From NCBI GenBank assembly GCA_937910235.1, contig CALENB010000329.1:1-64000 (forward strand): DNA of 64,000 nt, written 5' to 3'. Origin of the DNA: an uncultured Myxococcales bacterium. GTDB lineage: Bacteria; Myxococcota_A; UBA9042. Both the position numbers and the translations under genes were made by a program. Shown here in pieces: positions 1 to 64,000 of this stretch (position 1 is the stretch's first letter; each line of letters begins with the position of its first letter). The notes below the pieces were generated by a model. It saw only the letters and a program-made list of their open reading frames with translations. It ran no database searches and had not been told where the DNA came from.

Positions 1-2
1 GG

Positions 3-170
3 GCCCAGGAGCAATCGGGGGTGAAGATCTACGCGCTGGTGTTCATGTCTACGCATTACCACATGCTGATCGGCTGCGCGGACGCCGAAGAGAAGTCCAG
101 TTTTGTTGGCATGGTGAACTGCAACATCACCAAGAAACTAAATGATCTCAACAACCGGTCCGCGTGCGCA
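3..170 (+). pseudogene. IS200/REP-associated tyrosine (Y1) transposase fragment, N-terminal part off-window, truncated by a repeat array
   Basis: Frame reads AQEQSGVKIYALVFMSTHYHMLIGCADAEEKSSFVGMVNCNITKKLNDLNN, with the HxH motif (HYH) context of Y1 transposases; similarity then collapses into TKGARTRGARTRG repeat translation. Confidence 0.6.
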
Positions 171-175
171 ACGAA

Positions 176-275
176 ATGCCTGGCACGTACGAAGGGGGCG
201 CGTACGAGGGGGGCGCGTACGAGGGGGGCGCGTACGAGAGGGGGCACGTACGAGCGCGGCACGTACGACGGGCGC
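176..275. repeat. Tandem array of ~15-16 bp units (CGCGTACGAGGGGGG-like), about 6 degenerate copies
   Basis: gcacgtacgaaggggg/cgcgtacgagggggg/cgcgtacgagggggg/cgcgtacgagaggggg/cacgtacgagcgcgg/cacgtacgacgggcg read directly. Confidence 0.85.
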
Positions 276-291
276 GACGGTCGTCGATGCG

Positions 292-2109
292 CTATTGGGC
301 GGCACCAACGCCAACACGACCCTCGTCGCCAAATCGGCGCCGCCGCAGGACCAACAGCAACATCGCGCAGACCAGCCACAGGGCAGACGGCGCCGTCGAA
401 GAGCCAGCCGACCGCGTCGCCGCACAGCCGCTCGACGGCGCAGGTGCGAAGCTGGTGCCCGCCGGGCGCGTGGCCGTCGCTGCGTCGCCGCCCGCTAAGC
501 TGCTCACCTCGCCAGACAACGTGTCCGTCTCGGCGCCCTGCGGTCCGTCCGCACCGTCGCGCATAACGCCACTACCACTACCGCCAGCATCAGCATCGGT
601 CGATCCACCCACACCCGGTTTGGCGCATAGTCCGTCCGCGCAGGTCCACGTTCCGTCGCCGCAGCTGCCCTGAACCGGCAGGTGGTGGCAGCTGGCGCCG
701 GCGCATTGGTCGGTCGTGCATGCGTTGCCGTCATCGCAAGCCGCGACGGCGACGATGTGGCTACAAGCCCCAGTTTTGGCGTCGCACGCGTCGATTGTAC
801 AGATGTTGCCGTCGTCGCAGGCGCTGGAGGTGCCGGCCTTGCACGCGCCACCGACGCAGATCTCGACGCCGTTGCAGGCGTCGCCGTCGCTGCACACCTT
901 TGCAGCGCCGCCGACGCAATTGCCGCCTTTGCAGCCGTCGCCGGTCGTGCAGGCGTCACCGTCGTCGCAAGCGCCAGCGCTCGCCTTGTGGGAGCAGCTG
1001 CCTGTGGCGCCGACGCAGCCGTCGCTGGTGCACGGGTTGCCGTCGTCACACGATTTGATGGCCTTGCCGCCCTTGCAGACGCCGGCTTGGCACGTCTCGC
1101 CGCCGGTGCACTTCGAGCCGTCCGTGCAGACGTTGCCGGTTAGCTTGTCATGGCTACAGGTGCCGACCTTGGCGTCGCAGGCGTCCTTAGTGCACGGGTT
1201 GCCGTCGTCACACGTCTTGGGACACACCGGCTTGCAGGCCGCGCTGGTCGCGGTCAGCTTGACGCAGTGCTTGCCGCTCGCGCAGCCCGACTGCGCCAAC
1301 GCGCCGTTTTTGCAGCCGCCGAGCTTGCCGTCGGGCAGGCAAATGGTCGCGCTACCCGCATTGGGGCACATACCGAAGACGCAGCGCACGCCGAGGCTGT
1401 CGTTGACGCATTTGCTACCATATTTAGCGCAATCGCCCTTGCCGCATTTGGTGTCGACGATGACGCTGCCTTCACAATGTGGTTTGCACGTCGTCACCGG
1501 TGATTTTAGCAGCTTGCGCTGCTTCACCGTGTATGAGCTCGACACCGACCGCAGGTTGTATTTGCAGCCGGGTTTGCAGCCCGCGCACTCCCACGCCCAC
1601 ACCGAACCCCACGGGTCGCCTTTCTCATAGAGGAAGATGTGGCCCGCGCCGTTGGTGTTGTAGTTGAAGGCGTCTGCCTTCTGCGCCGACGAGCGCTTGA
1701 TCGAGGTCCACCAGGTCGATTGGCCGGCGAAATGCACGGTGGCGTAGGGGTGGTAGGCGACGGTGAGGCTTTTGGGCACCGCGATCTGCCACGCCTTGCC
1801 GACAAAACCAGAGCAATCAGCGCCCCACGAACCACTGTGTGTGCAGCTTGGGCATCCCGAGCTGCCGGCCTTCGGTGTACACAGGCCCTTTGCCGACGCG
1901 CCGGGCGACCACTTGCTGCCGCCCCACCAATACGAGAACCCCGGCACCGTCTTGGCGATCGCGACGATCTCGTCGCGGGTCATCTCGTTGGGCGCCGCCG
2001 ATGTGATCGTCGGCGCGAACAGGAGCGCCGCGGCCACCGCGGTCGCCCAACGGAGCGCGGGCAAAGATGGACGGCGTCGCTGGGTGCGAAGGCTGCTCAT
2101 GGTGCCCAC
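292..2109 (-). CDS. Secreted NlpC/CHAP-like N-terminal domain + Cys-rich 'CDDGNPCT' repeats + MYXO-CTERM-like C-terminal anchor
   Basis: 605 aa; signal peptide (ALRWATAVAAALLFAPTITSAAP), 'WGADCSGFVGKAW' catalytic-Cys-like motif, CDDGNPCTKDACD repeats, C-terminus GCAATRSAG...ALWLVCAMLLLVLRRRR. Confidence 0.8.
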   Translation of the reverse strand: MGTMSSLRTQRRRPSLPALRWATAVAAALLFAPTITSAAPNEMTRDEIVAIAKTVPGFSYWWGGSKWSPGASAKGLCTPKAGSSGCPSCTHSGSWGADCSGFVGKAWQIAVPKSLTVAYHPYATVHFAGQSTWWTSIKRSSAQKADAFNYNTNGAGHIFLYEKGDPWGSVWAWECAGCKPGCKYNLRSVSSSYTVKQRKLLKSPVTTCKPHCEGSVIVDTKCGKGDCAKYGSKCVNDSLGVRCVFGMCPNAGSATICLPDGKLGGCKNGALAQSGCASGKHCVKLTATSAACKPVCPKTCDDGNPCTKDACDAKVGTCSHDKLTGNVCTDGSKCTGGETCQAGVCKGGKAIKSCDDGNPCTSDGCVGATGSCSHKASAGACDDGDACTTGDGCKGGNCVGGAAKVCSDGDACNGVEICVGGACKAGTSSACDDGNICTIDACDAKTGACSHIVAVAACDDGNACTTDQCAGASCHHLPVQGSCGDGTWTCADGLCAKPGVGGSTDADAGGSGSGVMRDGADGPQGAETDTLSGEVSSLAGGDAATATRPAGTSFAPAPSSGCAATRSAGSSTAPSALWLVCAMLLLVLRRRRFGDEGRVGVGAAQ

Positions 2110-3266
2110 CTCTCGACCACAGCGCCGTTGTTGCGCCGGGCGAGGTGCCAGAAGCTGCCTTCGGCGCCGACCGCGAACGTGCGCAGCTGCTCATGCGGAC
2201 CTTGTTCCAGCGTGGCGGAGCCGCGGAACTCAACCGCGCCCGTGCGGCCGACGCGCGCAACCTCTAGCCCTTCGGCCTCGATGGCGCCCGTCTCGCTCTC
2301 ACGCAGCGTATTGGCGGCGATCCACACCCGGCCCCACGGGTCCGAGTCCAGCGTGCGCACAGCGTAGACGGGCAGATTGAAGCTGACCTCGGCGCGAAAG
2401 CTTGGCGGCAGCTCCGCGGCGTTGGAGGCTTTGAGCGACCGGCCGGTGATCTGGACCTTGTCGCCAGCGCGCATCGCGAAGAGGCCGAGATCGCCGACGA
2501 GGGCGGGGCGGCCCGGCAGCACACGGGCGCTGCGCACGACAGCGCCGGCTAGGTCGCCGAGCTGATGGACGCGCTGGTGACCCCACTCGGCCCAGACGCC
2601 GCGATTATGAACGAAGATGCCCGTCACCCCGCCACCAAAAGCCAAGCCGGTCGGCCCCGGCAGCGCGTCGGGATCGAACGCTGCGGCGCCGTCGCCACGC
2701 AGCGGCAGCCGCCACCGCTCGGTGCCGTCACGGGCGTCGAGTGCCGCGACCACGCCGTTAGCCAAGCGGTCGAGCACCAGCACCAGCGCGACCTGCTGTG
2801 CGCCAGGCTCGCCGCGCTCGACCAACGCCAAATCCTGCGGCCACCGCAGCGTCACAGGCAGCCGCACATCGAACGTCGCAGTGTCCCGCGCCAGCCGCAC
2901 GACACGCTCATTGTCTTGATCGAGGATCCACAATCGCCCAGCGCTGTCGCCCGCGATCGCCATCGGTGCGGTCGGATTCGCCTCTGCGCCCATCGTCATG
3001 CCGAGCGCGCTTGCCCCCGAACCCCAACCAAATCGCGCCACCTGGCGTCGTGCCGGCGAGGACGCTACGGATTGGGCCGCGACACGCCCCACTGGCGCGG
3101 CGCTCGGCTCCGGCGCGGCGACGACGCGAACGGGCTGGGCAGGCCGCGCGAGCGTTTGACCTTCCGCTGGCCCCCGCTGGGCACAAGCAGAGACACAGCA
3201 GACCGCCAACAACGCCGCGACTGACGCTGCGCAGGGGCTTCTGGGGGCAACCAAGGTGCCGAACAT
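2097..3266 (-). CDS. Lipoprotein with NHL/beta-propeller-like repeats
   Basis: ATG at 3266 gives MFGTLVAPRSPCAASVAALLAVCCVSACAQ lipobox; 'GRLWILDQDNERVVRLARD' propeller-like repeats; overlaps next gene by 13 bp. Confidence 0.7.
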   Translation of the reverse strand: MFGTLVAPRSPCAASVAALLAVCCVSACAQRGPAEGQTLARPAQPVRVVAAPEPSAAPVGRVAAQSVASSPARRQVARFGWGSGASALGMTMGAEANPTAPMAIAGDSAGRLWILDQDNERVVRLARDTATFDVRLPVTLRWPQDLALVERGEPGAQQVALVLVLDRLANGVVAALDARDGTERWRLPLRGDGAAAFDPDALPGPTGLAFGGGVTGIFVHNRGVWAEWGHQRVHQLGDLAGAVVRSARVLPGRPALVGDLGLFAMRAGDKVQITGRSLKASNAAELPPSFRAEVSFNLPVYAVRTLDSDPWGRVWIAANTLRESETGAIEAEGLEVARVGRTGAVEFRGSATLEQGPHEQLRTFAVGAEGSFWHLARRNNGAVVERWAP

Positions 3267-3359
3267 ATAGACCTCCGTGCGAACGCACAGAGGGTGGTGG
3301 AATTTCGACCGGCCGGCAAGTTGGAAGTTGCGTGGGAGGCGCGAGGGTGCGCTTCGCGA

Positions 3360-3405
3360 ATCGCCTGGCACCTATCCTGGCACCTATCCGAGGGGCACCT
3401 ATCGA
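3360..3405. repeat. Three near-tandem GGCACCTATC units
   Basis: ctGGCACCTATCctGGCACCTATCcgagGGGCACCTATCg read directly. Confidence 0.75.
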
Positions 3406-3466
3406 GGGCAGCCGAGTCCTATCTTCTGAAGTGCAATCGGAGCGCCGCGCGGGTCATCGCCGCGCC

Positions 3467-4657
3467 ATGCCTGCGCCGCGGCAAGGAGTCGACGTGAAGT
3501 GGACCGGCACAGAGGCCTGTAAAACCGTGATCTCCGCTGACCCAGACAAGGCGCGGGCGCTGGTGCGGACGCGGGGGCGGTCGCGGCGTACGACACGCCC
3601 GTCGCTGCGCCAGCGCATCTCGACCCGCGAGGCCTTCCAAACCATCGCCCGCGCCGCTCTGTCGCAGATCGCCGCCAACGCCACGGTGCTGAGCCGAGGC
3701 CAAGACGCGGAGGCTGTACATCAGGTGCGCGTGGCTGCGCGACGGCTGAGGTGCGCGTTGTCGATGTTTCGTCCAATGGTGGATGACGACGGGCTCGCAC
3801 ACGTCAAGGGCGAGCTGCGCTGGTTGGCCCAGGCCATGAACGACGCACGAGACCTCGATGTCTTTCTCAGCGAGACCGCCGAACCAGCGCGGACACAGTC
3901 CGATGCGACCCTCGACCTCGACACGCTGATCGCAGAGGTGAAGTCCGCGCGGGTCGCGGCTCACGCACGGGTGCAAGCGCGCCTGACCTCCGATCGCTAT
4001 CGAAGTCTGCTGCGTGAGGTTGACGCTTGGGTGGAGCGCGGCGACTGGCTGAGCGACGACCGCCCAGGTGCTCAGCGACAGCGCCGCCGGTCGGCCCGAG
4101 ATTTCGGGGTGGAAGCGCTCGACAAGCGCTGGCGCAAACTGATCAAGCGCGGTCGCAGCTTGAAAAAGCAGACCACCGCCGAGCGTCATCAGGTGCGCAT
4201 GGAAGCCAAGAAGCTGCGCTACGCCGCGGAAGCCTTCGCCCCCTTCTTCCCTGGCCGACACGTCACAAGATTCATCGCGCGCGCCAAGGCGCTCCAGGAT
4301 GACTTGGGCGCGTTGAATGACATCGCCACCGCCCGCTCGGTCGTCGGCAAGCTGCGCATGGCTTCAGGGCCGGCGTTCACGGCCGGTCGGTTGGTCGGCG
4401 CGCGGACCGCAGACGCGGCACAAGCCATCTCCCAAGCCGTCTCCGTGCTGAAGCGGTTGAAGAGGGCGGGGCCGTTCTGGCGCGCGCACCCCGTCTTTTC
4501 GGGCCGTCTGCGCCAAGCTGCTCAGCCTCAACCGGTCGCCCAGCACCTACAAGCCACAAGCCATGCCCGCACGCCCGCTACTGCGCCCAGTTCGTCGTCA
4601 ACCAATACGGCCAAGGCCCAAAATCCTTCGCCGCATCCTTGCCCCGCACCTCGATGA
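3467..4657 (+). CDS. CHAD domain-containing protein
   Basis: 396 aa from ATG 3467; 'EAVHQVRVAARRLRCALSMFRP...ELRWLAQAMNDARDLDVFL...HQVRMEAKKLRYAAEAF' CHAD motifs. Confidence 0.85.
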   Translation: MPAPRQGVDVKWTGTEACKTVISADPDKARALVRTRGRSRRTTRPSLRQRISTREAFQTIARAALSQIAANATVLSRGQDAEAVHQVRVAARRLRCALSMFRPMVDDDGLAHVKGELRWLAQAMNDARDLDVFLSETAEPARTQSDATLDLDTLIAEVKSARVAAHARVQARLTSDRYRSLLREVDAWVERGDWLSDDRPGAQRQRRRSARDFGVEALDKRWRKLIKRGRSLKKQTTAERHQVRMEAKKLRYAAEAFAPFFPGRHVTRFIARAKALQDDLGALNDIATARSVVGKLRMASGPAFTAGRLVGARTADAAQAISQAVSVLKRLKRAGPFWRAHPVFSGRLRQAAQPQPVAQHLQATSHARTPATAPSSSSTNTAKAQNPSPHPCPAPR

Positions 4658-7600
4658 TGAACATCCCCGCCCCAGCCGGGCACTTATTGGTGCTGTGGCA
4701 GTTCACGCTCTCCCCAGCCGTGCCCGCGTTTGTGCTCGACCGCGTCGCCAGATACGTGCCATCGCCCTTGAAGATATGCAGGTACAGGTCGTAGTCCTTC
4801 ACCATCGGCGCCAAGCTCGCCGCGGCGATGCCGCCGTACAGCACGTAATAGTCGCGGTCGCCCTTCTCGCCCAGCATCGCTTGCAGCTTGTGCGTCCAAC
4901 CGCCACCGCTGGCATACACATCACGAAACGCCGAGATGCGGAACGCGCGCGAGTCCTTCAGCGGATCCTTCGTCGTCTTCGGGTCGAACACCTTATTGCG
5001 GATATCATTGGGCTCAAACGGGTCAAACCCACCCGTCGGATAGTGGCCGCGGCTCGTGCCGTTGATGGTGCCGGCGTTCAACACGTTGCGCTCCGTGTAC
5101 GTGCCCGCCCCCAGCGAGTAGCAGTTCAGCGAGTTGTTGCTGCCCGATGTGAAGATGATGTCGAGCCGCCCGTCGCGGTTGATGTCGCCAATGATCGGCG
5201 GATCGGCCGAGATATTCAGCGGAAAGCCGTCCATCACCTTGCCGGCCTTGTAGATCGTCAGCCCGCCCGCGCCGTTGCCGATCCGCTCGTAGGTGCCGTC
5301 GCCGTCGATGTCCACGACCGGTCCGTGAGCCGGGTACAGCTTGCCGGTTAGGTCCAACGTGCCGTCCGGTTTCACCGGCGCCAGGGTCGGCGCCGCGCCC
5401 CAGCCGAGCTTGCCGGAGAGGGCGTGTGGGGTGCCGTCCTTCTTCCACAGGTCCGAATTACTCGCCGAGAAGCTGTGGTAGACCTCGTTGACCCCGTCCC
5501 CGTCCGCGTCTGCATAGAACGCCCAGCGGCCCTCGCCGGCGTAGCTCGTCGGGTAGCCCTTCACCTCGTAGAACGGCAGGTTTGCCTTGGTCCAGGTCGG
5601 GTCATTAGCGTAGGTGCCGTCGAGGTTGAACGCATAGAGCCGGCCCTTGCAGCTCGTCGGATCGGCCACACACGTCCAGTTGCCCGAGCCCAAGAACAGC
5701 TGCACCACGCCGTCGCCCTTCAGATCGAACGCGCCCGCCGAAGCCAAGCTGAAGCTCTCGCCCGGCAGCGGCGCCAGCGGCACCATCTTCTTCACCTTCA
5801 ACGTCTTATCCAACAAGATCAGCTGATACGGCGAATTTCCGGTCGCTAAGATGTCGTTGGCGCCATCGCCATCGAAGTCGAACACCAGCGCGCCGTAGTA
5901 GCCCCGCGCGCCCGGCGTCTTGTAGCTCGCCAGCACCGCGCCGTTGCCCCCGTTGAGGATGAACACGTTCTGAGCGTGGTCCGGCATCACCAAGTCCACC
6001 GTCGCGTCGCCGTTCATGTCCGCCACCGCCGGGTACGAGTAGCTCACGCTCATCGCCGTCTTCCACAGCGTTGAGCCGTCGTGTTTGTAGGCCCGCGCCG
6101 CCCCCGCGTTGCGCGCGATGACCTCGAGGTTGTTGTCGCCGTCGAGCTGCGCGATCGCCGGAAAGCCCGAAGATCCGCCCAAAAAGATCGGCCAGGCCCC
6201 CTCGCACTTGGTCGGGCAGTGCGCGTCTTTCACCTTCTGGTTGCAGTTGTTGAGGATGCCGTCACACAGCTCCGGCGCGTTCGGATAGGCCGTCGATTTT
6301 GAGTCATCGCAGTCGTCGTTGGTCGTGCTGTAGCCCAGCGGCGCCTCGCCCGTGGCCGTCAGGCAGTGCTTCTGCACCTTGGCGTTCTTGCTGCCAAAGC
6401 CGTCGCCGTCCACGTCCGTGTAGATGTTCGCCAGGGGCAGCTTGTCGTCGATAAAGCCGTTGCAGTCGTCGTCCGTGCCGTTGCAGAGCTCCTTCGCCGC
6501 GGGGTGGATCGCCTTGTTGTAGTCGTTGCAATCGCCCGATTTCTCGACGTACCCCGTCACCGCCGCGCAGTCCTGCAGCGTGCTCACCGAGCCGTAGCCG
6601 TCGCCGTCGTTGTCCTTGTAGTAGGTCTTGATCAGGCCCTCATCCACCTGCGTATTGCAGTTGTCGTCGAGCTTGTTGCAGATCTCCTTGGCCGCCGGGT
6701 TGATCTTGCCGTTGCCGTCATCGCAGTCGCCGGTCTTGGTCGCCGTCCACGTACCCGTCGATTTACACAAGCACTGCGCGCTCACCTTGGCGCCGTAGGT
6801 GTCCTTGTCCACATCGGGATAGAACTGCGTGCAGCCCGTCGACCCCTGCGGATCGGTCACATTGTCGCAGTTATCGTCCTTGCCATTGCAGACCTCCAAC
6901 GCCCCGGGCTTGATGTTGGCGTCCTTGTCGTCGCAGTCGCCGCTCACAAACGCCGTGTAGGGGAACGCCGGCGCGCTCAGGCACTGCTTGTCCGTCGCCA
7001 CGCCAAAGCCGTCCTGATCGCCGTCCTTGTAGACCTGTTTACAGCCCTGGCAGTTGGCCTCGTCGATCTCGCCGTTGCAGTTGTTGTCCTTCTTGTCCTG
7101 GCAGAGCTCCGTCAACGCCGGGCTCTTCGCCGCGTCGTTGTCATCGCAATCGCCGGCCTTCTTCGCGGTCAAATCGCCCGTCGGCGCGCACAGACACACA
7201 GCCCCGCTCGCCCCGCTCAGCCCGCCGATGACCTTGACGCCGTAGCCGTCGCCGTCGGCGTCTTGGTAGTAGTCCGTGCAGCCCTGCGCGCCCTTGTCCG
7301 TCTCGCCCGCGGTGCAGTTGTCATCCTTGCTGTTGCCGCAGATCTCCGGCGCGTCCGGGTTCACCGCCTTGTCCTTGTCGTCGCAGTCGCCGCCCTTCGT
7401 CGCGCTGAACTGGCTGACTTTTTTGCACAGGCATTTCTTCTGCGTGCCGCCCCAGCCGTCGCCGTCCTGGTCGAGCCACAAGAAGCCACAGCCCACGGCG
7501 TCTTCCTCGTCTGTGATGCCGTCGCAGTCGTTGTCGACCCCGTCGCAGACCTCCTTCGCCGCGTGCGAGATCGCCGGATCTTCGGGCTTGCAGTCGGTGT

Positions 7601-9068
7601 TGTCCGGGTCGCCGTCCCCGTCCTTGTCGCCATCACAAGCGTCGCCAGCGCCGTCCTTGTCCGTGTCTTTCTGGTCGGCGTTTTTGGTGAAGACGCAGTT
7701 GTCCGGCGTCACCGGTTTCGGACATTCCACCCCGTCGCTCGAGAGCCCAGCGTTGGCCACGCCGTCGTCGTCGATGTCGCAGTCGCAGGCGTCGCCCTTG
7801 CCGTCCTTATCCGTGTCCGTCTGGGCCTTGTTCGGCACCAACGGGCAGGTGTCGTTGCTGTCAAAAACGCCGTCGTTGTCATCATCGGGATCGCAGGCGT
7901 CGCCGAGGCTGTCGTTGTCGTTGTCCGTCTGGCTGACGTTGCTGGTGAGCGGGCAGTTGTCCTGGCCGTCGAGCACCGTGTCGTTGTCATCATCGCCATC
8001 GACGCAGTCGGCCTCGCCGTCCTTGTCCGTGTCCGGGAACCCCTCATCCACCGCGCCCGAGCAGTTGTCGTCGATGCCGTTGCACACCTCGGGGGTCGGG
8101 TTGCTGCCCTGGCAGAGCGTCGTGCCGGCCACACACAGCGTCGAGCCTTTGCACGTGCCGTATTTGTTGGAGATGTCGCAGGAGATGGAGGCCACCGATT
8201 CGTCCGTCTGGCCATCGCAGTCGTCGTCGGTCAGGTTGCAGGCCTCCGCGCTGGGCACCTGACCGCTGCATTTGCCCGCTTTTCCGGCCTGACAGATGTA
8301 GCTGCCCGGACACGAGCCCTCGGCGTTGGTGAGCTGGCAGAAGCCTTTTTTGCCGTCCGGGCACGGGCACTCGCCGCTGTCGGGCACACACGCCTGGGTG
8401 TCGCCGCCGCTCAGGGTCTTGGCGCCAGTGCAGGTGAACCCCGCGCCGACGCAGGCGTCGGTCTTGCCGCTGCCCGCCCCACACGCCTCGGCGCAGAAGC
8501 CGCCGCCGGCGAGCTGGATGCACACACCGCCGCTGGCCTTGCCGGCGACCGCGCAGTCCTTGTCGTTGGCGCACGGCGCGCAGCGGAAGGGCGACTTGTG
8601 CACACACACGTAGACCACGTCGCTCGCGGAGAGCAGCTCTTTGCAGGTGAAGTCGGTTGGGCAGGACGTGACGCAGATCTGCGCGCAGAAGCGGCCGTCA
8701 GGCGTGGGCAGGCAGTAGCCCGACGTGCAGTCGTCATTGGAGGTACAGGCCTGCTGCGTGATCGTGGCGTCGGGCGGCACGTCGCCGGTGGCCACGTCGA
8801 GCGGCGCGGCGTCGGGCGGCACATCGAGGCTGACGGTGTCGGTGGCCCCGACCGTATCCGCGGCGCCGCTGTCGTTGAGGCCGCCATCGGTGAGCACGGC
8901 GCCGTCGAGGCCGGCGTCGACCTTAAGGCCCGCGGCGTCACCGCTGACCGCCTGCGAGTCGTCACTGCAGCCAGCCGCGAGCCCCACGACGAGCGGAACG
9001 AGCGCGATGATCAGCAGCGCAGAGAGACGGAGAGACAGGGCGCGACGCGCGACAAACAGTGGATTCAT
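4578..9068 (-). CDS. Giant secreted lipoprotein: thrombospondin type-3 repeats, MopE-type Cys-rich repeats, FG-GAP/VCBS propeller
   Basis: 1496 aa; lipobox 'LVVGLAAGCSDD'; 'DNDNDSLGDACDPDDDNDGV' TSP3; 'GDCDDKDKAVNPDAPEICGNSKDDNC' MopE repeats; 'YPAVADMNGDATVDLVM' FG-GAP. Confidence 0.85.
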   Translation of the reverse strand: MNPLFVARRALSLRLSALLIIALVPLVVGLAAGCSDDSQAVSGDAAGLKVDAGLDGAVLTDGGLNDSGAADTVGATDTVSLDVPPDAAPLDVATGDVPPDATITQQACTSNDDCTSGYCLPTPDGRFCAQICVTSCPTDFTCKELLSASDVVYVCVHKSPFRCAPCANDKDCAVAGKASGGVCIQLAGGGFCAEACGAGSGKTDACVGAGFTCTGAKTLSGGDTQACVPDSGECPCPDGKKGFCQLTNAEGSCPGSYICQAGKAGKCSGQVPSAEACNLTDDDCDGQTDESVASISCDISNKYGTCKGSTLCVAGTTLCQGSNPTPEVCNGIDDNCSGAVDEGFPDTDKDGEADCVDGDDDNDTVLDGQDNCPLTSNVSQTDNDNDSLGDACDPDDDNDGVFDSNDTCPLVPNKAQTDTDKDGKGDACDCDIDDDGVANAGLSSDGVECPKPVTPDNCVFTKNADQKDTDKDGAGDACDGDKDGDGDPDNTDCKPEDPAISHAAKEVCDGVDNDCDGITDEEDAVGCGFLWLDQDGDGWGGTQKKCLCKKVSQFSATKGGDCDDKDKAVNPDAPEICGNSKDDNCTAGETDKGAQGCTDYYQDADGDGYGVKVIGGLSGASGAVCLCAPTGDLTAKKAGDCDDNDAAKSPALTELCQDKKDNNCNGEIDEANCQGCKQVYKDGDQDGFGVATDKQCLSAPAFPYTAFVSGDCDDKDANIKPGALEVCNGKDDNCDNVTDPQGSTGCTQFYPDVDKDTYGAKVSAQCLCKSTGTWTATKTGDCDDGNGKINPAAKEICNKLDDNCNTQVDEGLIKTYYKDNDGDGYGSVSTLQDCAAVTGYVEKSGDCNDYNKAIHPAAKELCNGTDDDCNGFIDDKLPLANIYTDVDGDGFGSKNAKVQKHCLTATGEAPLGYSTTNDDCDDSKSTAYPNAPELCDGILNNCNQKVKDAHCPTKCEGAWPIFLGGSSGFPAIAQLDGDNNLEVIARNAGAARAYKHDGSTLWKTAMSVSYSYPAVADMNGDATVDLVMPDHAQNVFILNGGNGAVLASYKTPGARGYYGALVFDFDGDGANDILATGNSPYQLILLDKTLKVKKMVPLAPLPGESFSLASAGAFDLKGDGVVQLFLGSGNWTCVADPTSCKGRLYAFNLDGTYANDPTWTKANLPFYEVKGYPTSYAGEGRWAFYADADGDGVNEVYHSFSASNSDLWKKDGTPHALSGKLGWGAAPTLAPVKPDGTLDLTGKLYPAHGPVVDIDGDGTYERIGNGAGGLTIYKAGKVMDGFPLNISADPPIIGDINRDGRLDIIFTSGSNNSLNCYSLGAGTYTERNVLNAGTINGTSRGHYPTGGFDPFEPNDIRNKVFDPKTTKDPLKDSRAFRISAFRDVYASGGGWTHKLQAMLGEKGDRDYYVLYGGIAAASLAPMVKDYDLYLHIFKGDGTYLATRSSTNAGTAGESVNCHSTNKCPAGAGMFIIEVRGKDAAKDFGPWPYWLTTNWAQ

Positions 9069-9155
9069 GAGGCCTCGGTGCGCGCATGAGAGCTAGAACG
9101 AGGGCGCGCGCTGGTGCGTCACCGTACCACATGTCGTTACAACGACGCGTTGGTG

Positions 9156-9476
9156 ATCCGCCGTTTTCTCGATGTTGGACGGCCCGGTGTCGCCTCTCGC
9201 CAGACGTCGCAGGCGCTGTATGGCGTCATCGAGATGAGCAACCCGCGCACGCCAGAGGTCACGCAGGTGTTTCAGGGCGCCGCAGCGGACCTCGCGTCGA
9301 TGCTGGCGGCCGGCGATCAACCTGGCTTTGAGGCCTTGTTTGCGGAGGTGCAGACGTAGTTTGGGGACTTCACCGTCGCAGCGCGGGAGCAGAGTCGCAT
9401 CCTGATCGACAGCTTGGTGGAGCCGACCGCGGGGCGGACCGACGCCGGCGCCGATGGGCTCCCGATGCGGTCGTAG
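9156..9476 (+). pseudogene. tyrA: 3' remnant of a TyrA-type prephenate dehydrogenase/T-protein, with in-frame TAG
   Basis: Frame reads ..LYGVIEMSNPRTPEVTQVFQGAAADLASMLAAGDQPGFEALFAEVQT*FGDFTVAAREQSRILIDSL.., matching the recalled E. coli TyrA C-terminus ([64 protein letters not shown]); TAG falls at the Trp position. Confidence 0.65.
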
Positions 9477-9481
9477 CCAGA

Positions 9482-10051
9482 CTATTTCTTCTTCTTCTTG
9501 CCCTTCTTGTACTTGCTCAACGCCCGGCTCGCCGCGCCGTCCGCGCTGATCAGCTTGCTGATAATTGGCTCGAGCGCCGCCATCGCCGTCGCCTCATCCG
9601 TCGGCGCCGCGGCCGCCATCGCCGCGTTGACCTCAGTCACCGCCTCGCGGGCCTTCTCCATCGCCTCGGAGCGCTTCTTCGACTCCTCTTTGCCCAGCTT
9701 CAGCTTGCCCAGCTTCGTGATGGTGCTCTCCAGGCCCGCGCGCTTTGATTTGACCTCGCCAACCCGGTTCGTCAGCTTGCCGATGGTCTCATTGGCGGCC
9801 TTCATCTGCTTGGCCTTCTCTTCGTCGCCCTTTGCTGTCGCCGCCGCCACCCACGCCTTCTTGGCCGTGGCCTGCTGGGTCTCGAGGGCCGCCTTGAACG
9901 TCGGGAACTCGCTCGTCAGCGTCGTCACGTTGGTGTTGCTGCGCTCCCAGTCCTTCTTCTCGCCGTCCACACTTGGACCACAAGCGCTGAGCGCCACCGC
10001 CAAGCTGAGTACGAGGGCGACCAGAGGCGCAAAAATAGACCGTTTCGACAT
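9482..10051 (-). CDS. Small coiled-coil lipoprotein, Lys-rich C-terminus
   Basis: MSKRSIFAPLVALVLSLAVALSACGPS lipobox; heptad-like A/K/E-rich body; ends KYKKGKKKKK. Confidence 0.75.
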   Translation of the reverse strand: MSKRSIFAPLVALVLSLAVALSACGPSVDGEKKDWERSNTNVTTLTSEFPTFKAALETQQATAKKAWVAAATAKGDEEKAKQMKAANETIGKLTNRVGEVKSKRAGLESTITKLGKLKLGKEESKKRSEAMEKAREAVTEVNAAMAAAAPTDEATAMAALEPIISKLISADGAASRALSKYKKGKKKKK

Positions 10052-10242
10052 GACGAGCTCCCAGTGCAGTGAGGCTGAGCGCGCCATCAAAACAGGTGGC
10101 TCAGCCAGGGGTGATGTCGCAGTCTAGCACGGCTTTTGACCCTGTTTACTGCCCGCTGCGGTGCTTTTGATGGCCGCGATCAACGGCGTGGCGCGGGTCG
10201 TCAAGACCGCCGCCGGGCGTCACCCGGACCCCCGCCCGCGCG

Positions 10243-11871
10243 TCACTTACACACGGTCTTCCCGGCCAGACTCGCCCGCACCACCAGCAGGTTCGCCGCC
10301 TTGCCGGAGCCGCTCTTGCCGACTAGGCCAACCGCGTCGTTCCACACCACCGCGCCATACCCCGCGCTGCCCGAGACCCCTGCGTCGAGCGACCACGTCG
10401 TCGCGCCAGCGCTGTCCGTTCGCCACAGCAGCGCCTCGTCGTTGCCCGCCGTCTTGGCGCTGCGGCCCGCCGCGATGAAGCCGCCGCTGATGCGCGCCAA
10501 GGCATACGCCGCCGCGCCGCCGGGCGCCGTCGCGGTCTCCTGCCAGGTTGATTTTCCGGCCGCGTCGGCGTGCATCAACCACGCCGCGGTGCTGGTGGCG
10601 CCGGGTTTCTTGCGGCTGCCGGCGACCGTGTAGCCCTTATTCTGCAGCACCGGATCGGGGTCGCTGACGAGCGACCAGCCGGTGTCTTCACCGTCGCTGA
10701 AGTAGGTCCGCTGCCAGCTCACCGCGCCGGTGTCGTCGAGCTCCAGCAGCCACACGTGCGGGCCGCTGCCGCCCGGCGCGGTGTCCCCCACGACCGCGAT
10801 GTGGCCGTTGTGCAGCGTCACCACGTCCCACGCCGCGTCGAACCCCGTCGTGCCGTGGCTCTTCACCCACAGCGGCTTGAGCGTCGTCGGATCGATGCGC
10901 GTCACCGCGAGCGCGAGGTCGCCCGCGGCGTCTTCGAGGTAGCCCGCCGCTACCATCCGTATCGCCGGTTTCGCGGCCGCCGCGCCGACCGCGATGGCGT
11001 GCAGCTCGGTGACCTCACCAAGGCCAAAGACGTGGCTGCCTACCGCTTTTCCGGCCTTGTCGGTGACATGCAGCCAGCCACGCGCGCGCTTGTCGCCGTG
11101 CTCGCGCCAGGTGCCGACCACCGCGAACTTGCCGTCCCAGGCGGCGACGTCGTAGGCCGTCTGGTCGAGGTCGTTGCCCAGCAGCTGCTCCCACAACAGC
11201 TCGCCGTGCGCGTCGATGCGCACCACCCAGGCGTCGCGGCCGCCCTTGCCCGTGCTCGCTACGCCGCCGCCGTCGCTGTGACCGACCACCACGACGCTGC
11301 CATCGGCGAGCCAAGCCCCGGCGCGGCCGACGTCTTCGCCGCTGCCGCCAAACGTCTTCTGCCAAAATAGCGGCGCGCCGGCGCACGTGCCGCTATCACA
11401 CACATCTTTGGTGGTGCAGGCCTTGCCGTCGTCGCAGGGCGCGGTGTTGACGGCGTGGCTGCACTTGCCGTTGACGCACGAGTCATCGGTGCAGCCGTTG
11501 CCGTCGTCGCAGCCATTCGGGCAGCCGTCGCCCGCGTCGCCGGTCACCGAATCGCCCGGATTTACGGCGTCTCCGTTCACTGCGCCCGCGTCGAGCGCGC
11601 CGCCGTCCGTCGCGGTGCTATCGGTCGCCGTGCCATCTGTCGCGGCGCCATCCGTCGCGGCGCTATCCGTCGCGGTGCCATCTGTCGCTGCTCCTGTGTC
11701 GGCGCCGCTCGTCGCGCCATCCGGCGACGACCCGGTGGTATCGCTCGCACCCGATGTTGTCGCGGTTGTCGCGGGCGTTGTGCTGCAGCCGGCGGTGGCC
11801 AGCGCCGTCATCAAGACCGTCGCCGAGACTGTCACCAAGACTGACATCCACCCTGTCGCTGTGCGCCGCAT
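10243..11871 (-). CDS. Lipoprotein with low-complexity TATDGAATDG linker, one Cys-rich module and 'WQKTFGGSGED' propeller repeats
   Basis: 542 aa; lipobox 'LATAGCSTT'; 'CDDGNGCTDDSC', 'FWQKTFGGSGEDVGRAGAWLADGSVVVVGHSDG'. Confidence 0.75.
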   Translation of the reverse strand: MRRTATGWMSVLVTVSATVLMTALATAGCSTTPATTATTSGASDTTGSSPDGATSGADTGAATDGTATDSAATDGAATDGTATDSTATDGGALDAGAVNGDAVNPGDSVTGDAGDGCPNGCDDGNGCTDDSCVNGKCSHAVNTAPCDDGKACTTKDVCDSGTCAGAPLFWQKTFGGSGEDVGRAGAWLADGSVVVVGHSDGGGVASTGKGGRDAWVVRIDAHGELLWEQLLGNDLDQTAYDVAAWDGKFAVVGTWREHGDKRARGWLHVTDKAGKAVGSHVFGLGEVTELHAIAVGAAAAKPAIRMVAAGYLEDAAGDLALAVTRIDPTTLKPLWVKSHGTTGFDAAWDVVTLHNGHIAVVGDTAPGGSGPHVWLLELDDTGAVSWQRTYFSDGEDTGWSLVSDPDPVLQNKGYTVAGSRKKPGATSTAAWLMHADAAGKSTWQETATAPGGAAAYALARISGGFIAAGRSAKTAGNDEALLWRTDSAGATTWSLDAGVSGSAGYGAVVWNDAVGLVGKSGSGKAANLLVVRASLAGKTVCK

Positions 11872-11968
11872 CGCGTCCTCCTCGGCCCAGGGCGGGAGAA
11901 TCGCCGGGGCGGCGCAGTGTAGGAGGCCGGTTGGTCGGCAGCAAGGCGGCTAGGCGCGGCCGCTGCGC

Positions 11969-13003
11969 TCAATTACATCCGACGAGCTTCGGCTGGCCAC
12001 CCTGCTGCGTCAGCCAGGCCGCGGCGTCGTCGGCGGTGATGCCGGACGCACAGACTTGCAGGTCCCCCGCCATCTTCACCTGCGTGCCCAGCCACGTCAG
12101 CGCCGTGATGTTGGGCTGCGTCTTGAGGGTGAAGTGGCCGAGCGTCTTGAGCTTACCCAACGTGATCGAGGTGTTGCTAAGCAGTTGGTTGGCGTTGATC
12201 GTGAACTGCGACATCGCGGTCAGCATCGGCGCGCGCACCGACGCCAGCTTGGTGTTGGCCTGGATGAACAGCCCGTCGATGTTGTGGGCGCTCGGCAGGT
12301 TGATCTCGGCGCAGGCGTTTTTGTCGATCTGCAGGCCGCCGAAGAAGTTGCCCACCGACGCAAACGTCACGCTGGTGAGGTTGTAGTTGTTGTTCACGCC
12401 GACGGCGCCCGAGACGTCTTCCAGCTTGCCAAAGGTCTTCCAGGTTGTGGCGGCGTTGTTGGAGACCTGGAGCGCGCCCACCTGCCGCAGCGCGTCAAAT
12501 CCGGCGATCGACACCGCCTTGGTGTTGCCTGTGATCTGGAGGCTCACCTTGATGGTGCTCAGCTTCGGGAACACCGGCAGGTGGCCCAGCTGCGTCGCGC
12601 TGATCAGCACGCTCTGGTCGACGTCGGTGAGGTTCGGCAACGGCGACACCGCCGGCCCTGCACCAGCGCCCCGGATCACGAGGACACCCTGGATGCGACG
12701 CACCGCGGCGAGCTGCTTGTAGGTCGGAAAATCAACGTTGATGGTCACTTTGCCGCTGATGGTGCACTCGCCCGCGTACGTCGTCGTAGCGCCCGCCACG
12801 GTTAGGTTGACGGAGTTCTGGTAGACCCCCGCTACACACGCCGTCGTGCCGCCACCCGATCCGGGGCTGTCGTCCTTGATCAACGCCGGATCGATCGGCG
12901 GCGTGTCGAACTCGGGCAGCAAGCAGCCCGCGAAGGAGACGAGCAGGCAGGCGAGGCCGATGTGGCGGGCCAGCAGTTGGGATGTGTGGTGGTTAGAATG
13001 CAT
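11969..13003 (-). CDS. Lipoprotein with receptor L-domain/LRR-like solenoid repeats
   Basis: From ATG 13003: MHSNHHTSQLLARHIGLACLLVSFAGCLLP; 'NIDGLFIQANTKLASVRAPMLTAMSQFTINANQLLSNTSI' repeats. Confidence 0.7.
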   Translation of the reverse strand: MHSNHHTSQLLARHIGLACLLVSFAGCLLPEFDTPPIDPALIKDDSPGSGGGTTACVAGVYQNSVNLTVAGATTTYAGECTISGKVTINVDFPTYKQLAAVRRIQGVLVIRGAGAGPAVSPLPNLTDVDQSVLISATQLGHLPVFPKLSTIKVSLQITGNTKAVSIAGFDALRQVGALQVSNNAATTWKTFGKLEDVSGAVGVNNNYNLTSVTFASVGNFFGGLQIDKNACAEINLPSAHNIDGLFIQANTKLASVRAPMLTAMSQFTINANQLLSNTSITLGKLKTLGHFTLKTQPNITALTWLGTQVKMAGDLQVCASGITADDAAAWLTQQGGQPKLVGCN

Positions 13004-13802
13004 AGCCAAACCCCACCCGCGCGACGCTCTCGTAGGCGCGCCGCTGCGTGCTACCAAAGGGATCTTGTCCATCGAAGAGCGTCTTGCTGTCGTTGCCGCC
13101 TGTCTCCAGGTCCGCGACGCGCTGGCTGGTCATCCACTCGCCAAAGACGAGGAACGAGCCGCCGCGGCGCCGACCGGCTTTGAAGTAGACCGTCGCGCGC
13201 GCGGCGGCTTTGTTGACGCTGTCGTTGGTGTCGGCCACCGACGCGCTCGCCACCCCCGGCCACCAGGTGTAGGTGCCCTCGACCCCGATGCGGTGGTTGA
13301 TCCGCACCGACGCGTTGAGCTTGAGGTAGGTGTAGGCGACCTGCCAGTTGATGCCAAAACCCGGCGAAAAGCCGAGCTGGATGCGGTCACCCGTGCCACC
13401 GAAGAGGCGCCACAGCGTCACGGGGAAACCGACGGCGAGGTGCATCGGAAAGCCGAGGTCGCCCAGCACCGTGTCATTGTCGTTGTAGCCGATGCCGTCC
13501 CAGCCGAGGCCCATGTCGAACTCGATGCCAGCCAAGTTGCCGAGCGGCGAGCTCTTGCCGAAGTAGGCGCCCGCGAACTGGAAGTAGACCTGGCTGCCGG
13601 ATTTGGCCCACCGCTCGCCGCGGCCGATGTAGCCCTCGACACGCAGGTCGTGGGTGCCGCCGATCCAGCCGATGCCCTCTTTGGCTTCGGCGCGCTGCGT
13701 GGGAAGACAGATCGCTGTCAGCAGCAGGGCGCAGAGCAGGCCGCGCAGCGGGCGCACGGCTCGTGTGAGGTGTCGTGTGAGGTGTCGTGTGATCATCCCC
13801 AC
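12993..13802 (-). CDS. Predicted secreted / outer-membrane beta-barrel-like protein
   Basis: 269 aa, signal peptide LRGLLCALLLTAICLPTQRAEA, alternating aromatic/glycine strands, C-terminus ARVGFGYAF ending in Phe. Confidence 0.65.
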   Translation of the reverse strand: MGMITRHLTRHLTRAVRPLRGLLCALLLTAICLPTQRAEAKEGIGWIGGTHDLRVEGYIGRGERWAKSGSQVYFQFAGAYFGKSSPLGNLAGIEFDMGLGWDGIGYNDNDTVLGDLGFPMHLAVGFPVTLWRLFGGTGDRIQLGFSPGFGINWQVAYTYLKLNASVRINHRIGVEGTYTWWPGVASASVADTNDSVNKAAARATVYFKAGRRRGGSFLVFGEWMTSQRVADLETGGNDSKTLFDGQDPFGSTQRRAYESVARVGFGYAF

Positions 13803-13805
13803 CTC

Positions 13806-14774
13806 CTAAAATCGCGCGCCGGCGGAGGCGACAAAGCCAAACACGCCGGACGTCGGGGATGGGGTCGTGGCCGCGGCCTCGACGTAGACGCGCTGCAGCA
13901 GCGCGGCGGTGACCCCGATGCGCAGCGGGAAGCCCGCGACCTGGGCCACGCGCGTGTTCTTGCCAACCTGCGACCCCGTAATGTCGGCGCCGCGGGAGTG
14001 ACCGAACCAGTTCCACTCCCACAGGCCGTAGAGGTTGACCGGCCCGACCGCCTAGGACACGCGAAACGGCATGCCGAAGTAGCTCCAATCGGTGATGAGG
14101 TACTTGCCCTCGCTCGCGACGCCGCTCTTGACGCTGCCGAACCCCATGCCGATCTCGAACATGCCCTTGGCTCGCGCGCCGCGGCCGGAGAGCTTGATGC
14201 CGCCCATCATCATGGTGACCTTGTAGCCGCTGGCGTCGCCGCCGAGGTTGCGGGAGTAGATCTCCAGGTCGAAGCTCTGCCCGGGCGAGGTCACCATGTT
14301 CGTCGCGCTGTTGCTCGCCGAGCGCTGCATCGCCTGTTTTTCAGCCTCGCTGTAGTACGTCGTTCGCGTGTAGCGCATGTTGCCTTCGGTCCAGCTCGTC
14401 GACGACTTTGGCCCCGACGCCGCGGCGGCTGCGGTCAAGATCCGCAAGATGCCGAGGATCGTGCCGGTGATGAAGCCGTTGCGCTCGTAGTAGCGGAACC
14501 CGACCGCCTCGACCGCGAGCGAGCTGCCCGTCGACCAGGCGTTGAAGTCGCCGCTGCGGTTGTACGTCAGCCCCATCGTGGCGCTGTAGCTGTGCAGGAG
14601 GCCGCGGCCATCCTCCACGAGCGACAGCCGCGATCGCGCCGCGGCGATGGACGGCGTCACCGAGCTCGACAGCACCAGCAGCAGCGTCACTAGCGCGGCG
14701 CGGCGCCAGCGGCGAGGTCGCGGAACCTCTCGCGCGGCGCTGGTCTTGTGCCCCGCAGGCGCGGACGTGTTCAT
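13806..14774 (-). pseudogene. Outer-membrane beta-barrel-like protein interrupted by in-frame TAG at 14052-14054
   Basis: ATG 14774 with signal peptide; reading through TAG gives AVGPVNLYGLWEWNWFGHSRGADITGSQVGKNTRVAQVAGFPLRIGVTAALLQRVYVEAAATTPSPTSGVFGFVASAGARF*, a barrel-like C-terminus in the same frame. Confidence 0.65.
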
Positions 14775-14961
14775 CTCTCCTCCCCTTCGCCCAGGCGCGC
14801 GCCGGCGACCCGAAGGCGCGTGACCCTGGCCGCGACGTGTGACATCCCTGAATAACGCGACTGATAGTCGAACACATGGATCGCAAGTCAAGAACCACGG
14901 CGCGTTATCGTTCGCCACCTCGTCTTGGTGCATCGTGGTACGCACGAACGTCGGCGACGAT

Positions 14962-15279
14962 CTAGTCCTCAGGTGACGCTGGCGGCGAATCTCGACTGGG
15001 CGGCGGCTGGCGCACGCTGAAGCCAAAAAACGCCTCGCGAGGCTGCGGTGACGTCTCCACCGCGGTCACCATGCCGGCCAGGGGGCCACGCTCACACCAG
15101 CTGAACAGCATGCGCACGTTGCGCTCTTCGCCGTTGGCCACGACCTCGATTTGGCCGTCTTCGTGCTGCAGGACCCAGCCGACCAGCTGAAGCTTCTCGG
15201 CCTGCCGCCGCACCATGGATCGGAAGCTGGTGCCCGCTAAATCGCCGGTGATCAGGCCTCGTAGCTGGATTCGTCGCAT
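14962..15279 (-). CDS. Acylphosphatase
   Basis: 105 aa MRRIQLRGLITGDLAGTSFRSMVRRQAEKLQLVGWVLQHEDGQIEVVANGEERNVRMLFSWCERGP; acylphosphatase fold pattern (GTSFR...GWV...G.VEVVANG). Confidence 0.8.
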   Translation of the reverse strand: MRRIQLRGLITGDLAGTSFRSMVRRQAEKLQLVGWVLQHEDGQIEVVANGEERNVRMLFSWCERGPLAGMVTAVETSPQPREAFFGFSVRQPPPSRDSPPASPED

Positions 15280-15586
15280 CGTGTCGCTCCGTGGGGTTGT
15301 CCGGTTTGCGATGGCTCCCGCACCGTGGGCACCGCCTCCGCTGCGGCGGTCCTGAACCAGCGCTGAGGCAGGAGGCGACGATAGCCTAGCGTGACCCGCC
15401 GCGAGAAGGATCCCCGAGAGACGCTGAAGGTGATCGTGAAACGGGTGCGTCCGCGTTTGGGCGGCGGGCGCGGCGCGATCGAGGCGTCGCGACCCCATCG
15501 GGGGCGATCGACTTCTGGATTTCCGATAGTCATCGCGGTAGGTTCCCATTTCCCACTAGGCGCTCATCATCCCCCCGATTCGGCGT

Positions 15587-16867
15587 GTGACACCCACGAC
15601 GACCTCCACGATGGCCTCCACGACGGCCGCCAAAACGGCTGAGTTGCGGCGTCTGGCTTTGGTCGGACACGAGATGCGGGCGCCGATCGCGGGGATCCGC
15701 GGCGCGACCGGGCTGCTGCAGCGCGAGTTGCTGAGCGACGCGCAGCGGGCGTTGGTCGATCAGATCGAGAGCAGCGCTGAGGTGCTCTCGCAGCTCGTCA
15801 ACGACACCCTCGATCTCGCGCGTTTGCAGTCGGGGCGCGTCGCGCTGAACCCCGGCCTCGTCGATCTGAGCGCGCTGGCCGACGAGGTGGTCGCCCAGCT
15901 CGTGGGCGCCAGGGCGGAGTCGACGCTCGACGTGGTGGTGCACTATCCCGGTGACAGCTTTCGCCACGTTCGGGTCGACGGCCTGCGTCTGCGCCAAGTG
16001 CTGACCAATCTCGTCGGCAACGCTGTGAAGTTCACGCGGCAGGGCCAGGTCGACGTGACGATCTTCGGCCGCAACGCCGGCGTGGACCACGCAAAACTCA
16101 CGTTTTCGGTGCGGGACACGGGCATCGGCATCGCCGCGGATCGACTCGACGCGATTTTTGAGCCCTTTGAGCAGGCGAACAGTCAGATCAGCACAGGTTT
16201 TGGCGGCACCGGGCTTGGGCTCCCGATCGCGCGCGGGCTCGTGACGGCGATGGGCGGCGAGCTGGTTGTGCAGAGCGTCGAGGGTCAGGGCACGTGCTTT
16301 GAGTTCTCGCTGTTGCTGCCGATCGTGATGACCGAGGAGCTGTTGGCGGCGCGCGCACGTCGGATCTCGCAGAACCGCAAGGCGCCACGCAGCCGCCGCC
16401 ACGGCATGGCCGAGGCCTCGAAGCGCTGGAAGCAGACGCTGCAGAGCGCCACGCTGGCCCGCGCCTTGGTCGCAGACGATGACCAGATCGGTCGCCTCGT
16501 CGCCCGCGCGGGGCTCGTCGGCCTCGGCCTCGGCACGCAGCTCGCGTGTGATGGTCAAGAGGCGGTCGCCATGGCGCACGCGGGCACCTATGAGCTGGCG
16601 CTGATCGATCTGCACATGCCAAAGCTCGACGGGTACGAGGTGCTGCGCCAGCTCCGCGCGTTGCCGCGGCCACCGGTGCTCATCGCGCTCACGGCGGCAG
16701 ACGCCGCCGACGTGCGACAGCTGGCGCAGCAGGCTGGCGCGGACGAGGTGCTGACGAAGCCCTTTGAGCCGGAGGATCTCGCGCGTCTGCTCGACGGCCT
16801 GCAGCCCGCGTGGTGGCGCCGCGACGTCGTGCGCGTTGGCGGACGCCCGGCGCGATTCCGACCCTAG
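15587..16867 (+). CDS. Hybrid sensor histidine kinase with C-terminal receiver domain
   Basis: H-box 'LVGHEMRAPIAG', N-box 'QVLTNLVGNAVKFT', 'DTGIGI', 'GTGLGLPI', receiver 'ALVADDD...LALIDLHMPKLDGYEVLRQLR...LTKPFEPEDL'. Confidence 0.92.
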   Translation: MTPTTTSTMASTTAAKTAELRRLALVGHEMRAPIAGIRGATGLLQRELLSDAQRALVDQIESSAEVLSQLVNDTLDLARLQSGRVALNPGLVDLSALADEVVAQLVGARAESTLDVVVHYPGDSFRHVRVDGLRLRQVLTNLVGNAVKFTRQGQVDVTIFGRNAGVDHAKLTFSVRDTGIGIAADRLDAIFEPFEQANSQISTGFGGTGLGLPIARGLVTAMGGELVVQSVEGQGTCFEFSLLLPIVMTEELLAARARRISQNRKAPRSRRHGMAEASKRWKQTLQSATLARALVADDDQIGRLVARAGLVGLGLGTQLACDGQEAVAMAHAGTYELALIDLHMPKLDGYEVLRQLRALPRPPVLIALTAADAADVRQLAQQAGADEVLTKPFEPEDLARLLDGLQPAWWRRDVVRVGGRPARFRP

Positions 16868-16922
16868 CGCACGCTGAACCACGCCTCACGTTTCAGGCTA
16901 TACTCTGGGCGCGAGGTGTCCC

Positions 16923-18098
16923 GTGTTGCTCAAGCGTCTGAGAACTTCCGGAAAAGGCGCGGCGATCGGGCTGACCGTCGCCGGCAACCAGGTCACCCTG
17001 CTCCACGACCCCGAGACCTGCCTGCCCGCCATGCTCGACGCGATCGAGGACGCCACCCGAGAGGTGCTCGTCGAGATGTATTGGTTTGCCTCCGACCGCA
17101 CCGGCTGGGAGTTCGCTGAGGCGCTCTGCGATCGCGCCCGCGCTGGCGTGCGTGTGCAGGTCATCTACGACGCCGTCGGCTCGATCACGGCCGACGATCA
17201 GATGTTTCAGCGCATGCGGCGCGCCGGGTGCCACGTCGCTGAGTACAACCCGGTCGCGCCCTGGCGCGCGCGATTTCGCCTGGGCCTGCTCAACAACCGC
17301 GATCACCGCAAGATGGTCGTCGTCGACGGACAGGTCGCCTTGGTCGGCGGGGTCAATCTGGGCGATGAATGGGCCGCGAAAGGCGCCGGTGGCAAGGGTT
17401 TTCGCGACGACGTCATCAAGATCGCGGGACCGGCCGCGCAACGGCTCCAGGACGTCTTTCAGGTGACCTGGTCGGAGCTGACCGGCATGGACGCCAACGG
17501 TCATCCCCGTGGCAACAGCCCCTCATTGCCTCATCCCAGCAACAAGTCAGGGTCGCTGGTGCGCGTGCTGGCCAATCACTACCGCGATGAACGCAAGGCG
17601 ATTCGACGCGACTATCTGGGCAGAATCCAGGAGGCGAAGCGTTACCTCTACATCACCAACAGCTACTTCATCCCCGACCGCAAGGTCAGGCAGAGCCTGA
17701 TGGCGGCGGCGCGGCGCGGTGTCGATGTGCGTGTGTTGATGCCGGAGACCAGCGACGTACCCGCGGTTGATTTCGCCAGCCGCTGGCTGTGGGGCGGGCT
17801 GCTCGAGGGCGGCGTGCGGCTGTATCGCTTCAAGGGCCCTGTGCTGCACGCCAAAAGCGCCGTCAGTGACGACAGGTGGACGACCGTCGGCAGCTTCAAC
17901 CTCGACAACCGCTCCTGGCGCACCAACCTGGAGCTCAACATCGTGATCATCGACGAGGCGCTCGCTCACTCGATGGTCGCGCGGTTTATGGCCGACCTCG
18001 ACCTGAGCGACGAAGTGGACGCAACCGTCCATGGGCGCCGACGAGTTTGGCTGCGTCTGCTCGATTGGCTGTTCTTTCTGCTCCGTGCGCTGTTATAG
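16923..18098 (+). CDS. Phospholipase D / cardiolipin synthase family protein
   Basis: 391 aa (GTG start); two HxK motifs: 'NNRDHRKMVVVDGQVALVGGVNLGDEW' and 'VLHAKSAVSDDRWTTVGSFNLDNRS'. Confidence 0.92.
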   Translation: MLLKRLRTSGKGAAIGLTVAGNQVTLLHDPETCLPAMLDAIEDATREVLVEMYWFASDRTGWEFAEALCDRARAGVRVQVIYDAVGSITADDQMFQRMRRAGCHVAEYNPVAPWRARFRLGLLNNRDHRKMVVVDGQVALVGGVNLGDEWAAKGAGGKGFRDDVIKIAGPAAQRLQDVFQVTWSELTGMDANGHPRGNSPSLPHPSNKSGSLVRVLANHYRDERKAIRRDYLGRIQEAKRYLYITNSYFIPDRKVRQSLMAAARRGVDVRVLMPETSDVPAVDFASRWLWGGLLEGGVRLYRFKGPVLHAKSAVSDDRWTTVGSFNLDNRSWRTNLELNIVIIDEALAHSMVARFMADLDLSDEVDATVHGRRRVWLRLLDWLFFLLRALL

Positions 18099-18154
18099 GG
18101 ACTAACTCAATCCCCGCCCCCCCGCCCTACGCCCGCTCACGCTCGGAGTTGTTC

Positions 18155-19048
18155 ATGGCCACGCAGACTACGCCTCCCGTCTCGGTTGATCTCACCGGGA
18201 TCAACGCCCTCGTCACCGGCGCAAACACCGGCATCGGTAAAGTCACCGCGCTAGAGTTGGCCCGGGCCGGCGCCGAGGTCACGTTGGCCTGCCGCACCGC
18301 CAGCAAGGCTGAAGCGGCGATGGCCGACATTCGCGCCGAGGTGCCGGGCGCGAAGCTGTCGTTTCTGGCCCTGGACCTCAGCGATCTCAGCCAGGTGCGC
18401 GCCGCTGCGGCCGAGCTGCTCGCCCGGGATGATCGCCCGCTGGACCTGCTCATTAACAACGCCGGGCTCGGCGGCGTGTCGGGCCAAACCGCTGATGGTT
18501 TCGAGACGCAGTTTGGTGTCAACCACCTCGGCCCCTTCCTCTTCACCCTGCTGCTGCTCGATCGGGTCAAAGCGGCCCCGGCGCCGCGGATCGTCAACGT
18601 GGCCAGCAAGGCGCACTACAAAGTACCCAAGGACGGCGGCATCGATTGGGCCGCGCAGACCCAGAAGACCGCCGGCGCGACGGGCTTTGCGGAGTATTGC
18701 GTCTCCAAGCTGTGCAACGTGCTCTTCAGCTTCGAGCTCGCCCGGCGGGTGCCCGAGGTGCCGGTCTACGCGCTGCATCCCGGCGTCATCGCCTCCGACG
18801 TGTGGCGCGCCATCCCTTGGCCTTTCCGGGGCTTGATCAAGCTGTTCATGATCAGCGTCGAGGAGGGTGCGCTGACGACCCTGCATTGCGCCACGTCTCC
18901 CGACGCGGCTGGCAAGACCGGGCTCTACTGGGACAGTCGTGAGCCCAAGACACCGTCCCGCCACGCGCGCGACACCGTCCTCGCCGCTGACTTGTGGCAG
19001 CGCAGCCTCTCGTGGGTCGGCCTGCAGGACGCTGACCCGACGGCGTAG
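18155..19048 (+). CDS. Short-chain dehydrogenase/reductase (retinol dehydrogenase-like)
   Basis: 'ALVTGANTGIGKVTALELARAGAEV', 'LLINNAG', 'GFAEYCVSKLCNVLFSFELARR' (YxxxK). Confidence 0.92.
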   Translation: MATQTTPPVSVDLTGINALVTGANTGIGKVTALELARAGAEVTLACRTASKAEAAMADIRAEVPGAKLSFLALDLSDLSQVRAAAAELLARDDRPLDLLINNAGLGGVSGQTADGFETQFGVNHLGPFLFTLLLLDRVKAAPAPRIVNVASKAHYKVPKDGGIDWAAQTQKTAGATGFAEYCVSKLCNVLFSFELARRVPEVPVYALHPGVIASDVWRAIPWPFRGLIKLFMISVEEGALTTLHCATSPDAAGKTGLYWDSREPKTPSRHARDTVLAADLWQRSLSWVGLQDADPTA

Positions 19049-19064
19049 CCCGCCACTGCTGGCG

Positions 19065-19092
19065 CCGGCTGAGACACACCGGCTGAGACACA
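19065..19092. repeat. 14-bp perfect tandem duplication CCGGCTGAGACACA x2
   Basis: Read directly at 19065-19078 and 19079-19092. Confidence 0.9.
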
Positions 19093-19372
19093 GTCGTGAC
19101 CATCGTCGTGTCGGGCGCCCCGCCGCCGATGTCGCAACTATGGCCATGGGTGAGCAGCTGTGGTCACCCCTTCTCCGCTCGATTTGGTCCGTGTTATCGC
19201 GTACGCTGACGACCGCGACAGGTCGATTTAAACCTAGACATTTCGAAGTGGACCGACGGTTGTTCATCGAAATTAGCACCCGAATAAGGGCGCTAATCGC
19301 GTGAAAAGTGTTGGAATCCCGACGCGCAATCAGGTAACGCTGATCGCGCGCTTGGGAGTGTGGGGGGGGGAG

Positions 19373-22300
19373 ATGATGTCCAATTTGCGCTGTCGTGCCG
19401 ACCGGGCCCGCTGGCTCGTGATGGGCGTTGCGTTGTGCGGCGTGTTCGTCGCCTGTGATGATGATCCCACGGACAAGGGGGTTCAAGGTGACGCGGTGAC
19501 GCGGTGGCGCTCGACGTCGGCGCTGGCGACGTCGTCGTCGGCCTCGACTCAGCGGCGGCGCTCGACGTCGTCGCTGACGTGGCAGTCGCGGACGTCGCCG
19601 TCGCCGATGTGGTCGCCGCCGATGTGGTCGCCGCCGATGTCGTCGCCGACGGTGCCTCCAGCCAAGACGGCGCCCTGGCCGACGGCGCGACCGACGACGC
19701 CGCCACGGAAGACACCGGCTCTGGCGACACGGGCTTGGGAGAGGTCGTCGATCTAGACGCCAACCCGGTGGCTTGCAGCGCGAGCAGCGAGTGCCCGCTG
19801 CCCTCCGTGCCCTGTCAGCAGCGCCTCTGCCAAGCGGGCAGCTGCGTCTTTGTCGCCGCGCCTGACGCGTTGGTGTGCAACATCGGCTCCGCCTGCATCA
19901 CCAAGAGCGCCTGTAGCGCCGGAAAATGCGTCACCCTCGCCGAGAAGAGCTGCGACGACGGCAGCGCGTGCACCGAGGACAACTGCAAGATCTCCACCGG
20001 CCTCTGCACCCACACGCCGACCAAAGCCGGGTTTGTGTGTGATGACGGCAACAAGTGCACCAAGACCGCCGAGTGCTTCAGCGGGGTCTGCGTGGCCCAG
20101 GGATTTTTCGCCTGTGACGACGGCAACCCCTGCACGACCGACTTCTGCGATCCCAAGACCGGCAAATGCCTCGCAAAACCGGGCTCCAAGGGCACCGCGT
20201 GCGACGACGGCAACACCTGCTCCTCCGGCGATACGTGCAGCGAGTTCGGCCTATGTGTTGGCGGCAAGAACACGTGCAGCTGCTCGACGACCGCCGATTG
20301 TGCGCTCAAGGAAGACGGCGACGCCTGCAACGGCACGCTCTTCTGTGAACCGACGTCGGGTACGTGTCAGGTCAACCAATCGACGGTGGTGGCCTGCCCT
20401 AAGCTCGCCAGCGGCGCGTGCCAGACGACCGCCTGCAACCCGGCGACGGGCAAGTGTCAGGTCGGTGATGTCGCTAACGGCGCCTCCTGCGACGACGGCA
20501 ACCCGTGCACCACCCCCGACGAATGCGACCAGGGCGACTGCAAAGGCGTGAACAACACGTGTGGTTGTTTGAGCGACGCCGAGTGCAAGGGGCAGCAGTC
20601 CGGCGACCTGTGCGCGGGGCAGCTATTTTGCGACAAAAGCGCGGCGCCGTTCACCTGCAAGGTCAACCCGACGACCGTCGTGGTCTGCGCCACGGCGAAG
20701 GACTCCTACTGCAGCAAGAACACCTGCGAGCCGACCACTGGGCTGTGCAAACCGGTCGCCGAGCCCAACAAAGCGCCCTGCGAAGATGGCGACACGTGCA
20801 CCACCGGAGATTATTGCCTCGCCGGCAACTGCAAGGCGGGCACGGACACGTGCAAGTGTGGCGTCGACAGCGACTGCGCCACGCTCGAGGACGGCAGCCT
20901 CTGCAACGGCACGCTGTTCTGCAATATCGGCACCGGCCAGTGTGAGCTGAACCCGGCGACCGTGGTGCAGTGCCCCACGCTCAACGACACGTATTGCATC
21001 CAGACTGTGTGCGAGCCCAAGACCGGCAAGTGCCAGATGACCGCGCAACACGAGACCAAGGCTTGCGACGACGGCAACGTCTGCTCGGAAGGGGAGATCT
21101 GTAGCAAGGGCGCCTGCACGGGCGGCACCAACGTCTGCAAATGCACCGTAGACGCCGACTGCAAAGACGACGGCAACCTGTGTAATGGCGTCTCGTTCTG
21201 CGACAAGAAGGTCGGCCAGTGCAAACACAACCCGTCGACAGAGATCACCTGCCCGAGCGTGGACGATGACCTCTGCTCGGTGAACACGTGCCTCGCCAAG
21301 ACCGGCCAGTGCAAAGTGCTGCCGCGCAACACCGGCCTGGCGTGCGACGCGGACGGCAACGGCTGCACGAAGAACGACGTCTGCCAGGGCGGCACGTGCG
21401 TCGCCGACGTGAACACCTGCCAATGCCAGAAAGATTTGGATTGCGGCAAGTTTGAGGCCGACGACCTGTGTTCGAAGCTGTACTGCGAGCCGAAGAGCCA
21501 TCAGTGCAAGCCCAACCCCAATACGCAGGTGGTGTGCCTGAAGTCGTCCGACGACCTGTGCGCGGCGAACGTGTGCCAAAAAGCGACCGGTAAGTGCGCT
21601 ATGGAGCCGAGAAATCAAGGTCAGGCGTGCGACGCGGACGGCAGCAACTGCACGGTGGGGGATGCGTGTGACAAGGGTTCGTGCACCGCTGGCACCAACG
21701 CGTGTGGCTGCACGAAGGACGCGGACTGTAAGAGCAAGGAGGACGGCAACCCCTGCACCGGCACGCTGATCTGCGGCAACTCAAAGAAGTGCCAGGTCAA
21801 CCCGGCGACGGTGGTGCTGTGCCAAGCGGGCTCGGATACGTCGTGCATCAAGAACACGTGTGACGCCAAGACGGGCCAATGCGCGCTGCTGCCCATCAAC
21901 TACAAGTCGCCGTGCGGCAAGGGCACGTTGTGCTCTGGTGTGCCGCTATGTGATGAGAAGGGCGGCTGCAAAGGCGGCGTCGTGGTGGACTGTGACGACC
22001 ACTCGCCCTGTACGGTCGACAGCTGTGATGACTACAAGGGCTGCCAGTACAAGGACGTGACGGGCGTGAGCTGCGACGACGGCAGCGTCTGCACGACCAA
22101 AGACCTCTGCGTGAAGGGCAAATGCACCGGCCAGTCGACGCCGTGTTTGGGCGGCACGCCGTGCACCCTCGACAGCTGTCATCCGCTCAAAGGCTGCCAA
22201 TACGAGGCCAAGACCGGCAGCTGCGACGACGGCAACAAGTGCACCGATCAGGAGAGCTGCGTCGGCAAGTACTGCATCGGCACGGCGATCGCCTGCAATG

Positions 22301-25300
22301 ACGGCAACCTGTGCACGACCGACAGCTGCAGCCCCACCAATGGCTGCGTGTTCACGGCCAACAGCTTTGTGTGCAACGACGGCGACCTGTGCACCAAGCA
22401 GGACGGCTGCAAGAGCGGCAACTGCGTTGGGTTGCCGCTGGTGGTCACGGAGGACTGCGCCGACAGCAACCCCTGCACCGATGAGTCCTGCAACGCCCTG
22501 AAGGGCTGCTTGTGGATCAAGACCACCAAGCTCTGTGATGACGGCGACCCTTGCTCGACGGGCGACATCTGCGCCAACGGCGTCTGCCAGAAGGGCGACG
22601 GCGCCAAATGCGACGACAAGAACGGCTGCACCGCCGACGCTTGCGACCCGAAAACTGGGGTTTGCAGCAACCTGCCGCTTGGCAGCACCGTGACCTGTGA
22701 CGACGGCGACCCCTGCACGCTGGGCGACGTCTGCGGCGGTGGCGCGTGCAAGAGCGGCAAGGTCAACACCTGCGACGACGGCGACGGTTGCACCAGCGAC
22801 TCGTGTAGCCCCACCAGCGGCTGCAAACACACGTTTTCCTCCGGCGGCACATGCGATGACGGCAACAAATGCACCAGCGATGACGGCTGCGTGCAGGGCA
22901 AATGCACGGGCACGGTGATCAAGTGCACCGGCGGCTCGGCTTGCACGGTCGACAGCTGTCACCCGCTGCTGGGCTGCGTCTACACGCCGGTCGATGAGCT
23001 CTGCGACGACGGCAACCCCTGCACTGCGAGCGATGCGTGCAAGAACGGCGTGTGCGTCGGCGTCGCGGCCACCTGCAATGACAAGAACCCGTGCACGGAC
23101 GACACCTGCGCCGCCAAGGTCGGCTGCGTCTTCACGGCCAACAGCGCGAGCTGCGATGACGACGACCTGTGCACCAAGCAGGACGGCTGCGCGGGTGGCA
23201 AATGCGTCGGTTTGGCGCTGCAGCTCACGGTGGATTGCGATGACGGCATCTTCTGCACCGACGACCTCTGCAGCAAGACCGTCGGGTGCTACCACACCAA
23301 ACCGAGCAAGCCCTGCAGCGACGATGATCTGTGCTCCACCGGCGACACCTGTAAAGGCGGCGCGTGTGTGGGCGGCACCGGGAACCTGTGCGACGACGGC
23401 AACAAATGCACGCTCGACAGCTGCACCAAGGGTAAGTGCACGTTTGCTATCCCGCCGCTCTATTATCAGTGCGACGACGGCGATCCATGCACGCTGGATT
23501 CACGCTGCGAGCTGGGCGTCTGCTACACATCGACGGCCGGTAAGCCGAACCCGAAGTACAACGCGTGCCCGATCCCCAAGGGCAACAGTGGCTACAACCA
23601 AGCCGCCAACTTCAAGACGTGGTGGGCGACGTGCTGCGACGCGGACGGCAAGTGCTGCGCTAGCGCGGACGATCGGTGCCATCAGAAGGACCTGGTGTTT
23701 GTTCAAGCGTGTAAGAACTGCGCGACGCACCTGAACGCCGTCTCGAACAAACTCAACTGCAACGACAGCAACCCCTGCACCAACGACACCTGTGTGGCCG
23801 GCAAGGGCTGTGTGCATACACCCGTCAGCGGCGCGCCGAGCTGCTCCGACGGCAAGCCGTGCACTGAAAAAGCCGCGTGTAAGGACAGCTCCTGCCAGAA
23901 GACCGTCGACAAGGTCTGCGACGACAACAACCCGTGTACGACCGATGTCTGTATCGCCGGCAAGGGCTGCAGCGCCGCGACGCTGCCGGACGGCGTGGTC
24001 TGCGAGAAGGGCGGCGCGGCGACCTGCAGTACACAAGGGGTGTGTAAGTCGGGGACGTGTGACGGCGCCACCGCGCGACCGTGGACCATCGCGACGCCGG
24101 GCAACCTGCGCAACTGCACAGAGATCGCCGCGATGAGTGATAATGGCTGGCTGCTCGTCGGCATGAAAGAGGTCGACGGGGTCAATCTGCCAGCGTGGAT
24201 GCGGGTGCGCTACAACGGTTCTGTGCTGTGGGAGCGCACCCTCGACCACAAGGCCGAGGGGCAGCTGCTCGGCATGAGCGACGACGGCAAGGGCGCGTTT
24301 TCGGCCGTAGGGCGCACCAAAGACAACACGCTCGGCGGCAATGAGGGGCTCTTTGTGCGCTTTGGCGCCGATCAGCAGGTCACGCATCAGGTCGTGTTCG
24401 CCGGTTTGAAAGAGGAGCTGCTGCAGGGCATCGCCACCACGAAGGACGGCGGCCATGTGCTGGTTGGGCAGACCTCGTCAAAGGGCAGCGGTGGCGACGA
24501 GGGTTGGCTGATTCGGCTCGACGCCAAAGATCAGGTGGTGTGGGAGAACGTGGTCGGCTCCGTGGTGGATGACCAGCTCTTCGCCGTGGCGCTGCGCAGC
24601 GATGGCGGCGTCTTTGCGGCCGGAAACTCGGGCAACTACGCCGGTTGGCTGCTGCGCTACGACGCCGCCGGCAAGCTGGTCGGCGAGAAGCGGCATGGCG
24701 ACAGCAAGACCAACACCTATCGCTTCGATGGCATCAAGCTGTGGTCGGATACCAGCCTCAGCACCACGGGCGACCGCCTGCGGACCTGGAACGACTCGCT
24801 CGACGCCGCCAGCGGCTTCACCATCAACAGCGCCGTCGCCGACATCGTGACGCGACCCAAGGGTGGCTATGGGCTGCTCAATGGCGGTATCCGCATCACC
24901 GACAGCAACCTGGGCGTGACGTGGACGGCGAAGACCAACCCGGGCGGTCAGCGCCGCGTCCTCGCGCCAGATGATGACAGCCTGATCGTCATGACCTCGG
25001 CCACCTGCGGGTTGGTTCGCACCGACGGCTTTGGCAACGTGACCTGCGGCGAGTCAGGCGAGTGTTACTTGAAGAGCTGGGCCGATTGCCAGGACACGGA
25101 CGCGTGCACGAAGGCGGAGACGTGCGGCGCGGGCAAGTGCAGCAACGTCACGACCGTCTGCAACGACAACAAGGTGTGCACGTCTGACAAATGCGACAGC
25201 GCAAGCGGCAAGTGTATCTACACGCCGACCGATGGCGCCGCCTGCAGCTCGACCGACAGCGAGTGCGCGATCGAGGGCGAGTGTCTGGCTGGGGTTTGTT

Positions 25301-28300
25301 ATAACGACAACGTCGTGGCGTGGACCCTGCAGTTTCTGCCCTTCTACGGGTGCTGTGGCGACAACAACAACAGCAGCAACGAGTACCAAGGCACGCGGCT
25401 GATGGCCGTGGCGCCTCGCGCCGATGGCCAGCTCTTTGTTGCCGGCCCCGGGTATAACCGCAACAACACCAACTCGCTGTACGGCAAGCTGGTTCAGGGC
25501 ACTGCGGGTGTGCCGGGCAAGTACAACTCCACGAGCGGGGCGCGCTACAGCTACTTCGACCGCACCGGCGACAGCAACAGCACGTGGGCGACGGACTTCA
25601 GCGTCGTGGGTGCCGTCTCGTTCAAGAACCTCGTGAGCGCCGGTTTGTCGCGCTACAAGCTCCACAGCAGCGAGACCAAGTATGAGTGGCTCACGATGCT
25701 CCGCCTCAACAACGGCAACGGCAAGAGCCTGCGCCTCGGAGGCCACGACACCGAGCCGGTCGATATGGAGGCGACAGGCGACTACACAGCGGCGTCGCTG
25801 GCGCGACACAAGGACGCCGGCAAGTGGGCGACGGCGGTGTATTTCACCCAACACGGCGACGCCAACTCGCCGCTCGGCTGGGACTATCCGCCCAAGTTGC
25901 TGGGCACGGCGGTGCATCACATCGGCGATGACGACAAACCTGTCGGTCTCAGCCCGGTCGAGGACGGCAAGAGCGTCGTCGTCGCCGGTGATGTGCATAC
26001 GAGCGCTGACAAGACTTGGCGCCACTACGCCGCGCGCATCGGCACCGACGGCAAGCTGATCTGGCAGAAGTCTTGGGATGTGGCGAGCTACTCGGCGCTC
26101 AAGGCCGTGGGCTGGAGCCAGCTCGGCGTCATCTTGACGGGGCAGAAGCGCGTCGTCATCTCCGGGACGACGGCCTACTTCATCTGGCTGCGACGGCTCG
26201 ATTCGAGCGGCAACCTGCTCTGGGATAAGTCGTTGACGCCCAGCACCTACGACAACTACGGCTGGGCGGTGGTGCCCAAGCCGAGCGGTTTCGCGGTTGG
26301 CGCGGTGATCGAGAACCAGAACGCGCTGCTGCGCTTCGACAACGCTGGCGCTATGACCGGCGACAAGCGCTTTGGGGGTTGGACGGACAAGCGGCTGGAG
26401 GACTGGAAAGCCCTGCCAGACGGCTTTGTAGCGGCCGGCTGGAAGCAGTCGGGCTCTTCCTACCAAAACAAGTGGAAGCAGAACGGCTTCATCATCCGCA
26501 CCGACCCTTTCGGCAACGCGCCGTGCGACAAGGTCGGCAAGTGCATGGGCAAGAAGTTCAGCGACTGCGACGACAACAATCCCTGCACCGGCGACAGCTG
26601 CGACGCCGCGGTGGGCTGCATTCACTTCGGCGTGAGCGAGGGCGTTGGCTGCCAAGATGGCGATCCGTGTACGGCGGGGAGCGCCTGCGCCAACGGCAAG
26701 TGCGCGGGCGCCACGCCGTTGGCCCAGGCGGCGGCGTGTGATGACGGCGACGCCTGCACCAAGAGCTCAAAGTGCAACTGGGCCAACAAGTGTGTGGGGA
26801 CGGCCGTCTGTGACGACGGCAAGCCGTGCACCGCGGACGCCTGCAAGGACGGTCAGTGCACCCATTCGGCGATCAAAGCGGGCGACGCGTGCGACGACGG
26901 CGACTACTGCACCGAGACGACGACGTGCGACGCGCAAGCGGCGTGCAGCGGCGGCAAGCAGGTCTGCAAAGAGACCGTCGTGATCGACTAGCGCTTCAAG
27001 TGCAGCGGCGACTACAGCAAGTGGTCGTTCTCCGACAATAGCGGCACCCCCGTCGCGGTGGCGTGGGCGGTCGACAAGACGCCGAGCACGCCGACGCCGA
27101 AGGCTGAGGACTGCACGCTCAACCTCAATGACGGCACGAGCTACAACGCAGCTGGCGTGACCTTTAAGTTCAACAATCAGGCGGCGCCGTGGTCGCTGCC
27201 TGCGCTCGGGCAGGTCAAGGCCAGCCTGTGGACGTGGTTCGATGGCGACACCACGGCCGAGACCACGCACTGGCTCCGCGTGCGGATGGGCGACACCGTC
27301 GTGACGACGTGGGACCTCAAGGCGAGCCCGATCGCGGCCAAGCAGTGGGTGCAGCTAGAGGCTGATTTGACGGGCAAATCGCTGGCCGGATCGGCCTGGC
27401 TTGAGGGGGCGTTGCGGCCCGACAGCGCCGGTAACACCGGCGCCGGATGGTTCATTGACGGGGTGAAGATCGTGCATCGCGCACATCCGGATGGGCATCC
27501 TTGTGACTTCGACACCGACTGCAACGACGGCGACCAGTGCCGACCCGACCTGTGCATCAAGGGGCGCTGTGTCAACGACATCAAGCCTGGCCTGATCTGC
27601 GCGGACGGCAACGCGTGCACCGACAGCGACACCTGTGATGACAAGGGCGTCTGCCAGGCCGGCAAGTCCAAGGTCTGCACCGACAGCAACGCCTGCACCG
27701 ACGACACGTGCGATCCCGCGACGGGCTGCATCTTCACGGCGACGACGGATGGCAAGACCTGCGACGACGGCAGCAGCTGCACCGTCGGCGAGAGCTGCCA
27801 AGGCGGGCTCTGTTTGGGCAAGGGCAAGTGCGACGATGACAACCCGTGCACGCTCAACGCCTGCGCGGCCGACGGCACGTGCTCCGCGAAGGCGTTGACC
27901 GATGGCATGTCATGCGATGGCGGTGGGACGTGCAAGCTCGGCGTGTGTGTCGAGAGCACCAAGCTGGGCTGGGCAAAACAGATCTCGGGCAACGGCCATC
28001 GGTACGCCGTCCTGCGTAACAATGGCGAGGTCTGGGGCTGGGGACTGAACAATGGTGGGCAGCTCGGCGATGGCACCAAGACGGCGAGCAGCAAGCCCAT
28101 CAAGGCCTTTGTATCCGGCGCTATCGACGTTTGTGCCGGCGAGTATCTCTCCTGCGCGCTCACGGTTGAGTCGGGTGTTCGAAACGCGCGTTGCTGGGGT
28201 TTCAACCAGTACGGCATGGGCGGCGCCGTCAACAGCGGAGTCATGGCGAGCGCTACGCTCCTGCGCGGCATGCAGCATCTGCGCGACTTGGACACCGAGG

Positions 28301-29049
28301 ATAGGAACACCTGCGGCGTTCGGATGGATGGCACGGTGTGGTGCGTGGGCCGAGGGTACTACGGTGTGCTCAATGGCGTGGCGAATACCCCGGACTCGTA
28401 CCTCGCCGTCCAGGTTCCCGGGATCGCAGAGGCGGTGCAGGTCGCGGTGAGCAGTGACTCGGCGTGTGCGCTCAAAATCGACGGGACTGTCTGGTGTTGG
28501 GGTAGAAACAGCTACGCCGGCATGGGTACGGGCATCGCGGATAGCGATGTTCATAAGCCGTCCCAAGTGGCGACGCTCAGCGGCGTGCGACAACTCGCAG
28601 GCGGCAAGCTCGCGTACTGTGCGGTCAAGTTCGACGGGACGGCTTGGTGTTGGGGCACCGGTAGGTACGGCAGCCTCGGCGATGGCAACACGTCCGGCGG
28701 ATCGAGCTACAGCGGACCGGCGCCCGTGAAGGATCTCACCGCTGCAGTTGAGGTCAGCATTAGCCTCTTCGTCGCTTGCGCCCGGCGCTCAAGCGGCGCC
28801 GTGTCGTGTTGGGGTTCCGGTGGCAATGGCAGCATCGGCAACGGCGAGAACACGACGCAGGGCACGGCTGGGACGACGGTCAAGGGTGTGACCGACGCGG
28901 TGGCTGTGCATGTCGACGAATACTCGGCCTGCGCGGTGACAGCCGACGGCTCTACGTGGTGCTGGGGCGCCGCCTTGCACGGCCAGCTCGGTGATGGCCA
29001 GACCACCACCAACAGCAATGAGCCTGTGCTCGTGACGGGGTCGAAGTGA
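19373..29049 (+). pseudogene. Giant Cys-rich repeat + propeller + RCC1 lipoprotein (copy 1), disrupted by an 8-bp duplication frameshift and an in-frame TAG
   Basis: Lipoprotein start (MMSNLRCRADRARWLVMGVALCGVFVACDDDPTDKG) in frame 2; body ORF 19504-26991 in frame 1; TAG 26989-26991; body continues in the same frame to 29049 with RCC1 repeats. The adjacent paralogue (29046-38399) is uninterrupted. Confidence 0.8.
19487..19502. repeat. 8-bp tandem duplication GGTGACGC x2 causing a frameshift
   Basis: Deleting one unit restores ..DKGVQGDAVALDVGAGDVV.. in one frame. Confidence 0.9.
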
Positions 29050-32000
29050 TGCGGCGCCAACCGCAGCGCCCGCGACACAGGAGGGTGGGGGGCCGCCTCG
29101 CAGGGAGGTGGATGGCCCGTTTCGCGCTGTGCGGGATCGTCGCTTTGGGGCTGGTTTTGTCGGCGTGCAGCGAAGATCCGACCGACAAGGGCGCCTCGGC
29201 CGCCGCCGTGCACAAGGACGCGCTGGTCGCCGATGGGAGCGTCCTCGGCGACGGCGCCGCGCTCGTGGACGGCGCGGTGACCGATGCGCTTGGTCACGAC
29301 AGCGCGACGACCGACAGCGCGACGACCGACAGCGCGCTCGTGGATGTCGGCGAGAACGACAGCGGCCCGGCCGACGTGGTCGTGGACGTGCAGTTGACCG
29401 ACGCGTCCGACAGCGCCGAGGACGCCCTGGCTGACGCGGATGATGCGGCCCCCGGCGACGCGCCCGACAGCGCGAGCGCCGATGCGGCGGTGGATGTGGC
29501 CGCCGACGTGGCGCAGCTCGCCTGCAAGACACACACCGATTGCCCCGAATCGACGGGGCTCTGCGTGACGATGGCTTGCGTGAGCCAGCTCTGCACCGTC
29601 GTGCCCGTGGATGAGGGCTTGAGCTGTAAGCCCGGCACCGCGTGCGTCACCGCCGCCGCCTGCCTGAGCGGTAAATGCGTCACCCAAGCCGTGAAGGACT
29701 GCGGCGACGGCAACAGCTGCACGGCCGACAGCTGCACGACCGCCACGGGCACCTGCGCCACCGTCGCCACCAAGGACGATTTCGCCTGCGACGACGGGAC
29801 GCTCTGCACCAAGACGGCGACCTGCTTTCAGGGCGTGTGTATCGGCAAAGGCCAGCTCGACTGCGACGACAGCGACCCCTGTACGCTGGACGCCTGCGAC
29901 CCCAAGACCGGCATCTGCCTGCATCCGCCGCTGAAGACCGGCGCGCCGTGTGACGACGGCAACAGCTGCTCAAAGGGCGAGACCTGCGACGCCAAGGGCC
30001 AGTGCGGCGGCGGCAACAACACCTGCAAATGCTCCACAAGCGCGGACTGCAAGGCCCTCGAAGACGGCGACCTGTGCAACGGCATCTTGTACTGCGACCC
30101 CAAGAGCGGCACGTGTTTGGTGAACCCGGCGAGCGTGGTGGTGTGTGACGACGTCGCGACGGGGCCGTGCCAAGCCAACCTCTGCGCGCCCGCGACCGGC
30201 AAGTGCGCCGTGGCTAACAAGCCTGGCGGAGCGGCGTGTGACGACGGCAACCCGTGCACGACGCCAGACGAGTGCCACAAAGGGTTGTGCGAGGGCCTCT
30301 CGAACACCTGCCAGTGCGTCTCGGATTTCGACTGCAAGTCGTCCCAGACGAGTGACCTGTGCGCGGGCCAGCTGGTGTGCGCCAAGAGCCAGAGCCCCGC
30401 GGTCTGCGTGGTGAACTACAGCAGCAAGGTGACGTGCAAAGACGACGGCGACACGGCGTGCAGCAAGAACACCTGCGACCCCCAAAACGGGGCCTGCAAG
30501 CTGGTGGCGCAACCAAACGGCAGCAAGTGCAGCGATGGCGAGGTGTGCACGGTGGCCGACGCCTGTTTGGCGGGTAAATGCAAACCGGGCAGCGACACGT
30601 GCGCCTGCACGCAGGACAGCGACTGCGCCAAGCTCGAGGACGGCAACCAGTGCAACGGCGCGTTGTTCTGCAACCTGGGCAGCGGTAAGTGCGACGTCGA
30701 CTTGGCGTCGGTGGTGACCTGCCCGACCGACAAAGACACGGTCTGCGCCGCGGCGGCGTGCCAATCGGCGACGGGCAAATGCGAGCTGCTGCCCCGCAAC
30801 GACGGCGCGAAGTGCGATGACGACAACAGCTGCACGACCGATGACGCCTGCGTGGCCGGCAAATGTCTGGCCAAGACCAACACCTGCGCCTGCACAGCGG
30901 ACGCGGACTGCGCCAAGCTTGAAGACGGCGACGCTTGCAACGGCCTGCTCTACTGCAACCTCGCGAGCAAAGAGTGCCAGCTCAACCCGACCACCTTGGT
31001 GACCTGCCCGACCGTCGACGACGGCTTCTGCCAGGTCAGCACCTGCATCACCAAGACCGGCAAGTGCCAGCTCATCCCGCGCAACGACGGCAAGACGTGT
31101 GACGCCGACGGCAGCGCGTGCACGACGCCGGACGTCTGCAACGGCGGCGCCTGCCAAGCTGGACCGAACACGTGCCAGTGCCAGAGCGACAAGGACTGCG
31201 GCAAGTTTGAGGCGGACGACCTGTGCAGCGCGCTGTACTGCGATCTGCTGCTCAACCAGTGCAAACCCGATCCGACGACGGCGGTGTATTGCGCCAAGGT
31301 CAACGACACGGCTTGTGCGACCAACACGTGTGACATCAAGACCGGCAAGTGCGCTGTCGTGCCGAGAAATCAGGGTTTGGCGTGTGACGCGGACGGCACC
31401 AACTGCACCAAGGGTGACGCCTGCGACGCCGGCAAGTGCGGCGCTGGGTTGAACGTCTGCCAGTGCCAGGTCGACAAGGACTGCGCCGCGCTGGAAGACG
31501 GTGACCCCTGCAACGGCACGCTGGTGTGCAGCCAGGCCAAGACGTGCGTGGTCGACCCGAGCACCGTGGTGACGTGTCAGAACGCCGGCGACGACAATCC
31601 GTCGGGGGAGGCGGTCTGCAAGCGCAATCAGTGTGATGCGAAGACCGGAAAATGCGCCGTGTCGCCAGCGAACCCGAACACGATCTGCGGCAAAGGTACG
31701 CTGTGTTTTGAGGCCCCAGCCTGTGACGCCAGCGGCGGCTGCAAGCAAGGCAAGGCGATCCCTTGCGACGACGGCAGCACCTGCACGACCCAGGACCTCT
31801 GCGTCAAGGGCGTGTGCACCGGACAAACCAAGGTCTGCGATGGCGGGACGCCGTGCACCAACGCGAGCTGTCATCCGCTAAAAGGCTGCGAATACGAGGC
31901 GCGTAAGGGCAGCTGCAGCGATGGCGACAAGTGCTCCGTGTCTGGCGAGTGCGTCGGCCTGCAGTGCGTGGGGGTGCCGTTGGTGTGTGGCGACAACAAC

Positions 32001-35000
32001 CCGTGCACGACCGATGGGTGCGTGAAGGGAAAGGGCTGCGTCTTCACGAATAACACGGCGACCTGTAACGACGGCAACCTGTGCACCCAGAAGGACGCCT
32101 GCGCTGGCGGCAGCTGCGTCGGATTGCCGCTGCAGACGACCGTGGACTGCGACGACAGCAACGTGTGCACCTACGAGAGCTGTGACAGCAAGGTCGGCTG
32201 CACGCATCAGCCCGTCTCCGGGCCTTGCCAAGACGATAACCTCTGCAAGACGGGGGATACGTGTATTGGCGGGGCGTGCAAAGGTGGCGACACGACCAAG
32301 TGTGATGACGGCAACCACTGCACCAAGAACGTGTGTGACAATGACACGGGCGGCTGCACCCACAGCATCGCCACCGGCTCGGAGTGCTCGGACGGTAACC
32401 CGTGCACGACGCCCGACGCGTGCTCCGATAAAGGCGTCTGTGTCGCCGGAAAGCTCGCGGGCTGCGATGACGGCAAACCGTGCACCAAGGACGCCTGCGA
32501 TCCAACGGCCGAGGTGGTCTGTACGCACGCGCCGTTGTCGGGCGGGTCGTGTGATGACGGCAACCTGTGCACCGAGAACGACGTCTGTGTGAAGGGCGAC
32601 TGCACCGGCAGCAAGAAGGCCTGCACCGAGGGGACGCTGTGCACGATCGACAGCTGCCATCCGACCAAGGGCTGCAGCTACCAGACCCTCGTTGGCGCCT
32701 GCGACGACGGCGACGCGTGCACCACGGCTGACACCTGCAAGGGCAAGGCGTGTGTGGGCGCGACGCTGGTGTGCGACGACAAGAATCCGTGCACGACCGA
32801 CAGCTGCAACAAGACCTCGGGCTGCTTGTTCTTGAACAACGCGGCGACCTGCGACGACGGCGACAAATGCACGGTCAAAGACGCCTGCTTGAATGGCTCG
32901 TGCGCTGGCAAGCCGCTCGCGACGACGGCGTGCAGCGACGGCAACAGCTGCACCGACGACAGCTGTGACAAGGTGAAGGGCTGCGTCAGCGTGCACAACA
33001 CGGCGTCTTGCGAAGACGGCTACGCCTGCTCGTCGGGAGACACCTGCAAACTTGGCGTGTGTATCTCCGGGACCACGAGCCCGTGCACCGATGACAGCCC
33101 CTGCACGACCGACTATTGCTCGGCGATCTACGGCTGCACCTACGTCAAGTTGAAGGACGGGACGGCGTGTGAGGACGCCAACCCGTGCACCGTCAACACC
33201 GCGTGCAAGGCCGGCAAGTGCGAGGCGGCAGTGAGCGGCAACGGCGGCGTCCTGAGCTGCGACGACAAGAACCCGTGCACGAGCGACCTGTGCTCCGTGA
33301 CGGCTGGGTGCACCCACTCGCCAGCGTACCAAGGCTCCCCGTGTTCCGACGGCAAGCCGTGCACCGGCGCCGCGACCTGCCAGAGCGGCACCTGCACCAA
33401 GACCAAGGACAAGGACTGCGACGACCACAACGCCTGCACGACCACCAAGTGTGTGCTGGGCAAGGGCTGCGAGACGACGGCGTTTGCAGAGGGTAGCGTC
33501 TGCGCGTCGGGTGATTCTGCGGCGTGCACGACGGCCGGCATCTGCAAGTCGGGCGTCTGCGAGGGCGCGTTGGCGCGGCCGTGGGTGCAATCGGTCACGG
33601 GAACGATCCGGAGCTGTCGTTCGGTGATCGCCCACAGCGTGAGCGGCTACTTGCTCACCGGGCGCCGCGACAACGGCACGAACTGGGAGGCGGCGTGGGC
33701 GCGGGTGCAGTTCAACGGCGCGCTGGTCTGGACGGAGTCGCTGCCATCGAAGGGCGACGCGCGGCTGCTCGACGCCTCAAGTGACGGTGACGACACCATG
33801 GCGGCGGTCGGCAGCACCAAAGACACCGCCGCGAGCGACGCAGACGGGCTCTTCATCCGGATCGATGGTCTGGGCAAAATCGCCGCCAAACAGGTCTTTG
33901 CGCTGGGGACAAAGGACGATGAGCTCTGGGGCGTCGCGACCGAGAGCTCCGGCGGTCACGTGCTGGTCGGTCGCACGTGGTCGAAGGGCCTCGGTGGCTC
34001 GGAGGGGTGGCTCATCCGGCTCGACAAGGACGACAAGGTGGTGGTCAACGTGACGCACGGCACCTTCACCAACGACGCCCTCAACGACGTGACGGTGCTC
34101 TCCGATGGCACGGCCGTGGCGGTGGGTGAGGTCGGCTTCTACGGCGGCTGGATCGCGACCTTCGACGCCAAGGGTGCGCTGCTCAAACAGGTCTACGATG
34201 GCAGCGAGAAGGCCGACGAACAGCACTATCAGCGCATTCGCCGGCTGAGCGACGACGTGCTCTACGTCACCGGCAGTCAGTCGCTGCGCACCTTCAACAG
34301 CAAGCTGGAGCTGCAGACGGCGCCCAAGATCAACGGCAGCGTCGACGACTTCATCGCGCGGCCCAAGGGTGGTTTTGCGCGCACGTACAACGGCGCCACG
34401 GCGCTGCTCGGCACGAAGTACGAGGTGAACTGGACCACGACCGGCAACCCCGGCGGTGGTCGCCGCACGTTGCTCGCGCCCGATGAGGACAGCCTGCTCA
34501 TCCTCGGCGAAGACAGCTGTGGCTTGGTGCGCACGGACGCGTTTGGCAGCACGACGTGCGCTGAGTCGGGCGCGTGTCGCGAGAAGACCTACACCGATTG
34601 CGTCGACAACTCGCTCTGCACGCAGGGGGACACGTGCAAGGCCGGCAAGTGCGCCGTGACCAACACCGTCGTGTGCGACGACAAAAACGCCTGCACCCAG
34701 GACGCCTGCGTCGCGACGACCGGCAAGTGCGGCTTCACGAAGTTGACGGGGACCGCTTGCAGCAGCGTCGACAGCGCGTGTTCGGTGGCGGGCAAGTGCG
34801 ACGCTGGTACGTGTTTTGGTGACAGCGTCTTGGCTTGGACCCGCACGTTCCTGCCCTTCTACGGCTGCTGCGGCGACAACAACAACGGCAGCAACGAATA
34901 TCAGGGCACGCGGCTGACGGCGGTGGCGCCGCGGGATGACGGTCAGATCTTCACCGCGGGACCGGCCTACAACCGCCAAAACGTCAACGCCATCTATGGC

Positions 35001-38000
35001 AAGCTGCTGCATGGCACGGGCGGCACCGCTGGCAAATACGACTCGATCAGCGGCGCGCGGTATTCGTTCTATGACCGCAAAGACAGCACGAACGACGCCT
35101 ATGCGGATGAGTACAACATCTACGGCGCGGTGTCGTTCAAGACGCTGACCAGCTGCGCGCTCGCCCGCTATCGCTATTGGACCTTCGCCAGCAACAAGTG
35201 GAGCTCGGTCTACTTCACCAAGCTGATGCCGAACGCGTCGAACGGCAAACACCTGACCTTGGGCGACAAGGACACGGTCCCCGTCGCTATGGCGCCATTT
35301 GGCGACAACGAACAGGCGTTTTCGCTCGCCAAGCACAAGGTCGCTGGCGCGTGGACCCACACCGTTTTTGTCACCCGACACGCGCTGTCGACGTGGAACA
35401 TTGGCCAGTACGGGACGCCGTCACTGGTCGCGACGTGGAGCCACAAGTTCGGCGACAACGACGAGCCGGCCGGCATCGACGCGGACGCTGCTGGCGGCGC
35501 GGTGGTGGGTGGCCGCACGTATGACAACGCGACCAAGACGTGGCGCCACGTGGTCGCGCGCGTCGGTTCAGACGGCAAGCTGAAGTGGTCGCAGCCGTTG
35601 GCGATCGTTGATGACTCGGTGCTCAAGGGCATCGGCTGGACGCAGGGCGGCGCGGTGGTGACGGGGCAAAAACGCCAGATCGTGAGCGGCACGGCGACGT
35701 ATTTTGTCTGGTTGCGGCGGTACGACGCCGACGGCGTATTGAAGTGGGATCGCTTGGTGGCGCCTGCACCCAAGACCGCCTACGGCTTCAAGGTGATGGG
35801 GCGAAGCGTCGGGTTCGCGGTCGGCGCCTGGATCGACGACACCGGCAGCAAGAACGCGCTGCTGCGGGTGAGCGAGTTGGGTCACGTGATTGGGGATAGA
35901 CGGTTCGGCAACACGATCTACGACTGGGCGCCGTTGGCGGATGGCTATGTGGGTGTGGGCTACAAGCAGACAGGCTCAAGCTATCAAAACAAGTGGAAGC
36001 AGTACGGCGTTGTGGTCCGCACGGATCTGTTTGGCAACGCCTCCTGTGACGACGTTGGATCCTGTAAAACCAAGGCTTTCGCGGACTGCGACGACGGCAA
36101 CGCCTGCACCACGGACACGTGCGATGGCGCCAAGGGCTGTGTCCACGCGAGCCTCGCCGATAAGCTCGCGTGTGCCGACGATGGCAAGATCTGCACGTTG
36201 GACTATTGCTCGGCCGGCGAGTGCAGTCATCCGGCGGACAAGGACGGGCTCCCCTGTGAGTCCGACGGTCAGGACTGCACGGGCGATCTCTGCAAGTCGG
36301 GCGTGTGCGGTCACGCCGCCGCGGCCGATGGCGTGAGCTGCGAGGACGGCCAGCCGTGCACCGAGAAGGACACGTGTAAGTCGGGAAAATGCAGTAAGGG
36401 CAGCTCGCTAGCGCAGTACACCGCTTGTTCGGATGGCAGCAAGTGCACCAAGAACGGCAAGTGCGACGCGAATGGCTTGTGTCGACTGTCGCCGGTCTGC
36501 AACGACGGCGACGCCTGCACCGCCGACACCTGCGCGACCGACGGCGCGTGCAGCTTCGCGGCCATGAAGACCGACGCGGCCTGCGACGATGGGGACTATT
36601 GCACCGAGAATACAGCCTGTGATGCGTCTGGCGCCTGCGTCGGCGGCACGTTCGTTTGCATCGAGACCGTGGTCGGGGCGCTGCCGATGGACTGCACCAC
36701 CGATACGACGGGTTGGACGCTCAACGGCGACGGCGGCTCGACCTGGGCGATCGACGGCACGCCGAGCGATGTGAAGCCGCACACCGGCGCCTGCACGCTC
36801 AACTTCAACGACGGCACCAAGTATTCAGGCAACGCCTTCGCCGAGACGCCTCACAAGCACGGTCCCAAGTACTTATTCGGCCAGCTTAAGCTGCGCTGGT
36901 GGAGCTATTTCCACGCCGACCTGGCCGCCGAGGCGGATCATGAGACCCGCACGGTCGAAGTGTTCCGGGGCTTCTCGCGGCGGCGCACGGTGACGCTTAA
37001 GTCGAGCTACGATCTGGGCAAGTGGGTGCAGCTCGAGACTGACCTCTCGGCTTGGCGCAACAGCGGGCCTAACGGCAACTTCATTCGCTGGACGTTTGCC
37101 AAGGACGGCGACATTAACGTCGGCAAAGGCTGGTTCGTGGACGACGTGGCGTATGTGCATCAGGTGCACCCCAAGGGCGAGCCGTGTGTGTTCGACAATC
37201 AATGCAATGACAGCGACCAGTGCACCAAGGACGCTTGTGTGGCCGGCTACTGCCAGAACGTCATCGACGTGGGGGGGGCGTGCAGTGACGGCACCGCCTG
37301 CACCTTGGACGACGTCTGCACCGCGGAGGGGGCGTGTGTCGCCGCGAAGACCCTGGTCTGTGAGGACGATGACGTGTGCACGGACAACGCGTGCCACAAG
37401 AACACGGGGTGCTATTTCCCCGGCGCGAACGCAGGCGCCTCGTGCGATGACGGCGACGCTTGCACTGCGAGCTCAGTGTGTGACGGCGGCCAGTGTTACG
37501 CCAAGACCGGCTGCGACGACCACAACCCTTGCACCACCGACGCGTGCGGCAGCGGCCCAGCGTGCAGCCACAGCACCGTGGCGGACGGTGGGCTGTGCGG
37601 CGGCTCAGGGGTCTGCGTATCCGGCAGCTGCGTCGCACCGGCTTCGGGCTGGGCCTCGGCGATCGCCGGCAAACGCCTGATGTGCGCCCTGCTCGCTGGC
37701 GGCAAGCGCGCCTGCTGGGGGTACGGCAACTATGGGTTGCCGACTGGCGCCAAAGCGCCGAACACGTACAGCCCGACGACGCTGCCGGGACTCTCAAACG
37801 TTCAGGCGATCGCGCTGGCGAATTACGCCGGATTCGCGCTGCACACCGACGGCACGGTCAGCTCTTGGGGCGCCTCGAGTGAGGGGGTGCGCGGCGACGG
37901 CACGTCGAGCTATTCGCCGAGCCTGCTCGGAAAGATCGCAGGTCTGACCGGCGTGCGCTCCGTTCACGCCAGCTCCTACACCGCCTGCGCCGTGAAGAAG

Positions 38001-38399
38001 GACGGCACGGCGTGGTGTTGGGGGCACAACTTCTACGGCCAGATCGGTGACGACAGCAAGACGTCGCGCGCCGTGCCGACGAAGGTGGAGGGGCTGACCA
38101 ACGTGGCGACGATGGGGCTTGGTGAGCGGGCCACGTGCGCGGCGCTGGTCGACGGCACGGTCACGTGCTGGGGCAACAACGCGTACGGTCAGCTCGGCGA
38201 TAACTCGATGACAGAGCGGCTCAAACCGCAGACCAAGGTGTCCGGGCTGACGGACGTGGTGCAGCTCGCCAACAACTTCATCGCGCCGTGTGCGTTGAAG
38301 AAGGATGGCTCGGTGTATTGCTGGGGCTTTGGCGCGGATACAGGCGATGGGACCTCGGCCAACGCGCTGGTGCCGGTGTTGGTGAAGGGGAGCAAGTGA
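29046..38399 (+). CDS. Giant (3117 aa) lipoprotein: Dictyostelium-type Cys-rich repeats, propeller region, 'LPFYGCCGDNNNGSNEYQGTRL' module, RCC1 repeats (copy 2)
   Basis: Lipobox 'ALGLVLSACSEDPTDKG'; dozens of CDDGN.CT..D.C; RCC1 'VTCWGNNAYGQLGDNS'. Start overlaps the stop of copy 1 (GTGATG). Confidence 0.9.
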   Translation: MMRRQPQRPRHRRVGGRLAGRWMARFALCGIVALGLVLSACSEDPTDKGASAAAVHKDALVADGSVLGDGAALVDGAVTDALGHDSATTDSATTDSALVDVGENDSGPADVVVDVQLTDASDSAEDALADADDAAPGDAPDSASADAAVDVAADVAQLACKTHTDCPESTGLCVTMACVSQLCTVVPVDEGLSCKPGTACVTAAACLSGKCVTQAVKDCGDGNSCTADSCTTATGTCATVATKDDFACDDGTLCTKTATCFQGVCIGKGQLDCDDSDPCTLDACDPKTGICLHPPLKTGAPCDDGNSCSKGETCDAKGQCGGGNNTCKCSTSADCKALEDGDLCNGILYCDPKSGTCLVNPASVVVCDDVATGPCQANLCAPATGKCAVANKPGGAACDDGNPCTTPDECHKGLCEGLSNTCQCVSDFDCKSSQTSDLCAGQLVCAKSQSPAVCVVNYSSKVTCKDDGDTACSKNTCDPQNGACKLVAQPNGSKCSDGEVCTVADACLAGKCKPGSDTCACTQDSDCAKLEDGNQCNGALFCNLGSGKCDVDLASVVTCPTDKDTVCAAAACQSATGKCELLPRNDGAKCDDDNSCTTDDACVAGKCLAKTNTCACTADADCAKLEDGDACNGLLYCNLASKECQLNPTTLVTCPTVDDGFCQVSTCITKTGKCQLIPRNDGKTCDADGSACTTPDVCNGGACQAGPNTCQCQSDKDCGKFEADDLCSALYCDLLLNQCKPDPTTAVYCAKVNDTACATNTCDIKTGKCAVVPRNQGLACDADGTNCTKGDACDAGKCGAGLNVCQCQVDKDCAALEDGDPCNGTLVCSQAKTCVVDPSTVVTCQNAGDDNPSGEAVCKRNQCDAKTGKCAVSPANPNTICGKGTLCFEAPACDASGGCKQGKAIPCDDGSTCTTQDLCVKGVCTGQTKVCDGGTPCTNASCHPLKGCEYEARKGSCSDGDKCSVSGECVGLQCVGVPLVCGDNNPCTTDGCVKGKGCVFTNNTATCNDGNLCTQKDACAGGSCVGLPLQTTVDCDDSNVCTYESCDSKVGCTHQPVSGPCQDDNLCKTGDTCIGGACKGGDTTKCDDGNHCTKNVCDNDTGGCTHSIATGSECSDGNPCTTPDACSDKGVCVAGKLAGCDDGKPCTKDACDPTAEVVCTHAPLSGGSCDDGNLCTENDVCVKGDCTGSKKACTEGTLCTIDSCHPTKGCSYQTLVGACDDGDACTTADTCKGKACVGATLVCDDKNPCTTDSCNKTSGCLFLNNAATCDDGDKCTVKDACLNGSCAGKPLATTACSDGNSCTDDSCDKVKGCVSVHNTASCEDGYACSSGDTCKLGVCISGTTSPCTDDSPCTTDYCSAIYGCTYVKLKDGTACEDANPCTVNTACKAGKCEAAVSGNGGVLSCDDKNPCTSDLCSVTAGCTHSPAYQGSPCSDGKPCTGAATCQSGTCTKTKDKDCDDHNACTTTKCVLGKGCETTAFAEGSVCASGDSAACTTAGICKSGVCEGALARPWVQSVTGTIRSCRSVIAHSVSGYLLTGRRDNGTNWEAAWARVQFNGALVWTESLPSKGDARLLDASSDGDDTMAAVGSTKDTAASDADGLFIRIDGLGKIAAKQVFALGTKDDELWGVATESSGGHVLVGRTWSKGLGGSEGWLIRLDKDDKVVVNVTHGTFTNDALNDVTVLSDGTAVAVGEVGFYGGWIATFDAKGALLKQVYDGSEKADEQHYQRIRRLSDDVLYVTGSQSLRTFNSKLELQTAPKINGSVDDFIARPKGGFARTYNGATALLGTKYEVNWTTTGNPGGGRRTLLAPDEDSLLILGEDSCGLVRTDAFGSTTCAESGACREKTYTDCVDNSLCTQGDTCKAGKCAVTNTVVCDDKNACTQDACVATTGKCGFTKLTGTACSSVDSACSVAGKCDAGTCFGDSVLAWTRTFLPFYGCCGDNNNGSNEYQGTRLTAVAPRDDGQIFTAGPAYNRQNVNAIYGKLLHGTGGTAGKYDSISGARYSFYDRKDSTNDAYADEYNIYGAVSFKTLTSCALARYRYWTFASNKWSSVYFTKLMPNASNGKHLTLGDKDTVPVAMAPFGDNEQAFSLAKHKVAGAWTHTVFVTRHALSTWNIGQYGTPSLVATWSHKFGDNDEPAGIDADAAGGAVVGGRTYDNATKTWRHVVARVGSDGKLKWSQPLAIVDDSVLKGIGWTQGGAVVTGQKRQIVSGTATYFVWLRRYDADGVLKWDRLVAPAPKTAYGFKVMGRSVGFAVGAWIDDTGSKNALLRVSELGHVIGDRRFGNTIYDWAPLADGYVGVGYKQTGSSYQNKWKQYGVVVRTDLFGNASCDDVGSCKTKAFADCDDGNACTTDTCDGAKGCVHASLADKLACADDGKICTLDYCSAGECSHPADKDGLPCESDGQDCTGDLCKSGVCGHAAAADGVSCEDGQPCTEKDTCKSGKCSKGSSLAQYTACSDGSKCTKNGKCDANGLCRLSPVCNDGDACTADTCATDGACSFAAMKTDAACDDGDYCTENTACDASGACVGGTFVCIETVVGALPMDCTTDTTGWTLNGDGGSTWAIDGTPSDVKPHTGACTLNFNDGTKYSGNAFAETPHKHGPKYLFGQLKLRWWSYFHADLAAEADHETRTVEVFRGFSRRRTVTLKSSYDLGKWVQLETDLSAWRNSGPNGNFIRWTFAKDGDINVGKGWFVDDVAYVHQVHPKGEPCVFDNQCNDSDQCTKDACVAGYCQNVIDVGGACSDGTACTLDDVCTAEGACVAAKTLVCEDDDVCTDNACHKNTGCYFPGANAGASCDDGDACTASSVCDGGQCYAKTGCDDHNPCTTDACGSGPACSHSTVADGGLCGGSGVCVSGSCVAPASGWASAIAGKRLMCALLAGGKRACWGYGNYGLPTGAKAPNTYSPTTLPGLSNVQAIALANYAGFALHTDGTVSSWGASSEGVRGDGTSSYSPSLLGKIAGLTGVRSVHASSYTACAVKKDGTAWCWGHNFYGQIGDDSKTSRAVPTKVEGLTNVATMGLGERATCAALVDGTVTCWGNNAYGQLGDNSMTERLKPQTKVSGLTDVVQLANNFIAPCALKKDGSVYCWGFGADTGDGTSANALVPVLVKGSK

Positions 38400-38470
38400 G
38401 GGTCAGGTATTATCACTTTACACTTTCGTGGCGTACCTCCGATGGCTGCGAGTCGAGTCCTCGGGCTTGT

Positions 38471-38524
38471 ATGTCCATGAGGAAATGCGGATTTTTGGCG
38501 ATTGGAGGGGTAGTGCTGTCTTGA
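38471..38524 (+). pseudogene. Possible truncated lipoprotein signal-peptide start
   Basis: MSMRKCGFLAIGGVVLS* directly upstream of the lower-GC AAA/TOPRIM cassette. Confidence 0.3.
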
Positions 38525-38543
38525 ATGTGTGAGACTGTAGGCT

Positions 38544-39182
38544 TCATAAATGCAACGGTAGGCCTAGCGACACAAACGCTGCTCGGGCATCACGCTCAAG
38601 GCGTTGGAACGAGGGGAGTTGGCGGAGGACTGACCAATCATCGACCAAGTCAGCGAGGCGATGTGCGCGCTTAGAGGGGTTGAAGCGCTGGGCGCGACGT
38701 CCCTTGGCTCCACTCGCGACGACGAGGGCTTGGCGGAGGACCGACTTTGGGTCGGCGATCGTCTCCCAAGCATTCACTGGGGGTAGGCCGAGCGGGATCG
38801 TGCCGGAGGGTCGCCCGGCTGCTTCACGCAAGGCAGCCTCGCTCAGCAATAGCCACGCCTCCTGCATGCGCACTGGAACGACGCAGACGTGGGGCAAGCC
38901 GGTTAGGTTCGCTTCGCCGACCGCGGCACCCACCTCGCGATATCTGTGGTCAGCCGCTTGATTCTCGGCGTCCCGGTGCACCAGAAGAATCTGGCACGGG
39001 TACATCTCGACCGCACATGCCAACCGCTGCGCTAGTTTTCTTGGCGACTGCGGTAGACCACGCAAATCCCCCCAGTGAAGCTCCACGGGTGTGGGCGACA
39101 GCTGCCCGAATAGCCAGCGGATGATGGGGAGTAGAACCGTGTCGGATGATCCGTCCGTGACGAGCGTCGCCTGGATCGTCAT
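38544..39182 (-). CDS. TOPRIM/DUF4276-like protein
   Basis: 'MTIQATLVTDGSSDTVLLPIIRWLF...CQILLVHRDAENQ...VPVRMQEAWLL' (D.S.D at N-term; HRDAE acidic motif); 4-bp overlap with upstream ATPase gene. Confidence 0.6.
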   Translation of the reverse strand: MTIQATLVTDGSSDTVLLPIIRWLFGQLSPTPVELHWGDLRGLPQSPRKLAQRLACAVEMYPCQILLVHRDAENQAADHRYREVGAAVGEANLTGLPHVCVVPVRMQEAWLLLSEAALREAAGRPSGTIPLGLPPVNAWETIADPKSVLRQALVVASGAKGRRAQRFNPSKRAHRLADLVDDWSVLRQLPSFQRLERDARAAFVSLGLPLHL

Positions 39183-40675
39183 GCTTTCGTTTCCGTCGCC
39201 AAGAACGGCATGACGAGCTGCAGATCCTTGCGCTGGAGTACCCGCGTTGGAGCGCCGACTCGTCCGCTTGCCACATCCATCTCGATTACGGCGAATGGGT
39301 TCAAATAGCTCAGCAGATCGCCGCGACTCACGACCGCCTCGTCCTCACCCAGCTTGCGCCAAGTTCTGGGCAGACACCGAATCGCAAGTCGAGACTCCTC
39401 TTGTGTGTCACAGATGATCGGAACCGCGCGGGCCACAAGAAGCGCAGAATCATCCACGCAGGCCACCACTGACGGAGAGTGGGTGTTGATGATCACTTGT
39501 CTCAGCGGGTTGTCCGCATCGACCGGCAACTCGACGTCGACCGCGAGATCGCCGAGTAGTCGAATGACCGCCGGGATCCGCAGTGGGTGCATCCCATTCT
39601 CCGGCTCCTCCAGACAAAGAAGGCCTCGATTCCGCGGATCAGCCTCCATCACCGTGAGCGCCAGAAAACGCAGCGTGCCGTCGGAGAGCACGCTGGCGAC
39701 GTGCTCTGTATTATGCCGGTCCGTCATCACAATGCTGAGCAGTTGGCGCTTCTCATCGACATCCACCGTGACGCGCCGCACGTTTTCAACGAGCTCTGAG
39801 AGTCTGTTGGCTACCTGCGCGTAGACGTCGATTGCGCCACCCTTCTCGACGCGTTCCGCGGCTTGCGCGAGGGCGTACAGCGTCGCCGGGAGGTGTGCGC
39901 CGTCAGAGCCGATCGTACGCGGCGCGTTGAAGCTATCGGGCGCTCGTAAGGCTGACGGCTCAAGCTGTAGACGAGTCCAACCCGTCATCTCTTGTTTGGC
40001 GAGCACGAGCGTTCGATGCTCTGCGGCGTTGTTGACCGATGAGAGCATCGTGCGCGGCAGGCTTGACGCATGCACTCGGCGGGGCCTTCCTCCGCCTCGG
40101 CCACCGATGCTGTCGGCATGCAGGGAAACGACTGAAAAGTCGCCCTCTTTCTCTGTCGAGATGTAGGCGCTTGAACGCCGACCCTTCACCACAGAATCTC
40201 GCCAAATTTTCTCGTGTGGAAATGGCAAGTTCTGCTTCGCGAGTGACCGATTGATATGCACCATGCTCTCATGAACGACTTCGAGCGTGCCGATTGAACG
40301 GACGCTGGCGTCGGCTCGATACCGAAGTCCCAGCTCGTACCGAAGAAACGTCATGGAGGCCTTGGCTGGTTGCCCAAGCGCGTCTTCGCCCTCCTCAGGG
40401 ATGAGAAACTCGACGAGAAAGTTCATGCTCTTTGTGGTTTGATTTCCAACGCGGCGAAACAAGCTAGCGACGTCGCCGTGCCGTGCGTCTCCGCCGCGCA
40501 CCTCCTTTACCGCTTCCATGAGCGGTGTGTTCGCCAGCGCTGACAGAAACGCGATGGCATCGAACAGGTTCGACTTCCCGACGCCGTTGGCACCGGCCAC
40601 ACAGGTAAAAGGCCCGAACCGGACGTCCACGCCGTCGAGATTCTTGAAGCCATCCACCTTGAGGCGGGTCAACAT
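39179..40675 (-). CDS. AAA_21/SMC-like ATPase (OLD/RecF-type), probable defence-associated partner
   Basis: 'MLTRLKVDGFKNLDGVDVRFGPFTCVAGANGVGKSNLFDAIAFLSAL', '...LSDGTLRFLALTVMEADPRNRGLLCLEEPENGMHPLRIPAVIRLL', 'INTHSP'. Confidence 0.88.
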   Translation of the reverse strand: MLTRLKVDGFKNLDGVDVRFGPFTCVAGANGVGKSNLFDAIAFLSALANTPLMEAVKEVRGGDARHGDVASLFRRVGNQTTKSMNFLVEFLIPEEGEDALGQPAKASMTFLRYELGLRYRADASVRSIGTLEVVHESMVHINRSLAKQNLPFPHEKIWRDSVVKGRRSSAYISTEKEGDFSVVSLHADSIGGRGGGRPRRVHASSLPRTMLSSVNNAAEHRTLVLAKQEMTGWTRLQLEPSALRAPDSFNAPRTIGSDGAHLPATLYALAQAAERVEKGGAIDVYAQVANRLSELVENVRRVTVDVDEKRQLLSIVMTDRHNTEHVASVLSDGTLRFLALTVMEADPRNRGLLCLEEPENGMHPLRIPAVIRLLGDLAVDVELPVDADNPLRQVIINTHSPSVVACVDDSALLVARAVPIICDTQEESRLAIRCLPRTWRKLGEDEAVVSRGDLLSYLNPFAVIEMDVASGRVGAPTRVLQRKDLQLVMPFLATETKA

Positions 40676-40858
40676 TGCGTTGTCTCCTTGCGGTTCAGGG
40701 GTCTTGTCTCGCTGCGCCATCTGCGGATCACGCGGGAACATCGGTCTCGGCGCGGGATCTGGTCTCGGCTCCTCAAGAACTCCGTGAATCTACGCGCGTT
40801 GGAGAATACCACGCAAGATCTGGTGCCGAGAATGCGGTCCGGCCGCGACCGCCAGACC

Positions 40859-41341
40859 CTACGCCCGCAACCGCAACGAAATAGCCCCCGCGACCCCAAT
40901 CACCGCGCTGCCGACCGCGCTCACGCCGAGCAGCCGCCCGCCCTCGACATCGCGCGTCAGCGTCGTCACCGCCCACCACAGCGCCGGCGTCACCACGACG
41001 CTCTGCAGCCACACCTGCCACGCGCACGCTAGCCGGGCCTCGCGGTCGAGGCCACGCCACCGCGTGCGGATGATGCGCATGGTCCACATCGGCGCCCAGA
41101 CCATGGTGATGCTGAGAAAGGTGATGAGGCTCAGATCGAGCACGTGGTCGAAGCGCTCGCCGCTGTGCCCAGCCCAGGCGCCAGCGATGCGCTCGCCGAC
41201 GAGCAACACGACTGCGCCGGCGATGACGAGCCACCAAGGCCGCATCAGCTGCGTCGCGCGCAGGGGGCGCACCGGGGGAAGGGTCGGCGCTTGTGGTGCG
41301 TCGGGCTGCGGCGGCAGGTCCGTCAGGGGCTCAGTGGCCAC
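40859..41341 (-). CDS. Four-helix integral membrane protein, unknown function
   Basis: GTG start at 41341 giving VATEPLTDLPPQ...; hydrophobic helices LVIAGAVVLLVGE, LSLITFLSITMVWA, WLQSVVVTPALWWAV, GVSAVGSAVIGVAGA; overlaps upstream gene by 11 bp. Confidence 0.6.
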   Translation of the reverse strand: MATEPLTDLPPQPDAPQAPTLPPVRPLRATQLMRPWWLVIAGAVVLLVGERIAGAWAGHSGERFDHVLDLSLITFLSITMVWAPMWTMRIIRTRWRGLDREARLACAWQVWLQSVVVTPALWWAVTTLTRDVEGGRLLGVSAVGSAVIGVAGAISLRLRA

Positions 41342-42839
41342 GCAGCGCCGCGATGAGGCGCTCGGCCTCGGCGAGTCGGGCCCAGTCCGGGCCGCTCGGA
41401 TCGGGGGTGCACGTGGCGCTCGCCGCCAAGATCTCGCCCTGAAAATGCGGCGCGGCGACCGCGGCCAACCGGGTCGCGGCGACGGGCACCTCCAGCAAGT
41501 GCAGGTCCGGCGCGGCCTTGCGCAGGGCCACATCGCGCAGGCCGTCTCGCACCGCTAAGGCCTTGGCGCCGCCGTTGCCCGAGGCCGCGCGGATGGCGTC
41601 AGCCCGGCGTTTTCGCGCGCTGCCGATGCTGAGCGGTTGCAGCTCCGTCGCCGTGGCTGAGGTCGGCAGCTGCGCCGCGCTCGCGCCGGGTCGATGGCTG
41701 GGCAGCCGCCACGCCGCGCCGAGCAGCGTGATCAGCCGCGCCTGCGGGGTCGGCGCCCGTCGCGCGGCTTGGCGCAGCGCCGCGACGAGCAGCAGCGCGT
41801 GTACCCCGGTGCCGCTTGGGCTCGGGTCGACCAGGGTCATGTCGGCGGCGGCGAGCGAGAGGCCGTCCCACAGCGCGTCGGGATGCACGCCGCGATCGAG
41901 CGCGGCGCGCACCTCGGCCTCCAGGGCGTCGCCACGCGCCAAGCGGGCCAGCTTGCGCAGGGCGCGGCTCTCGCTCATCTGGCGGATGCCCTGCTGCCAG
42001 CGCTCACCGGCCTGCGCGACCAGCTTCTGCTGCCGAGCGAACGCCTGCATCGCCGCCGGTCTCGGCGGCGCCTGCCACGTGCCGGGCGGCTGCAGCCGGC
42101 TCGCGACCTGGTCGAGCACCGCGTCGGCGGCGTGCCACTTCACCGTGCGCAGCAGATCGAGGCTGGCGACGATGAGGTGCGCGCTGTGGCCACCAAACCC
42201 GTCGTCACGCGCGGCCATCCGCAGCAGCTCGGCGGTGACGGCCTCTTGGCCCCAACGCTGATGCAGCGCGCGCACGTGGATGCGCACCTGGTCGGCGTGT
42301 AGCGCGTCAAAGTGGCCTCGCAGCGCCTCGGACAGCTCGCTCAGCGAGCGCCCAAGCATCTCCCGGGGCACCGGCTGGCGCGGCGGCATAGCCTTCCAGG
42401 CGAGTCGATGCGCCACGCTCAGATCGACGGCGCGAAACAACGCCAGCAGGCGCTCGTTCGGCGCCAGCTCGCGCTCGATCGCGAGCACCGCGTGCAGGGC
42501 GAGGCCGCCGTGCACGTCACCGTCGACCTCGGCCCAGTGCTCGACCAGGGCCGCGCGCAGCTGATCGTGGGAGAGGCCGCGTTCGATCAAGCTCGCCGCG
42601 CACGGCAGGGCGTTGTCGGGCGTGGCCGTCTGCAGCGCTGTGACGGCCTCTGCGATGGTGGGGCGCCGCGACTTTGGCGGCTTTTTACCCGGATTCCCGG
42701 CCTTGTCGCGGTCGCAGCCAGCCAATCCGACTGTGCCCAATCCGACGGCACCCAAGCACGCGCTCGCGCGGCGAAAGAACGTGCGGCGTGTCCACACCGC
42801 CGGCTCGGGCGTGCAGATCGGGCTCGACGGTCGGCGCAT
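41331..42839 (-). CDS. Tat-signal lipoprotein-like protein, unknown function
   Basis: ATG 42839; 'VWTRRTFFRRASACLGAVGLGTVGLAGCDRD' twin-arginine + lipobox; helical Ala-rich body. Confidence 0.65.
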   Translation of the reverse strand: MRRPSSPICTPEPAVWTRRTFFRRASACLGAVGLGTVGLAGCDRDKAGNPGKKPPKSRRPTIAEAVTALQTATPDNALPCAASLIERGLSHDQLRAALVEHWAEVDGDVHGGLALHAVLAIERELAPNERLLALFRAVDLSVAHRLAWKAMPPRQPVPREMLGRSLSELSEALRGHFDALHADQVRIHVRALHQRWGQEAVTAELLRMAARDDGFGGHSAHLIVASLDLLRTVKWHAADAVLDQVASRLQPPGTWQAPPRPAAMQAFARQQKLVAQAGERWQQGIRQMSESRALRKLARLARGDALEAEVRAALDRGVHPDALWDGLSLAAADMTLVDPSPSGTGVHALLLVAALRQAARRAPTPQARLITLLGAAWRLPSHRPGASAAQLPTSATATELQPLSIGSARKRRADAIRAASGNGGAKALAVRDGLRDVALRKAAPDLHLLEVPVAATRLAAVAAPHFQGEILAASATCTPDPSGPDWARLAEAERLIAALRGH

Positions 42840-42841
42840 GG

Positions 42842-43558
42842 TCACCCCGCTCGCTGGCCAAAGAGGCTCGGCGCTACGTCGCGCGTCGGGCTGCCCTTGC
42901 CCTGCAGATAGGCCACAAATCGGTCGTGAATGTCCGGCACCGTCGACTTCTTCACCGCCGCCAGCCCAACCAAATGTTTGCCCCAGGCGTGCACTTTGGG
43001 GGTGTCCGAGAAGATGCCCAGCTCCGGCCACAGCGCCTCAAGCCAGAGCAGACGCTGCAGCGCTGGCGCGAGGGCCGTGTCGATCAGGCTGAGTGTTTTG
43101 TCGGCGAAGAACGGGCCGTCGCCCAACCCAGCCTCGAAGCGGGCGAGCGCGGTGCGGGTGGCGGCGAGGTGGGTCTGCAGCGCCTCGTCATCTTTGGCCA
43201 TCGACAGCTGATAGCCGGCCATGAGCAGCGCCGAGCCATACTCGATCCAGGCGCGGTGCAGGCCACGGGTCAGTGGGTCGCTCGGGTGCAGGCGGCCAAG
43301 GCCAGCCTCGTCGGAGACCTCGTCGAGGTACTCGTTGATGACGGCGGACTCAAAGAGCACCGTCTGCTCGCCGTCTTCTTCCACCAGCAGCAGCGGCACC
43401 TTGCCGAAGGGCGAGATCGCCAGGAACCACTCGGGTTTGTCGAAGAGATCGATGTAGCGCGTCTCGTGCGCCAAGCCTTTGTGCTGCAGCGTGATGGCCG
43501 ACCGCTGCACAAAGGGGCACAGGTCGAAGGAGACGAGGGTGTGGGTCCGCTTGCTCAT
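42842..43558 (-). CDS. Glutathione S-transferase family protein
   Basis: 'LVSFDLCPFVQRSAITLQHKGLAHETRYIDLFDKPEWFLAISPFGKVPLLLVEEDGEQTVLFESAVINEYLDE'. Confidence 0.93.
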   Translation of the reverse strand: MSKRTHTLVSFDLCPFVQRSAITLQHKGLAHETRYIDLFDKPEWFLAISPFGKVPLLLVEEDGEQTVLFESAVINEYLDEVSDEAGLGRLHPSDPLTRGLHRAWIEYGSALLMAGYQLSMAKDDEALQTHLAATRTALARFEAGLGDGPFFADKTLSLIDTALAPALQRLLWLEALWPELGIFSDTPKVHAWGKHLVGLAAVKKSTVPDIHDRFVAYLQGKGSPTRDVAPSLFGQRAG

Positions 43559-43645
43559 GGTCGCTCCAGGGTACATCAGAGTCGGAAGGTGTCCGGGCCG
43601 GTTGGGGCCATACCTAACCCCCCCATCCCGCCGTTTATTCGCCGT

Positions 43646-44587
43646 CTAAGCGGTGCGCTCCCGGCCGCCAAGCAACAGGTACAGCCCGCCCAGCGCGGCC
43701 ACCACCAACCCCGCGATGAGCTGCGCCCAGGCCCAGCCGATGACGCCAGGCTCCAGCACCGACACGCTCGGATCCTTGGGGTCGACAAACACCTTGATCT
43801 TCTCGCCGACGCGATGGGCGCGCACCGGATCGCCCTGACCACCGGCGAACCGCACCTGGCGGCTGGTGTGCCAGGCGCCGCCTGCCTTGTAGTGGTAGGC
43901 GAAGAGCTGCTCATAGCGGTCCGGCTCGCGGCTGACCAGCTCGGATTTGCACAGCGTGACCTCGCCGTCGACCGGCTGCCAGTGTTGCGCCTCGGCGTCC
44001 CGGGCGACGCGCTGTCCGATCCATCCCGCGAAGCCCACGCCGGCGATGAGAAAGGCCATGCCCGCGAGCTGGCCGCGGATCCGGCTGCGTTTGGCGACGG
44101 CTTGGTCGGCCGGCGGCGCGGTGTCGTCCGGTGTCGTCAGGGCTGGGTCCAGCTCGGGTGGCACCTCGCCGCGGAGGTGGGCGAGCGCCGCGGCGCTGAG
44201 CAGCTGCGGTCGCTCAGCGCCGGGCAGAAAGCCCTCCAGCGTCGCCAAATCACCCGGCAGGGCTGGCAGACTGGCGATGAAGGCCAGCGCCGCCGCGGTG
44301 GGATCGGCGGCTTGCGACGTGGCCACAGCCGTGGCGCTTGGCGGCGTGGTGGCGCCCCGTCGCGCGGGGTTCGCTGGGGTCGGCGCGCCGCTGGGCTGAT
44401 CCCAGTTGAAGCGCGCGACGGTCGGCGGGCGCGCGGTGCTCGTGGCGTCAGCTCGGTCTGTGCGCGCGAGGCTGCCGCCGCCGGTGACGCTCCGGGTCGC
44501 TTGGCGTCGACGCCCAGACTTCGGGCTTTGAGGTGCCGGCGTGTGTTTGCGGACCGCCTTCTTGCGCTTGTTGTGTGGCTTGACCAA
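43646..44587 (-). CDS. DUF3592-type membrane protein
   Basis: Two TM helices flanking 'WQPVDGEVTLCKSE...YHYKAGGAWHTSRQVRFAGG...VGEKIKVFVDPKDPSVSVLEPG'. Confidence 0.7.
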   Translation of the reverse strand: MVKPHNKRKKAVRKHTPAPQSPKSGRRRQATRSVTGGGSLARTDRADATSTARPPTVARFNWDQPSGAPTPANPARRGATTPPSATAVATSQAADPTAAALAFIASLPALPGDLATLEGFLPGAERPQLLSAAALAHLRGEVPPELDPALTTPDDTAPPADQAVAKRSRIRGQLAGMAFLIAGVGFAGWIGQRVARDAEAQHWQPVDGEVTLCKSELVSREPDRYEQLFAYHYKAGGAWHTSRQVRFAGGQGDPVRAHRVGEKIKVFVDPKDPSVSVLEPGVIGWAWAQLIAGLVVAALGGLYLLLGGRERTA

Positions 44588-44750
44588 AGGGCGTCCTGAT
44601 CGTGAGGCGGACCGGCGTGCAGTCGTCGGCGTGGCGGCAGCCTACGTCATCCCACCGCCGCTGGGCAGATGACCAACTGGGCTGGGTTGCCGGTAGCCGC
44701 TGGTAGAGGTGTGCGCTAGGGTTCGCGCGTGCCAGCCAGAGGAGTTGTCC

Positions 44751-47700
44751 ATGCGAGTCATCCCCACCAGATACGGCCAACTACGCGGCGGCGCTCGACT
44801 TCGGTCGCTCGCGTTGCTGGCGCTGGTCCTGGCGCTTCCGAGCGCTTGCGCGAGCGCGCCCGACGCCGACACCAGCGCCCTCGCGGCCTGCAGCGTCGCA
44901 ACGGACTGCGCGGTTTTTGACGATGGCGACCCCTGCACCGGCGTCTGGGTCTGCGCGGCCGGCACCTGCGCGCTCGACACCGCGACCGTGGTGCGCTGCG
45001 CGACCGACAAGGACGGGCTGTGCGCCACCAACGTCTGCGACGCCAAGACCGCGACCTGCGCGCTGATCCCCCGCAATGACGGCGCCGCGTGCGAAGACGG
45101 CGACCCTTGCACGATCGGCGACGCGTGCGCGACCGGCGGCTGCAAGGCTGGGGTCGCCAACACATGCGCCTGCAGCGTCACGGCGGACTGCGTCAAGCGC
45201 GAAGACGATGACGTGTGTAATGGCACGCTCTACTGCGACACGGCGACGTTTCCCTATCAGTGCGTCGTCAACCCAGCGACCGTGGTGATCTGCCCCGACG
45301 GCGGCGGCTGCAAGATCGCCAGCTGCGACCCGAGCGACGGCAGCTGCAGCGCCGTCTCCAAGCCCGATCTGACGGCCTGCGACGACGGCGAGCTCTGCAC
45401 ACAGAAGGATTACTGCGCCAAGGGCAGCTGTGTCGGTGGCCAGAACACCTGCACCTGCACGACCGACGGCGACTGCGCAGCGCAGGAGGACGGCGACCTG
45501 TGCAGCGGCACGCTGTACTGCGAGAAGATCAGCGGCAGCTGCAAGGTGAACCCGACGAGCGTGGTGGTGTGTCCGGTGCTGGGCAACACGGCGTGCAGCC
45601 AGCGGGTCTGCCAGCCGGCGACGGGGTTGTGTCTGCTTAACGCGGTGAATCAAGGCAAGGGCTGCGATGATGGCGACGCGTGCACGACGGCCGAGGTCTG
45701 CCAGGGCGGCTTGTGCGCCGGGGGCACGGACACCTGCGCGTGCACGGCCGACAGCGACTGCAAAAAGGCGGAAGATGGCAACGCCTGCAACGGCACGCTG
45801 TTCTGCAATAAACAAAACGGCGTCTGCACGGTGAACCCGGCGACGGTGGTGACCTGCCCAAACGGCGCAGATACGGCCTGCAAGGTGAACGCGTGCGCGC
45901 TGGCGACCGGCACGTGTAGCCCGACGGCCGTCGAGTTGAGCAAGCAGATCTGCACCGCCAAGACGGAGATCACGCCAGAGACCTGTCGGATCGAGGTCCT
46001 ACCGAGCGGCGCGCCATCACCGACGGTGCTGTGTGACGACGGCGATCCCTGCACCGCCTCGGACACCTGCGCCAAAGGCAGCTGCAGCGCCGGCACCCAG
46101 GTCTGCACGTGCAAGACGGACGGCGATTGCGCCAAGACCGACGACGGTGACCTCTGCAACGGCGTGCCGTTCTGCGATAAGGGCAGCGGCACCTGCAAAC
46201 CCAACCCGGCCACGGTCATCACCTGCCCGACCGTCGACGACACCGCGTGCCTCAAGCGCAGCTGCGACGCCAAGACCGGCAAGTGTCCGCTCAAAGCCCT
46301 GGAAAACGGCGATTTTTGCGAGGACGGCAGCGCCTGCACCAAGGGCGACGTGTGCGTATTTGGTCAGTGTAACCCCGGCGCCAACACCTGCGAATGCCAG
46401 ACCAACAGCGATTGCCTCAGCAAGGACGACGGTGATCTGTGCAACGGCGTGCCGTATTGCGACAAGACCGACCCGAAGAAACCGGCGTGCAAGGCGAACG
46501 CGGCGTCGGTGGTGTTCTGCCTGCCCGGCGACGCCCCGTGCGCGACGCAGGTCTGTAATCCTGGCACCGGCGCCTGCCAACCCAAGCCCGTGGTGGACGG
46601 CAAAGCGTGCGACGACGGCACGGTGTGCACCAAGAGCTCGGCCTGCCAAGGCGGCGCGTGCAAGGCGACGAGCGCGCTGCAGTGTGATGACAACAACGCT
46701 TGTACGTTCGACACGTGTGACGCCAAGACCGGCTGCAGCAACGTGCAGGCCAACTGCGTCGACGGCAACAGCTGCACGACCGACGGCTGCGATGCCAAGA
46801 CCGGCGTCTGCAGCTTCCCCGAACGGGCCAAGGGCAGCCCCTGCGACGCCGACCAGAGCGGCTGCACCATCGGCGACAGCTGCGTCGATGGCGCGTGTAA
46901 GGCGGGACCGGCGGTCGTCTGTCAGCTTGGCACCAAGGCCTGTGAGCAGGCGGTGTGCCAAGCCAAGGCCAGCGACGCCTATCAGTGCGTGGTCGCGGCG
47001 AAGGGGGATGGCGCGGCGTGTGATGACGGCGACGTCTGCTCGCTGAGCTCGACGTGCAGCAAGGGCGTGTGCACCGCGACGCCCGGCAGCGTCGGGCTCT
47101 TCTCAACAGGCTACGACCCGGGGGCCGGGATGAAAGGCAGCCTGCGCGCCATCGCGGCTCTGGACGGCGGCGACTACCTGCTCGGCGGCGTGATCACGGG
47201 TAAATCGGCCGCGGACGCGAGCTGGCTGCTCCGGGTCGGCGCCGACGGCAAGGTGAAGTGGCAGCGCAAGCAGACGGCCAAGGACGGCAAGGGCGCCGGC
47301 GAGATCGTCGCGTTGCTGCCGGTGAGCACGGTGGCCGTGGCGGCGCTCCGCAACCAGCCTGCGGGCGACGCGTACATCGATGTGGTGGGCCTCGATGGCA
47401 AAACCGTGGTGTTGACCGCGGCGGTCAAAGCGACGAGCGGCACGATCGCGCTCGCGGGTGGGGTGGCGCTGGCGGACGGCAGCTTGCTGCTCGGCGGCAC
47501 ACGCAGCTCCGGCGCCAGCGACTATCCGTGGGCTGGGCGGGTGACCGCGTCCGGCGTGCCGATGTGGGCCGGAGACGCGGCGCAGAAGTTCATCGGGCGG
47601 GTGATTCAGACCGCCGCGCCGGCTGGCGATCTGGTGCTGCTCGGCGAGAGCGGCGTCGGGGTCGGGGCGCGCGCGTGGGCGGGTCAGGTCTCCCCCAGCG

Positions 47701-50420
47701 GCAAGCTGATGTGGCAGCTGGCGTTGCCCGGCCACGCTGGCGACCGACTTACGGCGGCGACACGTGCGCCCGGCGGTGGGCTGCTCTTGGTCGGCACGCG
47801 GCGGATCACCACGAAACCACGGGGGTTCATGGTGTCGCTCGCCGAGGATGGTCAAGTGCGGTGGCTCCGCGAGGCGCCGAACCCGAGCTTCTCGACGGGT
47901 GTGGTCGGGCTGGGCGATCACGGCGTGCGGATCGTCGGTCGCTCCATCGTCGCCGCGAAGCAGTTTCACGCGCTGGCGATCGGCGCCGACGGGCTTGGTA
48001 ATCCGGTCTTTTCGCGCACGATCACGGGCGCACCGATCGCGGAGGCCCTCGCCGTCATCGGCCACATCGACGACAGCGTCGCCGTCGTCGGCTACCAGAC
48101 CGATGCGGTCGGCCAGCAGCAAGGCTTCCTCTGGCGGGTCGGCGCGTTTGGTCATGAGTCGTGTTCAGGGCAGGGCAAGTGCGCCGGTAAGCAGCTCGCC
48201 GATTGTGACGACGGCGAACCCTGCACGGCGAACCACTGCGCGGCGGCGATCGGCTGCGTGTATGCCCCAGGCGCGGGCTACGCCTGCGATCCCGATGACG
48301 GCTGCCATCTCGACGGGGTCTGCGCGCTTCAGGCCTGCAAACCCGGGGCGAGGACGCGCCTCTTCACCCGCACCGGCGCCGCGACGGGCAACACCCGGCG
48401 CTGGACCGGCAGCCTCAGCCTGGCGCCGTCGGGTTGGCTGCTCTTTGGCCAGGACGACACCTACAAACCCGTGGTCGAGCGGGTAGACGCCACGGGCACG
48501 CCGCTCTGGTCGACGACGTTCCCCGACATCGACAAGTACACCGTCGCCATCCCCACCACGATCGGCGGCGCGGTGGCGACGGCGGACGGTGGCGCGGTGC
48601 TCGCGCTCAACCTGTACCGAACGGGTTTTGCGAACCGGTACGCCGGCGCCCGCAAGATCGACGCGGCTGGCGAGGAGGTCTGGCAGTTTGGCACCAACCC
48701 GAAGCTGGTGCAGGTCGATGGCCAGGCCAGCGATCTGGTCGGCATCCCGGGGAGCGCCGACGTGGTGCTGGTGACCCAGAAAGACGGCAGCACAGCGACG
48801 ATTCGGCTCGACGCAGCGGGCAAGAAGGTCTGGACGTCGAACACCTACTACAGCACCCAGTTCAAGCAGAAGATCGCCGAAGACCGCCGCGCTACCGCCT
48901 TGGGCCTCAGCGACGGCGGCGCGATCGTTGGTGTGACCCTCGCTGCGCCGGGTAGCGGTGACGCGGGGCCGTGGCGGCCGCATCTGCATCGCATCAACGG
49001 CCTAGGCGTGGTGACGTGGCATCGTGATCTGGACCAGATCGGCGCCGCCAAGCTGTCGCGCTTAGTCCGCCGGACAGACGGCGCGCTGCTCGCCGTCGGC
49101 TGGATCCCGACGCCTGCGCAGGAGGCCTCCCGGCTCTGGCTGGCGCGGTTCGACGAGGCGGGCAAGGTGTTGTGGCAGCGGGATCACAGGCTCGACGCGG
49201 AGCCGCGCGGTGTATCGGCGACGCCCGACGGCGGCCTGATCTTGCTCGGCACACAGCAGACGGCGTCCAAAACCCACGCCTTTCAGCTGGTGAAGGTTGG
49301 CCCAGGCGGCGGTGTGTGGTGGCAGCGCGCCCTCGCGCCGGCTGGCGTCTCGGCGCAGGCGGGCAGCTGGGACAGCGTCGGAGTCACCGCCGACGGCGGG
49401 CTGCTCGCGGTCGGCGCCTCCGCGGCCGGCACCCAGGCGTCGCAGGCGTTGATGATGCGTTTGGACCCGTGGGGCCACGTCAGCTGTGCGGAGGCGGGCA
49501 CGTGCGGCAAACAGGTGGGCAACGTCAAGACCAAGAGCTGCGACGACGCCAAGCCGTGCACCGTCGACCGCTGCGACCCCAAAACTGGGGATTGTAGCCA
49601 CACACCCGCGGCGGATGGGCTGGCGTGCGGCGACGCCAAGGTCTGCGTCGCTAGCGTGTGCACCGCCGAGCCCGAGGGGATGATCTTGGTCGCCAAGGGC
49701 AGCTTCTACATGGGCTGCAACGTGGCGGTGGAGACGTGCGGCGCCTACGAGCAGCCCGTGCGCAAGCTGGCCATGGCGAGCTTCTGGATGCAGCGCGGCG
49801 AGGCGACGTTTGGTCAGCTCAAGGGCTGCAGCGATCTGGGCAAGTGCGCCGTGCCCTATAAGTACACCATCGCCGCCCACGATCTACCGATCAGCGACAT
49901 CTCTTGGGTCGCGGCCCAGGCGTACTGCGGCTTCATCGGCGGGCGGCTGCCGTCCGAGGCGGAGTGGGAATACGCCGCGAAGGGCAGCTGCGCGATGATC
50001 GACGGCGACTGCGCCAAGGGCATGCCCGTGCACTATCGGCCTCTCACGATGAGCGCGTGTTCCTGGGCCAAAAGCACGCCAGCGTGGTCGTACGCCTACG
50101 GCTGCGGCAACAAAGTGCTGCACCGCGCCGGTCAGGCCAGCGGCGATCGCAGCCCGTGGGGGGTCCTCGATCTGATGGGCAGCATGCAGGAGTACACCCA
50201 CGACTATTTTGACACCGAGAGCTACAAGCTCGACTTCGCGCTGTTTCCGTTCGGCAAGGTGAACCCGACGAACCCGAACAACCGGGTCGTGCGCGGGGGC
50301 CACTTCTATGCGGGGACGCTCGACAAGGCGTATCGCCTCGCGTTGCGGACCAACGCCAACGCGGGCGGCCATCAGTATTCTGGCTTTCGCTGCGTGATCC
50401 CGATCCCAGTGACGCCGTAG
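44751..50420 (+). CDS. Lipoprotein: Cys-rich repeats + propeller + C-terminal FGE-sulfatase (formylglycine-generating-enzyme-like) domain
   Basis: ATG 44751 (MRVIPTRYGQLRGGARLRSLALLALVLALPSACAS); CDDGDPCT repeats; C-term 'MILVAKGSFYMGC...ISWVAAQAYCGFIGGRLPSEAEWEYAAKG...HFYAG...RTNANAGGHQYSGFRCV'. Confidence 0.88.
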   Translation: MRVIPTRYGQLRGGARLRSLALLALVLALPSACASAPDADTSALAACSVATDCAVFDDGDPCTGVWVCAAGTCALDTATVVRCATDKDGLCATNVCDAKTATCALIPRNDGAACEDGDPCTIGDACATGGCKAGVANTCACSVTADCVKREDDDVCNGTLYCDTATFPYQCVVNPATVVICPDGGGCKIASCDPSDGSCSAVSKPDLTACDDGELCTQKDYCAKGSCVGGQNTCTCTTDGDCAAQEDGDLCSGTLYCEKISGSCKVNPTSVVVCPVLGNTACSQRVCQPATGLCLLNAVNQGKGCDDGDACTTAEVCQGGLCAGGTDTCACTADSDCKKAEDGNACNGTLFCNKQNGVCTVNPATVVTCPNGADTACKVNACALATGTCSPTAVELSKQICTAKTEITPETCRIEVLPSGAPSPTVLCDDGDPCTASDTCAKGSCSAGTQVCTCKTDGDCAKTDDGDLCNGVPFCDKGSGTCKPNPATVITCPTVDDTACLKRSCDAKTGKCPLKALENGDFCEDGSACTKGDVCVFGQCNPGANTCECQTNSDCLSKDDGDLCNGVPYCDKTDPKKPACKANAASVVFCLPGDAPCATQVCNPGTGACQPKPVVDGKACDDGTVCTKSSACQGGACKATSALQCDDNNACTFDTCDAKTGCSNVQANCVDGNSCTTDGCDAKTGVCSFPERAKGSPCDADQSGCTIGDSCVDGACKAGPAVVCQLGTKACEQAVCQAKASDAYQCVVAAKGDGAACDDGDVCSLSSTCSKGVCTATPGSVGLFSTGYDPGAGMKGSLRAIAALDGGDYLLGGVITGKSAADASWLLRVGADGKVKWQRKQTAKDGKGAGEIVALLPVSTVAVAALRNQPAGDAYIDVVGLDGKTVVLTAAVKATSGTIALAGGVALADGSLLLGGTRSSGASDYPWAGRVTASGVPMWAGDAAQKFIGRVIQTAAPAGDLVLLGESGVGVGARAWAGQVSPSGKLMWQLALPGHAGDRLTAATRAPGGGLLLVGTRRITTKPRGFMVSLAEDGQVRWLREAPNPSFSTGVVGLGDHGVRIVGRSIVAAKQFHALAIGADGLGNPVFSRTITGAPIAEALAVIGHIDDSVAVVGYQTDAVGQQQGFLWRVGAFGHESCSGQGKCAGKQLADCDDGEPCTANHCAAAIGCVYAPGAGYACDPDDGCHLDGVCALQACKPGARTRLFTRTGAATGNTRRWTGSLSLAPSGWLLFGQDDTYKPVVERVDATGTPLWSTTFPDIDKYTVAIPTTIGGAVATADGGAVLALNLYRTGFANRYAGARKIDAAGEEVWQFGTNPKLVQVDGQASDLVGIPGSADVVLVTQKDGSTATIRLDAAGKKVWTSNTYYSTQFKQKIAEDRRATALGLSDGGAIVGVTLAAPGSGDAGPWRPHLHRINGLGVVTWHRDLDQIGAAKLSRLVRRTDGALLAVGWIPTPAQEASRLWLARFDEAGKVLWQRDHRLDAEPRGVSATPDGGLILLGTQQTASKTHAFQLVKVGPGGGVWWQRALAPAGVSAQAGSWDSVGVTADGGLLAVGASAAGTQASQALMMRLDPWGHVSCAEAGTCGKQVGNVKTKSCDDAKPCTVDRCDPKTGDCSHTPAADGLACGDAKVCVASVCTAEPEGMILVAKGSFYMGCNVAVETCGAYEQPVRKLAMASFWMQRGEATFGQLKGCSDLGKCAVPYKYTIAAHDLPISDISWVAAQAYCGFIGGRLPSEAEWEYAAKGSCAMIDGDCAKGMPVHYRPLTMSACSWAKSTPAWSYAYGCGNKVLHRAGQASGDRSPWGVLDLMGSMQEYTHDYFDTESYKLDFALFPFGKVNPTNPNNRVVRGGHFYAGTLDKAYRLALRTNANAGGHQYSGFRCVIPIPVTP

Positions 50421-50450
50421 CGACCATTGTGGCGCGTCGGGAACCCGCCG

Positions 50451-53400
50451 CTACCGCCGCAGCGCCACGGCTGTCGGCGACTGCAACGCGCCGTCGATCA
50501 ACGCCTGCACCGGCCCCTCATAGACGATAGTACCGCCCTTATCGCCGCCACCGGGCCCCAGATCGACCAGCCAATCCGCCTCCCGCAGCACGTCGAGGTT
50601 GTGTTCGATCACCACCACGGTATCGCCGCGATCCACCAGCTCGTGCAGCACGTCTAGCAGCTTGCGTTGGTCCGCCAAGTGCAGGCCCGTCGAGGGTTCA
50701 TCCAGCACATACAGCGTCTCGTGGCGGCGCTGCTTGGCGAGCTCGGCGCAGACCTTGATGCGCTGGGCCTCCCCGCCCGACAGGGTGTTGCTGCCTTGAC
50801 CGATGCGCAGATAACCGAGGCCGACCTTCTCCGCCAACGCCAGCGGCCGGTGCACCGTGCGCAAGCGCTGGAAGTGCGCCGCCGCCTCCGAGATGCTCAT
50901 GGCGAGCACGTCCGCGATGGTGGCGCCACGCAGCTGCACCCGCAGGGTTTGGCGGCTGTAGCGCGCGCCGCCGCACGTCTCACAAGGCACATACACCGTC
51001 GGTAGGAAGCTCATGTCGACCTTGATGACGCCCGCGCCCTGACACGTCTCGCAGCGGCCTCCTTTCACGTTGAACGAGAAATGCTTGGCTTTGAGGCCGA
51101 GGATCTTGGCTTCTGGCTGCGCGGCGAACTGTTTGCGGATGCCGTCCCACACCCCCAGATAGGTCGCCGGGCAGGATCGCGGCGTGCGGCCGATGGGGCT
51201 CTGATCGACCTCGACGACGCGGCCGAGGCCCTGCAAGCCCGTGATGTCCGCGATCTCGTCGTCCACGGTGATGGCCGCCGCGTCGCCGTGCACCAGCGGG
51301 CCGCCGACGCCGACCAGCAGGTCGCGGACCAGGGTCGATTTGCCTGAGCCGCTCACCCCCGAGATGCCGTTGAGCCGGCCACGCGCGATGGTCGCGTCGA
51401 CCCGACGCAGGTTGTTGCGTCGCGCGCCGCGCAAGCTGATCCGCGGAGAATCCGGCGTCACAGCGCGGGCCTCATGCCGCGAGCGCCGCAACGTCGGGTC
51501 GGCCAACATCCGACCGGTCGGCGAGTCGGGATCGGCGAGCAGGTCGGCCAAGGAGCCGGCGTGTAGCACCGCGCCGCCGAGCTCACCGCCACCGGGGCCG
51601 AGCTCCACGACGTGATCGGCGCGCCGGATCGTCTCTTCGTCGTGCTCGACGACGATGAGGCCGTTGCCCCGCGCGATGAGGTGATCAAAGGCCGCCAGCA
51701 GCCGCTGGTTGTCGGCGGGATGGAGCCCGATGGTCGGCTCGTCGAGCACGTATAAGACGCCACGCAGATTGGAGCTGAGCTGGCTGGCGAGCCGAATGCG
51801 CTGGCTCTCCCCGCCCGACAGGGTCACCGCGCTGCGGTCGAGGCTCAGGTAGTCGAGGCCGACGTCGAGCAGGAACGCGCACCGCGCCGCCACCTCTCGC
51901 ACGATGGGATCGGCGACAGCGGCGTCGCGGCTGCTCCACACCACCGCAGACAGAAACACCGTCAGCTGTTGCGGGTTCATCGCGCTCAGCTCGTGGATGC
52001 CTTTGCCGGCGACGGAGACCTCAAGCGCCTCGGACCGCAGCCGCGCGCCGTCACAGCTCGGGCACCACGCCAACCGCCGCCGCTCCTCCTGCTCGCCCTC
52101 GCGCAGCTCGCCCTCCTCCAACTCTTGCAGCGCGGCGGGTGTCTCGGCCTCCACCTTCGCCGCGCGCGCCGACTTGGGCCGACCCGCGATCGGCGTTGGT
52201 GTCTCGTCGGGCGCCATGCCCGAGCCCCGACAGTCTGGGCACCAGCCGCGCGTCGACGTGAAGCTAAACAGCAGCGGATCGAGGCCCGTCGCTCTGCGGC
52301 CCGTGGCGCTGCCGGCGGGATCGACCTCAAAACTGTGCACGCCGCTCGCCGCCGTGCGCACCCGCACCTGGCCGTCGCCTGCGTTCATGGCCGCGGTGAT
52401 GGCCGCCTCCAGCACCTCGGGGCGCCACTGGCCGGGGCGCCCCTGGACCATGTGCGTCATGGCTGGCTCAGGAGCGAGCACCACCAGCACATCGTCGATG
52501 TCGTGGGCGACGTAGCGGCGCAGCGGCGGCACGGCGGCGATGGGACACAGCGCGTCATCGATATGAATCCAGGTGCGCCCGGCGCGCTCGGCGCGCTCGA
52601 TGACGTCGCGATGAAAGCCCTTGCGGCCCCGCACCAGCGGCACCATGACGTAGAGCGGCGCGGTCGCCGGCAGCGCGGCGACCTGCAGCGCCACCTCCGC
52701 CGGTGTACGCACGGCCAGCGCGCCTTCGTGGGCGGCGGAGACCCGACCGCAGCGGGCGAACAGCAACCGCAGGTAGCTTTGGATGTCCGTCAGGGTGCCG
52801 ACGGTGGAGCGGCTGCCGCCGCGCGTGGTGCGCTGGGCGATGGCGATGGTCGGCGGCAGCCCGCGCAGGCTGTCGACATCGGGGCGGCTCACAGGCGGCA
52901 GATATTGGCGGGCGTAGGGCGACAAGCAGTCGAGGAAACGGCGCTGGCCTTCGGCGAAGACCACGTCAAAGGCGAGCGACGACTTGCCGGAGCCCGACAG
53001 CCCGGTGATCACCGTCAGCCCATCGCGCGGCAGATCGACGCTGATGTTGCGGAGGTTGTGCACCCTGGCGCCGCGCACCTCGACGTGGCCCGGGTCGTCC
53101 AAGGCCTCGGCGATGGCGAGGTTCGGCCGGGCTGCGATCGTCGCCGCTGGCGCTGTAGCCCCGTCCAGATGGGCCCGCAGCCACTGGCCGGTCGCCGTGG
53201 CGCCCAGCTCAGCGAGCCGTGCGGGCGGGCCCTGAAAGAGCAGCGATCCCCCGCCGGGGCCGCCTTCAGGTCCGAGCTCGACGACATGATCAGCGGCGGC
53301 GATCACGTCGAGGTGATGCTCAACCACCACCACGGTGTTGCCCGCCGCCACGAGCTTGCGCAGGCTGTTCAACAAGACCCGCACATCGTCGAGATGCAAC

Positions 53401-56108
53401 CCCGTGGACGGCTCATCGAGCAGGAACAAGGCCTGCTGCGTACGCTGGCAGAGCAGATGCCATGCGACTTTGAGGCGCTGGGACTCGCCGCCAGACAGCG
53501 TGCTGAGGGGCTGGCCAAGCCGCAGGTAGCCGAGCCCCAGCTCGCACATCGCCAGGGCCGGGCGGGCGAGCTTGCGGTCGTCGGCGAAACGCTCGGCGAT
53601 CTCGTGAGCTGTGGCGCTGAGGAAATCCGCGGCCGACATGCCGCGCACCTTCACATCGAGCACCTCGGGGCCAAAGCGGCGGCCTTCGCAGGCTTCGCAC
53701 GTGACCCGCACGTCCGAGAGGAACTGCATGTCGACGACCTCGAGCCCGGCGCCGTTGCAGACCGTGCAGCGACCGCCGGGCCGATTGAACGAGAACATCG
53801 ACGTGGTGTAGTCGCGTTCTTGCGCCAGCTCGGTCGCCGCCAAGCGCTGGCGCACGGCGTCCCAGAGCTTGAGGTAGGTCGCTGGGTTGGCGCGGCTGTT
53901 GCCGACCACGGCGGCTTGCTCGACGAGCACCACGTCATCGAGCCCGTCCGTGCCTTCGAGGCCACCAAACGCTCCCGGTGTCTCCGTGGGGCGGCCGAGT
54001 TGGCGCAGCATGGCGCGGTGCAGGACCTCCTCGACCAGCGTCGATTTGCCGGAGCCGCTGACGCCGCAGACCACGTTGAGCCGGCCGCGCTTGAAGCGCA
54101 CACGGCCGCCCTTGAGGTTGCGCGCCTGGGGTTCGATCACCGCCAGCCAGGGGCTCCCGGCGCCGAGCGTCGTCCGCTCGCGGTCGAGCAGGCGGGCCCG
54201 CTTGGCGATGGTGCGTGACATGTCGCGATCGGTCGCCGCCCGCTCGCGCAGCGCCTCGCCGTGCGCGAGCGGCGCCGGCGCAGTCTCGCGGACGTGGCGC
54301 CGGCCGAGGAGGTAGTCGGCCGTCAGGCTACCTGAGACGCCGGCGAGGTCCGCTGGCGGCCCGGAGAACAGCAGCTCGCCGCCGTGTTCACCCGCGCCCG
54401 GGCCAAGGTCGATGAGGTGATCGGCCGCGGCGATGAGCGCCGGATCGTGCTCGACCATGACCACGGTGTTCCCCGCCGCTTTGAGGCGACCGAGGATGCC
54501 AAGCAGCCGCTCGTTGTCGCGCGGATGCAGCCCGACGCTGGGTTCATCGAGCACGTACAGCACCGAGCTCAGCCCGCTCGAGAGGGCCGTCACAAGCTGC
54601 ACACGCTGTAGCTCACCGCCGGACAGGGTGCGACCCGGGCGTCCGAGCGTCAGGTAACCGAGGCCCAGCTCGCCAAGCAGCGCCACGCGGCGTGCCAACT
54701 CCGCGAGCGGACGCGCCGCCGCGCCACCGTCTGCCAGCCCAGCGATCCAGCCTTGCAGCACCTCGATGGGGGTCTGCAGCCACACGGGCAGCGCCGCGCC
54801 GGCGACCTGCCAACCGAGCGCCTCGGGCTGCAAGCGCGCGCCATCGCAGGCGGGACACGTCACATACTTGCGATACCGGCTCAGCAGCACCCGCACGTGC
54901 ATCCGGTAGGTGCGGGTCTCCAGCCACGCGAACCACTCCCGCAGCCCCCAAAATCGGGGCGCGCCGGGGAAGGCCGTGACGCGTTCGGGATCGTAGCCGT
55001 CCATCAGCCAGCCGCGCGTGGCTTCGCTTAGGTCGGCCCACGGCACCTGCTGATCGATCTCGGCGGCCTGGCAAAACGCGTCGAGCTGCTCTCGCTCCCA
55101 GGTGGTGCGCTCCGTCGTCCAGGGCTTGATGGCGCCGTCGGCCAAGCTCAGGCCCTCGTCGGGCAGACATCGGGCTTCGTCGAGCGCCATGATGCGACCA
55201 AAGCCGTTGCACGTCTCGCAGGCGCCGACCGGCGAGTTCCAGGAGAACAGGTTGGGCGATGGATCGGGGGTCTCGTGGTCACACGTCTCACAGCGCAGCG
55301 CCGATGACGCGCGGTGTCGAATGAGCGGCGCCGCCTTCTTGGCGCCGCGCGTTGGGGCGTCGGTCTCCGTCACCGCGTGGAGCCCCGTAGTCGCTGCGAG
55401 CGCGTCGCCCTCAAGCCACAGGTGCACCTCGCCGTCGCCGCGCCGCAGCGCTTCGTGCACCGATTCGAACAGCCGGTCGGCTTCGGTCGCGTCGATCTTC
55501 AGTCGGTCGACCAGCACGTCGACCGGCTCTCCGGGGGTGAACGTCTCCAGCGGCGCGACTCTCTGATCTTTCCATTGACGATGCAGCCCGGCCCGCGCCA
55601 GCTCCCGCAGCGCCAGCTCGCCACCGCTTCGGAGCTGCAGCGGAAAGGTGATCACCGCGCGCCGACCCGACGCGTGGTTGAGGAGGGCTTCCACCACCTG
55701 CACCGTCTGTAGTCGCGCCATGGGGCCGTGGCCATTGGGGCACGTCGGCAGCGCGGCGCTGGCGAAGACGACCTTGAGGTACTCCGAGATCTCCGTCAGC
55801 GTCGCCACGGTGCTACGCGCCGCGCGCAGCCGTTTGCCCTGCTCCAGCGCGACGGTGGGCAGGATCCCGGTGATCTCGTCTGCCTCAGGGCGGTCCATCC
55901 GCTCGAGAAACTGGCGCGCGTAGCTGCTCAGACACTCGACGTAGCGGCGCTGTCCCTCCGCGTAGAGCGTGTCGAACGCGAGCGAGCTCTTGCCGGAGCC
56001 GCTGACCCCGGTGATGACGGTGATCTGGCGGAGCGGGATGTCGAGGTCAAACCCGCGCAGGTTGTTCTGGCGTATCCCACGCAGGCGGATGACATCGGGC
56101 TCATTCAT
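50451..56108 (-). CDS. uvrA: Double-length UvrA-like excinuclease subunit (two UvrA units fused, four ABC ATPase cassettes)
   Basis: 1885 aa from ATG 56108; Walker A at four sites ([32 protein letters not shown]), repeated LSGGE signatures, UvrA CxxC zinc motifs ([16 protein letters not shown]). Confidence 0.9.
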
Positions 56109-56280
56109 GGGCGGGCTCCGCGGCAGGGTCGAGCGGGACCTGTCGAGCCCGCGGCGCAGTGTGCGGCGGCGGCAAAAAAAACCCAACATACGGCAAAAAA
56201 TCGGTCGCAAAAGCGCGCGTTTCGCCGTCAGAATGGCTCTCTCCAGCCATACGCTGTTGACAATAAAGCGTAAAACAAAA

Positions 56281-56320
56281 GTGACAGGTATGTGACAGAA
56301 ACGTGTTGACGGGGTGTCAC
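56281..56320 (+). promoter_or_regulatory. Phased GTGACA/GTGTCAC repeat elements overlapping the -35 (candidate operator)
   Basis: GTGACAG at 56281 and 56292, GTGTTGAC at 56303, GTGTCAC at 56314: 11-bp spacing. Confidence 0.5.
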
Positions 56321-56333
56321 AAAGCTGTATAGT
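56306..56333 (+). promoter_or_regulatory. Sigma70-type promoter: TTGACG - 16 bp - TATAGT
   Basis: TTGACG 56306-56311, TATAGT 56328-56333, A/T-rich upstream stretch (aataaagcgtaaaacaaaa). Confidence 0.75.
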
Positions 56334-56466
56334 CGCCCTCGTTGAACGGCACTAAGGAGCTGATCGCACTGAGGGTCCACAAGACGGCATTCCTTCGCGG
56401 AGCGCAAGTCGGGGACACAAACCTCAAGGGGGGAGGCAGCGCTCGAAAGAGGCAAGCCAACCCGCG

Positions 56467-56476
56467 GTTCTTTGAC
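56467..56476 (+). promoter_or_regulatory. rRNA-leader-like boxA (GTTCTTTGAC)
   Basis: gGTTCTTTGACactc resembles boxA elements in bacterial rRNA leaders. Confidence 0.5.
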
Positions 56477-58037
56477 ACTCTGCAGAGCAGGTACCAGACC
56501 GATACGCTAGTTGAGCGTGCTGTCTCCAGGGAGACGACTCTTCGGAGTCGACTTCAAGAAGTGGCATGAAGCAGCGAGCCGGACGGGCCAAGAGAGCGAG
56601 GTATCCGAAAGGGTGCTCCGAAGGAAGGTTCAGAAAGCGCGAATCGAGGGAAGTACCGAAACCCATGAGAGGAGGGGGCGGCGCGAGAGAGCGCGAGGCC
56701 GAGAGGAGGGAGTCATCGTCAAGCAATTGGCGGCGGGTCACAAATCGAAGCGCGTGTGAAGACGTGACGTCGCCGAGAAGAGCGGGGAGAAATCCTCGGA
56801 GAGGCGAAAGCCCAAGAGAGGAACGGGTGTTGGGAACCGGGTAATACCGGTCCGGCGCAACGGACCTTGCTGATGCATGAATCCTCAGGGCCCCAATTTG
56901 TCGACACGTATGGCGGTCGGCGGCAAAGACTGCGGCGACGCAGTTCGAGACGTCGGAGAGTTGTGCGGGGCGGCACGATTAAGGGCGAAGAGGGCAGGAT
57001 GCGCCGTGAGGCGTGGAAGGCTACAGCGAGGGGGAAACCTCTGAAGGGAGAAACCCCATGGACGCTTTCGGCATGAAATAGGGCTGAAAGGTGAAGAGCG
57101 GAATAAAGCGTCAAGAGGTTGAGAAAACCTGAAGGCGCAGCGGAGCTGGGCGAGGTAAACCCAGTGTAAGTCGCTGCTTTTCACTGATGGCGTCGAAGGG
57201 GCACCAAAGCCTAAGAGTGTGTGGTTACGGATCGACTGGGAGGAAGTCTGAGCGGCGTTGAAAGCGGGGTTAAAGCCGCGGAAGAGGCCGGTTGGGTGGA
57301 GTCGCTAGGTCTGAAAAGGTAGTGAGCGCGAGGAAAGCGAAGGGGGAAGCAGGGGAGCGGCCGAGAGGTTGTGAAGCTACGGAAACCAAGCAGAACACGC
57401 GTGGGACAGGGCGAACCGCTTGCGGGGAGTCGTGAACGCAGTCGCTGCGCGGACAGGTCGAAGTGGAAGCTTGGGGCGAGAGTCACAGGTGAAAGCGTCG
57501 AGGTGGAGAGTTGGACGTGTAAGCGGACGGCAGGAAGCTCCAGGGCGGAGAAGTGGAAGAGGTGGCGTTGAGGGTCAGCACCGCGAGGTGGGGGCAGGAG
57601 ATGGCGCTGATGAAGCGGACTACAGGGGATGACGTAGCGGAATCGTCGAGGATAGACGCTGAACGCAAGCTGAAGGAACAAGAGTGGATGCCGAGGCTGA
57701 GTTGATTAGTCTCGGCAAGCCGGAGGGTGAGTACCGCGAAGGTCGGGAATGTGAAGGTTGTGCCCGCAAGGGTTGAGCTGGAGCGTGACTAAGGCCATGG
57801 CGGGTATACGAAACCAATGACGTACCAGGTCTCCGGTCTGAAGACGCTGAAGTTTATGGTAATGCGAGGAGTGGATACGCCGCAGGTGGTGACACAGGCG
57901 CGCGCAACTCGATGACGAAGAGTTCATGAAGGGCCAGTTGGCGCTAAGGGGAGACCCGAGGTGCAGGCTGCCCGAGTGAAGACACACGCTGAAAGGCGCA
58001 ACTCATGGGCGGTCAGTTCTGCCAGACAACCGGAGAG

Positions 58038-58068
58038 ACCCGGATCGCGCAAGCGGTCCGGGTTTTTT
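58038..58068 (+). terminator. Intrinsic terminator with GCAA tetraloop
   Basis: ACCCGGATCGC-GCAA-GCGGTCCGGGT followed by T-run (TTTTTT): 11-bp stem including one G-T pair. Confidence 0.93.
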
Positions 58069-58120
58069 CGTTTTGCGGCCGCTGGGTCTCGGTTGCGTCG
58101 TCGGCTGCGCCCAGCGTCCA

Positions 58121-58159
58121 GCGCGCCTTGTGCGCGGCGCGCCTTGTGCGCGGCGCGCC
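58121..58159. repeat. 16-bp tandem repeat GCGCGCCTTGTGCGCG, ~2.4 copies
   Basis: Read directly between the terminator and the next CDS. Confidence 0.9.
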
Positions 58160-58215
58160 AGCCGCTCGGCTACGTTCTATTTCCGTAGTGCTGGGGGGAG
58201 TGCTAGAACCCAGCC

Positions 58216-60066
58216 ATGAGGAGCCCTCGGTCCACAACTCGCTGCGTCGCCTTCCCCGTGACTCGACTACCCCTTGGTCTGGTGCTGGTCGTGATCTTGG
58301 GCCTGACCGCGTGCGCCCAGCGCCGGGACGTTGCGACAGCGCGGCCGGTCGTTGCGACGCCGGCTGACGCTGGTCCGGCGGGCGTCGTCGCACCCTCAGC
58401 CGTGCCCATCGCCGCTCGCCGGTCCGTCCGGGTGCTCGCTGCGACGCCGATTTTTCAGCTCGATCGCGTGGTCGACGTGAAGCTGGAGCTCGACGCGCAG
58501 GCGCTCGCCTCCCTGCGTAACCAGCCGCGAGTGTATACCCGCGCGACGGTCACGGTGGATGGCGAGCGCATGATCGAGGTCGGCGTGCGGCTCAAGGGGC
58601 ACCGCTCGTTTCGGGACCTGGGTGACCGACCGTCGTACCTGCTCGATTTTAAGCGCTTCTCACCCAAGCGGCGTCTGCACGGCCTGCGCAAGCTGGTGCT
58701 CAACAGCATGGTTGAAGATCCCACCCTGGTCCGCGAGGTGTTGGGCTACGAGCTCTTCCGCAAGGCAGGGGTGACCGCGCCGCGGACGGGGTACGTGCGC
58801 GTCACCGTCAACGGCAAACATCCGCAGCTCTACTTGGCGGTGGAGCCCATCGACAAGACGTTTCTGACGCACCGCTACGCTAACCCGAAAGGCAACCTCT
58901 ACGAAGGTGAGTACGGCTGCGACGTGAACCGGGAGGACGTGTGGGGTTTTGACCTGGACGCGGGCCGCGACACCAGCCGCGCCGATTTCAAGGCCCTCGC
59001 GGCGCTGATGCCGCGCGGCGTGACGGTCGTGTTTGGCGATGGTCCCGGCGGCGTGGACCGCGAGCAGGTGTTGGCGTTCTTGGCGATGAGCGTCGTGGTC
59101 GGTGATTTTGACGGCTATGAGCACCACCACAACTACTTCCTGTATCACGAGCCGTCGCGCGATCGCTGGTCGATGATGCCGTGGGGGATCGACCGCGCGT
59201 TCTTTGATGACGTGAAGCCCTACGCCTGCGAGGGGCTGATCGCGCGGATGTGTTTTGCGGACCGCGCGTGCCGGGTCGCCTACGTCGCTCAGCTTCGCAG
59301 CGCTGTGGGGCTGCTGGAGGCGGCGAATCTGCCGGAGCGTGTGAGCGCGATCGACGCCTTGATCGGCAGCGTCGTCGCGGCGGACACCCATCCGCCCCGC
59401 GCCGCCAAGAAGCGGCGGAAAAAGCGGGCTGAGCTGCTGCGATTTGTGCGTGGCCGCGCCAAGCAGCTCGCCAAGTGGACCGATTGCCTGCGCGGCGGGA
59501 AGGAGCGCGATCAGGATGGCGACGGCTACGGTTGCATGGACTGCGACGACCAGAACCCTGCGGTTCATCCGGGCGCGGCGGAGGTCTGCGACGGCGTCGA
59601 CAACAACTGCTCAGGGCAGGTCGATGATGCCCCGCAGTGCCCCTGCACGGTGAGTCAGATCGACGGCGTGCGGTTTGAGTTGTGCGACCTGCCGATGCCC
59701 TGGCTTGAGGCGGCGCGCTACTGCAAGGCCAAAGGCATGCACCTCGCGCGGGTCGACTCCAAAGCGCAGAGCAAGGCGCTGTATCAGGCCGGGCGGCGGG
59801 TGCGAAAGACACAGTGGTGGCTTGGGCTCAACGACCGGCAGGCGGAGGACCAGCATGTGTGGGACGACGGCACGAAGGTTGGCTTCACCCACTGGAAGAG
59901 CGGCGAGCCCAGTGACATGGCGTGCGGCGAGGACTGCGTCGCGCTCGCCAAACGGGCCAAGGGCAAGTGGTATGACAGCCATTGTGGGCTGCATCGGGCC
60001 TTCATCTGTCGGGCGCCAGACGCGGCCGCGGCGACGCCGGCGCAGCTCGTGGCCCCAGGCAAGTAG
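58216..60066 (+). CDS. Lipoprotein chimera: CotH-kinase-like domain + MopE repeat + C-type lectin-like domain
   Basis: 'VRLKGHRSFRDLGDRPSYLLDFKRF...LVLNSMVEDPTLVREVLGYELFRKAGV' (CotH); 'DGYGCMDCDDQNPAVHPGAAEVCDGVDNNCSG' (MopE); 'WWLGLNDRQAEDQHVWDDGTKVGFTHWKSGEPSDM..EDCVAL..GKWYDSHCGLHRAFICR' (CTL). Confidence 0.88.
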   Translation: MRSPRSTTRCVAFPVTRLPLGLVLVVILGLTACAQRRDVATARPVVATPADAGPAGVVAPSAVPIAARRSVRVLAATPIFQLDRVVDVKLELDAQALASLRNQPRVYTRATVTVDGERMIEVGVRLKGHRSFRDLGDRPSYLLDFKRFSPKRRLHGLRKLVLNSMVEDPTLVREVLGYELFRKAGVTAPRTGYVRVTVNGKHPQLYLAVEPIDKTFLTHRYANPKGNLYEGEYGCDVNREDVWGFDLDAGRDTSRADFKALAALMPRGVTVVFGDGPGGVDREQVLAFLAMSVVVGDFDGYEHHHNYFLYHEPSRDRWSMMPWGIDRAFFDDVKPYACEGLIARMCFADRACRVAYVAQLRSAVGLLEAANLPERVSAIDALIGSVVAADTHPPRAAKKRRKKRAELLRFVRGRAKQLAKWTDCLRGGKERDQDGDGYGCMDCDDQNPAVHPGAAEVCDGVDNNCSGQVDDAPQCPCTVSQIDGVRFELCDLPMPWLEAARYCKAKGMHLARVDSKAQSKALYQAGRRVRKTQWWLGLNDRQAEDQHVWDDGTKVGFTHWKSGEPSDMACGEDCVALAKRAKGKWYDSHCGLHRAFICRAPDAAAATPAQLVAPGK

Positions 60067-60099
60067 GGCGGTACGCCGGGGTTTAAGGCCGAGCGTCGC

Positions 60100-60999
60100 T
60101 CAAACCAACCATGGCGCGGGATCCATCTCGTCCTTCAAGAAGTCGAGAAAGGCGCGCAGCGTCGCGGAGATGTGCTGGGCGGTGGGGTAGACGGCGTAGA
60201 TCGTCGCGTCCGCCATGTGCCACTCAGGGAGCAGCCGCACCAGCGCGCCGCTGCGCAGATCTGCGGTGCAGATGACGTCGGGCAACGTCGCGAGGCCAAG
60301 GCCGGCCAGGGTCAGCTCGCGCGCCATGCCGAACTCATTGACGCAGACGTTGCCCCCGACTGTCACCCGCCGCACCTCGCTCGGGCCACGCAGCGCCAGG
60401 GTGGTGCGCAGCGTCTGCGAGCTGTGGAGCACAAACGCGTGACTGGCGAGCTGGTCTGGCTGTGTGGGGGCGCCGTGCGCGCTGAGGTAGGCCGGGGTGG
60501 CGACGATGAGCCGCTGGGTGACGCCGAGCTTGCGGGCGACGAGGCTGGAGTCCGGCAGCTGACTGGCCGCGCGCAGCGCCACGTCGAAGCCACCGGCGAC
60601 GAGATCGACGACCATGCTCGACAGGTCCAACTCCACCTGAACATCGGGATAACGTCGCAAAAAGGCCGCAATAATGGGCGATAAGACGCGGATGCCGAGA
60701 TCGACCGGCGCGGTGACCCGCAACCGGCCCGTGGGCGAGACCTGACTTTGGGTCACCGCGCGCTCGGCCTGCGCGATGGCCAGCAGCACGGCAGCGCAGC
60801 GCACATGAAAGCTGGCGCCGACCTCCGTCAGGTGCAGCTGCCGAGTGGTGCGGTGCAGCAGGCGTACGCCGAGCCGCGCCTCGAGCGCGCTCACTTTGCG
60901 GCTCACCGTCGACTTGGGCATCTCGAGCTTCTTGGCCGCCGCCGTGAAGCTGCCGGTCTCGACGACCCGTGTGAAGATCAAGATCTCGTTCAGATCCAT
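60100..60999 (-). CDS. LysR-family transcriptional regulator
   Basis: 'MDLNEILIFTRVVETGSFTAAAKKLEMPKSTVSRKVSALEARLGVRLLHRTTRQLHLTEVG' winged HTH. Confidence 0.95.
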   Translation of the reverse strand: MDLNEILIFTRVVETGSFTAAAKKLEMPKSTVSRKVSALEARLGVRLLHRTTRQLHLTEVGASFHVRCAAVLLAIAQAERAVTQSQVSPTGRLRVTAPVDLGIRVLSPIIAAFLRRYPDVQVELDLSSMVVDLVAGGFDVALRAASQLPDSSLVARKLGVTQRLIVATPAYLSAHGAPTQPDQLASHAFVLHSSQTLRTTLALRGPSEVRRVTVGGNVCVNEFGMARELTLAGLGLATLPDVICTADLRSGALVRLLPEWHMADATIYAVYPTAQHISATLRAFLDFLKDEMDPAPWLV

Positions 61000-61026
61000 G
61001 CGGCGCTCCGGGTGGTCGTCGCTGCG

Positions 61027-62469
61027 CTACGGACGAGGCGGCGGCGGGAAGGTGGCGTGATGCGCCTTCACGTGGGCGACGACGTCGGCGTCCTCTGGCA
61101 ACGACGTGCGCATCGGATGCATCTTCGCGCTGAAGCTCGCGGCGCCATCTGGCGGGTCGATCGTACCACGAAGCTCAAGATTCACCCGGCCCAGCTTGGC
61201 GCGCAGGCCGACGAGGCGCTCGACCTCAAACGTGCGACCACGCGGATCAGACGGCCCGCCAGCCTTGTCCTCGTCCGCGTGTTTTTTCACGTAGTAGGCG
61301 ATCTGCCGCTGCGCGCTGCCCTGGTCGTAGGCCAAGCGATCGCGCAGGTCCGGGTCGAACCATCGCCCTCCAGCACCGCGACCAGCGCGGAGCCGCAGCT
61401 CGCCGAGCCACTTGCCCTTGTTGTAGCTGTCGAGCCGGTAGCCACGACCGAGGAACTCGGCGCGCATGGTCAGATCGGTGTCTTTCGCGCCCAGCACAAA
61501 GTCGATCTCGGGCACCTTCTCGCCGAGGAGATCGATCTCATCCCGGGTCAGCCACGTCATGGCGACGATGGCGTCGACCTTGCCGCGCAACGCCTTGACC
61601 GCCGCCTGAGCCGCTTCGACGGGCGGCGTCAGCGCGAATCCTTGCGCGGTGTACAGCACCTGACGGCGTGGCGGGCGTTTGGTGGAGAGGCCGAGAATTC
61701 CGACTCTGAGCGCGCCGATCTTCGTCAAGATCCAGGGCTGGAACACGGCGCTGCCGTCACGCACGCTCACCGTGTTGGTGGCGACCAGCGCGATCCCGTG
61801 GCGCTTCGCCTCGCGCCGCAACGTCGCGACCTCGACGGCGAGCTCGGCGGGCGCGACGTTGAGCGCGAGCGTCTTCGCGCGCGCCAAACCGGCCAGATAC
61901 ACCGCGACGCGACTCGCCGCTTGGCCCGGCCCGTCGCTGCTGATGGCGGCGTCGGCGATCAGCGACCCGCCACAGTCGACGTGCGCTGCGGCCGCGTAGC
62001 GGGTGGCGCGCTCGTTGATCCAGCGCACGCGGCGGGCCAAGCCACCGAGCGGGTTGCGATGACAGCCACAGTCGACCAGCTCACCCATGTTGTTGGCGCT
62101 AAAAAACAGCGCGATCTCGCCCGTCGCCGCGGGCGCCTCACCGGCCGGATTGGCGGTGGTGGGCTGCGGTGGCGTCGGGAGCGCGGGCGACGCCGCGGTC
62201 GCCTGCAGCTCCGATTTTGCGGTCTTTTCTGCGCGGGCGGTGGGCGCTGTGGGCGCCGTGGGCGCGGTGGGCGCCGCTGGTGTCGGCGCTGACGGCGACG
62301 CCGCGTGCCTCGGTGGGGGTGTCGCCGTGGTCGCGGCCGTTGGAGTCGCCGTGGTCGCGCCGGTCGGCCCAGGCTTGGCACCTCGCTCGCCGAGCAGCAG
62401 CAGCCCGAAGACGGCGAGACCGAGCAGGGGAAAGACGATAGCGGGCCACTTCTTCGTGTTCACAGTCAC
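61027..62469 (-). CDS. UshA-like 5'-nucleotidase/metallophosphoesterase-related protein
   Basis: 'SANNMGELVDCGCHRNPLGGLARRVRWINERA...VDCGGSLIAD...ALNVAPAELAVE...GIALVATNTV...LRVGILGLSTK' pattern; TM helix and A/T/P-rich linker at N-terminus. Confidence 0.75.
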   Translation of the reverse strand: MTVNTKKWPAIVFPLLGLAVFGLLLLGERGAKPGPTGATTATPTAATTATPPPRHAASPSAPTPAAPTAPTAPTAPTARAEKTAKSELQATAASPALPTPPQPTTANPAGEAPAATGEIALFFSANNMGELVDCGCHRNPLGGLARRVRWINERATRYAAAAHVDCGGSLIADAAISSDGPGQAASRVAVYLAGLARAKTLALNVAPAELAVEVATLRREAKRHGIALVATNTVSVRDGSAVFQPWILTKIGALRVGILGLSTKRPPRRQVLYTAQGFALTPPVEAAQAAVKALRGKVDAIVAMTWLTRDEIDLLGEKVPEIDFVLGAKDTDLTMRAEFLGRGYRLDSYNKGKWLGELRLRAGRGAGGRWFDPDLRDRLAYDQGSAQRQIAYYVKKHADEDKAGGPSDPRGRTFEVERLVGLRAKLGRVNLELRGTIDPPDGAASFSAKMHPMRTSLPEDADVVAHVKAHHATFPPPPRP

Positions 62470-62532
62470 CTCCGCGTCAATGAGAAGTCGACGACATAGC
62501 GCATTCGCCCACGCGGCTCAATTCCCAGCTGG

Positions 62533-63681
62533 CTACAGCCGCGGCAGCTTGCGTAACAGGGCCGAGGCGCCTTCAGAGACCTGCCAGATCGTGTCTGTGC
62601 CATAGGCGATCGCTTCGCCCTGGACTTCGTCGGCGACCTTCACCTGATGCCACGGCGCGCCGCTCAACGCGGCCAACCCAGCGGCGCCTGGGCAGACCTC
62701 CCACGCCGTGTCGTGGGTTCGCAAGATCAGCGTATGTGCCACCGGATGCCAATCGGCCCCCGTCACCCGGCTGGCGTCACCGCCCATCTGCTTGGCGCGG
62801 TCGAAGGTCGTCTCGGCCTTGAGCGTCGCCGCGCCAGCGATGAAGGGCGCCGAGAACACGCTCAGTTTGGTGCTGCTCTTGGTGAACAGCCAGACGCGAC
62901 CGCTCTCCTCCACGGCGAGGGCCTCGCTGTCGTGCGGCTTGTCGGGATACGTCAACGCCAACGTCTGGTAGGCGCCGATCGTGCTGGGTGCCTGGTTGGG
63001 GTTGGGCTCAATGACGCGATGGATATGCACGACCTTGCGTGACTTGCCGTTGTCGCCGGTGTCCGCGATGTAGAGGCAGCGCTTGCCCGGCGCTTGGCTG
63101 CCACACGGGCCGGCGGCGAGGTCTTCCCAGTCGCGTTGGCTGTCCGTCAGACCGGTAAGTTGCACCGTCGCTAGCTTGGCGCCCGTGCTGGCGCGCACGG
63201 CGTACAGTCGGCCTTCTTTGCCGTCGTTGTGGGTCCAGAGCACATCGGCATCGAAGCTGCTGACGGCCAAGCCGCTGGCTTCGTCGATCGGCGTGGGCAG
63301 CTTGGCCGCCTTCTCTGGCGCGCCCCATCCGCCGCAGAGGGGGGCGGCGGCGCCCGTGTCAGCGGCCGCGTCGCCGTCACCACCGGCAGTGGTCTCGGCG
63401 TCATGCGGCCCTGTTGCGTCGGTCGAACTTGTCACGTCGATCAACCCTGTCGCGTCGGTCACCCCTGTCGCGTCGGTCAACCCTGTCGCGTCGGTCACGT
63501 CCGCCCCACCGCCCGCGTCGTGTCCATCGGCGGCGCTGGAATCTGAGCCGGCGCTGTCGTGAGAGGCCGTCGCTTCGGCCTCGTTGGCCGTTGGTGTCGA
63601 CCCGCTGCAGCCCTGCAAAAGCAAGCCCACCGCGGCGCAGCGCGCGATCCAACGACACCAGCCGCGGGTCCAGGTGGCCAT
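62533..63681 (-). CDS. Lipoprotein with repeat linker and beta-propeller-like domain
   Basis: Lipobox 'AVGLLLQGCSGS'; TDATGLTDATGVTDATG linker; 'DEASGLAVSSFDADVLWTHNDGKEGRLYAV...LYIADTGDNGKSR'. Confidence 0.75.
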   Translation of the reverse strand: MATWTRGWCRWIARCAAVGLLLQGCSGSTPTANEAEATASHDSAGSDSSAADGHDAGGGADVTDATGLTDATGVTDATGLIDVTSSTDATGPHDAETTAGGDGDAAADTGAAAPLCGGWGAPEKAAKLPTPIDEASGLAVSSFDADVLWTHNDGKEGRLYAVRASTGAKLATVQLTGLTDSQRDWEDLAAGPCGSQAPGKRCLYIADTGDNGKSRKVVHIHRVIEPNPNQAPSTIGAYQTLALTYPDKPHDSEALAVEESGRVWLFTKSSTKLSVFSAPFIAGAATLKAETTFDRAKQMGGDASRVTGADWHPVAHTLILRTHDTAWEVCPGAAGLAALSGAPWHQVKVADEVQGEAIAYGTDTIWQVSEGASALLRKLPRL

Positions 63682-63682
63682 G

Positions 63683-64000
63683 CTACGGCGACTCCGGCAG
63701 ACGCAGATCGATGACGAGCGGCAGGTGATCGAGCACCCAGCCCGCGCCGAGCTTCGACTTGCCTACGTCCAGCTGGGCGAGGCCCAACGCGTCAAGCTGT
63801 GGCTGGGTGAGGGTGGTGGTGTTCAGCACCATCGCGGCGACGACCTCGGCGACGCTGTCGCTCAGCAGCGCGCAGTCCAGACGATTTTGGTTGAACCCGC
63901 TGCCATCCCATCGCCAGGTCCAGGTCGCGTCGCCATCGCCGTTGTGGTGCGGTCGGATGTCGCGCAGCGGGGTGTCATCCCAGTCCGGCGCGGCGTCGGG
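63683..64000 (-). CDS. Endonuclease/exonuclease/phosphatase family protein, C-terminal part (5' end off-window)
   Basis: Open reverse frame to window edge: ..HHNGDGDATWTWRWDGSGFNQNRLDCALLSDS...LGAGWVLDHLPLVIDLRLPESP*; terminal DHLPLV motif. Confidence 0.65.
   Translation of the reverse strand, partial: PDAAPDWDDTPLRDIRPHHNGDGDATWTWRWDGSGFNQNRLDCALLSDSVAEVVAAMVLNTTTLTQPQLDALGLAQLDVGKSKLGAGWVLDHLPLVIDLRLPESP

Follow-up and report, generated by a model that had tools for sequence, protein, structure and literature searches.

What is encoded in a 2.0-kb gap that holds no plausible gene, between the genes for UvrA and a CotH-domain protein, in the genome of an uncultured Myxococcales bacterium? 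We addressed this question in a stretch of 64,000 nucleotides (contig CALENB010000329.1; hereafter the window), for which a preliminary description had proposed a giant structured noncoding RNA.

An RNA gene with a predicted promoter and terminator

On the plus strand, a sigma-70-type promoter lies at 56306–56333 (TTGACG at 56306–56311, a 16-nt spacer and TATAGT at 56328–56333), with the predicted start site at about 56340, just past the -10 box. Some 1.7 kb past this promoter, a strong intrinsic terminator is formed on the same strand by a 16-bp hairpin with an adjoining U-tract (58033–58068). The whole RNA gene, 56340–58068 on the plus strand, is about 1.73 kb long. A sigma-70-type promoter at the corresponding distance is also found in a homologue from the same genus (L031) and in most copies belonging to the f5 family. 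Purines make up 64% of the plus strand of the RNA gene, more than in any other 1.7-kb stretch of the window. Both halves of the RNA fold better than dinucleotide shuffles (z of -2.8 and -4.2), and the minimum free energy (MFE) of the sense strand is -677 kcal/mol versus -501 for the antisense strand. The left neighbor, at 50451–56210 on the minus strand, is a divergent, double-length UvrA of 1919 aa. The preliminary description had placed the RNA at 56340–58068, and these borders were very good, beginning after the -10 box and finishing on the U-tract; the promoter on the left, the terminator on the right, the divergent fused uvrA and the purine-rich plus strand were likewise all recovered.

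Other features of the surroundings are as follows. L031 carries a 1948-aa reading frame at the place equivalent to the double-length UvrA, and the arrangement of RNA and UvrA seems to be conserved within the genus. The right neighbor (58216–60066, plus strand) is a predicted lipoprotein that contains a CotH kinase-like domain (PF08757); next come a stretch rich in cysteine and aspartate and a C-terminal region resembling a lectin. Immediately past the terminator, at 58118–58152, there is a short direct repeat, gcgcgccttgtgcgcg.

We then considered coding potential. Each sense frame of 56340–58068 contains 18 to 27 stops, with longest open stretches of 85–109 codons. L031 is 68% identical to the window RNA over 1677 aligned sites, and 17 of the 19 indels that separate the two are not multiples of three. 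When 11 ORFs were tested against L031, nine had stops in the orthologous frame and the remaining two had frame-breaking length changes, so that no conserved open frame was found between the two copies, consistent with the earlier claim that no plausible coding sequence occupies the ~1.7 kb. The locus could instead be a protein gene that has decayed, or else a long untranslated leader, and short ORFs on the minus strand do reach 156 aa. Against this, indels are blind to frame, most ORFs are broken in homologues and the homologues covary (see below); as for a leader, the terminator precedes the next gene and neighbors lie on either strand. Already contradicted by the covariation and by the indel and ORF comparison, this alternative is extremely improbable. 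At the level of sequence, these results show that 56340–58068 has its own promoter and terminator and lacks coding capacity.

Homologues and gene neighborhoods in Myxococcota

A blastn search, which the preliminary description had suggested, found collinear pieces of the window RNA in 20 of 90 related genomes. The most conserved block of primary sequence, module A (56403–56501, plus strand; CTCGRAAGAGG...TTCTTTGAMACTYTGNAG), forms the 5' part of domain I. Its exact pattern matched 19 GTDB stretches; the metagenome-assembled genomes that contain them almost all bear the title Myxococcota, Myxococcales or Deltaproteobacteria, with one labeled Oligoflexales. For more sensitive searches we used a covariance model, R1, of the best-conserved part of the RNA (57031–57177, plus strand, 147 positions). 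In scans that covered Myxococcota genomes only, R1 matched 30 of the 52 genomes of the window's class. Of the 379 Myxococcota genomes sampled it matched 76, with 59 scoring at least 46 bits, spread over about 20 families; E-values of these searches are rough, and any match that scores under about 40 bits is doubtful. The R1 search found between one and six copies per genome, and a single copy in the window's own genome.

Several matches deserve separate mention. The 35.6-bit match L139 is probably false, since it overlaps a called gene; it and the other weakest matches should be left out of the count. Genome G055 carries six divergent copies (L130 and L140–L144), each next to different genes. 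Weak matches of 35–41 bits occur in genus g6 (L108, L109, L112, L113 and L115) and at L110 and L111; matches of this type keep the CCCC motif and the first hairpin, have lost the remaining core and sit in purine-rich gaps of 1.4–3.7 kb. They may be a reduced version of the RNA or one that has diverged strongly.

R1 matches fall in intergenic gaps, typically of 1.0–1.7 kb, and terminators are strong and at constant distance within lineages. No Pfam family recurs in more than three of the 121 proteins that flank the matches. The lack of a recurrent flanking family makes a cis-regulatory leader or a linked enzyme unlikely, and the varying gene neighbors likewise indicate that the RNA is not a cis-regulatory leader. 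Two tRNA genes lie on the minus strand a few kb from the RNA at L043 and L050 (approximately positions 890–1270); tRNAs near the RNA are confined to this pair and are not general to the family.

All-against-all comparison showed that f5-family copies have more than 1 kb in common at about 70% identity. Furthermore, the paralogues of genomes G049 and G040 pair up between genomes, L043 with L050 at 90% identity and L042 with L049 at 82%, and are therefore old and vertically inherited. Such old copies, retained together in one genome, suggest paralogous variants with separate roles. Several genomes are multicopy and the distribution is patchy, as might be expected of a piece of a selfish or mobile element, such as a non-autonomous intron, a satellite or a guide RNA of a transposon-related nuclease. 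This origin is very unlikely: no common nuclease, transposase or reverse transcriptase adjoins the RNA, searches of viral contigs and of plasmid and phage collections returned no match to the RNA family, the paralogues are orthologous between genomes, which points to vertical descent, and the RNA has its own promoter and terminator.

Covariation of the conserved core

In 78 aligned copies, 94.2% of the cells at the 21 pairs of R1 hold standard pairs, and all 21 pairs show two-sided changes. Two-sided cells numbered 419, against a shuffled mean of 137, and control pairings slid along the alignment were at most 43% paired compared with 94% in place. The 78-copy alignment was fitted to the R1 model and is hence biased in its favor; in an earlier, structure-free MAFFT alignment of 19 sequences, 14 of the 21 pairs had two-sided changes. 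Covariation thus exceeds both shuffled and slid controls, as in a conserved class of structured noncoding RNA.

The core corresponds to domain III (57054–57201, plus strand), which is closed by CCCC-AUG-GACGCU and GGCGUC-GAA-GGGG around a 3x3 internal loop. This closing helix extends partly beyond R1; it was recovered independently in many families, its offset nearly constant. Across families it comprises 4 bp, a 3x3 loop and another 4 bp with covarying pairs, and its variants include CCCC/GGGG, GCCC/GGGC, ACCC/GGGT, TCCT/AGGA and CCTC/GAGG. Unpaired nucleotides of the core loops are highly conserved over about 20 families. Judged by these comparisons, a homologous covarying structure is shown to span about 20 families of the phylum.

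Full-length architecture

Beyond the R1 core, structure was derived from one family, f5, using RNAalifold and a filter on a full-length alignment of 12 related copies whose RNAs are 1.1–1.25 kb long. This yielded 231 pairs in 45 helices, of which 106 pairs have two-sided changes. The two ends are joined by a helix, formed by UGGACCUGGAAA and UUUCCAGGUCCA in one copy and by UGGUUCGGAGAC and GUCUCCGAACCA in a second, and about four large domains lie between its arms. Each domain is closed alike, by a 4-bp pyrimidine/purine helix, a 3x3 internal loop rich in purines and a second helix of 5–6 bp. In the window, the corresponding duplex, P1, would pair a 5' arm at 56357–56367 (GAGCTGATCGC) with a 3' arm at 58009–58019 (GCGGTCAGTTC), both on the plus strand, as predicted in the unconstrained MFE structure of the full transcript. 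The helix equivalent to P1 covaries in f5 homologues, and in almost every f5 copy tested the duplex outscores shuffles, P1 being less clear in some members such as L037 and L040. Taken together, the f5 alignment shows, for this one family, a predicted end-closing helix around about four large domains.

Two further domains can be placed in the window copy. By analogy with f5, domain II would occupy 56662–57048 on the plus strand, where CCC-AUG-AGAGG ... CCUCU-GAA-GGG resembles the closing motif. Domain IV (57209–57997, plus strand) is predicted from the MFE structure to be closed by GCCU-AAG-AGUGUGUG and CACACGCU-GAA-AGGC; its arms, 57209–57223 and 57983–57997, show compensatory changes in L031 and L032. 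The extra length of the RNA in the window's genus lies in domain IV.

Two classes of promoter

Other lineages carry a different promoter. When five copies from other families were aligned, TGGCAC-N5-TGC, a sigma-54 -24/-12 element, was invariant. Over equal lengths and all copies, sigma-54 sites were found 22 times upstream in the sense orientation, once antisense and once downstream. Sites that are near-perfect precede the R1 match by about 430–1000 nt in L104, L105, L106, L124, L126, L128, L132, L145, L146, L151 and L155, among others. L104, L105 and L106 belong to the window's own class. Sigma-70-type promoters thus characterize the window's genus and most f5 copies, whereas sigma-54 sites occur in several other Myxococcota families, which amounts to a switch of promoter class within one RNA family. 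Transcription from sigma-54 promoters requires a signal-responsive activator. This suggests that transcription is signal-dependent in the sigma-54 lineages, and it is because of this requirement that we infer a condition-specific transcript.

Comparison with known RNAs

Rfam 15 models searched with cmscan at gathering scores found nothing in the whole window. At E<=10 the RNA gene had a single, chance match, BASRCI408 on the terminator hairpin, and at E<=1 eight homologous loci had none that was credible, a match to sX5 on the opposite strand in L042 being due to chance. Models of rRNA, RNase P, tmRNA and group I and II introns did not match the window RNA; the genome's own RNase P is located elsewhere (G000:C522), and a search of the draft genome returned no 23S. 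The open-access literature that we searched held no description of a large Myxococcota RNA. Of the remaining claims in the preliminary description, the absence of rRNA, RNase P, tmRNA and intron signatures agrees with the Rfam search that it proposed, and a structured RNA is borne out by folding better than shuffles and by strong covariation in homologues, with two-sided changes at every R1 pair; no conserved protein frame emerged from the comparison with L031. Its suggestion of an undescribed class of large ornate RNA is supported within the limits of Rfam 15 and of the open-access papers that we searched.

Could the RNA be a large ribozyme or RNP enzyme, with catalysis in the domain III core and the GAAACA and GAGAAA loops and the rest serving as scaffold? 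Known large ribozymes are comparable in size and multi-domain layout, and the high conservation of unpaired core-loop nucleotides in about 20 families would fit this reading. We nevertheless consider this unlikely, as there is no Rfam ribozyme or intron match and no evidence of cleavage, and RNase P is encoded elsewhere in the genome.

We compared the RNA with the giant bacterial RNAs OLE, ROOL and GOLLD, whose Rfam 15 covariance models did not match it. OLE is an ornate, large, extremophilic RNA of about 600 nt from Bacillota. Like OLE, the Myxococcota RNA is large, chromosomal and highly structured, with long stacked helices, a probable action in trans and an incompletely known function. Unlike OLE, it measures 1.0–1.7 kb and has no constant neighbor gene; neither a linked OapA gene nor an L7Ae-type kink-turn protein was found, L7Ae (PF01248) being present in none of the 52 class genomes. 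In OLE, a kink turn is bound by OapC (PMC9723947). ROOL is similar in being a large single-RNA gene without a known protein partner, but it is about 0.6–0.7 kb long and sits near tRNA islands (PMC12286853), whereas the Myxococcota RNA is chromosomal, with varying neighbors and no phage or plasmid matches. GOLLD, at more than 800 nt (PMC12286853), is nearest in size and has an ornate multi-domain fold, but it is encoded by prophages and phages, often near tRNAs, and no copy of the Myxococcota RNA turned up in the viral and phage collections that we searched. The neighbors of the RNA are varied cellular genes, not the phage, prophage or plasmid setting near tRNA islands of ROOL and GOLLD. OLE, ROOL and GOLLD form homo-oligomers as seen by cryo-EM (PMC12286853). 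The raiA motif and other large RNAs of Rfam are similar as candidate structured bacterial noncoding RNAs from comparative genomics, but they show no similarity to the window at E<=10 and none that is credible in the eight loci at E<=1. The RNA resembles OLE, ROOL and GOLLD in size, elaboration and independence but is a member of none of the three, because their Rfam models are unmatched and it does not share the mobile-element setting of ROOL and GOLLD. The class looks new: no family matches it, though a descriptive bin of "large ornate RNA" exists.

Interpretation

In our judgment the window most probably encodes, in a stand-alone gene, a giant structured RNA that acts in trans and belongs to a Myxococcota-wide family without a catalogued relative. 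The gene is presumably transcribed. The most likely reading is a condition-regulated structural RNA that acts in trans, either by itself or as part of an RNP, much as OLE, ROOL and GOLLD do. Its transcript would be made under particular conditions, its rod-like domains would stack into a compact multi-domain particle, and the RNA would act as a scaffold or container, either unaided or together with a protein whose gene lies elsewhere; this particle or scaffold role is suggested by analogy with the known giant RNAs.

A repeated closing motif could also mark binding sites, in which case the RNA would sequester an RNA-binding regulator or RNA polymerase. One closing motif does recur in every domain, promoters are regulated and there are several copies per genome. 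For CsrA, the standard target of such sponges, the idea is ruled against by the unenriched GGA in the RNA and by the presence of CsrA in just 4 of the 52 class genomes (it is missing from the other 48, including the window's). Moreover, Ro60/TROVE occurs in only 1 of the 52 and L7Ae is lacking throughout, and the complex conserved tertiary-like motifs are atypical of sponges. We rate sequestration as slightly less likely still than catalysis.

A broader version of the trans-acting structural RNA, in which giant RNAs throughout the phylum are activated by sigma-54 in several lineages, form RNA or RNP particles and exist in paralogous versions within a cell, is put forward only tentatively. To our knowledge, only a handful of very large structured noncoding RNAs are known in bacteria, mostly of unknown function and several from phages. 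The Myxococcota RNA is larger than most of these, and its family is chromosomal, multicopy, vertically inherited where tested and found across a phylum known for complex behavior. Its regulated promoter offers a direct experimental way into its function. If the broader version is true, Myxococcota would possess a regulated, RNA-built cellular structure specific to the phylum, triggered for example by starvation, development or stress.
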